This document shows, in pieces, positions 1-45,554 of a stretch of DNA of 45,554 nt; positions within the stretch are counted from its first letter, which is position 1, and each line of letters begins with the position of its first letter. The notes beneath the pieces were generated by a model. That model worked only from the letters and a program-made list of their open reading frames with translations. It was not told the DNA's origin and did no database searches. A program made the translations under genes and the position numbers. Origin of the DNA: Verrucomicrobiota bacterium (GTDB lineage: Bacteria > Verrucomicrobiota > Verrucomicrobiia > Chthoniobacterales > Terrimicrobiaceae); the NCBI GenBank assembly GCA_009886045.1, contig VFJO01000027.1, positions 1 to 45,554 of the forward strand, written 5' to 3'.

Positions 1-33
1 AACGCGCTCGGCATGCAACCGCATTGACGCATT

Positions 34-67
34 GGGAGGGATTCCTATGTTGGTCGCTTGTCAATGA
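34..67 (+). promoter_or_regulatory. Shine-Dalgarno plus six-codon leader ORF
   Basis: A good ribosome-binding site (GGGAGG, 34-39) sits 7 bases before an ATG at 47 that opens a six-codon reading frame ending in TGA at 65-67. That TGA overlaps the ATG at 64-66 of the O-antigen ligase-like gene as ATGA. Seen directly: spacing and overlap. Inference: ribosomes may load at 34-39, translate the mini-ORF and restart at 64 (translational coupling). The site could instead serve the larger gene poorly from a distance. Confidence 0.35.
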
Positions 68-1473
68 ATCGCTCAGTGTTCTCAGATATCCCCCTCACAG
101 CTGCGCGCTGGTTTTTTTTAATAAACCTTGTTCTAGTCGCTTGGTTGTATGGGGGCACGCGCGAATGGACTCGGACGACAGTCTCTTTTCTATTGATCGC
201 AAATACGTTTCTTTTTTTGGTTGGGTTGGCTGCGCGGCGCCGCTGGCCACGCCTACCCGGCACAGTCGCGCTAGGTGTTTTTGTGTTACTGATTCAATCG
301 TGGTTTCTCACGTGGAATTCCAAGTCGCGTTTTATCGAGTCGGCTCAGGTTTTTGTTCGTAATGAACAACAGCTTCCTGGTTGGCCAGGATTCATGGATG
401 CGGCACTTGCTCTACCTTCAGTGCTTCTGGCTACAGGAATTCTCGGCGCTTTTTGTATATCTTGTGATCTCGCGGCAAGCCGTGTCTGGCGGGACAGGGT
501 CTGGGTCACGATTGCAGCAACTGGCCTGAGTCTGGTCGTATTGGGTCTTGCTCAGAGGCTCACCAATGCCCCTTCGATTTTCTGGGATTTGGACTCCAAT
601 CTTGGAGAAACCTTTTTTTCCGTTTTTCGTTACCACGCGAATGCGGGAGCATTTATCAACCTTGTCCTACCATTGATGAGCGCTCTGGCAGCAAAGAACT
701 GGATGATTGCAGGGAATGAAAAAGCCAGAGTCTTTTGGACTCTGGCCACTTTGCTTACTGCTGCCGCTGGGTTCGTAAATGTCTCAAGAGCGGCTAATGT
801 GATCTGTGCGGTTTTGCTTATTGGGATGGCGATTTCATTGAGCCTGCTGGCAATGAAAACTTTTAAACGTTTTGGAAATCTTGCTGGATTTGGATTGGCC
901 CTCACTTTAACCACCCTCGTAGTGATCCTTGCGTTCTCTTTCGGGCTTGAAAAAACACAATCGCGATGGGAGCTCGGCTTTTGGAAAACAACGTTCCAAG
1001 AGGATGGAAGATACCAGACTTATCAAGTGATCGCATCAAGCGCTCTGCCAGAAGCCGGGCCTTTGGGGTTCGGACCTGGAACATTTGAAAAGATGTTTGA
1101 GATTCATCGTAACAAGTCGGGAAGTGCGGTCGCTGGGCGTTGGGACAAGGCTCACTCGGATGCGCTCCAAACTCCTATGGAATGGGGATGGCTGGGAGCG
1201 GGTGTTTGGTTCGTTCTTCTTTTTTGCGCAATAGTTCGAGCCGTTTCCTGCGCGACTCAAAAGAACTTGGGTGAAGGCCGGATTCTGGCCGCAGGTTGTG
1301 CATTTTGTCTTGTTGGGATTGTCGCGCACGCATTGGTGGACTTTCCCTTTCAAATCCCGTCCCTGGGATTGTATGCCATGACGATTGCAGGTTTGGCGTG
1401 GGGAATGAAGCCACGTGGAGCGAGGGATGGAAAAAATAAAATTCACGTCCGATCAGAAAGAGCTAAGGTATAG
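64..1473 (+). CDS. O-antigen ligase / polymerase-like membrane protein (Wzy_C type)
   Basis: Multi-pass inner-membrane protein of about 469 residues, predicted to polymerise or ligate lipid-linked glycan units on the periplasmic face. Many hydrophobic segments are evident (for example near residues 11-30, 55-75, 125-145, 230-290 and 375-395). The C-terminal half carries the features of the O-antigen ligase family: a large periplasmic loop with LGFGPGTFEKMF, then AHSDALQTPMEWG, the family's H-x-D...E-x-G region, and later AHALVDFPFQIPSLG. I prefer the ATG at 64 because it overlaps a leader stop as ATGA; a TTG at 58 is in frame. The next gene is a sugar transferase 32 bases downstream on the same strand, which supports a polysaccharide role. 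Polymerase and ligase functions cannot be separated from sequence alone. Confidence 0.85.
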   Translation: MNRSVFSDIPLTAARWFFLINLVLVAWLYGGTREWTRTTVSFLLIANTFLFLVGLAARRRWPRLPGTVALGVFVLLIQSWFLTWNSKSRFIESAQVFVRNEQQLPGWPGFMDAALALPSVLLATGILGAFCISCDLAASRVWRDRVWVTIAATGLSLVVLGLAQRLTNAPSIFWDLDSNLGETFFSVFRYHANAGAFINLVLPLMSALAAKNWMIAGNEKARVFWTLATLLTAAAGFVNVSRAANVICAVLLIGMAISLSLLAMKTFKRFGNLAGFGLALTLTTLVVILAFSFGLEKTQSRWELGFWKTTFQEDGRYQTYQVIASSALPEAGPLGFGPGTFEKMFEIHRNKSGSAVAGRWDKAHSDALQTPMEWGWLGAGVWFVLLFCAIVRAVSCATQKNLGEGRILAAGCAFCLVGIVAHALVDFPFQIPSLGLYAMTIAGLAWGMKPRGARDGKNKIHVRSERAKV

Positions 1474-1505
1474 CAGCAAAGCTTAGTTATGTTGCGACTT
1501 ACAAA

Positions 1506-2921
1506 ATGATCCGCGAACGACAAAGGGGTGCGGTTTCCATCCACGCGCTATTTCAGGCTGTGGCGGTGTTTGCTTGTTTTGCTGGTTGGTTTGCGATTGT
1601 CACGCTCTTCGGAGGCAAGGCGCTACTGGGCGGATTTACGGCATATAGTTTCTACGCTTTGATTGCGATCGCTTCGCTGCTGCTACGTGCGGCTTACTGC
1701 GCCAATGACGACGCAGCAAGGCTCTCGGGGTTATTCCCAGCAAGGTTGAATTTGGCAGCCCGGCAAACACTTTTTATTGGAATCGTGATGGCTGTCTTTC
1801 TTGTTGCGACGAAGGATAAGGAAATCTCTCGCGTCTTCCTCTTTTCTTGGCTGCCGATCCTCTATGTCACGCTTGCGGCCACGAACCTTGCGATGCCGCA
1901 TTTTGTGCTTCCCTTGGTTTTTTCAAAAAGCACTCGACAAAGCTTTTTGCTGGTGACGAGGGAGACTGAGTTACGAAAGGAGGAGCGCCTTACAGCTTGG
2001 TTGAAGCGCCAACAGCGAATGGGAATCACAGTCGTGGGTATAGCTGCGCCTGAGGGCTTCAAGACAGGCGAAATGCAGGCTAATGTCTTAGGGAGCCCAC
2101 ATGAAATTGAACGCATTTTTTATACTTACAAACCCGATGTTTTAATGTGGATGGAGCCTCCTGCAGACCATCGGGAATTGACGATTGCCCTTGAACTTGC
2201 AGAAAGCCAAGGCTCACGGCTCATTTTTTGGGACGACTTGGAGCATCGTTTCGGGGCACGCGCTTGGAGTGCAGAAATTGATGGTTTGAACTTTGTCCAC
2301 TTCAGAAGAGAGCCGCTGGAGAGTCCTTTAAACCGGGCCACCAAGCGTTTATTCGACATCATCATTGCATCGACCGCTCTATTTTTGGCTATGCCTTTGC
2401 TGTGCGTTCTTGTCTGGGGTCTGCATCGTTTGCAATCCCGCGGACCATTGTTTTTCAGGCAAAAGCGGACAGGCCTCGGAGGACAGCAGTTTGAGATTTT
2501 TAAATTTCGTACGATGCACACTGGATCGGAATCCGATTCTCGCCAAGCCAGTCACAATGACATCCGAATTTTTTCCGCTGGACGTTGGCTTCGGAAGACC
2601 TCACTTGATGAGGTTCCTCAATTTTTGAACGTGCTTCGCGGTGAGATGAGTGTCGTGGGGCCACGCCCGCATTTGCCTGAGCACAACAGCAACTGGGCGC
2701 GTCTCCTGAATGCGTATAATGTCCGAAGCATTGTGAAACCGGGCCTGACAGGCCTGGCGCAGGTTCGCGGCATGCGGGGGGAGGCCAAGAGCGACGAGGA
2801 CATCGTGCGACGGATCGAGTCGGATTTGGAATACATCGAAAATTATTCCCCGCTGGTGGATATTGTCATTGTGGCCCAAACCGCCTGGCAGGTTTTCTTT
2901 CCTCAAAAGACCGCATATTGA
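1506..2921 (+). CDS. Polyprenyl-phosphate sugar-1-phosphate transferase (exopolysaccharide initiating enzyme)
   Basis: Likely starts repeat-unit synthesis by moving a sugar-1-phosphate from a UDP-sugar to undecaprenyl phosphate at the inner membrane. At 471 residues it has the WbaP/WcaJ-like plan: several N-terminal membrane segments (about residues 15-130), a central CoA-binding-like soluble region (about 145-260), then the catalytic bacterial sugar transferase domain (about 275-471). Diagnostic motifs are KRLFDIIIAS with a re-entrant hydrophobic stretch, GPLFFRQKRTG, FEIFKFRTM, LRKTSLDEVPQFLNVLRGEMS, VVGPRP and KPGLTGLAQVRG. It ends 5 bases from the stop of the convergent WecG-like gene. 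It is the only sugar transferase of this type in the window, so it is a natural partner of the large EPS run on the other strand. Confidence 0.93.
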   Translation: MIRERQRGAVSIHALFQAVAVFACFAGWFAIVTLFGGKALLGGFTAYSFYALIAIASLLLRAAYCANDDAARLSGLFPARLNLAARQTLFIGIVMAVFLVATKDKEISRVFLFSWLPILYVTLAATNLAMPHFVLPLVFSKSTRQSFLLVTRETELRKEERLTAWLKRQQRMGITVVGIAAPEGFKTGEMQANVLGSPHEIERIFYTYKPDVLMWMEPPADHRELTIALELAESQGSRLIFWDDLEHRFGARAWSAEIDGLNFVHFRREPLESPLNRATKRLFDIIIASTALFLAMPLLCVLVWGLHRLQSRGPLFFRQKRTGLGGQQFEIFKFRTMHTGSESDSRQASHNDIRIFSAGRWLRKTSLDEVPQFLNVLRGEMSVVGPRPHLPEHNSNWARLLNAYNVRSIVKPGLTGLAQVRGMRGEAKSDEDIVRRIESDLEYIENYSPLVDIVIVAQTAWQVFFPQKTAY

Positions 2922-2926
2922 AATTC

Positions 2927-3685
2927 TCAGTGCCCGCGCAGTGGCGGAGCATTTTTTCCGTGGCGAAGGATCAGGCAGAAGAGTCGTGTCGCGCGAAGAT
3001 ATCGAGGAACGAAGCGGCGCGGATCCGAGAGGCACCGCAGCAACCATCCGATGCAAACGCGGTCGGCCCACATGGGAATGCGCACCTGCTCACCGCTCAG
3101 AAATCCGATTGCCGCACCAATGCAGCAAATGGCTGGGCTGTGCGAAAGATTATCCTTAAGCCAGTGGCCGAGCTTTTCCTGACTGCCGCTACCGGTGCAA
3201 ATGAAGATGAATAGAGGTCTCCTTGCCTCCAGCGCTGCAAGGAGAAGCTGGTCTGAGACCTCTCCAGTTTTTGAATAAATAGGAGCAACATAACAATCCT
3301 CTTCCCCTATCCCCAAGCCACGGGATGCGAGCCACTGAAGATTGAAATGCATGGCCGCTTGGGAGGGCATGACCCAGAATGAGTTGTGGTTTTTTTTCAA
3401 CTCCGGCAATTCCAAAACCGCTTCCAAAAAACCAAGGCCGGATGTGCGTGGCAAGCGCCCCAGGCCAAGGAGCCTCATGAGAAGGATCGCAAGCCCGCTA
3501 TCGGGCAGGTTCAAATCGGCGGCGAGCAGCGCATCGCGATAGTGGGGGTCGGTCTCCAGATCACACAAGCCAGGTCCGGAAGGGGCGAGGACAAGCCCCC
3601 CGTTGCGGGCGGACGCAACGGCCTCGGCAATGGAGACCTTTGCGAGATGCACACCGAGGAGGGATGTTTTTGCTACTTCATCCAC
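2927..3685 (-). CDS. WecG/TagA/CpsF family glycosyltransferase
   Basis: Predicted to add a second sugar (ManNAcA- or ManNAc-type in characterised relatives) to a lipid-linked first sugar on the cytoplasmic side. Family features: an N-terminal LLGVHLAKVSIAEAV, the LPDSGLAILLMRLLGLG stretch in place of the usual D-G-x-G region, a FWVMPSQ segment, a FICTGSGSQEKLG segment matching the family's G-x-P-x-Q-E region, and CCIGAAIGFLSGE near the C-terminus. I chose the GTG at 3685, giving 252 residues, because it matches the family's N-terminus and overlaps the upstream VanZ-like stop by 8 bases; the longer frame to 3784 only adds sequence inside VanZ. C-terminal positive helices (PRRFVPRYLRATR) suit membrane association. 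Confidence 0.82.
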   Translation of the reverse strand: MDEVAKTSLLGVHLAKVSIAEAVASARNGGLVLAPSGPGLCDLETDPHYRDALLAADLNLPDSGLAILLMRLLGLGRLPRTSGLGFLEAVLELPELKKNHNSFWVMPSQAAMHFNLQWLASRGLGIGEEDCYVAPIYSKTGEVSDQLLLAALEARRPLFIFICTGSGSQEKLGHWLKDNLSHSPAICCIGAAIGFLSGEQVRIPMWADRVCIGWLLRCLSDPRRFVPRYLRATRLFCLILRHGKNAPPLRGH

Positions 3686-4112
3686 GGCGAGAAAAAAGTG
3701 CTGCGAGAAGCAGGCCAAGAAAAAAACCCGCACTCGAACCGGCAAACGACCCTGTGATCGACCACGCGATATCGAGGGGATCAAAAAAACGGCCTGGGAG
3801 TTTCAGTTGAATAATCTCGAGCGCGAGCGAAAAAAGAGAAACCAGAAACATCGCGTAAAATGCCGCAGCGCCAGAAGCCGAGCGCGCACACAAAAAGAAA
3901 AAAAGCGTGGCGACGAAAGCCAGAGCCGCAAAAGCAGGAAAATTCCGAAAAGTCGGCTCGGCATCCGCCCAGCGCGCCACGAAACGCGGCAACCACGAGA
4001 GCGACTTCATATCCGGTGATGGCGCAAGGGCACAAGCCGCCGCCGCAAGCACTATCCCAGCAAGGCAGAAGCCAAGGACCAACATAAAAAATCGCCGATT
4101 TAAAAAATGCAT
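3678..4112 (-). CDS. VanZ-like small membrane protein
   Basis: A 144-residue protein with about four hydrophobic segments (near residues 9-28, 58-76, 82-98 and 118-138). The C-terminal pattern LEIIQLKLPGRFFDPLDIAWSIT followed by a Gly-rich helix is the signature of the VanZ-like family, in which an acidic residue and Q lie in one membrane helix and a DxxDxxxN/S motif starts the next. The molecular role is poorly known; VanZ relatives are repeatedly found in exopolysaccharide and exosortase-linked clusters. It is translationally coupled to the WecG-like gene (8-base overlap) and is transcribed away from the PEP-CTERM gene. Confidence 0.75.
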   Translation of the reverse strand: MHFLNRRFFMLVLGFCLAGIVLAAAACALAPSPDMKSLSWLPRFVARWADAEPTFRNFPAFAALAFVATLFFFLCARSASGAAAFYAMFLVSLFSLALEIIQLKLPGRFFDPLDIAWSITGSFAGSSAGFFLGLLLAALFSRRG

Positions 4113-4178
4113 TTCTGACGCTTGAAATCCCTAATGCATTCCACCCTTAAAAGCGCGATGAAAAATGAAATTCTGCTA

Positions 4179-4207
4179 TTGCGAATTATGTCACTTTGGT
4201 GTAATAT
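4179..4207 (+). promoter_or_regulatory. Candidate sigma-70-type promoter of the PEP-CTERM gene
   Basis: TTGCGA (4179-4184) and TAATAT (4202-4207) are separated by 17 bases. The box ends just two bases before the ATG at 4210, so a transcript starting at the usual distance would begin inside the first codons. Either this is not the active promoter, the mRNA is effectively leaderless with a different start, or translation begins at an in-frame GTG (for example 4246). No Shine-Dalgarno sequence is seen before 4210. Confidence 0.35.
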
Positions 4208-4209
4208 AA

Positions 4210-7200
4210 ATGAAAGTGTCTTTCCGATCCTCCAAATTCCAATCGGTGATTTTTTTTCTGTTTTTATTAGTGGGGACTTTTTTGTCCTTCGAGCGGGCTT
4301 TTTCCCAGTCCACATTTACCTGGAATGGAGGAAATGGTAGTTGGACGAGTCCTGGTAACTGGACGATCTCAGGAAATGCTACCGGCTATCCCGACGAACC
4401 GGGGGATATCGTCTCATTCACAAACAATTCCGTGACAACCTATGATGTGTCCACTCCAACGGCGGGAAATGGCACTGCAATCGTGGGATCGATTACTACG
4501 AACGGTTCAGGAACAGTTCGCTTAGGCAACTCCACGACATTTGCTGGCAGCATAACCCTGAATTCCACCAGCGGAGCGCCAATATTATCCGTGAATACTG
4601 GCCGCCTCGCGATTCTCACGGAACTCGTCGGATCGCAAGGATTTCGAAAAACCGGAAACGGAATATTAAATTTTAATACGAATACGTTGGACATGAACAA
4701 TCTGACGGGAGATGTGTCGATCGAGGACGGCACGGTCTGGTTCAACCAAGCCGGAAACTTTGGAAGCGGGAATTTATCTTTTTCGGGGTCGAATACAGTA
4801 TTCCAGTTGCGCGGAAATTTGACGACGACATTTGCTGCCAGCAAGACTCTTACGATTTCACCGGGGTCGAATGTAACTTTTTACAATCAGGCCACTCTTT
4901 CTGGGATGATTATTGATGGGGCTATCAAAGGATCGGGTAACCTGACATTCACGAATGGAAATTTTACGCTGAACGGAGCCAATACCCATTCCGGAGCCAC
5001 TACGCTCTCGGCGTCTGGTTCCACCGCGAGCGTGAACCTTTCCCTTGCTGCTGGCAGTTTTCTTTCGAGTGGCACACTATCTTTCACAAGCCTTGGCAAT
5101 GCCTCCATCAGCTTGGGAGGCAATTCCCAAGCGATCTCAAATCTTATCACCGAATCCAGCAATGCTGGTTCTGCCATGTCGATTTCCAACGGCTCACTCA
5201 CGATCTCTGGTGGCGGAGACATTTCCCTGGGGGGGCGAGGAGGCCTATTCACTTTAACATTGGCGAATTTAAGTGCCTTCACAGCAGGGAGCGCCTCTTC
5301 GAATCTCACCTTTCAATCGGGAACCACCGCAGGGACAACAACGAATACACTGATCCTCTCCACCAACGGAACGAACACGCTTGTTGGGCAAACTGTTCTT
5401 TTTGGAAGGACGAACGCTGGAGGCAATGCGACCGGTGCAGCCTACTCTGCGAATGTGAACCTCGGCACGACCAACACGATCCGCGCCGATGTTTTCAAGG
5501 TGGGATCAACAAATTCGACTGCCGCTCTTGCGTTCCAATCCGGGCTTTCCAATCCGAGCCTCGTTCTGCGCTCTGCGAACGGCACAGCAGCAGTTCGAGA
5601 ATGGACGATCGGCGAGGTGACCGCAGATACAGGCACGCGATCTGGGCAGGGAACCGTGGACTTGTTGGGCGGCACCCTCGACGCCTTGGTGGGCAATCTG
5701 ACCGTTGGACTCAATAACAACGCCTCCGTCACAAGCACCTCATGGCTCAAGATGTCCAGTGGCACTCTCACCGCCGATACGATCCGTCTGGCCAACAAAT
5801 CCGGATCCAGCACGATTGGGCTGAGTGGAGCCATCTATCAATCCGGAGGAAATGTGAGCACGCAAACATTGGAATTTGGCCAGTCTGGAACCGAAAACTC
5901 AACAATAACAGCACTCTATGAAATAAGCGGCGGGAGACTCGAGGCCGGCGTGATTCAAGCGGGTGGCGGGAACTTTACATCTTCATCAAATCGAACCCTC
6001 GCTATGAGCGGAAATGCGACACTCTCTAACATTTCAGGCTCGAATCTCACGATCACGGGTGCGTCAAGCGCAAGCGGAGGATTGATGAATCTCAGCATCA
6101 GTGGCAGCACCATTTTCCATGCCTCGAATGGGAATATCACTCTCGGTAGTGATTCTCTTTTATCGGGCACTGGAATGCTCACAAAAAACGGAACCGGCGA
6201 CCTCGTCCTCTCAGGAACAAGCAGCTTCACGGGAATCACGACCATCAATGGCGGTCGAATTGTTTTGGGGGCCGATCAAAATCTCGGCCCTCTTGCAGGA
6301 TTTGGAAGCCTATCCCTTGGGAGTTATACACTCACTTCCAATGCTTCCAGCAGCACAGATTTCTCGGGCGTCATCTCCGGGGCTGGCGGCCTCACAAAAA
6401 CAGGAGCCTTCACCTTGACCTTATCCGGAGAGAATACCTACACGGGGACGACGACGATTCAAAGTGGCACTCTCACTCTGGGGCAAATCCGCGCCCTGAA
6501 TGGAGGCGCCATAGCCATGGGTGGAGGCACCTTTAATCTTGGAAATACTACACAATCCGTCTCATCGTTCACCACAACCTCAGGTGGAAGCGGTGACTCG
6601 ATCGTCACGGGGGGAAGCCTTGTCATTAACAACTCCGCCACCAACACAATCATAGGACTCTCCAACGGGGCCAATATCACCTTTTCTGAATTAAGTGCGT
6701 TCACATTCAACGGAACTTCAGGCAACCTGACCCTACAAGCGGGATCAAATAGCAGCGCAAGCCCAAGCGGATTTATCTTTTCCACGAACGGAACAAATAC
6801 CATCACCGCAAGCCAGACTCTCTTCGGAGGAGCAGCAACAACATCCCAAAATTCTCTACGTGTTGCGCTTGGAAAAACGAATGCGATTTTTACCGATTCA
6901 TTGACCATTGGTTATTCGTATTCCGATGACACTGCGGCTTTAGCGATGATGAGCTTCCAAGCAGCCTCTTCCAATGCCACTCTCAAGTTGCGTTCATCGA
7001 ACGGGACAGGCGCCCTTCCTACTTGGATCATCGGTCACACTCTGGGAATCACCAAAGCTGGCAGCGGAATCGTTGATCTCAGCGGAGGAACATTGGATGC
7101 CGTAGTGAGTGATCTCATCATAGGCAGGCATAGTGCAACCGCCGCGATAGCAGACACCTCCTCACTAACGATGAGCGCAGGATCCCTGACTGTGGAGAGC

Positions 7201-9237
7201 ATGATTTTAGGAGAGAAAACCAGTGTGGGCTCGATGACTCTTACCTCGACATTTACTCAAAGTGGAGGCGAAGTGGTTGCCCGAAATTTGACTCTCGGGA
7301 AGGGTGGAAATTCGACCTCGGCGCAATTTATACCAACTTACAATCTCACTGGCGGAAATCTCAGTGCCGAAACGATCAGCGCTGGCGCGGGTATTTTCAA
7401 CAATTCGACTTCGTCACGCACCCTCAACATCACCAGCGCAACACTGCGGAATATCTCGGGATCCAACCTCACCATCACGGGCACCGATGCCACCAACGGC
7501 GGGCGCGTGAATCTCACGATCAGTGGAAATGCCACTCTGGAGAGCAGCGCAGGACAGCAGATCACCTTGGGCGCACATACCCTCTTGGGCGGAAGCGGCA
7601 ACTTGACAAAAACCGGGACCGGGGACTTGATCCTGAACAGCAATCTTACCCACGCCTACTCTGGGACGGCGAACATCAATGAGGGTCGACTACTTGTGTA
7701 TTCGAGCAACATGACATCTGCCACGATCAACCTCAATGGGGGAACATTCACGGGAAACACAACGGTCGCTGGGATCAGAATCAGTAGCAGCACGGTCTTC
7801 GATATTGCCGAAGGAAATCGCATTTTCGCCAATACAACCTTCTCGGGAAGCCAAGCATTTTCAAAAAACGGAACCGGCGAGCTGGCGATAGGTAATGGAG
7901 GATCCCAAACCTACAACGGCACTGCCACACTCAATGCGGGGCGGTTGACCGTGAATTCCAACATGTCCTCAGCCTCACTCATCGTCCATTCAGGCATCGT
8001 GTCAGGCAACGGAACGGTAGGTCCCATAACGCTGAACGGTGATTCCCAGTTCGAGATTTCCGCCAACCAGACACTCGCTGCGAGTTCCACATTTTCCGGA
8101 AGCGCGAATTTCTCTAAAACCGGCAACGGAAGTTTCACTATCGGCAATGCCAACGCGTATTCGGGCACTGTGACCCTCTCGACCGGCAATCTAACGATTG
8201 GATCGGATATGACGAACGCCACGCTCAACATGGCCGGAGGTACGTTCAATGGCAGTGGCAATGCAACACTTGGCATCGTAATCGTAAGTGCAAACTCCAC
8301 GTTCAATGTTGCTTCGGGCCAGATATTAACAACAAACTTAGCATTTTCAGGGTCGGGAGCTCTTTCAAAAAAAGGAAATGGAACGATCTCGATTGGTAGT
8401 GGTGCGGGTTATTCCGGGGCGCTTACACACTCGGCTGGCACCCTCACACTCGGATCAGATATGACGAACGCCACACTGACCTTGGCCGGAGGCACCCTAG
8501 GTGGAAACGGAACGATCGGTGCAGTGGTTCTCGCAAGCAACTCGACATTTAATGTAGCCAACTCCAGCCGCTTAGTCATAGGATCCAGCGGGTCGCTCAG
8601 CGGCAGTGCCAACCTCATCAAGAGCGGCAACGGGACACTGGCTATCAATGCCAGCAGCAACCAGACCTACTCGGGGACAATGACCCTTAATGGTGGAAAC
8701 TTTATCGTTAACTCAAACCTATCTTCCGCAGGGACAACCACCGTGAATGCCTCCACTGCAACACTCGCGGGCAGCGGAAGCCTTGGCAGTGTCACTTTGA
8801 CCAGAGGCATCCTTTCACCGGGACAAGATGCCGTGGAGGCGCTGAATGTGAAGACATTCACATGGAGTGCGAATGGAACGATGAAATTTGACCTCGCCTC
8901 CGATTCTACATCGTCAGATCAACTCGTCATCATCGGAAATTTTTCGCGAAGCGGGACGGGCAACTTCACGTTCAACCTCGTCGGAGGACAGGAAGCAACA
9001 ACCTACACCCTCGTTACTTGGACAGGAACAACGACCTTCACCACTGCGAATTTCTTCTCCACCGGTCAAACCGGGAACTTCTTAATTTCTTCTAACCAAC
9101 TCCAGTTCACCACAGTGCCAGAACCCGGCACCGTGGGATTCCTTCTTTTGGCGACCACAGGCATTTTTCTCTGGAGAAGAGTCAGAAATAGCCAGCAGAG
9201 CGAGGGTCGGATCCAAAAAAAATCCAATCATTGCTGA
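4210..9237 (+). CDS. Giant PEP-CTERM surface protein with autotransporter-type beta-strand repeats
   Basis: A 1675-residue, Gly/Ser/Thr/Asn-rich exported protein. Residues 1-34 form a signal peptide (basic start, FFLFLLVGTFLSF core, cleavage likely after AFSQ). The body is beta-solenoid-like with many autotransporter-associated beta-strand repeats of the pattern GxLxxxGxxxYSGxTTxxxGxLxxG, densest from about residue 1120 to 1530. A block of about 380 residues occurs twice (about 302-682 and 778-1159). Near the C-terminus VPEPG (1636-1640), a hydrophobic helix and WRRVR form a PEP-CTERM sorting signal, the substrate of exosortase in bacteria that make EPS. Unusually, 16 further residues ending in Cys follow the basic cluster. 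There is no autotransporter barrel, so sorting is presumably by exosortase, which is not in this window. Its place inside an EPS locus fits the known link between the two systems. Confidence 0.9.
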   Translation: MKVSFRSSKFQSVIFFLFLLVGTFLSFERAFSQSTFTWNGGNGSWTSPGNWTISGNATGYPDEPGDIVSFTNNSVTTYDVSTPTAGNGTAIVGSITTNGSGTVRLGNSTTFAGSITLNSTSGAPILSVNTGRLAILTELVGSQGFRKTGNGILNFNTNTLDMNNLTGDVSIEDGTVWFNQAGNFGSGNLSFSGSNTVFQLRGNLTTTFAASKTLTISPGSNVTFYNQATLSGMIIDGAIKGSGNLTFTNGNFTLNGANTHSGATTLSASGSTASVNLSLAAGSFLSSGTLSFTSLGNASISLGGNSQAISNLITESSNAGSAMSISNGSLTISGGGDISLGGRGGLFTLTLANLSAFTAGSASSNLTFQSGTTAGTTTNTLILSTNGTNTLVGQTVLFGRTNAGGNATGAAYSANVNLGTTNTIRADVFKVGSTNSTAALAFQSGLSNPSLVLRSANGTAAVREWTIGEVTADTGTRSGQGTVDLLGGTLDALVGNLTVGLNNNASVTSTSWLKMSSGTLTADTIRLANKSGSSTIGLSGAIYQSGGNVSTQTLEFGQSGTENSTITALYEISGGRLEAGVIQAGGGNFTSSSNRTLAMSGNATLSNISGSNLTITGASSASGGLMNLSISGSTIFHASNGNITLGSDSLLSGTGMLTKNGTGDLVLSGTSSFTGITTINGGRIVLGADQNLGPLAGFGSLSLGSYTLTSNASSSTDFSGVISGAGGLTKTGAFTLTLSGENTYTGTTTIQSGTLTLGQIRALNGGAIAMGGGTFNLGNTTQSVSSFTTTSGGSGDSIVTGGSLVINNSATNTIIGLSNGANITFSELSAFTFNGTSGNLTLQAGSNSSASPSGFIFSTNGTNTITASQTLFGGAATTSQNSLRVALGKTNAIFTDSLTIGYSYSDDTAALAMMSFQAASSNATLKLRSSNGTGALPTWIIGHTLGITKAGSGIVDLSGGTLDAVVSDLIIGRHSATAAIADTSSLTMSAGSLTVESMILGEKTSVGSMTLTSTFTQSGGEVVARNLTLGKGGNSTSAQFIPTYNLTGGNLSAETISAGAGIFNNSTSSRTLNITSATLRNISGSNLTITGTDATNGGRVNLTISGNATLESSAGQQITLGAHTLLGGSGNLTKTGTGDLILNSNLTHAYSGTANINEGRLLVYSSNMTSATINLNGGTFTGNTTVAGIRISSSTVFDIAEGNRIFANTTFSGSQAFSKNGTGELAIGNGGSQTYNGTATLNAGRLTVNSNMSSASLIVHSGIVSGNGTVGPITLNGDSQFEISANQTLAASSTFSGSANFSKTGNGSFTIGNANAYSGTVTLSTGNLTIGSDMTNATLNMAGGTFNGSGNATLGIVIVSANSTFNVASGQILTTNLAFSGSGALSKKGNGTISIGSGAGYSGALTHSAGTLTLGSDMTNATLTLAGGTLGGNGTIGAVVLASNSTFNVANSSRLVIGSSGSLSGSANLIKSGNGTLAINASSNQTYSGTMTLNGGNFIVNSNLSSAGTTTVNASTATLAGSGSLGSVTLTRGILSPGQDAVEALNVKTFTWSANGTMKFDLASDSTSSDQLVIIGNFSRSGTGNFTFNLVGGQEATTYTLVTWTGTTTFTTANFFSTGQTGNFLISSNQLQFTTVPEPGTVGFLLLATTGIFLWRRVRNSQQSEGRIQKKSNHC
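5113..6255 (+). repeat. First copy of a ~1.14-kb internal duplication in the PEP-CTERM gene
   Basis: Encodes about residues 302-682. The order of recognisable segments (STNGTNT, TLFG-type, LRS-NGT, a WxIG element, VDL-GGTLDA, SGG-, ISGSNLTITG, GTGDL-L) is the same as in the copy at 6541-7686, over nearly the same length. Boundaries are approximate and identity is moderate at the protein level, so this is an old or diverged duplication. Confidence 0.6.
6541..7686 (+). repeat. Second copy of the ~1.14-kb internal duplication in the PEP-CTERM gene
   Basis: Encodes about residues 778-1159 and is collinear with the copy at 5113-6255. Shared landmarks include STNGTNT, LRSSNGTGALPTWIIG against LRSANGTAAVREWTIG, VDLSGGTLDA against VDLLGGTLDA, and RNISGSNLTITG against SNISGSNLTITG. 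Equal spacing of the landmarks argues for duplication of a folded unit rather than chance repeat similarity. Confidence 0.6.
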
Positions 9238-9244
9238 TTGGATT
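9214..9244 (-). terminator. Intrinsic terminator of the minus-strand EPS gene run
   Basis: A perfect 10-bp stem (9221-9230 with 9235-9244) and a 4-base loop TTGC is followed, reading the minus strand, by a run of eight T (9215-9222 on the plus strand is eight A, partly within the stem). This is a textbook rho-independent terminator for leftward transcription. The stem contains the stop codons of both converging genes (9235-9237 plus, 9228-9230 minus). In the rightward direction the hairpin is followed by a G-rich then short T stretch and would be weaker. Confidence 0.85.
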
Positions 9245-10073
9245 GGGGACTTTTTCGGTCATGGGGCCGCGAAGGTGGCATCGAGCGCAACTCTTTTTGG
9301 ATGAGATTCTCATACCACTTGATTTTTTTGCAATATTCCAAAGCGCCAGGTCCTTCCATCCAGCCCCCTTTTAAAAAATACGAGTAGAAAAATCGAAACC
9401 ATGGCCAGCCAGGCAGGCTGCCGAGACATTGTTTGATGGCCGGATTTCTGCGGGAGGCGTGCGGTGAAAACATCTGGAGAGGATTGATCGAACGGCCCCG
9501 GCGCTCCGCAGCCTCCTGTCTGGCGTAGCCGCGGTGGCGCTCCTCCCAGAGGTGCCATCCCCCGGAGAAAGCGTAGTGGAGGTAGGGTTCCCGCAGGTAG
9601 TCGATGCGGCCTTGAACGGCGCCTTCTTTCTGACCGTGGCCGACATCGATAAATCTCGCCCGGCCTTTTCGGAAGAGCCGGAATTGCCACTTGGGGAAGT
9701 TGTCCGCACGCCTGAGCCAGGTCGAGCCCAGCATCATTTTCCAGCAGCAGTAAAAACCGGCACAGTCTTCCTTTGCTTGAGTGATGGCCGCGTGGAGGGC
9801 CGATTGAAACTCTGGAGTGGATCGCTCATCGGCATCGAGAAAAAGAATCCACCCGTGCCGGACTGGGCAGTTGTCGATGGCCCAGTTGCGCTGAATTCCA
9901 AAACTTTGGAACTCATTTGATAAGACTGATGCGCCATGAACTTTGGCAATGTCCCGCGTGCCATCGGTGCTTCCCGAATCAAGGATGTGGATGTCATCAC
10001 ACCAGCGAAGCGACTCCAAACAGGCTGGCAGATCCCTTTCTTCATTTTTAGTCAGTATAATGACAGAGACCAT
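9228..10073 (-). CDS. Family 2 glycosyltransferase (WaaE/KdtX-like)
   Basis: Cytoplasmic inverting glycosyltransferase of about 281 residues with a GT-A fold. The start is a classic GT2 N-terminus: MVSVIILTKNEERDLPACL, then DDIHILDSGSTDGTRDIA, RNWAIDN and the metal-binding FLDADER. This arrangement resembles the LPS-core beta-glucosyltransferase WaaE group. I chose the ATG at 10073 because family members start here; a longer frame to 10136 would run into the upstream methyltransferase. It is the last gene of the minus-strand EPS run and its stop lies inside the terminator stem. Acceptor and sugar are unknown; a role in adding one sugar of the repeat unit is an inference from context. Confidence 0.85.
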   Translation of the reverse strand: MVSVIILTKNEERDLPACLESLRWCDDIHILDSGSTDGTRDIAKVHGASVLSNEFQSFGIQRNWAIDNCPVRHGWILFLDADERSTPEFQSALHAAITQAKEDCAGFYCCWKMMLGSTWLRRADNFPKWQFRLFRKGRARFIDVGHGQKEGAVQGRIDYLREPYLHYAFSGGWHLWEERHRGYARQEAAERRGRSINPLQMFSPHASRRNPAIKQCLGSLPGWPWFRFFYSYFLKGGWMEGPGALEYCKKIKWYENLIQKELRSMPPSRPHDRKSPQSNQQ

Positions 10074-10099
10074 TTGCGATGAGTGGTATGCGATGAGGG

Positions 10100-10723
10100 T
10101 TATTGCTTTTGAAAGACCCAGATCATGGAATTCCAAAGGTAGGGAGCCCTGCCTGCGCCACGAAAATCGACCGCGCGGAACGCCTTATTGCCTTCAAAAA
10201 GGGAACGCAAGGTGCGCTTGGACCAGAATTTGATGTGTCCCCCGACACGCTCGGGGTGGTGGTGGAAGTCCCACTTGTCGAAGAGCGCGAGGGCGAGGTT
10301 TTTGATATAGCCATGGTAGGGGGTCGAGATGATGGCGCATCCCCCGGGCTTGAGGACTGCATGGGCGGTTTCCACGAGGTGGTGTGGGTTAAACAGGTGT
10401 TCGACGACTTCGAGGCTAATCGCGACATCGAAGGCTTCCCTCCATTCCTGTGGGAGGTCATCACCGACTCCAAGTTGACGCACGTCGACACCAGCGACGC
10501 GTTGGGAAATCTGAAAGCCTTCGGCGTCCGGCTCCATGGCGGAGACTTGCCAACCTTGGCGAAGCCAGAGCGGCAAGAGGGATCCGTTGCCGGTGCCGAT
10601 ATCCAGCACGGATGTGGGCTTGAATCCATCGCAAATCGAAAGCACTGCAGGCTCGAGGTAGGCTTGGCTGCAGGATTGCTGATTGTCGTTCCAGCCATAT
10701 CGTTGGGCAATTTGCTTTTTCAT
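10100..10723 (-). CDS. Class I SAM-dependent methyltransferase
   Basis: A 207-residue Rossmann-fold methyltransferase. SAM-binding motif I is visible as SVLDIGTGNGSLLPLWL (about residues 38-54), an acidic residue at the end of strand 2 (SAMEPD), motif IV as FDVAISLEVVEHL, and LKPGGCAIISTPYHGY after it. It matches the small methyltransferases (UbiG/Methyltransf_23-like) commonly found in polysaccharide clusters, where they O-methylate sugars or modify acyl acceptors. It lies 12 bases after the WcaF-like acetyltransferase and 26 bases before the last glycosyltransferase, so it is clearly within the EPS run. Substrate not predictable. Confidence 0.8.
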   Translation of the reverse strand: MKKQIAQRYGWNDNQQSCSQAYLEPAVLSICDGFKPTSVLDIGTGNGSLLPLWLRQGWQVSAMEPDAEGFQISQRVAGVDVRQLGVGDDLPQEWREAFDVAISLEVVEHLFNPHHLVETAHAVLKPGGCAIISTPYHGYIKNLALALFDKWDFHHHPERVGGHIKFWSKRTLRSLFEGNKAFRAVDFRGAGRAPYLWNSMIWVFQKQ

Positions 10724-10735
10724 AAGAGGATGCGC

Positions 10736-11281
10736 TTAGAATTTTTTACGATCTTTGATGGGTTGGCAGGGATGTCCGGCACACACTTTCCAATCGGGCA
10801 TGTCCTTGGCCACCACAGAGCGTGCTCCGATCACAGTCCCCTCGCCTATCGTGACACCGGGGTGAATGAACGCCTCGGCCGCCACCCATGCGTGGTCGCC
10901 GATGGTGATTGGTGCCGTGATCAAGGGGAAGCCTGCTTTTTCGTAATCGTGGGACCCCGTACAAAGGTGGGCACCTTGAGAAATGACGACGCGCTTGCCA
11001 AGTTTGATGGTGCCTTGCGAGTAGAGAATGACCCCGTCCGCACAGCCCGTTTCATCTCCGATTTCGAGATTCCAAGGCGCCCAGATTTTGACGCCGGGAT
11101 AGATGTGGACGCGGATCCCCAGCTTCGCGCCAAAGATGCTGAGCAAAAAAGCACGCCACGCGTGGAATGGACGCGGACTCCATCGAAAAATCGTCGCTTG
11201 GACAGTATTCCAAGCAACACGCGTGAGCCGGTTGGAAAGGGGAAAACTTGGCCCCGTGTGGGTGTCTTTATTTATGGGCAT
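10736..11281 (-). CDS. WcaF-like left-handed beta-helix acetyltransferase
   Basis: About 181 residues, with hexapeptide-repeat turns typical of trimeric O-acetyltransferases: GAKLGIRVHIYPGVKIW, NLEIGDETGCADGV, ITIGDHAWVAAEAFIHPGVTIGEGTVIGARSVVAKDM, and the catalytic region GSHDY with the general-base His. The layout (short N-terminal region with WNTVQATIF and FHAWRAFLLSIFGAKLG) is that of the putative colanic-acid acetyltransferase WcaF family. I chose the ATG at 11281, which overlaps the upstream glycosyltransferase stop by 10 bases; a longer frame to 11353 lies inside that gene. Predicted to acetylate a sugar of the lipid-linked repeat unit using acetyl-CoA. Confidence 0.82.
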   Translation of the reverse strand: MPINKDTHTGPSFPLSNRLTRVAWNTVQATIFRWSPRPFHAWRAFLLSIFGAKLGIRVHIYPGVKIWAPWNLEIGDETGCADGVILYSQGTIKLGKRVVISQGAHLCTGSHDYEKAGFPLITAPITIGDHAWVAAEAFIHPGVTIGEGTVIGARSVVAKDMPDWKVCAGHPCQPIKDRKKF

Positions 11282-12444
11282 ATCAGCAAATTTTTGAGCG
11301 AATCTCGCATTTTTTGAGCGGCGTATTCGATGCAAAACCGTTTGGTGAAACAATCCTGAAACCGCGTGGAGGGAGCGGCGTCACGATCACGGAATGCGGC
11401 CAGAAGCGCCTGGGTGCCAGTCAGGGTATCGGGCTCCACAAAGCCTGCGGAGTCATCCGCAATCTCTCTCCAGATGTTCACTTTATCCGAAATCAGCACC
11501 AGTTTATTGCAAGCCAAGGCCTCGACAACGGCAATGCCGAAATTTTCTTGATGGGATGGAAGGATAAAAGCCTGGCATCCGTGGAGCGCCCCCCATTTGG
11601 AATCTCCTTCGAGCATCCCTGAGGTGTGGATTTTTGGTATTTTGCCAATGCGATTTTGGATTCCACGGGCGTAATCGGACTCCCAGCCCGGCCCCGCGAT
11701 GAGGAGGTCGGGAATGCGGTCGGGCTCAACTTGTTTCTTGAGAAAATCGAGGTAGGCCTCCACCAGCAAGTCCACGCCTTTTTTGGGATGAATGCGGCCT
11801 AAAAATAACAAAAACGGCTTGTCGTGGAGCGATGGGCACTTTTTGGCAAGCGCCTCCTGCATTTGGGGAGTCGGGGCCGGGGGGGCGGCGATGCCATACC
11901 CCACATTGAGTTCGCGCCGGGGATGATAGCCTCGGAATGTGGTGCGAGCGAGGCGAAGCTCCTCCTCGCAGGTGAAAAGCAGTCCGCTGGCGGAGTTGAC
12001 GACGCGGCGTTCAACCAGCCACCAATAGCAGGAGTTGCGAATCGCCTTGAGCCGGCGAGAGGGATCGCGCTGGAACCACGGGTCGAGCATGCCGTGTGGC
12101 ATGACGAGGAGTGGCGGAGCCGAGGCGGCGAGCGACTTGTGCACCAAATGGGTCGCCAGACTTGGCCAAAGCCAGAGCCCGTGCACGATCACGGCATCAA
12201 ACCTCGGCATGTGCGCCCCGAGCCAGGACTTTAAAGCAGGCGAGTAGGAAAATTCCACCCCCTTGGAGCCCACTGCTTGCACAGGAAAGGAATCCCTCCC
12301 GATCCAAGGCGCAGTCGGTGGATCGCAGCAGACGACCTCGTTCTGAACGCCAAGACTGGCGAGCGCGGGGATCGATTGGCGGATTCCTTGCGATGGACCG
12401 CCGTGGGCGGGGTTCATGCTGGCGATGACGCGAAGGATTTTCAA
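11272..12444 (-). CDS. Family 4 glycosyltransferase (GT-B fold)
   Basis: A 390-residue retaining glycosyltransferase with two Rossmann-like domains. The N-terminal glycine-rich HGGPSQGIRQS loop, the central FLLFLGRIHPKKGVDLLVEA (nucleotide-sugar domain start), and the C-terminal FILPSHQENFGIAVVEALAC with the E-x7-E pattern are diagnostic of the Glycos_transf_1 family. It overlaps the FkbM gene by 4 bases upstream and the WcaF gene by 10 bases downstream, indicating coupled translation. It very likely transfers one hexose of the EPS repeat unit from a nucleotide sugar; specificity is not readable from sequence. Confidence 0.88.
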   Translation of the reverse strand: MKILRVIASMNPAHGGPSQGIRQSIPALASLGVQNEVVCCDPPTAPWIGRDSFPVQAVGSKGVEFSYSPALKSWLGAHMPRFDAVIVHGLWLWPSLATHLVHKSLAASAPPLLVMPHGMLDPWFQRDPSRRLKAIRNSCYWWLVERRVVNSASGLLFTCEEELRLARTTFRGYHPRRELNVGYGIAAPPAPTPQMQEALAKKCPSLHDKPFLLFLGRIHPKKGVDLLVEAYLDFLKKQVEPDRIPDLLIAGPGWESDYARGIQNRIGKIPKIHTSGMLEGDSKWGALHGCQAFILPSHQENFGIAVVEALACNKLVLISDKVNIWREIADDSAGFVEPDTLTGTQALLAAFRDRDAAPSTRFQDCFTKRFCIEYAAQKMRDSLKNLLICP

Positions 12445-13262
12445 TGGTTGGCACCCGGCTCGCTCGAGGCGTTGGCATTTTGAGAGAATAAAAAAACATC
12501 CTCCGCGCCCGCGTTGCGGACTTCCCTTAATTCCAGACCATAGGGTTTTACGGCCTTCTGAAAGTCAGTGATGCCCCGCCCCGAATGAGGGTGCACTTCG
12601 ATCAAGAGATGGCGGCAATCCCGCAACCTTTCGCACTGCCCGGTCTCAAGGACATCCCACTCGCAACCCTCGATATCCATCTTCAAGAGATCGATCTTCT
12701 GGCCCGGAAACTCGGCGTTGAGCAGGTCATCCAAAGTGCGCATCGGAACAGAGAAGGAGGAGTCGTCCGCACTTCGGGATAAATGAATACGGTCGCCGGT
12801 GCCCCCGGAGGTGAACGGCACATTCAGACTCATCAAGCAACCGCCCACGGCGGCATTGATCGGAATGGCTTTGGGACCAAAGTTGGTAAGGAGGTTCAGT
12901 CGCATCCGCGCATGGGTGAGAGGGTTCATCTCCACGGCGACGAGTTTTTTGATTTTCACCGTGGGCACGGCAAAAAGGAGAGAGAATCCCCCGGCATTTG
13001 CGCCGAAATCTGCGACATTCCGTGGTGCGCGGGATTGGAAAATTCCCGTGGCTTGGATAAAAGGGTTATACATCCCCTCGACGAGACAGGGACGGAGTCC
13101 GCACTCGTCTCCACCTTCTTGATCGGCGATGAATTGGAGACCATTCCACCGATGGGCGACAAATCGGGACTTGCGGAAAATGAGACGCGAAACAATGAGC
13201 TGCAGCGGATTGTCGAATTTCAGGCAGGCCAGAAAACCGGCGACTTTTGTTGGGATTGACAT
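12441..13262 (-). CDS. FkbM family methyltransferase (first of two)
   Basis: About 273 residues. The FkbM domain is marked by NVADFGANAGGFSLLFA (SAM motif I), KKLVAVEMNPLTHARMRLNL, the hallmark DLLKMDIEGCEWDVLE and a HLLIEVHPH strand. Members O-methylate hydroxyls, often of glycans or polyketides. Start chosen at the ATG at 13262, since the frame upstream overlaps asparagine synthetase; the spacing to that gene is then 19 bases. A second FkbM protein (25520-26284) in the same run shares little beyond the domain, suggesting two distinct methylation sites on the glycan (inference). Confidence 0.82.
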   Translation of the reverse strand: MSIPTKVAGFLACLKFDNPLQLIVSRLIFRKSRFVAHRWNGLQFIADQEGGDECGLRPCLVEGMYNPFIQATGIFQSRAPRNVADFGANAGGFSLLFAVPTVKIKKLVAVEMNPLTHARMRLNLLTNFGPKAIPINAAVGGCLMSLNVPFTSGGTGDRIHLSRSADDSSFSVPMRTLDDLLNAEFPGQKIDLLKMDIEGCEWDVLETGQCERLRDCRHLLIEVHPHSGRGITDFQKAVKPYGLELREVRNAGAEDVFLFSQNANASSEPGANH

Positions 13263-13281
13263 GGATGTAACCGCGAGTGGT

Positions 13282-15063
13282 TTAAGTTGATTTTTCGGAG
13301 TAGTGGCCGAGGACAGCAATTTGCCATAACCGTGTCCAGTGGAGTTTTTTTTCTTGAAATGCAACCACTGCAGAGTCGACGAATCGCACATCGAGTCGTG
13401 CGCGCGCGGCATCCACGCCGTGACGGCAGAATTCTTTCAGTGGGCCGCGCATCCAGTCGTCCATCGGAAGAGCGAATCCTTGCTTGGGCCTGTTCCATAC
13501 CTCGTTAGGCAGGATATCCGCAAAGGAGTCGATGAAGAGGCGCTTGGGTGGGCGTCCGCGTTTCCACTTTTCGGGAAGCGAGAGGACAAATTCTACGAGT
13601 CGGTGATCCAAGAGCGGAACACGCAATTCCAAGCTCACGGCCATGCTCATCTGGTCACTATCGCGCAGCAACATCGGCTCCATGTAGCCAAGAATCTCGG
13701 CCGCAGAAATCGCCTGCATGTTGTCCAAAAAAACCTCCTCTTGACAAGGCCAAGGCACCGAGCCTTTCAATCCCGCCGACTTCAAAGCTTGCTCGCTCCA
13801 CCAGCGCCTTCGCAGCAGCGCGAGAGTGAAGGGATCGAAGGCCGTGGCCCCGTCCAGTTTTTGACGCGCCCCGGAAGGCAGGAAACGCACCAGCGCGCGC
13901 GCGAGGGGCGGTGGCATTTTTTGGAGAAAGCCCAGTCGAGGGATGTCGGAAAAACTGGGATAGCCGCCGAAAAGCTCATCCCCGCCGAGGCCTGAGAGGG
14001 CAACTTGAATCCCTGCTTGGCGAACGGCTTTCGAAACGATGTAGGTATTGATGGCATCCGCCGATGGGAGGTCCATGGCGGCCACCGCTTCCACAGCCCA
14101 TTGCTGGCAATCCGTCGGACCGACTTCGATTTCCGTGTGTTGCGAGCCTATGCGCTCCGCCACGAGTCGTGCGACCGACCGCTCGTCGAAGCCGGCATGA
14201 GGAAACCCTATGCAAAATGTGCGCAACGAGGAACCGAGATGTCGCGCCGCGACGAGGGAGATGATGGAAGAATCGATGCCTCCGCTTAAAAAGGCAGCCA
14301 CGGGCACATCGGCGAGGAGATGCTCGGCGACGGCGGCTTCAATATGCGAGCGCACGCCTGCTTGGACTTGGTCGAGCGATTCCGGTGCAGGATGGGAAGA
14401 TTTTTGAGCACAGCGCCACCAAGTGCGCTGGGAGACATCGCCATTTCGATCGATCCGCAGGAGGCTGCCAGGAGGGAGGATTTCCACCCCCTCTCCGATC
14501 TCCCCCCTAGCGGGCGTGTGTCCTGTTGCCAGGTAGCAGACCAACGCCTCGCTGGTGAGGGGTGGCCTTCTGCCTTGCAGGAGCGCCCGGACCTCGGATG
14601 CGAAAGAGAGGGAGTTGGCGGCCTCTCTGCGGAAGTAAAGTGGCTTGATTCCCAATCGGTCGCGCACAAGGTGGAGGGCTCCGCCGGCACGGTCGAGAAT
14701 GGCGAATGCAAACATCCCACGCAGGTGCGCCAAGCAGGACTCGCCGAGTTCCTCCCAGGCTTCGAGCAATGTCTCGGTGTCCGAGTGCCCGCGCCAAGAC
14801 AGGAGCTCGAGCTGCTTACGAAGTTCAAGATGGTTGTAAATTTCGCCATTAAAAACGATCACGAATCGCCCGCTGGCGCTGACCATAGGCTGTGCCCCTG
14901 CGTCGGAGAGTTCCAAGATTGAAAGCCTCCGGTGGCCGAGCCAACAGAGACCATCCGGAGAGGTCCACTCGCCTGAGGCATCAGGCCCACGGTGCCGCAA
15001 AAAGCCGAGCGAGCGCTTGGTTGCCTCATCTATTTTGCCGAAATTGCCGATAATTCCACACAT
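13282..15063 (-). CDS. asnB: Glutamine-hydrolysing asparagine synthetase (AsnB type)
   Basis: A 593-residue two-domain enzyme. The N-terminal Ntn-type glutaminase starts MCGIIGNFG, with the nucleophile Cys2 after Met removal, and contains RHRGPDASGEW, LGHRRLSILEL and NGEIYNHLELR. The synthetase domain has the ATP pyrophosphatase loop LSGGIDSS (about 259-266), ALSGLGGDELFGGYP and SLELRVPLLDHRLVEF. The reaction makes asparagine, or an analogous amide, from aspartate, glutamine and ATP. Inside sugar-polymer clusters such AsnB paralogues are often thought to amidate a sugar uronic acid or an amino-acid substituent; that is an inference here. It sits 12 bases after the GT9 gene and is co-directional with the EPS run. 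Confidence 0.9.
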   Translation of the reverse strand: MCGIIGNFGKIDEATKRSLGFLRHRGPDASGEWTSPDGLCWLGHRRLSILELSDAGAQPMVSASGRFVIVFNGEIYNHLELRKQLELLSWRGHSDTETLLEAWEELGESCLAHLRGMFAFAILDRAGGALHLVRDRLGIKPLYFRREAANSLSFASEVRALLQGRRPPLTSEALVCYLATGHTPARGEIGEGVEILPPGSLLRIDRNGDVSQRTWWRCAQKSSHPAPESLDQVQAGVRSHIEAAVAEHLLADVPVAAFLSGGIDSSIISLVAARHLGSSLRTFCIGFPHAGFDERSVARLVAERIGSQHTEIEVGPTDCQQWAVEAVAAMDLPSADAINTYIVSKAVRQAGIQVALSGLGGDELFGGYPSFSDIPRLGFLQKMPPPLARALVRFLPSGARQKLDGATAFDPFTLALLRRRWWSEQALKSAGLKGSVPWPCQEEVFLDNMQAISAAEILGYMEPMLLRDSDQMSMAVSLELRVPLLDHRLVEFVLSLPEKWKRGRPPKRLFIDSFADILPNEVWNRPKQGFALPMDDWMRGPLKEFCRHGVDAARARLDVRFVDSAVVAFQEKKLHWTRLWQIAVLGHYSEKST

Positions 15064-15075
15064 CGCTAAGATTTT

Positions 15076-16158
15076 TTACGGGTGAATCTGCGCTTTACGG
15101 TGGAGCACTTTCTCGAGGAGCGATTCGGTGGCCTGCTCGACTTGATCGACCGAGATGCCCGACAAGCACTTCTTTTTTTCGAGGATGCAGACCTCCAATC
15201 CGCAACCCGCACAGTCGGTCTTGTTATAAATAATCTGATTCAGATCGCCGCGTGGAAACCACTGGCGCGGCAGGTTCCGGGCTGAAAAGATCGCCACACA
15301 AGGCGTCCCCACACAGGCGGCAAGATGCATCGGCCCACTATCATGGCCGATAAAGAGTTGGCAGTGCTTAAGAACAGCGGCACTCACTCGGGGGGGGCAC
15401 GATCCACACAAGTTGAGACTCGGCCCGCTCCAGGCCTCAGCGCACGCGGCGGACTCCGGGAGTTCTTCTGGACTTCCGAGGAAAAGAGCCGTCCATCCCG
15501 GGAGTCGTTTCGACAAGCGACTCGAGAGGTCAGTCCAATTCGTGACGCCCCAGTGTTTGGCTTGGACTTTTGTTCCCGTGCTGAGAGCGAGGATTTTATC
15601 CCGCGACGCGAGTGGGGCCAATAAATTATGCGCCGTGGAGGTTTCTTGATCGGTCAATCGCAAATCCCAGAACTCGGGCTGCTCAAGATGGGCCTGAGCA
15701 ATCGGCTCAACCCGCCGAGCGATGCGGGCGGCCTCCCACTCCACCTCGCCAGTCATGGGGTGCGGCACGGCCATGCGATCCTCCACCGCCAAGTCAAATC
15801 CATAGAGATGCCTGGCTCCCGTCAGTCGAAAAAACGCCCGATCGCGGAGCGTGGCGCGATCCGAGCGGAACTCTGCCAGATTGAAAACCCCATCGAGACG
15901 AAGGCGGCGGAGCTTGGACATCAAGGTCACTAAAACCAATGGATTTCGTGTTCCGACGGGGTAATCCAAAACCTCATCAAAAAAATATCCTGTTCCAAGC
16001 ACCGCTTCGACAGGAGCCGCCTTGGAAGCCACGGGCTTGTTTGTGAGGAGCGTGATACGGGCATGCGGGAACGCGCGACGAATGGCGTGGAAGGCCGGGA
16101 GCGCCATAATACTATCTCCGAGACTGCCCAAACGATAAATGAGGATGTTTTTAAGCAT
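15076..16158 (-). CDS. Family 9 glycosyltransferase (heptosyltransferase-like)
   Basis: A 360-residue GT-B enzyme of the ADP-heptose:LPS heptosyltransferase family: ILIYRLGSLGDSIMALPAFHAIRRAFP at the N-terminus, FIGHDSGPMHLAACVGTPCVAIFSARN for the nucleotide-sugar site, and a C-terminal cluster with four cysteines (TDCAGCGLEVCILEKKKC, a pattern also seen in some relatives). Family members transfer heptose or other sugars to a core or glycan acceptor. In this cluster it probably adds one sugar of the repeat unit; the donor is unknown. It overlaps the polymerase-like gene by 8 bases. Confidence 0.87.
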   Translation of the reverse strand: MLKNILIYRLGSLGDSIMALPAFHAIRRAFPHARITLLTNKPVASKAAPVEAVLGTGYFFDEVLDYPVGTRNPLVLVTLMSKLRRLRLDGVFNLAEFRSDRATLRDRAFFRLTGARHLYGFDLAVEDRMAVPHPMTGEVEWEAARIARRVEPIAQAHLEQPEFWDLRLTDQETSTAHNLLAPLASRDKILALSTGTKVQAKHWGVTNWTDLSSRLSKRLPGWTALFLGSPEELPESAACAEAWSGPSLNLCGSCPPRVSAAVLKHCQLFIGHDSGPMHLAACVGTPCVAIFSARNLPRQWFPRGDLNQIIYNKTDCAGCGLEVCILEKKKCLSGISVDQVEQATESLLEKVLHRKAQIHP

Positions 16159-17485
16159 TCTCAGGGATCACACCAAAGTCGCTCGGGAGCGTTGCCGTGT
16201 GAACTACGAAAGGCGGATTGCAGGCGGCAAGCATGAGTCCAAAACTTAAGACAAGAAACCCCAAGGAAGTCGGTTGGGAGGTTTGTCCCATGACCATGGC
16301 CGGTAGAGCCACTGCGCCGAGCACAAGAGGCAGTGTGTTTTTCCTGTAGGCTTCGACGGTTGCGGAGACGAAGGCTTTGTAGGAAATGGCGATGCGAGTA
16401 AAAATCAGCAAAATTCCGAGGATGGGCCCCAGTTCACCGACCATCGTTGGCCACGAGGCTTCCGCGACGACAAAATCCTTGGCGCCCACAGCTCGCATGG
16501 CTCCAACATTTGTTCCCAAGCCAATTCCCATGCCGGAGAGGGGAACCTCCGCAGCCATTCTGAGACCACTCCACATGCCGCCAAGAACCCTCTTGGACAA
16601 AACGCCCGAGACGCCTTCCTCTTGCCCCTCGCTCCATGTTGCATTGTCCCAACGGAAGACGAATGCTTCTTTTGCGTCTTGAAAAAGGCTTGACTGCGAG
16701 AGCAGCAGCGAGAGACCCGACAGAAGGATACACGCAAAGACAAAGTTGCGTATCGTTTTACCAGCGAGCAAACTCGAAAGTGCCGCCATGAGAATCACCA
16801 AGGCAAAATTGAACAGCAGTGTTCTGCTGATCGACAAGGGAAGGGCAAAAATGATTCCCGCAGCCGAGATCCATATCCAGCGAGGATTTGGCTTGGGACC
16901 GCTTGTGAGCCACGCCGCAAGAAACGCAGCCGCGAGGGCATAGAAATCAGTGAGTCCATTGATAAATGAAAATGTGCCTGGCGGGCGGAATTTGTCCAGT
17001 GCACCCCCGAAGCCCGCGCTTCCCTCGCCGCCTGGAGCGATGTTTAAGATGTGTGACTGGGGAAGGGAAAATTGCAAAGCAATTAAAACAGTCATGGGAA
17101 TTGATAGGACGAGTAGGGCTCTTCCAAACTGCCAGGTGTCGTTGCGGTCGAAGACGAGCGCAAAGAGAAAAATTAACGGAAAGTGGAGGAACAAAATCCT
17201 TGCTCCAAAAATGGCCGTTGGCAAGTCGCCGTGACCACCGAGGAGGGCAAGTGGAATCGCCACGAGCGCAATGGCGTAGAGAGCAAGCAGCCAGCTATAC
17301 CATCGGCTTTTTGAGAGATATTCCCATCCCAAAACTATGGCGGCCAGGCAGATCGGGTCTCTTACAATTAAAAGTGGATTTGAGAGACCGGGAAGAAACC
17401 ATTTTCTGAGTGCTCCCTCGAAGATGACAAGCCAAAAGTAGGCCCAGAGGAGAATTTGGATTTTTCGTTTGTCCGTCAGTTGCAT
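16151..17485 (-). CDS. Polysaccharide polymerase-like membrane protein (Wzy candidate)
   Basis: A 444-residue, very hydrophobic protein with roughly ten to twelve membrane segments and a large hydrophilic loop around residues 255-335, the topology of Wzy/O-antigen polymerases. The motif FRPPGTFSFINGLTDFYALAAAF and the later GMGIGLGTNVGA and VAEASWPTMVGELGPILG (an E-x-G loop comparable to the ligase/polymerase family) support this. Being inside the EPS run next to the flippase, glycosyltransferases and chain-length kinase, it is the best candidate for the dedicated polymerase of this polymer; the other O-antigen ligase-like gene (64-1473) lies on the opposite strand. Confidence 0.75.
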   Translation of the reverse strand: MQLTDKRKIQILLWAYFWLVIFEGALRKWFLPGLSNPLLIVRDPICLAAIVLGWEYLSKSRWYSWLLALYAIALVAIPLALLGGHGDLPTAIFGARILFLHFPLIFLFALVFDRNDTWQFGRALLVLSIPMTVLIALQFSLPQSHILNIAPGGEGSAGFGGALDKFRPPGTFSFINGLTDFYALAAAFLAAWLTSGPKPNPRWIWISAAGIIFALPLSISRTLLFNFALVILMAALSSLLAGKTIRNFVFACILLSGLSLLLSQSSLFQDAKEAFVFRWDNATWSEGQEEGVSGVLSKRVLGGMWSGLRMAAEVPLSGMGIGLGTNVGAMRAVGAKDFVVAEASWPTMVGELGPILGILLIFTRIAISYKAFVSATVEAYRKNTLPLVLGAVALPAMVMGQTSQPTSLGFLVLSFGLMLAACNPPFVVHTATLPSDFGVIPENA

Positions 17486-17512
17486 GGAAAAATTCGGATT
17501 GTTGCAGAAATA

Positions 17513-18598
17513 TCAACCCCGACCGCTCGCGGAAGCCGTAATCTGTCGCGAGGGGTAGTATTTTTCGCGGAGTGCGAGAAGTGGATACTCGATCATTTTA
17601 TAAAACACCACACCAGCTACCAGTGAGACGCTTGCGAACGAAAAAAGAACGATCGGCCAGAGTCCTTGGATAAACTCAGGCATGCGACGCATAAGCATAT
17701 TCAAGGCCTGCAACACAACAGCATGAGTGATGTAAATAGAATAGGATGACAGCGCGATGATTTTCACGAAGCGATGCGTCGCGAGATTGAGTTGGTAAGA
17801 CGATGCTGAAAAGAGGGTAAGAGCAGCAAATAAGAGGCCCATGAGAAGAAGCCCCGGGCCAAAAATTGTCGCCGCGGATGCCAAGTGGGTTCCCAGAAGA
17901 ACGGTCACAAGCACGAGGAGGCAAAGGATAACGAACAAATTGGCTTGTGCCCGTTCGACACTCCAATGCATTGACAACCAAGCAGCCAGAACCCCAAGCC
18001 CCAAGGAATCCATGTAGAATTGGGATGCCGTGGTGGCCACACCAAAGGGTTGGTTGGGCTGGAAACCCGTCATTCGCAAATACGTGGGAATCAGAAGCAG
18101 CACAAGGACAATGATTTTCAGGGGCCAGGAACCTAATTGCCTGCTAAGGAAATATAAAATGGCAAGAACGAAGGGCAAGAGCGCGTAGAAGTGCTCCTCA
18201 ACGCACAGTGACCAACTCACCTTGAAAAAGGGAATAACTTCCATATAATTCTGCAAAAAAACCAGATAACGCCACTCAAATTCCTCCCCCTCAAAGAGTG
18301 CCGAGCCCAGAAATGAAACTGCCAGGGCGATGAGGTAGACCGGCACCGTGCGGGTGATGCGTCGAAGGATAAAACGCGTTTTATCAACAGATCCGCGCGT
18401 GAGTTTTTCGCGAAAATACAAGCCTCCAACAAGAAATCCGCTCAGGGCGAAAAAAAGATTCACCCCGTATTGACCGGGCTGAGATAGGAAGACCAACCAT
18501 TTGGGTTTCATAGGGAGCCATTGCACAACATGGTAGACCACAACCATCAGAATCGCTGTTGCGCGAAGTAAATCCAAGTTGGCAATTCGTTTATCCAT
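17513..18598 (-). CDS. Acyltransferase family 3 (OafA/YrhL-like) membrane protein
   Basis: About 361 residues with some ten membrane helices. Family signatures: RIANLDLLRATAILMVVVYH near the N-terminus (the catalytic-site R/H region), GQYGVNLFFALSGFLVGGLYF, RFILRRITRTVPVYLIAL, and SWSLCVEEHFYALLPF. These integral enzymes acetylate or otherwise acylate extracytoplasmic sugars. Start chosen at the ATG at 18598, overlapping the upstream glycosyltransferase by 8 bases and matching the family's N-terminus; the frame extends to 18625. With two cytoplasmic hexapeptide transferases also present, the polymer could be acylated at several positions (inference). Confidence 0.88.
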   Translation of the reverse strand: MDKRIANLDLLRATAILMVVVYHVVQWLPMKPKWLVFLSQPGQYGVNLFFALSGFLVGGLYFREKLTRGSVDKTRFILRRITRTVPVYLIALAVSFLGSALFEGEEFEWRYLVFLQNYMEVIPFFKVSWSLCVEEHFYALLPFVLAILYFLSRQLGSWPLKIIVLVLLLIPTYLRMTGFQPNQPFGVATTASQFYMDSLGLGVLAAWLSMHWSVERAQANLFVILCLLVLVTVLLGTHLASAATIFGPGLLLMGLLFAALTLFSASSYQLNLATHRFVKIIALSSYSIYITHAVVLQALNMLMRRMPEFIQGLWPIVLFSFASVSLVAGVVFYKMIEYPLLALREKYYPSRQITASASGRG

Positions 18599-19856
18599 GG
18601 GATAACTCGGTTCGCGGGAGGACATGGGTGGTGATGTCCGAGATCAATCTTGCCCGGTAGGATTCCCAAGTGAGTTGGCGTGCTTTCGCTTGTGCCGCCT
18701 CGCTCATTGCCGCGAGGAGATTTCGGTCGCGCAAGAGGAGTTCGATTTTTTCAACGATCGCTTCAGTGTTGCGAATCGGGACAATAAATCCATCCACTCC
18801 CTCGGAAATCACATCCGGCCCGCAGGTGTTCGGTGTGGTGATGACTGGTAGGCCTTGGGATAGAGCTTCGGTCACAACCATTCCAAACCCTTCGGCGAGA
18901 GATGGAAAAACAAAAACATCGTGAAGTCGCATCTGTTCTAAAATCTCGTGGTGGGACAAACTGGGAATCCAATGGTTGGAAGCGAGCGCCTTGTTAAGAG
19001 GAGCGCATTCTTTTGTAATCAAGGCGCCGATCATTGTGAGCGTGACTTTTTTTCCAAGAATGTTCCTGGCATCAATGAGATAAGAAAGGCCTTTCAATTG
19101 ATGTAGTCCCCCAACAAACAGAATTTTGAGGGGTTGCGAAGGGGGGGGGGCATGCGCAGGAAACTCCGGAGTTAGCAAGCTCTGGAGTGGTGAGCCGTAT
19201 GAGTTTACGATGATCGGAGCCAACGGAAAAGGATAATCGTTTAGGCTGCGTCTGCTGAATTCGGAAGCTACATAGATGCGGTCTGCCAAGCGCAGTTCCT
19301 CATCTTTACGATCCCGTTTCCCTTGCGAATCCTTGAATCCCGGCATGGTGACAATCCACTCGGGATGAAGTGCGCTTTCCTCGTGCATGATCGAGTCGAC
19401 TTTCCTCCAATGAGCTACAGGATAATCATAGAGGCACTTGATACCATGCTTTTTAGCAGATCGAAAGGAAGCGAGTGCACCGTCTTCATAGCAGTAGACA
19501 GCTCGCATTTTGCGCTGTGAGACAAGTCGGGATAATTTGCAGTCAAGTGCGGAAAAATTTTGATCCACCGAAGCCCAGCCGGTCTCATGGGTAATCCAAG
19601 CTTGGCGACCGCTTCGCAAGAGCAAAAGACGAAGGAGTTCTCTGGCAGGATGGCAGCGGGTGAATCGTTGGAGGGCTTTGGGGAAATGTCGACGACCCAG
19701 CTCCCGAAGAGGGGAAAACTTGGAGATATGGCCGAGAATAGTGGAGTCGAAAATGGCAATCGAAGTGATGAAGCAATCTAAAAGATTGGCTTCAGCGAAT
19801 GCCAGCATGGCCTGCCTCACATTGGCATTGCCCATAGGATGAGAGGATCCAAGCAT
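18591..19856 (-). CDS. Family 4 glycosyltransferase (GT-B fold)
   Basis: About 421 residues. The C-terminal domain is clear: LKILFVGGLHQLKGLSYLIDA (start of the nucleotide-sugar domain), VFVFPSLAEGFGMVVTEALSQG (E-x7-E motif), then GLPVITTPNTCGPDVI. The N-terminus, MLGSSHPMGNANVRQAMLA, matches a subgroup of EPS glycosyltransferases starting SHPTGN. I therefore chose the ATG at 19856 rather than 19892, which also removes an overlap with the acetyltransferase gene upstream. Near 19141 there is a run of ten G on the plus strand (C in the coding strand), encoding two prolines and neighbours, a possible slippage site. Transfers one sugar of the EPS repeat unit, specificity unknown. Confidence 0.86.
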   Translation of the reverse strand: MLGSSHPMGNANVRQAMLAFAEANLLDCFITSIAIFDSTILGHISKFSPLRELGRRHFPKALQRFTRCHPARELLRLLLLRSGRQAWITHETGWASVDQNFSALDCKLSRLVSQRKMRAVYCYEDGALASFRSAKKHGIKCLYDYPVAHWRKVDSIMHEESALHPEWIVTMPGFKDSQGKRDRKDEELRLADRIYVASEFSRRSLNDYPFPLAPIIVNSYGSPLQSLLTPEFPAHAPPPSQPLKILFVGGLHQLKGLSYLIDARNILGKKVTLTMIGALITKECAPLNKALASNHWIPSLSHHEILEQMRLHDVFVFPSLAEGFGMVVTEALSQGLPVITTPNTCGPDVISEGVDGFIVPIRNTEAIVEKIELLLRDRNLLAAMSEAAQAKARQLTWESYRARLISDITTHVLPRTELSHG

Positions 19857-19860
19857 ATTA

Positions 19861-20472
19861 TCAGGATCGCCCTTTCGTGCTGACATTTCCAAGCCAAGCC
19901 TCGTAGCAGGCCCGGAGAAGATTGGGAGAAAATGCCAAGGAATCGCAGCCCCGCATTTTCACAAACCGAGCGGGATTCCCAGCCACAACTTGCCCTGGAG
20001 GAACATCCCTTGTCACAACAGCACCCGCCGCCACGACGCTGGCTTTCCCAATCGTGACACCTGGAAGCAAGATCGCAGCCGTGCAGATCCAAGCGGAATC
20101 GTGAATGGTGATCGGCTTGTTGATGGAGTCGAAGAATGGACTCTCGAGGGAATGGGTTCCCGTGATGATTCGGACACCGTCATTCACAATCACATTGTTG
20201 CCGATGGTAACTGGTGCCAGAAGTTGAATTTCGGCACGCCCAACAAAGCTGCCCGAGCCGATGCTCAATTGACTCCATGCCCCCTGGAGAATGGCACCAT
20301 TCATGTCAGCGAGATTTCCAAATCGCACCCCTCCCCTTGCGTAATAAGCGCGACGAAAAGAAAGAGACAGCAGCGAAGGAAAGGTCCAGACACGCTTGGC
20401 CCATAATTTTAACCACTTATAGGAAAAAAGGGGTTCTTTAAGACGATTTTTTATCAGGTAGGGGCATGGCAT
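19861..20472 (-). CDS. Hexapeptide-repeat O-acetyltransferase
   Basis: About 203 residues with hexapeptide turns: FGNLADMNGAILQGAWSQLSIGSGSFVGRAEIQLLAPVTIGNNVIVNDGVRI (in several six-residue units), GTHS with the catalytic His, and a long run ending VTIGKASVVAAGAVVTRDVPPGQVVAGNPAR, the standard C-terminal cap of NodL/CatB/maltose-acetyltransferase relatives. Uses acetyl-CoA to acetylate a sugar hydroxyl or amino group. Start taken at the ATG at 20472; the frame continues to 20535 but that would overlap the preceding glycosyltransferase. No clear ribosome-binding site marks either start. Confidence 0.8.
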   Translation of the reverse strand: MPCPYLIKNRLKEPLFSYKWLKLWAKRVWTFPSLLSLSFRRAYYARGGVRFGNLADMNGAILQGAWSQLSIGSGSFVGRAEIQLLAPVTIGNNVIVNDGVRIITGTHSLESPFFDSINKPITIHDSAWICTAAILLPGVTIGKASVVAAGAVVTRDVPPGQVVAGNPARFVKMRGCDSLAFSPNLLRACYEAWLGNVSTKGRS

Positions 20473-20488
20473 AGCAAAGGAGGCAAGA

Positions 20489-21424
20489 TTATTCCACTTG
20501 ATTTCGATCTTTGAAACCTTGACGGGCTCCAGCAAAGAGACAAGGCAGATGTTGAAGAGGGATGCGCCACTTGCTCGGATAGCGGAGGACGCGCAGGATT
20601 CCCGGAATGAGCTTCGAACCTACAAACGTCTGCCGCGCAAGCCAGACAGCAGCTAAGATTACAGGTTGATATCTGAGAAAGATATAAGCATAATTATAGG
20701 AAGTATCTAATGCAAATTGACTTGCCATATTCAACCGATCATCATTTTCGGTTCGAGGGGCGGAATAATGGATCAACCAAGCATCACGGACAAAATGCAG
20801 TTCCTTGCCCTGCCGGAGAACCCGTGAGGCGAGGCTCTGCTCGCTTCCGACTTGTGCACCACTTCCCTTCAAACCCGCGCCAATCTTCATGCCTCGAATG
20901 AGCTTACTCCGATAGGTCATGTTGACTCCCTTGAGGATACTGACCTTGACAAAGTCCTTTCGGATCGGGCAATGATGCGTGGCGTGGAATTTTCCTGTCC
21001 ACGAATAGGTGCCGACCTTTTCAACAGGATCCGGGTTTCTCACCGCCTCGTCTTCCAGTTGCAAGCGATCTTGCCCCCCCACAACTCCACATTCCGGATG
21101 CGACTCGAAGTGGGCCAAGATGGTTGCCACCCAGTGCGATGGAGCTTCTGAATCATCATCGGTGAAGGTGACAAATGGGGCTTTGGCTTGCTGTAGGCCC
21201 GCATTCATGGCAGCGACGAGCCCGGGACTTTCTACGATGACTTCCTTGATACGATGGTCTTGCGATTGGAATTCCAACAAGCTTTTGCGAGTCGGGGCAT
21301 CATCGACGCGACACACACAGAGGATTTCAAAATCGGGCATAGTCTGCGTTTTGAGCGCCGCAAGACAACGGCGCAGGTCCGCCGGCCGGCCGTAGGAGGG
21401 GATGATGATCTGAATGGCAACCAT
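20489..21424 (-). CDS. Family 2 glycosyltransferase
   Basis: A 311-residue GT-A enzyme: IQIIIPSYGRPADLRRCLAAL at the N-terminus, VESPGLVAAMNAGLQQAKAPFVTFTDDDSEA giving the D-D-D metal site (about residues 88-90), and VVGGQDRL and an ED-like GSEQSLASRVLRQG region for acceptor binding. A C-terminal stretch (YIFLRYQPVILAAVWLARQ) could be a membrane-associated helix. It is 12 bases after the preceding glycosyltransferase and 16 before the acetyltransferase, so part of the EPS run. Donor and linkage unknown. Confidence 0.87.
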   Translation of the reverse strand: MVAIQIIIPSYGRPADLRRCLAALKTQTMPDFEILCVCRVDDAPTRKSLLEFQSQDHRIKEVIVESPGLVAAMNAGLQQAKAPFVTFTDDDSEAPSHWVATILAHFESHPECGVVGGQDRLQLEDEAVRNPDPVEKVGTYSWTGKFHATHHCPIRKDFVKVSILKGVNMTYRSKLIRGMKIGAGLKGSGAQVGSEQSLASRVLRQGKELHFVRDAWLIHYSAPRTENDDRLNMASQFALDTSYNYAYIFLRYQPVILAAVWLARQTFVGSKLIPGILRVLRYPSKWRIPLQHLPCLFAGARQGFKDRNQVE

Positions 21425-21436
21425 AATGGAAAAATC

Positions 21437-22600
21437 TCAGCAGGAAGATTCTGCAAATTTCAGAGCAGACCAGAATCGATTTCGGATTTCAGCGATCTCG
21501 AAGTCCCTCCTGCCGAGTTGGAGGGCATTTTCAATCGTCTGATAACGCTCGAGTTCCACATTTTTCAAGGCGCCTGAGATTGCCTGCGGATCATTCGAAT
21601 GACAAGAGAAGCATGCGTGATTTTTTTGAAGAAGTTGGAAAGCTGCAGACTCTTTCGGACCGTGGTAGAAGATCGGGAGCCCGGACCCCAGATAGGTGAT
21701 CATCTTGGTGGAGAGGCTGAACTTGGCAAAGTTTGCATATTGGGGGTCGATGGAAAGCGGGAGATAGAGCAAATCCACAGAGCCAAGGTCGTTCAGCACT
21801 TCTTCTTGAGAGCCAAAGGGAAGAACCTCGATCGGAGGAGCCGCCTCGTCCTCTCCTGCCAAGCGTCGCCCGCCTCGCACGATGAAGCGAACCTGCCAAT
21901 CCGGGTGCTCGCGGCTGAAAAGTTTGATCCCCTGCTGAAATGCCAAAAAGCTGGGCTCATAGTGCACATTCAACCCACCGGCAAAATAAACATGAAGCCG
22001 CTTCGGAGCGCGTGGACGAGGTTCGGGGGCGATGGTGTCCAACCCATCGGTGACCTGAATCCAATCGCGCTTGCCATAGCGCCGCGAATATTCGTCGCCC
22101 ATCTCAGGCGAAATGACAAAGCGCGTGGAGGGTTCCCTCCAAGCCTCCGCCGCCCAACTTTCGATGCGATCCTTCCACAGATCAAATGCGGCCAGATGCC
22201 GAATGTCGTCGTGGACACTTAGGGAATATGGCACATGGTGGAGGCGGCACCAGTCGAACGCGTGTTTGAATCCAAGACCATGGAGAAGAAGATGAACATG
22301 GTCGGGTTGCACGCGACTCATGGCTGCAAAAAGTTTCCTGCGAGAATTTGCCCAAGTCAAGATGCGGAAAAGATTCAGCGAAGCGGCCAGGCGCGTATGC
22401 TCCAGACGACCGAATGTGATCCGTTCTTTGATAAATATTTCGGATTTATTATAGGGTTGGCTCGGTGTGTGGAGTCCAAAGACAAGGACGCTCGGAATGA
22501 ATCCTTGTTTTTCAAGAAGATTCAAAAAAATCTTGAAGCTCCCCCCCTGTTCAAGCATTCCAAGCATTTGAACAAAGAGAATTTTTTTTGGCTTATCCAA
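21437..22600 (-). CDS. GT-B fold glycosyltransferase (GT4-like)
   Basis: A 387-residue protein with an N-terminal Gly-rich start (KKILFVQMLGMLEQGGSFKIFL), a middle HVYFAGGLNVHYEPSFLAF segment opening the second domain, and LNDLGSVDLLYLPLSI followed by STKMITYLGSGLPIFYHG near the C-terminus, the layout of GT4-like glycosyltransferases in which the usual E-x7-E is replaced by an S-T-K-x-x-x-Y-L-x-x-G-x-P element. Also contains HLLLHGLGFKHAF and SVHDDIRHL, typical of the acceptor domain. It lies 21 bases after a methyltransferase in the EPS run. Sugar specificity unknown. Confidence 0.78.
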   Translation of the reverse strand: MDKPKKILFVQMLGMLEQGGSFKIFLNLLEKQGFIPSVLVFGLHTPSQPYNKSEIFIKERITFGRLEHTRLAASLNLFRILTWANSRRKLFAAMSRVQPDHVHLLLHGLGFKHAFDWCRLHHVPYSLSVHDDIRHLAAFDLWKDRIESWAAEAWREPSTRFVISPEMGDEYSRRYGKRDWIQVTDGLDTIAPEPRPRAPKRLHVYFAGGLNVHYEPSFLAFQQGIKLFSREHPDWQVRFIVRGGRRLAGEDEAAPPIEVLPFGSQEEVLNDLGSVDLLYLPLSIDPQYANFAKFSLSTKMITYLGSGLPIFYHGPKESAAFQLLQKNHACFSCHSNDPQAISGALKNVELERYQTIENALQLGRRDFEIAEIRNRFWSALKFAESSC

Positions 22601-22621
22601 TGTTTTTTATTTTGTTGGAAA

Positions 22622-23443
22622 TTAATTAATCGTGACGGTTTTTTTTTGGAATCGGGAAGCAGAATTCGCAAAGATTTTTCTGGTAACGATACCCGGAAGG
22701 AATTGCAAGGCTTTTTCAATGCAATGAACGAACGGATCAGGGAGAAAACGAAGAAGGAGTCCCAACTTTATATGGCCAACCGTAAGCGGATTGGTGAAAA
22801 GACAATGCTTTTCCAATCGCAATCCCGTCCTTGCCCCCAAGGCACTGATTTCATCGTAATGAAGCAGGAATATATGCCCGTCACCATCCGGCTTAAATTG
22901 GACACTCTCGTATTGCTCTGGATTCTCACACTCGGAGAATTTTGGCAGGTTGTTGAGGAAGTAACCGCCGTTTGGAGTGCTCATGACAATAAATCCGCCG
23001 AGTTTGACAAGGCGTGCAACTTTATTTAGAAACTCATCAGGGTGAGCAACATGCTCAATAATTTCTGCAATAAGGACACAGTCAAATTCCCCGTCTTGAG
23101 CGATTTCAAAGGCATTCCCAGGGCAAAAATCGATCGTTCCAAATTCATGTTTTAATCGCACATACCCCTCAAGTTCTGCTCGCAAATCGTTCCACACGAC
23201 TCGGTAACCCTGCTCTGCTAATCGAAGCGAATAGTTTCCTTGCGCTGCAGCAATATCGAGGATACGGGCATTGGAAGGAATTGCCGAAGAAATGAGTTCC
23301 AATGTTTTGGCCATGCGAACACCATATGCGATGGAATGCCCCCTGCTGGAGTGGGTTGTGACATTCCAGATTTCCAGCTCATCATATCGGTGCGCTGTTT
23401 TCCAGGATTCGGGCCAGGTTGGATCGTAAGGAACTCTTCTCAT
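22622..23443 (-). CDS. Class I SAM-dependent methyltransferase
   Basis: A 273-residue methyltransferase. SAM motif I reads ARILDIAAAQGNYSLRLAE (A in place of one Gly), followed by VVWNDLR, FDCVLIAEIIEHVAHPDEFL (motif IV) and LVKLGGFIVMSTPNGG. The C-terminal third (about residues 200-273) is a separate helical region. It resembles UbiG-type enzymes in polysaccharide clusters. The gene is more A/T-rich than the glycosyltransferases around it, like 25520-27490, which hints at separate acquisition. The stop lies in a T-rich tract at about 22622-22645. Confidence 0.8.
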   Translation of the reverse strand: MRRVPYDPTWPESWKTAHRYDELEIWNVTTHSSRGHSIAYGVRMAKTLELISSAIPSNARILDIAAAQGNYSLRLAEQGYRVVWNDLRAELEGYVRLKHEFGTIDFCPGNAFEIAQDGEFDCVLIAEIIEHVAHPDEFLNKVARLVKLGGFIVMSTPNGGYFLNNLPKFSECENPEQYESVQFKPDGDGHIFLLHYDEISALGARTGLRLEKHCLFTNPLTVGHIKLGLLLRFLPDPFVHCIEKALQFLPGIVTRKIFANSASRFQKKTVTIN

Positions 23444-23447
23444 GGCA

Positions 23448-24191
23448 TTATTTGAGCGCGGGTTGCAAGAATTTTTCCGATACGGGATTGAGCGTTCTTG
23501 CGAAGTAATGCTGAACCGAGCCAGTGAAAACAGAGTTCAGGCTCACATCTGCATGGCTCCCCACACGGTGAAGTGGAATATCTTGGAATTTTTCGAGTGC
23601 ATGCATTTTTTCCTTGGTGGAATTGGCGATGATCTCTTCGGCTCGAGACCGGGTGAGTGGCCATTTGAGTAGTGTGGTGATACGCAGGAGTTGCTCGCAG
23701 GGATGGGATACAACATCCTCATAGCGAATGACGAGTTCCGTTTCTGGAGCCTGTGCCCAACCGCTCACATGCTCACTCCAAGTGGATGGCCAGTGCGGAT
23801 GACTTACAAAATCCTCGAGGCTTCCGTGAAACCTGCCCTCATCACGCTGATAGCGCCAATTCGAGTGGGTTGCGGCGCGGCCGTCGCGCACGAGATAGAT
23901 GACCCGACGAAATGGCTGCCAGCGGGTGAGGTGGGATTTGATGAGATTCGTCCTGCGACATTGAAACCAAGTCAGGTTCCCGTGCATATCGGGGATGATT
24001 TCGTTGATGCGTTGGAAATCACTTTCTGTGAAGCCTGGCCGAGCTTGAAGGAGCATGAAACGAATCCATGTGTTTCCCGAGCGAGGATAGGAAACAAGAA
24101 AAACATCGCTCTTTTTCACCCCGTAGCGGGCTTCCCACCACCGGCGGTAGAATGCTCGCAGAAAGGGTCGAGTGGCGAGAGATTTAAGCAT
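23448..24191 (-). CDS. PAPS-dependent sulfotransferase domain protein
   Basis: A 247-residue sulfotransferase. The 5'-phosphosulfate loop is plain as YPRSGNTW (about residues 35-42) and the 3'-phosphate motif as RVIYLVRDGRAATHSNW (about 95-111), with the late YEDVVSHPCEQLLRI segment that supports the nucleotide. Such enzymes transfer sulfate from PAPS to hydroxyls. Placed between a flippase (8-base overlap) and a methyltransferase in an EPS run, it is likely to sulfate a sugar in the repeat unit, in the cytoplasm before flipping. The usual C-terminal G-x-x-G-x-x-K motif of eukaryotic cytosolic enzymes is not seen. A non-glycan acceptor cannot be excluded. Confidence 0.87.
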   Translation of the reverse strand: MLKSLATRPFLRAFYRRWWEARYGVKKSDVFLVSYPRSGNTWIRFMLLQARPGFTESDFQRINEIIPDMHGNLTWFQCRRTNLIKSHLTRWQPFRRVIYLVRDGRAATHSNWRYQRDEGRFHGSLEDFVSHPHWPSTWSEHVSGWAQAPETELVIRYEDVVSHPCEQLLRITTLLKWPLTRSRAEEIIANSTKEKMHALEKFQDIPLHRVGSHADVSLNSVFTGSVQHYFARTLNPVSEKFLQPALK

Positions 24192-25488
24192 TTGAGGGAA
24201 GAATTTGTGGCTTTTCAGACCGAAGCCACGAGGGTCGGAATTTTGCTGCAGCCATCAGGACGAATACCATGACGATGCGGGCGAGTGTGGCAAAAATGCC
24301 TAACATGAGAACTCCAGAAATCGTCTCCATATTGAAACAAAGGAGAGCGCCGGATTGAGCAGCCAGAACCAGCAAGATCGTGGCAAATGAGGCCCACCAT
24401 GCGACCCAGCGACGGAAGGTTCGCATTGTCCCAAGAACATTAAGAAAATAAATGAGCCCGGATCCCAAGGTCACCAACCAGACGACCGAGTCCAGATGGC
24501 GGTATTTCTCACCGATGATTTTGATCAGGAGTTCAGGAAAAAAGAAACCCGAAAAGGCGATGCCGCAGGAGATGAGACTGGCCGCCAGCAGGATAAATGG
24601 AAGTCGACGCCAGAACGCGGCCTCACCCATCTTAGCAAATGCCGGCCCGACGATCATGGGATTTGCGGCGCTCAAAAATGAGACCAACCGCGCAAGGCGA
24701 CCGAGCGCGCCGACGGCTGCAATTTGTTGCGTGTTCCCGAGCATGGCAGAAATAAAGATGGTGATCTGGCCCTGAAAGGCCCCGAAGAGCGCGTTGGGAA
24801 GTGATGGCAGGACCAAGGCAACAAGTTGCTGGCGCTCCCTGAGAGGTGGAGTGCACGGTTTTTGGAAGTGGCTGCGGGTCATGATGAGGAGAGATCCGTA
24901 GCTGATTGCCAGAACAATCACGGAAGCAACCACCGCTGAACCGACACTCAGAAGATGAGCTACCCAGAGCAAGAGCGTAAGGAGAATCCGCACGACTTCA
25001 CCAAGGGCGAGACATCGATACAATGTGCCCACACGACCGAGCATCTGCAGAGGAGCGCAAAAAAGATCTATCTGCGAACTGAGATAGTTCGCGCCCACCA
25101 ACAATCCCGAGAGAAGAACAATGGAGGTTACAGGAATGCCGATTTTTAGGGAAGAAAACCAGAGGATGGCAAGCCCCAGAGGGCTCACGATCAACAGCAT
25201 CCAGAGCCGCAATGAGGACCCCGCCATGAGATAGCGGCCGACCTTCGCTTTATCTTGAAAGTCCATCCCAACCAAGGAGATAATCGTCGGTGTGATTCCG
25301 AATCCTAGCATCTGGGAGGCAAAACCCATGGCTGCAGTGAAGACCGCATAGACGGCGAAATCCTCCACCGACAACAACCAGACCAGCAGAAGACCGTTCA
25401 CCGCCTGCAGGACTTGCAACATAGCCTCTCCGGAAGTGAAGGAAACGCCAAGCCTCAGAAGGCGTTCCATGCGTGGGCTAATTCCCAT
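24184..25488 (-). CDS. Lipid-linked oligosaccharide flippase (Wzx-like, MOP superfamily)
   Basis: A 434-residue integral membrane protein with about twelve to fourteen hydrophobic segments and few long loops. The MOP/polysaccharide-biosynthesis pattern is seen in FTSGEAMLQVLQAVNGLLLVWLLSVEDFAVYAV, with the family's L.P.e.yG-type element replaced by LLSVEDFAVYA, and in the GFGITPTIISLVG stretch. It would move the undecaprenyl-linked repeat unit to the outer leaflet for polymerisation. The gene overlaps the sulfotransferase by 8 bases and follows the FkbM gene by 31 bases. Other MOP transporters cannot be excluded but the context makes a flippase most likely. Confidence 0.82.
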   Translation of the reverse strand: MGISPRMERLLRLGVSFTSGEAMLQVLQAVNGLLLVWLLSVEDFAVYAVFTAAMGFASQMLGFGITPTIISLVGMDFQDKAKVGRYLMAGSSLRLWMLLIVSPLGLAILWFSSLKIGIPVTSIVLLSGLLVGANYLSSQIDLFCAPLQMLGRVGTLYRCLALGEVVRILLTLLLWVAHLLSVGSAVVASVIVLAISYGSLLIMTRSHFQKPCTPPLRERQQLVALVLPSLPNALFGAFQGQITIFISAMLGNTQQIAAVGALGRLARLVSFLSAANPMIVGPAFAKMGEAAFWRRLPFILLAASLISCGIAFSGFFFPELLIKIIGEKYRHLDSVVWLVTLGSGLIYFLNVLGTMRTFRRWVAWWASFATILLVLAAQSGALLCFNMETISGVLMLGIFATLARIVMVFVLMAAAKFRPSWLRSEKPQILPSNA

Positions 25489-25519
25489 ATTTCATCCAAA
25501 CAATATCGCCAGCCGCGCG

Positions 25520-26284
25520 CTAAGCCAGACGACAACAAATAATGCCATCAGGTTGATGCACCGAGTCCGGAATATCTTCAAGAATCTGGTAGCCATTGCG
25601 CCGAAAGAGTTCCAAACAAGAGGCATGGATGGCTGCGCTATGCGTTCCTACTAAAAAGGCCTCGATGCGTTGCGAGGCTCCCGCCATATCGGTAAAATAC
25701 TTCTCAAGAACTGGCAGCTCAAATCCTTGGATATCCATTTGGAGAAGATGGATGCATGGTTTTTTGATAAGAGCGAAGACCTCCGCCAATCGAATCGATC
25801 TCACGGGAAATCCGACTTGTTTCCGCTTATCCCCAAGGATCGCAGTTTTGATTCCACGCAGGAAATTCAAAAAGTCGAACCTCTCGGCGGATGGAAGAAG
25901 AGAGCTGCCGTAAGAATTGTCATGGAAAAGAACCTGCCCGCTCTCGGTGGAGATCGCGATTTCATGAGTGAAAAAATCCGCTTCCGTAAGGTTGTTCAAT
26001 TCCCTATTCGCTTGAAAGTAGTCCAGATGGCGCATGAGTGGCTCAAAGCAATGAACTTCAATGTCTTTTCGAACTGTTTTGGAAAGGATGGGATAGTATC
26101 CAATAGCAGTTCCGACATTGATAAAGACATCACCAGGGGAAAGCTTTCCTATAAGATTCAAAAAAATCTCTTCTTCATCTTCCTCATGGACATTATTTTT
26201 GGCATATCTTTCCCTCTGAGAATCCATGAGGTGAGATTCGTAGACACGAACGGAATTTCGGAAGGTGTGAATTTTTTGATTCAT
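25520..26284 (-). CDS. FkbM family methyltransferase (second of two)
   Basis: A 254-residue FkbM-domain protein: SPGDVFINVGTAIGYYPILSK (SAM motif I with N-V-G-T-A-x-G), IEVHCFEPLMRHLDYFQAN, and HLLQMDIQGFELPVLEKYF, in which the more usual D-x-E-G is D-x-Q-G. The N-terminal HTFRNSVRVYESHLMDSQRERY is outside the domain. Only 3 bases separate it from the pyruvyl transferase. A/T-rich like its neighbour. Probably O-methylates a repeat-unit sugar. Confidence 0.8.
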   Translation of the reverse strand: MNQKIHTFRNSVRVYESHLMDSQRERYAKNNVHEEDEEEIFLNLIGKLSPGDVFINVGTAIGYYPILSKTVRKDIEVHCFEPLMRHLDYFQANRELNNLTEADFFTHEIAISTESGQVLFHDNSYGSSLLPSAERFDFLNFLRGIKTAILGDKRKQVGFPVRSIRLAEVFALIKKPCIHLLQMDIQGFELPVLEKYFTDMAGASQRIEAFLVGTHSAAIHASCLELFRRNGYQILEDIPDSVHQPDGIICCRLA

Positions 26285-26287
26285 ACG

Positions 26288-27490
26288 TTAAAATTTAGCA
26301 GTCAATTGAGTTATAAATCGATAGGCAGGCGTTTGCATGAACCAACCGGATAGTTTGGGGAATTCCACCAGCGAACTTGCATGGTCGTCTTTCACTTGAG
26401 GAGGGAAACTATGCGCAAGCTGATTCTTTATGAAGTCTTGGGGATAGGTGAGAAAGTGATTCAATCCGCTTTCAGAAAGAAACGATGCATAGTTATTCAA
26501 TAGAGTGGAATAATTCGTGTTTATTTCATTGAAATTAAGACTCTCATATAAAGACGAAGCATTCGGTTGCTGCTGCAAGCCAGTGAGCGAGACTTTGGGA
26601 ATCCGAAAGAAATCCGCCATTTCATGCGTCCTTGCATCCACTGTAATGATTGCAGAAGGAACACCCGCTAACAAGGCCATCACCGTGCCGTGAATACGCG
26701 AGGAGATCGATAAATCAAAGAGCTTCAAAAAAGCGTTCCAGCTATGAAAGTCACCGAATAAGTGTAGTTTTTTTTGAGCAATGAGCTGGAGAACAATGGG
26801 GTCTTTTTCACCCCTCAGCGGGTATCCTTGAGTGATGTAACTAAAATTTTCGGTCTGACACTTTTTGGAAAATTCAAAAATCTCTGACCTTGTGGCGTCT
26901 GTGTCATTAAATGCGACTTTTATGTTTTTCTCATCCCTCTGTGTTTTGCTGATTGAAAATTCAGGCCCGTTAATGAAAAATGAAGGGCAACCTATTGTTT
27001 TCGTGTGCTTTGCAAATCCAAGCTGCGACAAGCAATCCGTTGTGAAGTCACCTCGTGTTCCGATGCAAACCCCATGCTCAAGGCACTTTGAGAAGAGTCT
27101 TTGCGCCTCTTGCTTGATCGGTTTGAGGAATTCGTAATTACCAAAGTCGGGAGATTGCACACCGACGGAACACACGGTGAGCGGAATTTTTAAACGCGAG
27201 ATGATATCAGCTAAAAATCTCATCCTGTTCGCCTTCTGAGGGTCAATGAGATTTGCAAAGCTAAATACAATGTGATCAAATCGCTCATTGATTTCATCCA
27301 CCAAAATTTCGGGATGAATCGGATCGATGAGTGTCAGATCGTTAGTAGGTGTCTGAAGGGCTTTAAAAATCCCATAAGTCCACACGAGATTTCCAAGGTT
27401 ATCGTAGTGTTTGAGATAAGTTGCCCAATTCATCTCCCGACAGCTCACCCAGTTCTTCGGATCTCGCGCAAAAAGGGCTATTTTTTTCAT
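26288..27490 (-). CDS. Polysaccharide pyruvyl transferase family protein
   Basis: A 400-residue protein of the CsaB/ExoV/WcaK-type family, which uses phosphoenolpyruvate to place a ketal-linked pyruvate on a sugar (some members instead transfer other groups). Visible marks: an N-terminal region with HYDNLGNLVWTYGIFKAL, FDHIVFSFANLIDPQKANR in the middle, GVCIGTRGDFTTDCLSQLG, and the C-terminal domain SISSRIHGTVMALLAGVPS with THEMADFFRIPKVSL, the family's S-x-R-x-H core. Unusually A/T-rich. A pyruvate ketal would add negative charge to the polymer, alongside predicted sulfate. Confidence 0.82.
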   Translation of the reverse strand: MKKIALFARDPKNWVSCREMNWATYLKHYDNLGNLVWTYGIFKALQTPTNDLTLIDPIHPEILVDEINERFDHIVFSFANLIDPQKANRMRFLADIISRLKIPLTVCSVGVQSPDFGNYEFLKPIKQEAQRLFSKCLEHGVCIGTRGDFTTDCLSQLGFAKHTKTIGCPSFFINGPEFSISKTQRDEKNIKVAFNDTDATRSEIFEFSKKCQTENFSYITQGYPLRGEKDPIVLQLIAQKKLHLFGDFHSWNAFLKLFDLSISSRIHGTVMALLAGVPSAIITVDARTHEMADFFRIPKVSLTGLQQQPNASSLYESLNFNEINTNYSTLLNNYASFLSESGLNHFLTYPQDFIKNQLAHSFPPQVKDDHASSLVEFPKLSGWFMQTPAYRFITQLTAKF

Positions 27491-27610
27491 TTTTGTGGAG
27501 AGCGGAATCGTTTGTGCGTTCTGACTTTCAAACCAAGCTGCCGCCTTTGGTCGCCGCGCACGGGGTCGGGACGCTGGGAACTATTTTGGGAAATGTCGGG
27601 TTGGGCGTTT
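27491..27610 (-). other. Intergenic gap between the BY-kinase and the pyruvyl transferase
   Basis: The largest gap (120 bases) inside the EPS run. No gene, clear terminator or strong promoter was recognised. It coincides with the change from GC-rich export genes to an A/T-rich gene, so it may be a joint between an export core and a glycan-specific module. Confidence 0.5.
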
Positions 27611-29935
27611 TCACGCGCGACTGCCATACACGGAGTCTTTTTCGTATTTGTCTCCGTAGTAGTAGTAGTAATAACCAGCGGCTCGGCCGGTTGGGAGGCG
27701 GTTGAGGACGAAGCCGGCGACTTTGGCTTGGGCTTTGCGGAGGAGGTGCACGCTACGCTGGATGGCCTTGCGGGGTGTCTTGCCTGAATGGATCACGAGG
27801 ATGGTCTTGTCCGCATGGGGAGCCAGGATGAGGGTGTCGCTCACGGCATTCACGGGGGCGCTGTCGATGACGATGCGGTCGTAGCGTTTGAGGAGTTGGG
27901 CGAAGAGCTTGGGGATATCGGCGGAGCTGAGGAGCTCGGCGGGGTTTGGAGCTCGGCGCCCGGCTGGGAGGAGGGCCAAGTTTTCGATCTCTGTGGGAAT
28001 GATCACGCTGGCGAGCCTGCTGTTTCCGCTGAAATAATCGGTGAGTCCATTGGGCAGTGTATCCACCGCAAGAAGCGCTTTGTGTAGGCTTGGACGACGA
28101 AGATCGGCGTCGATAAGGAGCGTCTTGAGGCCTTGCTGCGCAAAGACGACGGCGGTATTCAGCGAAGTGTAAGTTTTTCCCTCTTCTGGAATGGCGCTCA
28201 CAAAGAGAAGCACGCGTCTTTCCTCCTCCGGGCCGAGCATGGAAATAGAGACGCGCAGCGTTCGATAGGCCTCGGCCAGTCCGGATTCGGGCTCTTCGAT
28301 GGTGGCGATCGGATACTTTTCGGAATCCGTGCGCGCGACAGGGGCGGGGCGGATAAGTTCCCTGATGTCTCCCAGCACACTGGATTCCTTGTTTTTGTGA
28401 GGCTTGCCGATATTACGAGCCTGCCGAAGCCGCTCAGGCAGTGCCTCACTCTCGCGTTCCAGCGTCTGTTTTAACTGGCTGAAACCCGTGAGAGTGCGGT
28501 TGGGTATTCCGACGAGAGCCGGAAGGTGCAGAAAAGACTCAGCCTCGTCCACCGAGCGGAGGGACGAGTTTAGCGAGTCGAAGAAAATGACCGCGCCGAC
28601 GGCGAAAAAAAACGCCATGATGAGGGCCATGGCGAGTGTGCGCGTGCGGTTGGGCTTGGACGGGAGGCTGGCCACAAGCGGTTCCTCGATGAGCGTGTAG
28701 GGGGCTTGGTCGACAGCTCCCGTCACGGCTGTTTCCTTCATACGCTTGATGACAGACTCGTAGAGCACGCGGTCGCTCTCGACTTCGCGCTGGAGGACAT
28801 TGAAGGGAATAGCCATTTTATTGAGGTCCAAGGCGGCGACCTCCTGTTCCTTGAGAGCAGTGGTGAGTTTTGATTCGGTCTGGCAAGCGGCTTCGTATTG
28901 ACGATTGAGGATATCTCCAGCCTTTCCCGCGCTCTCGCGGAGGGACTTCTTGAGCGACTCGGCCTTGGACAAGGCGGCGATGAATTTCGGATGCCGCTCG
29001 CCATATCGATCCTGCATGGCGGCGATTTCCATATTCGAGTCCGAAAGCTGCCGGCGGGCTTCCGCAACCTGAGGGATCGTGGCGACACTTCCGATGCGCA
29101 GAAGCTCGTCCGTGTTGTTTGCAGGAACTTTCCGCACCTGCTCGATGTCGGATTCCAAACGAAGGCGTTCGCCTTTGGCCTCTGTCGCTTTGCTGCTGAG
29201 TTCGCGCAAGCGTTCGACAGTGATGTTTTGACGCTCCTCAAGCGAGACAGCCTGGTTTTGTTCCTTGTAGCGCTGCAATTTGATTTCGGATTCCTCGAGC
29301 TTCTTTTTGAGCTTCTGGCTCTCCTCTTGCAAAAAATCCGTCGCCACGCGAGAGACAGAGAGGCGCTGGCTGAAATTTTCGCGGAGGAACTCTTTCACAA
29401 AAGATGCCGCCAGATCGCGCGCCAGCACGGGATCCTTGTCCTCGACAATAATATCGATCAAGCGCGTGCCCCGGCGCAAAACCGCGCGCACCTTACCTCG
29501 CAGCTTGTCTGCGAGTTGGATTTCCGTCGGCTTCGCACCTGGAGCCACAAAGGCGGGATTCGTCCGCAGCTTGTTCGCGTCGATCACCCGGAGCATGAGG
29601 TTGCGGCTGGTGATTGACTGCACAACAGTATTTATGAAATCCGGCGATGAGGGATTCTCCTGGCTGACTCCGTCAATATTGACAACCTGCTGCTCGCTTT
29701 GCTGAACCTGCAAGACCGCGCGCGACTCGTAGATTTTCGGCTGCCGCATGACATAGCCTGTCGCAGCCATCATAGAAACACCCACCAGCAAGGCAATGAC
29801 CCACCAACGCTGGAGCAAGAGGTGGTAGATGCGGCGAAGGTCCAGAGCCGTTCCCACCTCATCAAGCGAGGAATGGATCGTTGGCAGGACGCTTCCAAAG
29901 CGTTGTTCAGCGGGTGGACGGGACGGGTCGAGCAT
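27611..29935 (-). CDS. Wzc-type polysaccharide co-polymerase / bacterial tyrosine autokinase
   Basis: A 774-residue inner-membrane protein that controls chain length and export. Order: Wzz domain with the first membrane helix (WWVIALLVGVSMMAATGYVM, about residues 43-62), a long periplasmic coiled-coil region (about 190-390), a second helix (TLAMALIMAFFFAVGAVIFF), then the cytoplasmic BY-kinase. Kinase motifs: Walker A SAIPEEGKTYTSLN, Walker A' LLIDADLRRPSLH, Walker B IVIDSAPVNAVSD. The C-terminus holds a tyrosine cluster, six Tyr in a row, then two more within the last 13 residues, the usual autophosphorylation site. Start at ATG 29935, one base after the OPX stop; the frame extends upstream inside that gene. 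Directly upstream are the OPX protein and the beta-barrel fusion. Confidence 0.93.
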   Translation of the reverse strand: MLDPSRPPAEQRFGSVLPTIHSSLDEVGTALDLRRIYHLLLQRWWVIALLVGVSMMAATGYVMRQPKIYESRAVLQVQQSEQQVVNIDGVSQENPSSPDFINTVVQSITSRNLMLRVIDANKLRTNPAFVAPGAKPTEIQLADKLRGKVRAVLRRGTRLIDIIVEDKDPVLARDLAASFVKEFLRENFSQRLSVSRVATDFLQEESQKLKKKLEESEIKLQRYKEQNQAVSLEERQNITVERLRELSSKATEAKGERLRLESDIEQVRKVPANNTDELLRIGSVATIPQVAEARRQLSDSNMEIAAMQDRYGERHPKFIAALSKAESLKKSLRESAGKAGDILNRQYEAACQTESKLTTALKEQEVAALDLNKMAIPFNVLQREVESDRVLYESVIKRMKETAVTGAVDQAPYTLIEEPLVASLPSKPNRTRTLAMALIMAFFFAVGAVIFFDSLNSSLRSVDEAESFLHLPALVGIPNRTLTGFSQLKQTLERESEALPERLRQARNIGKPHKNKESSVLGDIRELIRPAPVARTDSEKYPIATIEEPESGLAEAYRTLRVSISMLGPEEERRVLLFVSAIPEEGKTYTSLNTAVVFAQQGLKTLLIDADLRRPSLHKALLAVDTLPNGLTDYFSGNSRLASVIIPTEIENLALLPAGRRAPNPAELLSSADIPKLFAQLLKRYDRIVIDSAPVNAVSDTLILAPHADKTILVIHSGKTPRKAIQRSVHLLRKAQAKVAGFVLNRLPTGRAAGYYYYYYGDKYEKDSVYGSRA
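27656..27673 (-). repeat. TAC microsatellite encoding the kinase tyrosine cluster
   Basis: Plus strand reads (GTA)5 then ATA; on the coding strand TAT followed by five TAC codons, giving six consecutive tyrosines. A triplet run can gain or lose units by slippage without changing frame, so the number of phosphorylatable tyrosines could vary. Confidence 0.8.
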
Positions 29936-29936
29936 T

Positions 29937-30557
29937 TTAAAAAAGGGACTCGCCAACGGAGATGACATCTCCCGCCTTGATGAGGAACGAGGTTTTTTCA
30001 TCACCGCGCGCCATGCGTTTCGCGTTGAACTTGAGCACGCGCTCTCCGCCTTCCTCGAGGCGTTTGACTGTGACATTTCCCGGGTCTGCAATCTTTGTGT
30101 ATCCACCGGCCATTCCTACGGCTTGGAGGAGTGTGATTTCGTTGCCTCCCTGGATGTCGTAGGACCCCGGTTGTTGGACTTGGCCGAGAATTGTAAAAAG
30201 TTTCTTCGCGTAGGTTCGGACGGTGAGAGTGAGTTGAGGATTGATGAGATACCCATTGCGGTACCGGGCTTTGATTAATTCAATGGCTTCGCTGATTGTG
30301 GCCCCACCGATGACTACCCCACCCACAAGCGGAAAGATGGCTTGTCCATCGCCCGAGATACGAACGACAGCATCAAGCTCGGGCTCCTGAAAAACGCGAA
30401 AGTCGAGTAAGTCATTCGGTGCCAGTTTATGTTCATTTGAAGTTTCCCCAAATGCCAGATTAGGCAAAAAAAACAAAACTCCGATCAGAATCTGAAAGGC
30501 AAAAAACTTCCAAACACGATGAGAAGAAATGAGGAAAAGAGAAAATCGGCTGGGCAT
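29937..30557 (-). CDS. Short outer-membrane polysaccharide export (OPX/Wza-like) protein
   Basis: A 206-residue periplasmic protein. An N-terminal signal sequence (hydrophobic FFAFQILIGVLFFLPNLAFG) ends without a lipobox cysteine. The Poly_export domain starts at KLAPNDLLDFRVFQEPELDAVVRISGDGQAIFPLVGGV and is followed by one SLBB domain (KLFTILGQVQQPGSYDI ... LLQAVGMAGGYTKIADP). The protein ends soon after the SLBB and lacks the C-terminal amphipathic helix that Wza uses to form its own outer-membrane pore. Short OPX proteins of this kind work with a separate beta-barrel in Myxococcus xanthus; here a beta-barrel gene lies 3 bases upstream, which fits that composite model. Confidence 0.88.
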   Translation of the reverse strand: MPSRFSLFLISSHRVWKFFAFQILIGVLFFLPNLAFGETSNEHKLAPNDLLDFRVFQEPELDAVVRISGDGQAIFPLVGGVVIGGATISEAIELIKARYRNGYLINPQLTLTVRTYAKKLFTILGQVQQPGSYDIQGGNEITLLQAVGMAGGYTKIADPGNVTVKRLEEGGERVLKFNAKRMARGDEKTSFLIKAGDVISVGESLF

Positions 30558-30560
30558 GGA

Positions 30561-33095
30561 TCAGAACTGGGCAGATAACTCTAAGCTTAATTTGTTATCA
30601 TACCAAGTATCCTGAACCAAATCAGAATAATTCGTACGATATTCATAGGCCAAGGAAGCTTTCATATATTTCAGAAAACGATAACTCATAGTCGGCCTGA
30701 AGAAAAAAAAGTTATCCACCCGGTAAGCATCGGTGGTGAGTGTATTTGCCACATAGGTATCGTTCTCATATCCCCCTGAGACCCCCAATTCAAATTTCGA
30801 CGCGAATTCCTGAGTAATCCCGATCTCTCCGCCGGTGGCGATATAGTCCTGACCTGCGATGGAGGACGATGCCTGTAAATTTCGGTACGCCACCAGACTC
30901 AAACGGGTTTTTGTAAAAAGGGAATATTCTGCCCCTAGTGAAAAAACCGAGATGATTCTTGGAGGTTCCCCACCCCCAACATACTCGTTGAATTGAACGC
31001 CACCTGTTGCGTTAACGACAGTCTTTCCCGTGAGGACATAATTCAGGCGACCATTGATGGTCTGATACCACATGTCGGGACTCTCCTGAACTTGACTCAG
31101 CCCAAAGATGCCTTCTAAGCCCAAGGATGTTTTCGGGAAAATGGAATACGCGAAGCCAGTGGTTGTCTCATAAAAGTAGGAGCTCAGATTTTCAGGATAG
31201 TAATTTGTGCGTTGGCTGATCTCGAAATCAAGCGAGGTCTTCCCGCTGTAATCGTAGTTAAGACGCAGGGCATTAAAAAACAGCGAACGATCTGTAAAAG
31301 CCCCCACCTGCCGCTCTGCCCCGCTGAGCGTCTGGTAGCGACTCTCCGCTTGGACGGCCAAGTTTTCAAAGCGATATTGCCCGAGCGCACTCGCAGACTG
31401 ATCGAACGAATTTTGGCTCGTGTAGCGGTTGAAGAAAAACCCTGTGGCCAGATATTCCAGAAGCAAATAGTTATCCTTCAAGTTACGGAAATCGCCAAAT
31501 TCCAAGGATAGTCCGGCGTTAATATTGAAAATGAAATCGCTTTTTCGATTCGAATTGGTAATGAAAATATTATCGTCGAAAGTAACTCCCGTGGTGAGCA
31601 GCGGGCGAATTCTCCAGAAGTTAGACTCCTCGTCTTTTGGCAGATCGACCCCGGGCAAACTTTCCCCATCGAGGGGCGGCACGTCATCCACATTAGGATC
31701 AGTTAACGGAGTCATTTCATCAGTCACCAAGGCATCCAACACATCCTCTCCCACATAAGTTTCGGATGGTTTCATGAGACTCAAGACTGAGTTTGTAAGG
31801 TTTTGAAGGCTTCGCAACGGAGGAAGATCCAGGGCCGGATTCGTCGTTACAGCAATTCCTGAAGCCAGCGCAGCGACTGCCAGTGCGGCAAGGATAGGAG
31901 GAAGAAGATTGCCACGCCGATAATTTTCAAATGTCCCGCTATCAAAAAACCATGAAGAATCAAACGAGCTTCTGGCAAGGGATGAGATGGACTCCCGATT
32001 GTAAAGGCTCCACCAATTGCAAAAGATGGCAAGGATATGAGCGGTTGACGCCGAGCTCTGAACGTCTCCCGTTGTAAAACCCTCCCAAGGCCAATGGACG
32101 GCACTTTCATCAAACGGGCTGAATGGGCGTGGCACCTCGCTGTGAAGACGGGTAATTCGTGTCAGCGAGAGCTTCAATGAAGTGACAAAAGCCAAAATTT
32201 CCCCATCCGAGCCTTGTAAAAAAACAACACGCCGTGGGCGACTCCATCCCGATATTTGAAGAAGAGCTTCCAGCGCTTGGTATCCGGCACCGCAGGCTTC
32301 CCAAGCCTTACTGGCGTCAAGCACACGATACAATTCTATGGCGCTTTGCGAGCCGCCCAATTGGAAAAGATAGGGAATCCGCGCGCCCTCAGCCGCATTC
32401 AGATTTTCTTCACTGGAAAAACCCGTGGTGCCACGAAAAAGAGATGGCCTCGCATCAGGAGGCAATGAGTCCAAAAATGTTTTGAGAATCCCTCCCCTCG
32501 CCTCGGATGGTTTTGATGTAAGCCGGACATCAACTCCCACGCAGAGACTCTCGCGAGCATTCCAGAGGCTCCCATAAACAAAGACCTCGCGCTTGGAAGT
32601 CTGCCCAGGTATTGGCTTCGTCGTTGCCAAGCAGTCGCAGATCCAATTCCCCTCGCAAGAAGCGCTCCACGAAGCTTGCAGTTGGCGTGCAAGCACCACC
32701 GGTGAAACTTCTTTTCCTACGATACCAAGCATTCGCCTAATGCGAATGCTGCTTGCTGCATTTTTGAAGCCCAATAAAGGCGGACTCTCATGATCCAGAT
32801 GTAAAGCTGAAATCTGAGTGTAAGCTCTCTGCCCATAAAATAGTGCGAGCATCAAAGTCCCAAAAAACTCGGTCGCGCGTAGGGAGTTTTTGTTAGAAAT
32901 GGAGGACTCTAAATCTTCACATAGGCCTCTAAAAGAAAGGTTTTTATGAATACTTTTCGCGAATCCTACAAGGCTATGCAACGGATTATCTCTTGCGACC
33001 AAATATCCAGGTGCCCGCGATAGGTTCACCTGCTTGTTTGTTTTGACTTGAAATCGGGGGAACTCTCGATGCATTCCGTCAATAAGAATTCGCAT
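30561..33095 (-). CDS. Degenerate IS1380-like transposase domain fused to an outer-membrane beta-barrel
   Basis: An uninterrupted 844-codon gene. Residues about 66-365 follow the IS1380 transposase order: a helical LRATEFFGTLMLALFYGQRAY block, WICDCLATTKPIPGQ (family: D-x-D-x-T-x-K-x-x-G-x-Q), PSLFRGTTGFSSEENL then IPYLFQL (family: R-x-D-x-G-F), ISGWSRPRRVV, and FDESAVHWPWEGFTT with NWWSLYNR near the end. The expected acidic catalytic positions appear to be L or A, T and F, so it should not transpose. Residues 397-413 are hydrophobic, 414-495 a Pro/acidic linker, and about 496-844 a beta-barrel-like stretch of alternating aromatic/polar strands ending in the outer-membrane-typical terminal Phe (LSLELSAQF). 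It opens the export module next to a short OPX protein. Domain assignment is from family recall, not a search. Start at ATG 33095 (weak AGGA upstream); ATG at codon 8 is an alternative. Confidence 0.75.
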   Translation of the reverse strand: MRILIDGMHREFPRFQVKTNKQVNLSRAPGYLVARDNPLHSLVGFAKSIHKNLSFRGLCEDLESSISNKNSLRATEFFGTLMLALFYGQRAYTQISALHLDHESPPLLGFKNAASSIRIRRMLGIVGKEVSPVVLARQLQASWSASCEGNWICDCLATTKPIPGQTSKREVFVYGSLWNARESLCVGVDVRLTSKPSEARGGILKTFLDSLPPDARPSLFRGTTGFSSEENLNAAEGARIPYLFQLGGSQSAIELYRVLDASKAWEACGAGYQALEALLQISGWSRPRRVVFLQGSDGEILAFVTSLKLSLTRITRLHSEVPRPFSPFDESAVHWPWEGFTTGDVQSSASTAHILAIFCNWWSLYNRESISSLARSSFDSSWFFDSGTFENYRRGNLLPPILAALAVAALASGIAVTTNPALDLPPLRSLQNLTNSVLSLMKPSETYVGEDVLDALVTDEMTPLTDPNVDDVPPLDGESLPGVDLPKDEESNFWRIRPLLTTGVTFDDNIFITNSNRKSDFIFNINAGLSLEFGDFRNLKDNYLLLEYLATGFFFNRYTSQNSFDQSASALGQYRFENLAVQAESRYQTLSGAERQVGAFTDRSLFFNALRLNYDYSGKTSLDFEISQRTNYYPENLSSYFYETTTGFAYSIFPKTSLGLEGIFGLSQVQESPDMWYQTINGRLNYVLTGKTVVNATGGVQFNEYVGGGEPPRIISVFSLGAEYSLFTKTRLSLVAYRNLQASSSIAGQDYIATGGEIGITQEFASKFELGVSGGYENDTYVANTLTTDAYRVDNFFFFRPTMSYRFLKYMKASLAYEYRTNYSDLVQDTWYDNKLSLELSAQF

Positions 33096-33219
33096 AAGAA
33101 TCCTGTAAAAGCAACTCTAAAAGGATTTAAAGCGACCGACCACTAGTCTCAACTGTCAGGCCCAGTTCAAAGAAGGGCCGCGTGTACCACGCAATTTTAG
33201 TCAAAACTTTACACCAAGC

Positions 33220-33654
33220 TTAGCCGAGCTTGCGTTCGACGGCTTGGAAGCCCTCAAGCTCACCGAGAAAATTAAACTGGGGAGAGAGATGGATTTGAAC
33301 TCGGTAAGTCGTCAGATCCTTGTGGTAGTTGACCATTTCCACACAGCAACTTTTGCGACTGCGGATGGCATTTCGCATCATGAGAATCGCCTCACTGGAG
33401 CTTTCAGAGCCCTGCAGAAAAGAACACGGTTTTCGGCCGCGAATTTCCTGAAATTCATAGCCGCAGAGTGAGGAAAATGCCGGATTGATCTCTATGACTC
33501 CTCCCTCCCTGTCTGTGCGAACACGCGGGAGTTCTTCCGAGATTCTTAGACGAACATTTTGAAAAATACGATTCGACACCGACAGCGCAAAATCTTTATG
33601 GGGCTTCTCCCTACCACCGGAAAGGGAATGTGTAATATCTGGAATCAGTCTCAC
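33220..33654 (-). CDS. Single-domain PAS protein (LOV-like core)
   Basis: A 144-residue protein made of one PAS domain and little else. The core shows DREGGVIEINPAFSSLCGYEFQEIRGRKP, CSFLQG, a helix ending MMRNAIRS, NYHKDLTTYRVQIHLSPQF and ELEGFQAVERKLG, the same order as LOV/PAS_9 domains. LOV photoreceptors have GxNCRFLQ with a flavin-reactive Cys; here PCSFLQG keeps the Cys but has one additional residue before it and S in place of R. No kinase, HTH or GGDEF output follows. It lies 124 bases upstream of the EPS run on the same strand, so it could act with it, but may be an independent gene. Confidence 0.75.
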   Translation of the reverse strand: MRLIPDITHSLSGGREKPHKDFALSVSNRIFQNVRLRISEELPRVRTDREGGVIEINPAFSSLCGYEFQEIRGRKPCSFLQGSESSSEAILMMRNAIRSRKSCCVEMVNYHKDLTTYRVQIHLSPQFNFLGELEGFQAVERKLG

Positions 33655-33702
33655 AGTTGTTTATTCATTACGATGAGTACCCAATAGTGGGTACGAGTAA
33701 AA

Positions 33703-35214
33703 TTATTTTTTTGAATAAAATTCTAAAATCTCAGCGATGAGTCCTGGGATGTCATGGACCTTTGCTTCGATGCAGACTGGCATTTTGAACTGGCGCATCG
33801 TCTGAGAAGTCACGGGACCAATGCTAGCAAAGCTCACGCCCGCGTGGGGGGGAAGGTCAAGGGCGTGAAAATTCTCGGCCGTGGACGAACTCGTGAACGT
33901 CACCATGTCGGCTCCTTCGGATCGGTAGCGTTCGATACCCCCCGTTTCATCCGAGGTCTCAGGCACCGTCCTGTAAGCGACCACTTCGTCAATGATGGCT
34001 CCAAGACGGGTCAGCTCGTTCGGCAAGACATCGCGCGCCCCCTCGGCTCGGGGTAGGAGAATTTTCAGGTTGTCGAGACTGGTTTCCTTTTGAAGCGCGG
34101 CGATGATTTCCTCTGCGACATATTTCTCCGGCTGCACATCAACCTGAAACCTGTAAAAATGAACGCGCGCCGATGTGGCCGGACCGATGGCGGCTATTCG
34201 CACGGCGCCAAGATCGCGGGCATCGCGGTAGATCTCAAAAAAGGCTGTGAAAAACGCATCGACCCCATTTGGACTAGTAAAAATCAACCAATCGTAGCCG
34301 TGGGCGTACGCAACGGATTCATAAAACTCCCGCTTGTTGGGCGCGGGTTCGATACGGATGGTCGGCATTTCAAAGGCATCAGCTCCGAGTTCCCTAAGGC
34401 GGCCAACAAGTTCCCCTGCCTGCTGGCGCGTGCGTGTCACCGCGATACGTTTGCCAAAGAGAGGCAGGGACTCAAACCAGTTGAGTTTGTGCCTGAGGTT
34501 CACCACGTCCCCAAAGACGGCTACGGCAGGCGCCTTGAAGGAAGCATCGGCGGCCTTGGCGGCGATGTCAGCAAGAGTGCCGACCAGAGTTTCTTGCTGA
34601 GCCGTGGTCGCCCATCTGACGAGGGCGACAGGGGTTTCCGCCTTCATACCAGCGTCCTGAAGACCAGCTGTGATCGTCGCCAATCGGTCGATTCCCATGA
34701 GCATGACCTTTGTTCCAGGCATTGAGGCGAGCGCTTTGTAATCGATCGATGTCTCCGCCTTGTTCGGGTCTTCATGCCCGGTAAAAATCGTGAGCATGGT
34801 GTTATGTGCGCGGTGAGTTACGGGAATGCCCGCATAGGCAGGACCTGCTATGGCTGAAGTCACACCCGGGACGATCTCAAAGCGACAGCCTGCTGCTTGC
34901 AACATTTCAGCCTCCTCGCCACCACGTCCGAATAAAAAAGGATCTCCACCTTTGAGGCGGGTCACTGTTTTTCCCTCGAGGGTCTTGGAAACGATGAGCT
35001 CGTTGATCTCCTCTTGCCGCATCGTGTGGGAGCCCGCTTTTTTTCCCACATAGATTTTATCGACTCCAGAGCGGGCATAACGAAGGAAGGCAGGATTGCA
35101 GAGATAGTCGTAAACGAGCACATCTGCGCGTTCGATGCAGTCGCGACCCTTCAACGTGAGAAGGAGAGGATCACCAGGACCAGCTCCCACCAAAAAACAG
35201 ATTCCTTCAGGCAT
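33703..35214 (-). CDS. cobA-hemD: Uroporphyrinogen-III C-methyltransferase / uroporphyrinogen-III synthase fusion
   Basis: A 503-residue two-domain enzyme of tetrapyrrole synthesis. Residues about 1-240 are a SUMT domain (CobA): FLVGAGPGDPLLLTLKG, VYVGKKAG-type element (IYVGKKAGSHTM), RLKGGDPFLFGRGGEE and VPGVTSAIAGPAYAGIPVTHR; it adds two methyls to uroporphyrinogen III to give precorrin-2, for siroheme or cobalamin. Residues about 255-503 are uroporphyrinogen-III synthase (HemD): GKRIAVTRTRQQAGELVGRLRELGADAF, DWLIFTSPNGVDAFF, and TFTSSSTAENF. Such fusions are known in several phyla. No other heme genes are nearby. Its start faces the divergent zinc-ribbon gene across 83 bases. Confidence 0.93.
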   Translation of the reverse strand: MPEGICFLVGAGPGDPLLLTLKGRDCIERADVLVYDYLCNPAFLRYARSGVDKIYVGKKAGSHTMRQEEINELIVSKTLEGKTVTRLKGGDPFLFGRGGEEAEMLQAAGCRFEIVPGVTSAIAGPAYAGIPVTHRAHNTMLTIFTGHEDPNKAETSIDYKALASMPGTKVMLMGIDRLATITAGLQDAGMKAETPVALVRWATTAQQETLVGTLADIAAKAADASFKAPAVAVFGDVVNLRHKLNWFESLPLFGKRIAVTRTRQQAGELVGRLRELGADAFEMPTIRIEPAPNKREFYESVAYAHGYDWLIFTSPNGVDAFFTAFFEIYRDARDLGAVRIAAIGPATSARVHFYRFQVDVQPEKYVAEEIIAALQKETSLDNLKILLPRAEGARDVLPNELTRLGAIIDEVVAYRTVPETSDETGGIERYRSEGADMVTFTSSSTAENFHALDLPPHAGVSFASIGPVTSQTMRQFKMPVCIEAKVHDIPGLIAEILEFYSKK

Positions 35215-35297
35215 AATAGGATCCTTGCAGTTCCGCGCTCGTGAAGAAATCCTTTTGATTGCTGGATAATTTCACCTCTCCCCCTCATGCTTCTCAA

Positions 35298-36002
35298 ATG
35301 CTCGAAGCCATCGAAAAACTCCTCGCCCTTCAGGACCGCGATCAAAAGCTCCGCACACTCCGACTTGAGATTCATTCGGTTCCCACTGAAATCGCCTCAA
35401 AACAGAAACTCATTACCGACTCGGCCACCCGTCTGGAGACCGCCCGCTCCCGAGCCAAAACGATCGAAGTCGAAAAAAAATCCCTACAGATCGACACAGC
35501 AGCCAAGCGGGATCAAATCGCCAAGTATAAAAACCAGCAACTGCAAACCCGAAAAAACGAAGAATACACGGCCCTAGCACATGAAATTGCCAACGCGGAA
35601 AAGCTCATTTCACAAATCGAAGACAAAGAGCTTCTTTTTATGGAGGAAGCCGAGAACCTTGCACCGGAACTAGCCGCTGCCGATAAAACTCACGGCGAAG
35701 AAAAAACCCGCCTTGAAGCCCAAATCACTCTACTGCGCGAGAAGGAAAATAATCTCATAATCCGAGTCCAGGAATTCGAAGCGAGCCGAGCTTCAGCCTG
35801 CGAGGGAATTGATGAAGAACTTCTCGAACGATACGTAAGACTTTTTGAAACCAAGAATGCCCGTGCCGTCGTGGCTTTGGAGCACGATGTCTGCACCGGT
35901 TGCCACATGAAAATTACAGCCCAAACCAGCTTGGCACTGCGCTCCGACAAAACGATCGTTTCCTGCCCCCAGTGCGGACGGCTTCTGCACCTCCCCGCTT
36001 AA
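35298..36002 (+). CDS. Coiled-coil zinc-ribbon protein (C4-type, CT398/Slr-like family)
   Basis: About 234 residues: a long helical hairpin (about residues 10-170, many heptad-like E/K/L/A runs) and a C-terminal C4 zinc ribbon with CTGCHM and CPQCG, giving the C-x2-C ... C-x2-C pattern. Members are widespread; some have been proposed as nucleic-acid-associated or flagellar chaperones, but the general function is not known. Start chosen at the ATG at 35298 (MLEAIEKLLALQDRD, as in relatives); an in-frame TTG at 35259 would add 13 residues. It is the only plus-strand gene between the PEP-CTERM gene and the tRNA and is divergent from cobA-hemD. Confidence 0.8.
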   Translation: MLEAIEKLLALQDRDQKLRTLRLEIHSVPTEIASKQKLITDSATRLETARSRAKTIEVEKKSLQIDTAAKRDQIAKYKNQQLQTRKNEEYTALAHEIANAEKLISQIEDKELLFMEEAENLAPELAAADKTHGEEKTRLEAQITLLREKENNLIIRVQEFEASRASACEGIDEELLERYVRLFETKNARAVVALEHDVCTGCHMKITAQTSLALRSDKTIVSCPQCGRLLHLPA

Positions 36003-36032
36003 TCGGTTGTTGCAGGGCGTCGCGTTTACCAA

Positions 36033-36119
36033 TCACCGCACAGGCTGGAGATAGGGAGCTACTACACAGCTAAGGGCTGGAATGGCGAAGAGAAAAAGAA
36101 TGAGCATGTGGAGGACCAT
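36033..36119 (-). CDS. Possible 28-residue hydrophobic microprotein
   Basis: A short frame starting ATG at 36119 and ending TGA at 36033-36035, coding for MVLHMLILFLFAIPALSC followed by VVAPYLQPVR. It has a GAGGAG Shine-Dalgarno-like sequence about 11 bases upstream and a single strongly hydrophobic segment, and lies in the same direction 45 bases after bioF. The spacing of the ribosome site is longer than ideal, and a frame this short can arise by chance. Could be a small membrane protein or nothing. Confidence 0.3.
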   Translation of the reverse strand: MVLHMLILFLFAIPALSCVVAPYLQPVR

Positions 36120-36164
36120 CTCAAAAGCTACTCCTCATTTTGAGGCGCGCAAGGGGCGCTGTAA

Positions 36165-37346
36165 TTATTTTTTCAACTCGGCAGACAATGCCTCTGCGAG
36201 CGAGACGATATCTTCCGGCGAGTGATCGGCCGTGAGCGTAACCCGAAGCCTTGCCCCACCCCTTGCAACAGTGGGAAAGCGGATGGACGGCACAAGAAAT
36301 CCCGCAGCAAGGAGACGTTCCGAAGTCTCGACTGCTGCAGATTCACCTCCAATCAAAACGGGAAAAATGGCACTCGATGGCTCGTTCATCGCGAGAAGTT
36401 CATGCAGAGCTCGAAGATTCCTCCAAAGGGCGGAACGCCGGGCATCGCCATCCGGAGAGGCTGCAATCTCGATCGCCTTGCACGAGGCGGCGGCAACGGA
36501 CGCTGGAGGCGAGGTGGAAAAGATGAAACTTCGAGCGCGATTGATGAGAAAGTTGCGCAGTCTGAGGCTGCCTGCAATATACGCTCCGTGCGACCCCAGA
36601 GCCTTTCCGAGCGTTCCCATATGGATATCAACGCGGTCGGCAAGGCCTGCTTCATCGGCTAGCCCCCTGCCCTGCTGGCCAATCACCCCAACTGCGTGTG
36701 CCTCATCCAGGAACAGCCATGCCCCGAAGCGATCCTTCAAATCAATGATATCTCGAAGCGGAGCCCGATCACCGTCCATGCTGTAAATCGACTCACAAAC
36801 AACGAGGATTTTTGCGCTCGGGTGTTTTTTTGTAGCCCATTGGAGATGGCTCTCCAGCCTAGACATGTCGTTGTGGGGAAAAACGCGCAAAGTGGCTCCG
36901 CTGAGACGCGCGGCGTCGATGAGACACGCATGGGAGAGCTTATCAAGAATGACCACATCTCCCGCGCCGCACAAAGCAGGAACGGTTCCCATGGCAGCAG
37001 CGTACCCGCTCGAAAAAGAGAGGGCGGCTGGCAATTGCTTAAAGTTCGCAATGGTCGAATCAAGTTTCTCGTGCGCGTCAAAGGTCCCGCAAATCAACCT
37101 CGATGCCCCGGACCCGAATCCCGAGCGTTCCCACTCCGCAGCGGCAGCGCTTTGCAAGGCGGGATGTGATGCAAGGCCGAGATAGTCGTTTGAGGAGAAA
37201 TTCAGGAGACTTCGCCCATCACGTACCACTCTCACTTGTTGAGCAGTCTGAAGGGGGGAAAGTCTGCGCGTGAGTCCCCTCAAGTGTATCTCCTCAAGAG
37301 CGGAGGCAAGAAATTGGTCCAAGTGGGATTCTGATCGTGGCCTCAT
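36165..37346 (-). CDS. bioF: 8-amino-7-oxononanoate synthase (BioF)
   Basis: A 393-residue PLP-dependent alpha-oxoamine synthase of biotin synthesis (pimeloyl thioester plus L-alanine to 8-amino-7-oxononanoate). Motifs: [80 protein letters not shown] with the PLP-contacting Asp and His, and [14 protein letters not shown] with the PLP Lys at about residue 248. KBL-like or SPT-like relatives are the alternative; the length and DEAHAVG/GTLGKA pattern favour BioF. Overlaps pdxJ by 4 bases (ATGA), so the PLP-synthesis and PLP-using genes are coupled. No other bio genes are in the window. Confidence 0.88.
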
Positions 37347-38083
37347 TGGCCAGTGGCAATGATACGAGACATCTCGCGGACGGCATTTTCGAGACCCACA
37401 ACGACGGCTCTAGAAATGATCGAATGCCCGATATTCAATTCCTCAAGGCCTGGCAAGGAAAGAACGGGCCTCACATTGTCATAGTTCAGGCCATGGCCGG
37501 CATTGACTCGAAGCCCCAACGAAATGGCGAGCGAGGCGCCGTGGCGCAATTTCTCAAGCTCGGATTCTCGATCCGCTCCAGAGGTGTTCGCATAAGCGCC
37601 CGTGTGGAGTTCGATAAACTCAGCTCCAAGGGCAGCCGCTGTACGGATCTGTTCAGGCTCCGCATCAATGAACAAGCTCACCCTCGTGCCGGAATCGCGA
37701 AGACGCCCGACAACCACACGTAAGGGTTGCTCATGGGAAATGCAGTCCAGACCGCCTTCCGTTGTGACCTCTCGGCGATTTTCAGGAACAAGGCAAACGT
37801 CCTCGGGGCGGATTTGCAGCGCGATACGGAGTATATCCTCAGAGACTCCCATCTCGAGATTCAGCTTCGTGGAGATCTTCTCACGGAGTAAAAAAATATC
37901 TCTGTCCTGCATGTGGCGCCTGTCCTCACGCAGATGGGCTGTGATTCCAATGGCACCCGCATGCTCCGCTATCAGAGCGGCCGCAACGGGATCGGGTTCC
38001 GCGTTCGGGTTATCCGGCGTTTCCCGATAGCGCGCTTGGCGCAAGGTGGCGACGTGGTCGATATTGACTCCAAGGCTTGGCAT
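37343..38083 (-). CDS. pdxJ: Pyridoxine 5'-phosphate synthase (PdxJ)
   Basis: A TIM-barrel enzyme of about 246 residues that condenses 1-deoxy-xylulose 5-phosphate with 3-amino-2-oxopropyl phosphate to give pyridoxine 5'-phosphate. Clear motifs: [67 protein letters not shown], and [10 protein letters not shown]-type near the C-terminus ([11 protein letters not shown]). I chose the ATG at 38083 ([10 protein letters not shown]); the frame extends to 38125 but that adds a non-conserved tail. Followed directly by bioF. Confidence 0.94.
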
Positions 38084-38158
38084 ATTTGTTAAAAGTAGAA
38101 GGAAAAGACGAGCATGCCTCGCCACTCGAGGTATGGCAGTAAAATGATATTTTGAGCG

Positions 38159-39070
38159 TTAAATTTGCGGCTGTTTTTGGATGCCAATGCGGCAAGAGAT
38201 TTCGTCCGTGCCGCCCGGGGCGAGTGTGCGCAGGCCAAGCCCATTATGAATGGCGTTGGGAAAAGCACTCCACGGCTCGATGCAGAAAAAATCTGAATCC
38301 GGCTTTTCCGTCCAAGTCGTCACGCACGACCAATCCTGAGAATGATTTGAGCGATTTTCAAAAACTATAGTTTTTCCGTTGGCAGGATTTGAAAGCATTG
38401 TGCGTGAGAGATCCGGCATCGAGTGGAAGCGATCGATTAGCGAGGGATCGGAGAGAATCATATCGGAGCTCATGGCGGCATCGAAGGAAATGGATCCATC
38501 AGCAAAGTTTTGGCGCCCCCATTTCTCGCACGGCAAAGAGAGCTTCCAAAAAGAGCGCTCTATTGAAGGAATGCGGAAATAATAATGATGTCCGGCCGAC
38601 CATGGCATCGGCTCTTGGCCCCGATTGGTTACACAAAAGGTCGTGAGCAAACCTGAGGCATCGACACGGTAAGTAACCTCAAGCCTGAAGGAAAAGGGAT
38701 AGCATGTGGCAGTGGTTTCATTTGCATCCAGCCGCAGCGTCACAAAATCCTCCCCAGCCTCGACAATGCGAAATGGCGAGTCCTTGGCAAATCCATGCAT
38801 GGGAGCAGGGCGTTGAATCCCTGAGGAATCAATCCAAGATCCGATACGTCCATTGGCATACGTCCGGGCGATAAACGGAAAAATAACAATGTCGCCGCCT
38901 CGCACCTTTGGGATGCGGTCTAAATCGGCATTCGACGGCCAGCAGATCACGTCCCAGTCCGACACAGCCCAACTCAGAAGCCTTGATCCATGTGCTGGAG
39001 AGATGATCGCAAGAGAATCGCCACTTTGGATTTTTACAACGGGTTGGTTATCGAGTTCGCAGAGATTCAT
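38159..39070 (-). CDS. Aldose 1-epimerase-like protein
   Basis: A 303-residue beta-sandwich protein of the galactose mutarotase-like superfamily. Family marks: SPAHGSRLLSWAV near the N-terminus, PAPMHGFAKDSPF with the HGFA catalytic region, SAGHHYYFRIP (the second His), and FFCIEPWSAFPNAI with the E-x-W/x-x-x-P pattern close to the C-terminus. May catalyse mutarotation of a hexose or act on a hexose-6-phosphate; the exact sugar is unclear. The start overlaps coaX by 4 bases and the stop is 75 bases before pdxJ. Confidence 0.85.
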   Translation of the reverse strand: MNLCELDNQPVVKIQSGDSLAIISPAHGSRLLSWAVSDWDVICWPSNADLDRIPKVRGGDIVIFPFIARTYANGRIGSWIDSSGIQRPAPMHGFAKDSPFRIVEAGEDFVTLRLDANETTATCYPFSFRLEVTYRVDASGLLTTFCVTNRGQEPMPWSAGHHYYFRIPSIERSFWKLSLPCEKWGRQNFADGSISFDAAMSSDMILSDPSLIDRFHSMPDLSRTMLSNPANGKTIVFENRSNHSQDWSCVTTWTEKPDSDFFCIEPWSAFPNAIHNGLGLRTLAPGGTDEISCRIGIQKQPQI

Positions 39071-39798
39071 AAATTTCTTTGTCCAATCACAAGAAGGCCA
39101 CGCAGCGTGAGCAACGGATCGACCGCATCAAAAATCCCAATCTGGCGAGCTATGAGGGCGGCATCTCCGCCAGTGGCAAGGATCAGCGGTCGCTTCCCTA
39201 AGAAAGCTTCAGAGCAGATTTGAGTCAAAATTTCTTTTACGAGTCCTCGATACCCATGCACGGCGCCTGAGAGCATGGCATCTCGCGTGGATCGACCAAT
39301 GGCAGCATCTGGTTCGCGGAGTTTAATGCGAGGCAAGAGCGCCGTGCGGTCGTGGAGATATCCTGTCATGGCATTTAAACCGGGAGCTATGACCCCGCCG
39401 ATGTAGGCGCCCTCGCTGGATATGACGTCGAATGTCACTGCCGTTCCGAAATCAACTACGATGCCTGGGAATCCATGCAGTGCGACATAAGCAGCTGCAT
39501 TAGCCAGACGATCCCCGCCGATCGTCCTCGGCGAGGGGTAGTCAATACCGACTCCGAGATCAAGACGCGCGGTGACTTTGAGAACCTTGGCGAATGCGGA
39601 TTGGACCTCACTGTCCTTGGATGGCACAACCGAAGAAAGAACAACGCCGTCGAGATCTTTGTAAGGGGCCAGAGCACGAAGCTTGGCGGCGGTCAAGGAG
39701 GGGGTTGGAAGCCGCTTCAAATGTGAAATAGAGTCTCCAACCGCAAGACCGACCTTGGTGAAGGAGTTGCTGATATCAATGAGAAGGATCTTTTTCAT
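39067..39798 (-). CDS. coaX: Type III pantothenate kinase (CoaX)
   Basis: About 243 residues; phosphorylates pantothenate in the first step of coenzyme A synthesis (ASKHA fold). Motifs: KKILLIDISNSFTKVGLAVG (the usual D-x-G-N-T is D-I-S-N-S here, a deviation worth noting), GIDYPSPRTIGGDRLANA, IVVDFGTAVTFDVIS, YIGGVIAPGLNAM, and a late LATGGDAALIA. Start at ATG 39798, with a perfect GGAGG seven bases before it lying in the last codons of the symporter gene; a longer frame to 39876 lies wholly within that gene. Four-base ATGA overlaps with both neighbours. Confidence 0.9.
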   Translation of the reverse strand: MKKILLIDISNSFTKVGLAVGDSISHLKRLPTPSLTAAKLRALAPYKDLDGVVLSSVVPSKDSEVQSAFAKVLKVTARLDLGVGIDYPSPRTIGGDRLANAAAYVALHGFPGIVVDFGTAVTFDVISSEGAYIGGVIAPGLNAMTGYLHDRTALLPRIKLREPDAAIGRSTRDAMLSGAVHGYRGLVKEILTQICSEAFLGKRPLILATGGDAALIARQIGIFDAVDPLLTLRGLLVIGQRNL

Positions 39799-41105
39799 AC
39801 CTCCGCCTCCGGAGTACCATTGGCAACGATGGCCGCTATCACAAGGTCTCCAGAGACATTCAGAGCAGTGCGGCACATATCCAAAAATCGGTCGATTCCC
39901 AAGATAATCGCGATGGCATCGGGCGGGACATTAATGGAAAGGAGGACGCCCACGACGAGGGGCAGCGAGCCTCCCGGCACGCCGGCCGTGCCGATCCCAG
40001 CCATCACGCACATGAGAGCTACGACAATCTGCTGGGAAAAAGAGAGGTCAACGCCAAAAACCTGCGCAAGGAAAAGAACTGTCACTCCCTCGTACAATGC
40101 CGTTCCATTCTGATTCGCGCTGGCCCCAACCGTTAAAACAAAGCGGGCTATGCGAGGTGGAATAGCGAGGTTTTTCTCCGCAACGCGGAGGGCGACCGGC
40201 AAGGTGGCATTACTCGAGGAGGTACTGAACGCTGTGATGATCGCCTCCTTGGCATCGCTGAAAAAACGCAATGGCCCTCGACCAGCAAAGAATCGGAGCG
40301 CTAGCGGATAGACGACGAACTGTTGTATTGCCAAACCGAGAAGAACAACGCCCACATAGATTCCCAGAGTTCGGAAGAGATCCAGCCCAAGACGAGCAGC
40401 CACGGCAAACCCCAGGCAAGCAACCCCGAGTGGCGCAAGCCGCAGGGCAAAGCCAATAATCACCATCGAAACCTCAAACATGCCTTCAAAGAAACCCCGC
40501 AGGATGACGGTGCGCTCACGAGGCGCGATGGTGAGCGCGACACCCACAAAGAGACTGAAAACCATCACGGCAAGGAGCCCTCCACCTTTGTTTTCCGGAT
40601 TAAAAGCGTTCACAGCTTCGGCCAGAGGATTTTCAGGGATAAAATTCAGCAGTGTTGTGGCGATAGTCTGTGACTGACTCCCGCGCTCGATACTTTTTTG
40701 TGACGCTCCGGCATAGGTTGCGACCAAAGACGCTCGGCTTGCTTCGGGAAGCGAGTGGCCCGGTTGGATCAGGTTGACGAGCCCCAGAGCGATGGCAACG
40801 CTCGTCGCAGAGAGGGCCACTGTTGCGAACAACGCCCGACTGCCCACACGCCCGAGCGTGCGAACGTCTCCCATTTCCATCGTTCCAATGACGATGGCTG
40901 AAAGGATCAATGGAATCACGACCATGAAGATGATCCGCAAAAAAAGTCGCCCCGCTGGCTGGATCACTTGATCGATCCACCAGTTCAAGGCGGGCTGAGT
41001 CGCCTCGGGAAGAAAAGAGCCGGCCAGAAGACCGAGTGCCAGACCAAGTCCCAAGCCAAAGAGAATCCGAGCGGCTTGGGAATTTGCCCCTGCGGATTTT
41101 GACAT
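39795..41105 (-). CDS. Dicarboxylate/amino acid:cation symporter (DAACS/SDF family)
   Basis: A 436-residue inner-membrane transporter with the GltPh-like plan: about eight membrane helices and two re-entrant hairpins. Motifs: GRLFLRIIFMVVIPLILSAIVIG, the serine-rich hairpin tip FSTSSSNATLPVALR, GASANQNGTALYEGV (the usual N-M-D-G-T is N-Q-N-G-T), AGIGTAGVPGGS and DRFLDMCRTALNVSGD with the substrate-binding Asp/Arg residues. Predicted to import glutamate, aspartate or C4-dicarboxylates with Na+ or H+. It ends in coupled overlap with coaX and starts 2 bases after the ACT gene, suggesting joint control. Confidence 0.92.
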   Translation of the reverse strand: MSKSAGANSQAARILFGLGLGLALGLLAGSFLPEATQPALNWWIDQVIQPAGRLFLRIIFMVVIPLILSAIVIGTMEMGDVRTLGRVGSRALFATVALSATSVAIALGLVNLIQPGHSLPEASRASLVATYAGASQKSIERGSQSQTIATTLLNFIPENPLAEAVNAFNPENKGGGLLAVMVFSLFVGVALTIAPRERTVILRGFFEGMFEVSMVIIGFALRLAPLGVACLGFAVAARLGLDLFRTLGIYVGVVLLGLAIQQFVVYPLALRFFAGRGPLRFFSDAKEAIITAFSTSSSNATLPVALRVAEKNLAIPPRIARFVLTVGASANQNGTALYEGVTVLFLAQVFGVDLSFSQQIVVALMCVMAGIGTAGVPGGSLPLVVGVLLSINVPPDAIAIILGIDRFLDMCRTALNVSGDLVIAAIVANGTPEAEV

Positions 41106-41107
41106 AG

Positions 41108-41575
41108 TCAGCGTGAAAGGTCGCCCTGCGTGAGAAGTTTAAACCCCTCACCAAGAAGCACCGAAGTGGCGCATTCAATGTCATCCACATGCAGCGCGAG
41201 GACAGCACGACCGCGTGGACGGACTAGCAGAGGGTAGCTGAAGTGGACATTCACTTCTGCCATTAGGAGAGCGGCAAGCAACTGGGAGAGATCGCCCGGA
41301 CCTTCCGCCAATTCGACCACCATGAGATCGCAGAAACTATGGGGGATGTTGTGCTCGAGGAAGAGCTCGCCAGTGCGGTCGGGATCACTGACGATTATTC
41401 GACTGATTGCCGACTCGTAGGACTCAGCGATGCTCAGGGCGAGGACGATGATGTTGTTTTCATCCAAAAGGCGCACGATTTCCAGAAGCGCCCCAACTTT
41501 GTTTTGAAGAAAAACGGAAAACTGGCGGACTTGCGGACTGTTCAATTTTTCAGTGGTGGAGGATGCAGCAGGCAT
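41108..41575 (-). CDS. Tandem ACT-domain regulatory protein
   Basis: About 155 residues consisting of two ACT-like domains: QFSVFLQNKVGALLEIVRLLDENNIIVLALSIAES (about residues 18-52) and a second unit ending RAVLALHVDDIECATSVLLGEGFKLL. ACT domains bind small ligands, usually amino acids, and often control metabolic enzymes or transporters. Starting at ATG 41575, it is 7 bases after the upstream gene and 2 before the symporter gene, so it may sense the transported amino acid (inference). No DNA-binding or catalytic domain is seen. Confidence 0.8.
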   Translation of the reverse strand: MPAASSTTEKLNSPQVRQFSVFLQNKVGALLEIVRLLDENNIIVLALSIAESYESAISRIIVSDPDRTGELFLEHNIPHSFCDLMVVELAEGPGDLSQLLAALLMAEVNVHFSYPLLVRPRGRAVLALHVDDIECATSVLLGEGFKLLTQGDLSR

Positions 41576-41582
41576 GGCGGTA

Positions 41583-42050
41583 TTACTTGTACGAATATAC
41601 CATGCAGGCATCGGCCTTGTCACCTTCCGTCATAACGAGGCGGACGAAATATCTTCCTGTGCGAAACACCGAGATGCCAGCGGTGGAATATGAGGCGCCG
41701 TGTGAATAGTCAGCGCCCGTGACATATCCCCAGATGTCAAAAATCGACAATACCAAATGGGAGTTGGGATCGGTATTTGCTGCTGAAAACCGATAGTCGT
41801 TACCTTCAAAAAGAAAGACCTCGAGTAGAATGGGCACATCTTTTTCCAAAGTGCCGGACCAGAATCCATCATGAACCTGATAACCCTCGCCGGCGTCACC
41901 GGCTGCAAGGCGCAAGGCAAGCTCACGCGGGCTTTGGTCGGGCTGATTCCACTCCATGGAGGGAGTCGCCGAGGCTAATTCCTCCGCTTGGGCAGAGGCT
42001 GCGAGAATGCTGCAAAGGATCGACAATAAGACGATTTTCCCTGTCATCAT
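41583..42050 (-). CDS. Secreted protein of unknown function (PPC-like beta domain)
   Basis: A 155-residue protein with a signal peptide (basic-free but clear: KIVLLSILCSILAASAQAEE, cleavage near residue 22). The mature part looks all-beta and resembles a pre-peptidase C-terminal-like domain: WSGTLEKDVPILLEVFLFEGNDYRFSAA, DPNSHLVLSIFDI, GISVFRTGRYFVRLVM. The function is not recognised; such domains often bind sugars or act as solubility modules. It overlaps the next secreted protein gene upstream by 4 bases (ATGA), so the two are probably made together. Confidence 0.65.
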   Translation of the reverse strand: MMTGKIVLLSILCSILAASAQAEELASATPSMEWNQPDQSPRELALRLAAGDAGEGYQVHDGFWSGTLEKDVPILLEVFLFEGNDYRFSAANTDPNSHLVLSIFDIWGYVTGADYSHGASYSTAGISVFRTGRYFVRLVMTEGDKADACMVYSYK

Positions 42051-42859
42051 TTTTTGGAATTCGCATCGGCGGCTGTTGAGGTGATCGCAGAAAAACTCGA
42101 TGCCATATTCGCCAAGAAATCCGGTGGCAGTGAAGATGCCCCGTCAGACATCGAGGAGGAAAAAATTTGCAGAACTTCAATAACACGCCTCACGAGGTCG
42201 CTTTTTTTTGAGGCTTCAGGAAGGTGCTCAATACGACTGAGAATACGCGAAGCCAACTCATGTTGTCTCAGCAAGGCCACGGATGCTGGTGCTTCTTCGG
42301 CCTTCAAAAAAAGGTTCGAGGCGATATCCATTTGGCGTACCCATGCGCCTGCCATCATCAAAATGACGAGCGAGCTGTCTTTTTGCTCCAGAAGCGAGAG
42401 CCTGATATCGTTCTGCATGGCATCAAACTCTTCACGGAGACGCCTCCAGTCGCTGGCCTGAGCAAAGTCCGAGATGCTCTGACTCCGTGCAACGATGTGA
42501 TGGCTGACATTGAGTTTCTTGGCAAGAGCAAGGACATCGCGCGCCGTATTTTTTACCCCCTGGCCGTCTTGCGCTTCGATGGCTGCAAAACCATCGGCCA
42601 GAACCATGCCAAGTTGCAGTGCGATATGCTCACGCTCTGAAGCAGCAGAAGAAATGGAGGGGCGCAGAACCTTACTCCAATTCGGCTGACAGAGTTTGTC
42701 GATCGCAACAAAAAACTCCCCTGGAGACGGAATGGAAATAGTCTCAAGGAAGGTGGCCTTGGCCATTTGCTCGGGCGTGAGAGGCTCGACATTCGCATGG
42801 GCAGGCCATGAGGCAGCGACCATCAAAAGACCAACGATTCGAGAGCTCATCGAAAGCAT
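42047..42859 (-). CDS. Secreted protein of unknown function, mostly helical
   Basis: A 270-residue protein with a signal peptide (MLSMSSRIVGLLMVAASWPAHA, cleavage near residue 22). The mature part is rich in helices with repeated leucines and Arg/Lys-Asp/Glu pairs (LREEFDAMQNDIRLSLLEQK; ASRILSRIEHLPEASKKSDLVRRVIEVL). I do not recognise a family. First gene of the metabolic run, overlapping the next secreted gene by 4 bases; M4 is an alternative start. Its link to the vitamin and transport genes downstream is unexplained. Confidence 0.65.
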   Translation of the reverse strand: MLSMSSRIVGLLMVAASWPAHANVEPLTPEQMAKATFLETISIPSPGEFFVAIDKLCQPNWSKVLRPSISSAASEREHIALQLGMVLADGFAAIEAQDGQGVKNTARDVLALAKKLNVSHHIVARSQSISDFAQASDWRRLREEFDAMQNDIRLSLLEQKDSSLVILMMAGAWVRQMDIASNLFLKAEEAPASVALLRQHELASRILSRIEHLPEASKKSDLVRRVIEVLQIFSSSMSDGASSLPPDFLANMASSFSAITSTAADANSKK

Positions 42860-42984
42860 GCGGCATCTTACACCCGCGAATGAAACTTATCAAAGACGCA
42901 AAATCCAAGCCGACTTCATCCGGCAGATTGCCCCTCAGATTCATTTTTAAAACACGCAGCAATTTATTTTATCGAATAAAACTA

Positions 42985-43013
42985 TTGCATGGCGGATTCC
43001 TAACCCCTAGTTT
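42985..43013 (+). promoter_or_regulatory. Candidate promoter of the tRNA-Asp gene
   Basis: TTGCAT (42985-42990) and TAGTTT (43008-43013) with 17 bases between them, ending 16 bases before the tRNA. A reasonable sigma-70-type match; nothing else near looks better. Confidence 0.4.
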
Positions 43014-43016
43014 TAT

Positions 43017-43035
43017 GGCTCCTTTTCAAGGAGCC
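43017..43035 (+). other. Perfect hairpin overlapping the tRNA 5' end
   Basis: GGCTCCTT (43017-43024) pairs perfectly with AAGGAGCC (43028-43035) around a three-base loop. The 3' arm includes the first six bases of the tRNA acceptor stem, so the 5' leader of the precursor could compete with the correct acceptor pairing until RNase P cleaves. The leader GGCTCC is also a copy of the tRNA 3' acceptor arm. Confidence 0.6.
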
Positions 43036-43103
43036 TTAGCTCAACTGGTCAGAGCGCTGCCCTGTCACGGCAGAGGTTGCGGGTTCGAATCCCGTAGGCT
43101 CCG
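43030..43103 (+). tRNA. tRNA-Asp (anticodon GTC)
   Basis: A 74-base cloverleaf: acceptor GGAGCCT (43030-43036) pairs with AGGCTCC (43096-43102) followed by discriminator G; D-loop around AGCTCAACTGGTCAGAGC; anticodon arm CTGCC-CTGTCAC-GGCAG with anticodon GTC; T-arm with GGTTCGAATC. CCA is not encoded. A run of T follows at 43108-43117, which can serve as a terminator element. Confidence 0.95.
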
Positions 43104-43147
43104 CATAATTTTTTTTTGCGGATTTCTTTTCTCAGGCGGGTCGAAGA

Positions 43148-43471
43148 TCAATATGGCTGCAAGGATCGCGCAGGACCAAGGATTTGACGCAAGCCGATGG
43201 CTTGGCGGAGGGCGGTGGGGGGATTTGATTTCGAGCGGGACTTGTTGAGGCTTAGAAGGAGTTGGTTTGAGATCGTGCGCGTCGTGCGTGTCGTGCGCGT
43301 CGTGCGTGCTGGAGTTTGCTCAGGAGCGGGCGTTAGAATTTGCGACGCGACTTCTTGATGGGCGACCTTTTCGGGACCCGGCTTCTTCGGCGCTTTTTTG
43401 TCTTTCGCCTCTTCTGCCAGCAGCGGCATGGCAAGTGCAAGCCCCATGGTGATGATTGCGATATGTTCCAC
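43148..43471 (-). CDS. Small secreted protein with Thr-Thr-Arg repeats, hypothetical
   Basis: A 107-residue frame with a plausible signal peptide (AIITMGLALAMPLLAEE, cleavage near residue 20) followed by a Lys/Pro-rich, charged mature part. Residues 57-66 read TTRTTRTTRT, which come from a 9-base tandem repeat at 43272-43307. I do not recognise a family. The gene sits directly after the tRNA in the accessory end of the window. It could be a real small exported protein or a chance frame. Confidence 0.4.
   Translation of the reverse strand: MEHIAIITMGLALAMPLLAEEAKDKKAPKKPGPEKVAHQEVASQILTPAPEQTPARTTRTTRTTRTISNQLLLSLNKSRSKSNPPTALRQAIGLRQILGPARSLQPY
43272..43307 (+). repeat. 9-bp tandem repeat, four units
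   Basis: Four units of a GTCGTGCGY pattern (first unit ATCGTGCGC) lie in a row. On the minus strand they encode the Thr/Arg repeats of the small protein. The unit is a multiple of three, so changes in copy number would not shift the frame. Confidence 0.8.
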
Positions 43472-43555
43472 GCGTGGTTTGCTCGTTGGAGGTCTCGTTT
43501 CACGCGTGCAGAGGGAAAGATGGGGAAGGTTCAGTTGCGGCGCAAAAATATTGTT

Positions 43556-43573
43556 ATCATATTTTTATATGAT
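43556..43573. repeat. A/T-rich inverted repeat upstream of the small secreted protein
   Basis: ATCATAT (43556-43562) and ATATGAT (43567-43573) pair perfectly over a four-T spacer. It lies about 85 bases upstream of the small protein start (minus strand) and could be an operator or a promoter element; no protein partner is predicted. Confidence 0.4.
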
Positions 43574-43712
43574 ATTTACCTAACTCATCGCCTGTCCCAT
43601 TGCTCTGCCTTTCCGAAGAGCGACGGACCGATCTCCGCAGCATGAATGGCGTCCCAGAGGTGGGAGGTCGTCATTGTAGGACGCTGCAGAGAGTGAGTTT
43701 CCTGCGCTACGG

Positions 43713-44588
43713 TTATTTTCCCTTTTTTAAGGCCGACATGGCCTTCCGAGCGAGGTCATCCACAACCTGAGTGAGGTAGGCCCAATAAAGTTCTTTTTCG
43801 ATCGTGTCGCGCACGGTCGCAGCAGGCAGGAAGCGGCGCATTTCCTTCATGAATTCCTCGCGCAATTCGGGCTGGGTCTTGAGGGCGGCGATTCGATCTT
43901 TGAGCAAGGCAGTGAAGTTGGCTGGTTCCCGCTGGTGATCGCGAATTTTTAACGGGATGAACTGGGGTGGAAGGTCGATGCCTTGCTGGCTGAGCCAAGA
44001 GATGTCCCAAAGGTCGCGGTTTTTAATGCGGTTCTCGCGGAAGGCGAGCGCGATGACTTTGTCAGCCAGGATTTCCTCACGGCTCTGCGCTTGAAGAATG
44101 AGGCCCGAGGTGCCGAGATCGATGCCGTAGAGATTGCGCAGCATCATCGGACGAGGGTCGTGGCTGGAGATGGCGCAGATGTCGAGGTGGATGCGTTGCG
44201 CAGGCAGATGCTTCTGGCCAGAGCGGGTCTCGATGGTGAGCTTCCAGGTGGAGACTTGGCCGCCGGTTTTCACGGGCTCGCTGACGCTCACGGGCAGGTC
44301 GTAGCGGATTTGCAGCCGATCCACGAGCACGCGAGCGAGTTCGGCCAGATCGCTCCGATGGAAGTCACTGCCGCCAGTGAAATCGAGGTCCTCGTTGAGT
44401 CGTGAGGAACCGTAGCAGGCTCGCAGACAGGTTCCGCCGATAAATGGGAGGTCCGCAAGCAAGCCCGCCTCGCTCATCTCGCGGAGGATGTCGTGATGCA
44501 GCAGCTCCTTTTCCACCACGGGCCGCAGAGAGGTGAGTTCCGCGCGTGAACGAAGCGCTTCTTTCACCACTTGGTCAAACAAGCTCAC
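43713..44588 (-). CDS. abiEii: AbiEii toxin of a type IV toxin-antitoxin pair
   Basis: About 291 residues, nucleotidyltransferase fold. The motif I region FIGGTCLRACYGSSRLNEDLDFTGG matches the G-S/T ... D-x-D pattern of AbiEii/AbiGii toxins; HLDICAIS, EEILADKVIAL and NRDLWDISWL are further family elements (K in EEILADKVIA and D in RDLWD being conserved). Toxin activity stops growth; known relatives transfer nucleotides to tRNA. Start chosen at GTG 44588 (reads MSLFDQVVKEAL), preceded by GAGGAGG within the antitoxin gene; the frame overlaps that gene by 14 bases. The pair lies in accessory DNA after tRNA-Asp. Confidence 0.87.
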   Translation of the reverse strand: MSLFDQVVKEALRSRAELTSLRPVVEKELLHHDILREMSEAGLLADLPFIGGTCLRACYGSSRLNEDLDFTGGSDFHRSDLAELARVLVDRLQIRYDLPVSVSEPVKTGGQVSTWKLTIETRSGQKHLPAQRIHLDICAISSHDPRPMMLRNLYGIDLGTSGLILQAQSREEILADKVIALAFRENRIKNRDLWDISWLSQQGIDLPPQFIPLKIRDHQREPANFTALLKDRIAALKTQPELREEFMKEMRRFLPAATVRDTIEKELYWAYLTQVVDDLARKAMSALKKGK

Positions 44589-45117
44589 GCACCACCTCCT
44601 CATCCACGAGTTCCATGCTGCGGCGCGTGGCCTTCATGTCGCGCAGAGCCTGCCGCACAGACGCTCTCCAGAGATGACGCTCCGGGTCATAGGACAGCGC
44701 GTCGCTTATATCGTTAGGATGCTGGGCCGTGTGCACAAACTCGATGTGGCCGTAGTCCCCGCAATCCACCACATGGCTACGGCCAGAGGTCATGAGGCTG
44801 ATCCAGTTCATCGGCACCTGCGAGATTACTCCCCCATCGCTGAGAGTGGTCTCGAGGCTGATGTAATTGAACTCCCCCGCCCGCAGGCGTGCTGCCGCAT
44901 GGAAAAGCAGATGCCCCGCCGGATAGTCCGGCACGGGGTAAAAATAAATGCCCCGGCAAACCCGCTTCAGCAGCCCGGCTTTTGTGGCCCGCGACAGCAA
45001 CACCGCCAGCTGCCCACATCCCGGCACCGCCGCCGCCAAGTCAGACGGTGCAAAGACACAATGCTCCCGGTCCGCGAGGGTGCGGAGGGACTGGGTAAGC
45101 TGCCTCAACGGTTGCAT
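44575..45117 (-). CDS. abiEi: AbiEi antitoxin with N-terminal winged helix
   Basis: About 180 residues: an N-terminal winged-helix region (CVFAPSDLAAAVP ... LLSRATKAGLLKRVCRGIYFYP) and a C-terminal AbiEi domain (HAAARLRAGEFNYISLETTLSDGG ... YGHIEFVHT). In characterised pairs the antitoxin neutralises the toxin without a stable complex and represses the operon by binding inverted repeats. I chose ATG 45117 because the alternative start at 45138 lies inside the palindrome that should act as operator. Overlaps abiEii, ensuring coupled expression. Confidence 0.82.
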   Translation of the reverse strand: MQPLRQLTQSLRTLADREHCVFAPSDLAAAVPGCGQLAVLLSRATKAGLLKRVCRGIYFYPVPDYPAGHLLFHAAARLRAGEFNYISLETTLSDGGVISQVPMNWISLMTSGRSHVVDCGDYGHIEFVHTAQHPNDISDALSYDPERHLWRASVRQALRDMKATRRSMELVDEEVVRELV

Positions 45118-45129
45118 GTCATGCACTCT

Positions 45130-45160
45130 ACAAAACATTGCATAAAGCGCAATGTTTTGT
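45130..45160. promoter_or_regulatory. Palindromic operator of the abiE operon
   Basis: Perfect 12-base inverted repeat, ACAAAACATTGC (45130-45141) and GCAATGTTTTGT (45149-45160), separated by 7 bases, 13 bases upstream of the antitoxin ATG. AbiEi proteins are known to bind such repeats and repress their own operon; here the site would overlap the promoter or the start of the transcript. Confidence 0.75.
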
Positions 45161-45458
45161 TGACCTCTTCAGCGCTTGATCACCGGCAAACCGCACCCTC
45201 CCGGTGTGTGTGCTTCTGCGGCCAGCGCGGCCAGTGGAGCGCTGAGCAGTGTGATGCGGTTTTTGTGGCAATTTCGTTTCTACTCAGCCATGCGAAACTC
45301 GAGATAACCCAAAAAGGAAAAATCTGAACGAATCCAATTGATGTATTCGCTATCCAAAAATCCAAAATTCAAAATTTACTTCGCTGCCTTTCCGCCTTTT
45401 CTTCAGGCTCGTTTCCCATGGCTTGCGCCTCTCACAGCCAGTGTGTATGGTGCCCAGC
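45161..45458. other. Intergenic region before the edge gene
   Basis: About 300 bases between the AbiE operator and the Rpn-type gene. No coding frame with family likeness; contains the expected promoter zone for abiE (leftward) and possibly one for the edge gene. A short near-repeat, CCAAAAATCCAAAATTCAAAATTT, lies at 45354-45377. Nothing else recognised. Confidence 0.5.
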
Positions 45459-45554
45459 ATGCGCTACTTGGATCCAAAGAATGACCTGACCTTCAAGAAG
45501 GTTTTTGGTCAGCATCCGCACCTCCTCAAGAGCTTTCTCAACGCGCTGCTGCCT
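45459..45554 (+). CDS. Rpn/PDDEXK family transposase-like nuclease, start only
   Basis: The first 32 codons (MRYLDPKNDLTFKKVFGQHP...) match the conserved N-terminus of the Rpn family of recombination-promoting nucleases/putative transposases (PD-(D/E)XK fold): L-D-P-K-x-D-x-x-F-K-x-x-F-G. The gene runs off the right edge, so its catalytic part is not visible. An in-frame ATG at 45447 would add four residues. Fits the accessory character of this end of the window. Confidence 0.7.
   Translation, partial: MRYLDPKNDLTFKKVFGQHPHLLKSFLNALLP

Follow-up and report, generated by a model that had tools for sequence, protein, structure and literature searches.

The window, a stretch of 45,554 nucleotides from a Verrucomicrobiota genome, contains an 844-codon frame without internal stops that joins an IS1380-type transposase part to an EPS outer-membrane beta-barrel (Table 1). 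This composition had been proposed in a sequence-only reading and is now backed by family profiles, structure prediction and comparative genomics. The gene was also claimed to be the first of a 24-kb operon. On strand and spacing alone this fits: the gene opens a same-strand run with its ends at 33095 and about 9228, and 3 bp separate it from the gene that follows. The next gene encodes the 206-aa OPX partner, which has no outer-membrane pore domain of its own. The transposase domain is made up of an N-terminal helical part and an RNase H-like core. The AlphaFold model of the full-length protein places this domain at residues 38-378, followed by a helix at 398-418, a disordered stretch up to 491 and 18 strands at 494-843 with high pLDDT.

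Table 1 Features of the fusion gene and of its two partner genes (positions in the window).
Feature	Position	Strand	Basis or remark
Whole fusion gene	30561..33095	-	844 codons and stop; orthologues L013, L014, L015
IS1380-derived transposase domain, residues about 37-368	31992..32987	-	NF033539 match, alignment with intact IS1380 transposases, AlphaFold
First catalytic-acid site (IS1380 D-x-D-x-T), residues 154-156, D-C-L	32628..32636	-	D154 kept, second D replaced by L156
Second catalytic Asp position (IS1380 RGDxxYG), T223	32427..32429	-	Alignment
Catalytic Glu position of the YREK signature, F325	32121..32123	-	Alignment; signature from PMC2266710
Internal signal peptide, h-region and cleavage motif (LASGIA/VTT, cut at the slash), residues about 397-415, RR before	31851..31907	-	Hydropathy, helix in the model, aligned motif
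Low-confidence (disordered) linker, residues 416-493, predicted periplasmic	31617..31850	-	pLDDT <50 at 411-491
18-stranded outer-membrane beta-barrel, EpsX/EpsL/BBP2_2 type, residues 494-844	30564..31616	-	Profiles, AlphaFold, Foldseek
Short OPX partner gene (Poly_export + SLBB, 206 aa)	29937..30557	-	3 bp downstream of the fusion
Wzc-type co-polymerase / tyrosine autokinase, same locus	27611..30106	-	Profile matches

The C-terminal part matches PF10082 (BBP2_2), TIGR03016 and TIGR03014 (EpsL). EpsL/TIGR03014 and the PEP-CTERM-associated outer-membrane proteins of TIGR03016 are the best family matches of the barrel, with scores far under the curated cut-offs. Foldseek matches of the barrel were mainly 18-stranded porins (Occ) and also included the polysaccharide secretins PgaA and BcsC. 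In the type of export described for Myxococcus, the partner of a short OPX protein is an 18-stranded barrel (PMC9601211, PMC9603273). The locus is similar to these exporters (EpsY/EpsX, WzaX/WzpX) in that an 18-stranded barrel gene lies beside a short OPX gene (Poly_export + SLBB) and Wzc. While the described barrels carry an N-terminal type 1 signal peptide, the fusion barrel lacks one, and its signal is internal at 397-415, after a domain of ~390 aa. The main texts of the two papers do not mention a transposase. The window genome has a second OPX gene on another contig (G000:C106, 17874-18392; L004, L007). A barrel-like frame lies beside it (C106:18813-19235, 36% to the barrel), and similar unfused pairs are found in relatives within the genus.

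Directly upstream of the fusion gene, the window has a gene for a short PAS/LOV-like protein (33220-33654, minus strand). Several of its best NCBIfam matches are blue-light photoreceptors (E about 2e-15), and its motif GRKPCSFLQG contains a candidate flavin-binding Cys. At this place the relatives have a FecR-like or related protein with a Pro-Thr-rich C-terminus (...PVSPS-) (L013:3-1346, L014:2-1387, L015:1-1281), and the FecR domain was confirmed by Pfam in the L013 protein. The closest homologue of this protein in the window genome is found on another contig (C211, 59% identity), which suggests a rearrangement. In the sister genus, the protein upstream of the barrel has a similar proline-rich tail.

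Distribution and origin of the fusion

Among 58 genomes searched, which comprised that of the window and those of its relatives, three others of the genus contain the full fusion with all frames open: Spartobacteria bacterium AMD-G4 (G007, 60% identity to the window fusion), a MAG labelled Chthoniobacter flavus MiE-14oct19-38 (G006, 50%) and Verrucomicrobia bacterium REEB449 (G004, 44%). The junction is the same in each, and all four fusions directly precede the same OPX and then Wzc genes. The related genomes thus supply the comparison that had been proposed, and the claim that the frame has stayed open extends to them. Such conservation puts the frame far beyond chance. As the three named relatives are metagenome assemblies and the window genome (340 contigs) is probably one too, an assembly or binning artefact might be considered. 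However, the identical junction and following genes recur in four different assemblies at 44-60% identity, and we regard such an artefact as practically negligible. The OPX gene of G007 appears to be split by a frameshift (L013 about 4335; contig matches 12519-12854 and 12848-13003 in different frames), which is either real or an assembly error.

A close OPX orthologue (at least 76%) is present in exactly the four fusion genomes out of the 16 genomes of the genus; the other 12 have only distant OPX proteins (about 42% identity or less). Barrels beside such distant OPX genes in relatives within the genus have an ordinary N-terminal signal peptide (e.g. L037, L039). The fusion would have been refuted by relatives in which the barrel gene is independent and is preceded by a distinct, decaying IS. 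This arrangement was checked for and is absent; all genus genomes with the locus have the fusion. The barrel-OPX-Wzc order is also found in the sister genus (three of three genomes), with an unfused barrel of 491-492 aa whose signal peptide lies within the first 55 residues. A proline-rich protein gene, and no IS, lies upstream of this unfused barrel. The unfused sister barrels (L016-L018) have an unusually long polar N-terminal tail, about 35 aa, ahead of the signal core, which may have eased tolerance of a further N-terminal extension.

In maximum-likelihood trees of both parts of the protein, a single branch separates the four fusions from the other sequences, with support of 100/99 for the transposase domain against seven freestanding IS1380 proteins and 100/100 for the barrel against nine unfused barrels. 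The barrel tree branches G004 first, then G006, then the window with G007. The tree of the transposase domain has two long fusion branches, and its internal order is not trusted. From the single origin found in both trees, the fusion appears to have arisen once. The fusion domains also have common changes that are absent from the seven freestanding IS1380 proteins, namely F86, A302, the loss of the KPGRP loop and the loss of a ~35-aa insertion; C153 is common to them in one alignment. The distance from the NWW motif at the transposase end to the cleavage motif is 43-56 aa in the fusions, and the distance from the start to the cleavage site is 55 aa in unfused barrels. Therefore the whole ancestral N-terminus of the barrel seems to be kept behind the transposase, and a transposase fragment was apparently joined to the front of an almost intact barrel gene, which subsequently lost its own start. 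Each of the four genomes has one copy at one orthologous locus, and the fusion has been kept vertically.

In the order (213 genomes) and a sample of the phylum (388 genomes), no other IS1380-like frame exceeded 551 aa, and a plasmid search gave a single ordinary transposase match. The search depth was one genome per species (genus 16, order 213, phylum sample 388), and absence holds for those sets only. A contig scan with two patterns returned only the three known relatives; the two patterns are short and say little on absence elsewhere.

Ancestry, active site and fold of the transposase domain

In a whole-protein search, residues 202-292 of the fusion protein matched the IS1380 transposase family NF033539 of NCBIfam with E 3.4e-8, a significant result for the profile check proposed for the N-terminal part. 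The transposase domains of all four fusions searched alone also matched NF033539 (E 3.4e-9 to 1.8e-3), with no other family below 0.1. Their scores of 35.8, 19.2, 16.9 and 27.2 bits lie under the curated cut-off of 180 bits, and an intact IS1380 of the genus also falls short of it with 149 bits. A freestanding IS1380 protein of the window genome aligned with fusion residues 37-292 (30% identity, E 2e-30) and 297-367 (35% identity, E 1.6e-9). The homology to IS1380-family transposases (NF033539; Pfam DDE_Tnp_1_4 / DDE_Tnp_1) thus spans almost the whole catalytic region, and the core of the fold is shared. In contrast to these transposases, the fusion domain lacks the second catalytic Asp, the catalytic Glu, the YREK signature, the KPGRP loop and the C-terminal ~110 aa, and the gene has no terminal repeats, is joined to a barrel and scores under the family cut-off.

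The ends of the IS1380 elements of the genus were mapped as CCTAAA...CGGCAGTTGAG, in TTAA-containing sites, and used as the query for a remnant. No IS1380 terminal inverted repeats were found flanking the fusion gene with this query (up to 6 mismatches in 19), and an IS remnant around the gene was rejected. One freestanding IS1380 of the genus (L064:1282-2950, 1669 bp) has the ends CCTAAA...TTTAGG and TTAA-containing flanks that resemble the piggyBac target site.

The catalytic motifs were compared with those of the seven freestanding IS1380 proteins. All seven have a complete YREK signature, Y-(2)-R-(3)-E-(6)-K, the motif in which IS4, a related family, has its catalytic Glu (PMC2266710), and a complete RGDxxYG motif with the second Asp; D-x-D-x-T at the first site is complete in six of the seven. 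None of the three is complete in any of the four fusions. Neither the second Asp nor the catalytic Glu is retained in any fusion; across the four, the Asp is replaced by T, G, P and S, and the Glu by F, F, C and P. The KPGRP loop is lost in all four. The sequence-only reading had all catalytic acids gone (L/A, T and F). This is right for the second and third positions (T223, F325) and only partly so for the first, at which L156 replaces one Asp of the DxD and D154, in one alignment, is kept in all four fusions. Which member of the DxD is catalytic has not been settled structurally. Its expectation that DNA is not cleaved still stands because the other two acids are lost, and this loss suffices whichever Asp of the DxD is catalytic. 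The species-specific replacements are, as far as alignment can tell, consistent with catalysis having been lost early and the active site then being less constrained.

Eleven residues assigned to the fold core are retained in four of four fusions (W151, R221, G222, W284, R288, R289, W335, G339, N360, W361, W362). A Pfam scan of the window domain alone gave zero matches, and a sequence-profile comparison of the domain with solved transposases gave only a chance match (E 1.3). The link to a solved fold therefore relies on structure comparison. The AlphaFold model of the transposase domain, made from 11 sequences, has a mean pLDDT of 75 and a pTM of 0.75. Its best solved match is the Tn5 transposase (Foldseek E 4.2e-7, Z 16.1 over 302 residues), followed by piggyBac (Foldseek E 8.9e-6, Z 12.2 over 297 residues), and the structure prediction that had been proposed as a check thus points to an RNase H-like fold of the Tn5/piggyBac type. 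Residues 43-380 of the model superpose on residues 5-431 of Tn5, including an N-terminal helical region aligned with the DNA-binding part of Tn5. As judged from the alignments and the model, the transposase domain is catalytically dead yet folded. The domain is similar to the Tn5 transposase inhibitor (PDB 1b7e) in being a truncated transposase of the same fold (Z 12.0). The inhibitor, however, is a freestanding regulator of transposition, whereas the fusion domain has no known transposition target.

Export, constraint and a possible host role

The internal segment 397-415 has the highest hydropathy of the window protein, and the corresponding segment is the only strongly hydrophobic one in all four fusions. 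A small-x-Ala cleavage motif is aligned behind it, as SGIA, SGIA, SGLA and TGIA in the fusions and as SMA or SFA in the unfused sister barrels. Between residues 321 and 427 the window gene is free of in-frame ATG, GTG and TTG codons; the core of the signal begins at 397. No usable internal start is thus present in the window, and an exported barrel could hardly be made alone. The barrel and the transposase remnant might still be separate products, with the barrel initiated at an unrecognised start or ribosome site near the signal peptide. G007 would allow this, having in-frame ATG codons 8 and 2 residues ahead of the h-region, and internal initiation just ahead of its signal peptide is possible in that species on the sequence. 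In the window, however, the nearest in-frame start before the signal is the GTG at residue 321, which lies 76 residues ahead of the h-region and has no Shine-Dalgarno match, and the nearest upstream candidates in G006 and G004 are only TTG codons, 39 and 48 residues away. We consider separate products very doubtful as an explanation of the gene.

Since the barrel depends on the frame, the open frame alone is no proof of constraint on the transposase domain. Between the window and G007, the transposase domain has a dN of 0.54 and the barrel one of 0.12; dS is saturated in the former and reaches 2.3 in the latter. Evolution of the domain runs 4-5 times faster than that of the barrel, and its identity to the window remains 41% in G007 and 35% in G006. 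Neutral simulation at 2.27 substitutions per site left about 8% identity, against the 41-42% seen. Because dS is saturated, omega is not given as a number. As alignment alone creates apparent constraint, codon-shuffled partners served as control (2dlnL 8-52), and only likelihood-ratio results above these controls were accepted. For the transposase domain, omega = 1 was rejected for window-G007 (2dlnL 104) and window-G006 (2dlnL 74), while window-G004 (2dlnL 26) was not above the shuffled controls. The dN/dS analysis proposed earlier thus supports selection in two of the three comparisons and does not show it for G004, where part of the C-terminal core is deleted and decay of the domain is possible. 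At least in the window, G007 and G006 lineages, the domain is, by these codon comparisons, under protein-level constraint.

These rates bear on the idea that the domain is mere baggage, its frame preserved for the sole reason that any stop or frameshift would cost the cell the barrel, and its sequence otherwise drifting. The faster evolution of the domain, catalytic replacements that differ by species, and the partial core loss of G004 with its constraint test not above control would all fit such drift, and without an internal start the frame is forced to stay open anyway. However, the identities to G007 and G006 and the rejection of omega = 1 well beyond the shuffled controls do not fit it, and Trp, Gly and Arg of the core are selectively retained in all four fusions. 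A free-rider should also shrink by in-frame deletion, and yet the 330-365 aa up to NWW persist in each of the four. We find baggage improbable. The remnant in decay, one of the roles suggested by the sequence-only reading, is likewise disfavoured by the single origin, the occurrence in four species and the protein-level constraint in the two closest pairs.

The dead domain might instead still bind DNA, e.g. its own promoter, and as an autoregulator couple transcription of the operon to synthesis or export of the barrel, either tethered to the membrane or released. The N-terminal helical region that aligns with the DNA-binding part of Tn5 is kept, R288, R289 and R221 are retained in all four fusions, and the fusion is the first gene of its same-strand run. 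However, conserved basic positions of IS1380 are still basic in only 38 of 92 cells, compared with 238 of 372 for hydrophobic or glycine positions, no repeat like an IS1380 end lies near the gene, and the net charge of the domain ranges from -3 to +16 across the four fusions and is not uniformly basic. We regard an autoregulator as unlikely, though it is to be kept in mind. The retained fold and the reduced basic residues lean, though only weakly, towards protein contact or targeting over sequence-specific DNA binding, and they do not rule the latter out. Between a DNA-binding autoregulator and a cytoplasmic tether the evidence does not decide.

The gene meets the traits of a domesticated transposase: it is single-copy and vertically kept, has no terminal repeats and is under purifying selection (window against G007 and G006). 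A host function is inferred. We believe, with somewhat more confidence than doubt, that the fusion is a domesticated, nuclease-dead transposase that stays on the cytoplasmic side while an internal signal peptide directs export of the barrel; where the parts reside, and that the precursor is exported and cleaved, is inferred without experiment. In the proposed sequence of events, the ancestral barrel gene of a short-OPX/beta-barrel exporter would have gained, in frame and upstream, a C-terminally truncated IS1380 gene in an ancestor of part of the genus. With the loss of the barrel's own start codon, one precursor would be made from the transposase start. The transposase domain presumably remains cytoplasmic. 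What was once the N-terminal signal peptide has become internal and would direct the rest of the protein through Sec. Signal peptidase probably cuts near A415, and the barrel would then reach the outer membrane and pair with the OPX protein. Cleavage and partner binding are both inferred. As the domain is kept folded without its active site, the host may have recruited it to act on the cytoplasmic side of the inner membrane. It would most likely work by contacting proteins of the export or assembly machinery, or in the targeting and dosage of the precursor, rather than as a DNA-cutting enzyme. More tentatively, and with slightly more doubt than confidence, we suggest a precursor of split fate, which would yield a membrane-tethered cytoplasmic regulator or scaffold with the transposase fold and a cleaved outer-membrane pore of the same exporter at a fixed 1:1 ratio.

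Host-transposase fusions are well known in eukaryotes. In the literature searched, we found neither a transposase-barrel fusion nor any transposase linked to an outer-membrane protein. SETMAR-type fusions (PMC6326780) are similar in that a host gene captured a transposase domain in frame and the domain was domesticated. The present fusion differs from them in that it is bacterial, sits on an exported membrane protein, has lost its active site in all members and has not been shown to bind DNA.

The single origin, the unfused sister orthologues as the state before the fusion and a dead site within a kept fold make the steps of a bacterial domestication traceable. The arrangement further suggests that a folded cytoplasmic domain of about 390 residues at the front need not keep an outer-membrane protein from being exported. 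The enzyme of a jumping gene appears, in this small group of Verrucomicrobiota, to have been taken over as the cytoplasmic part of an export-machine gene.
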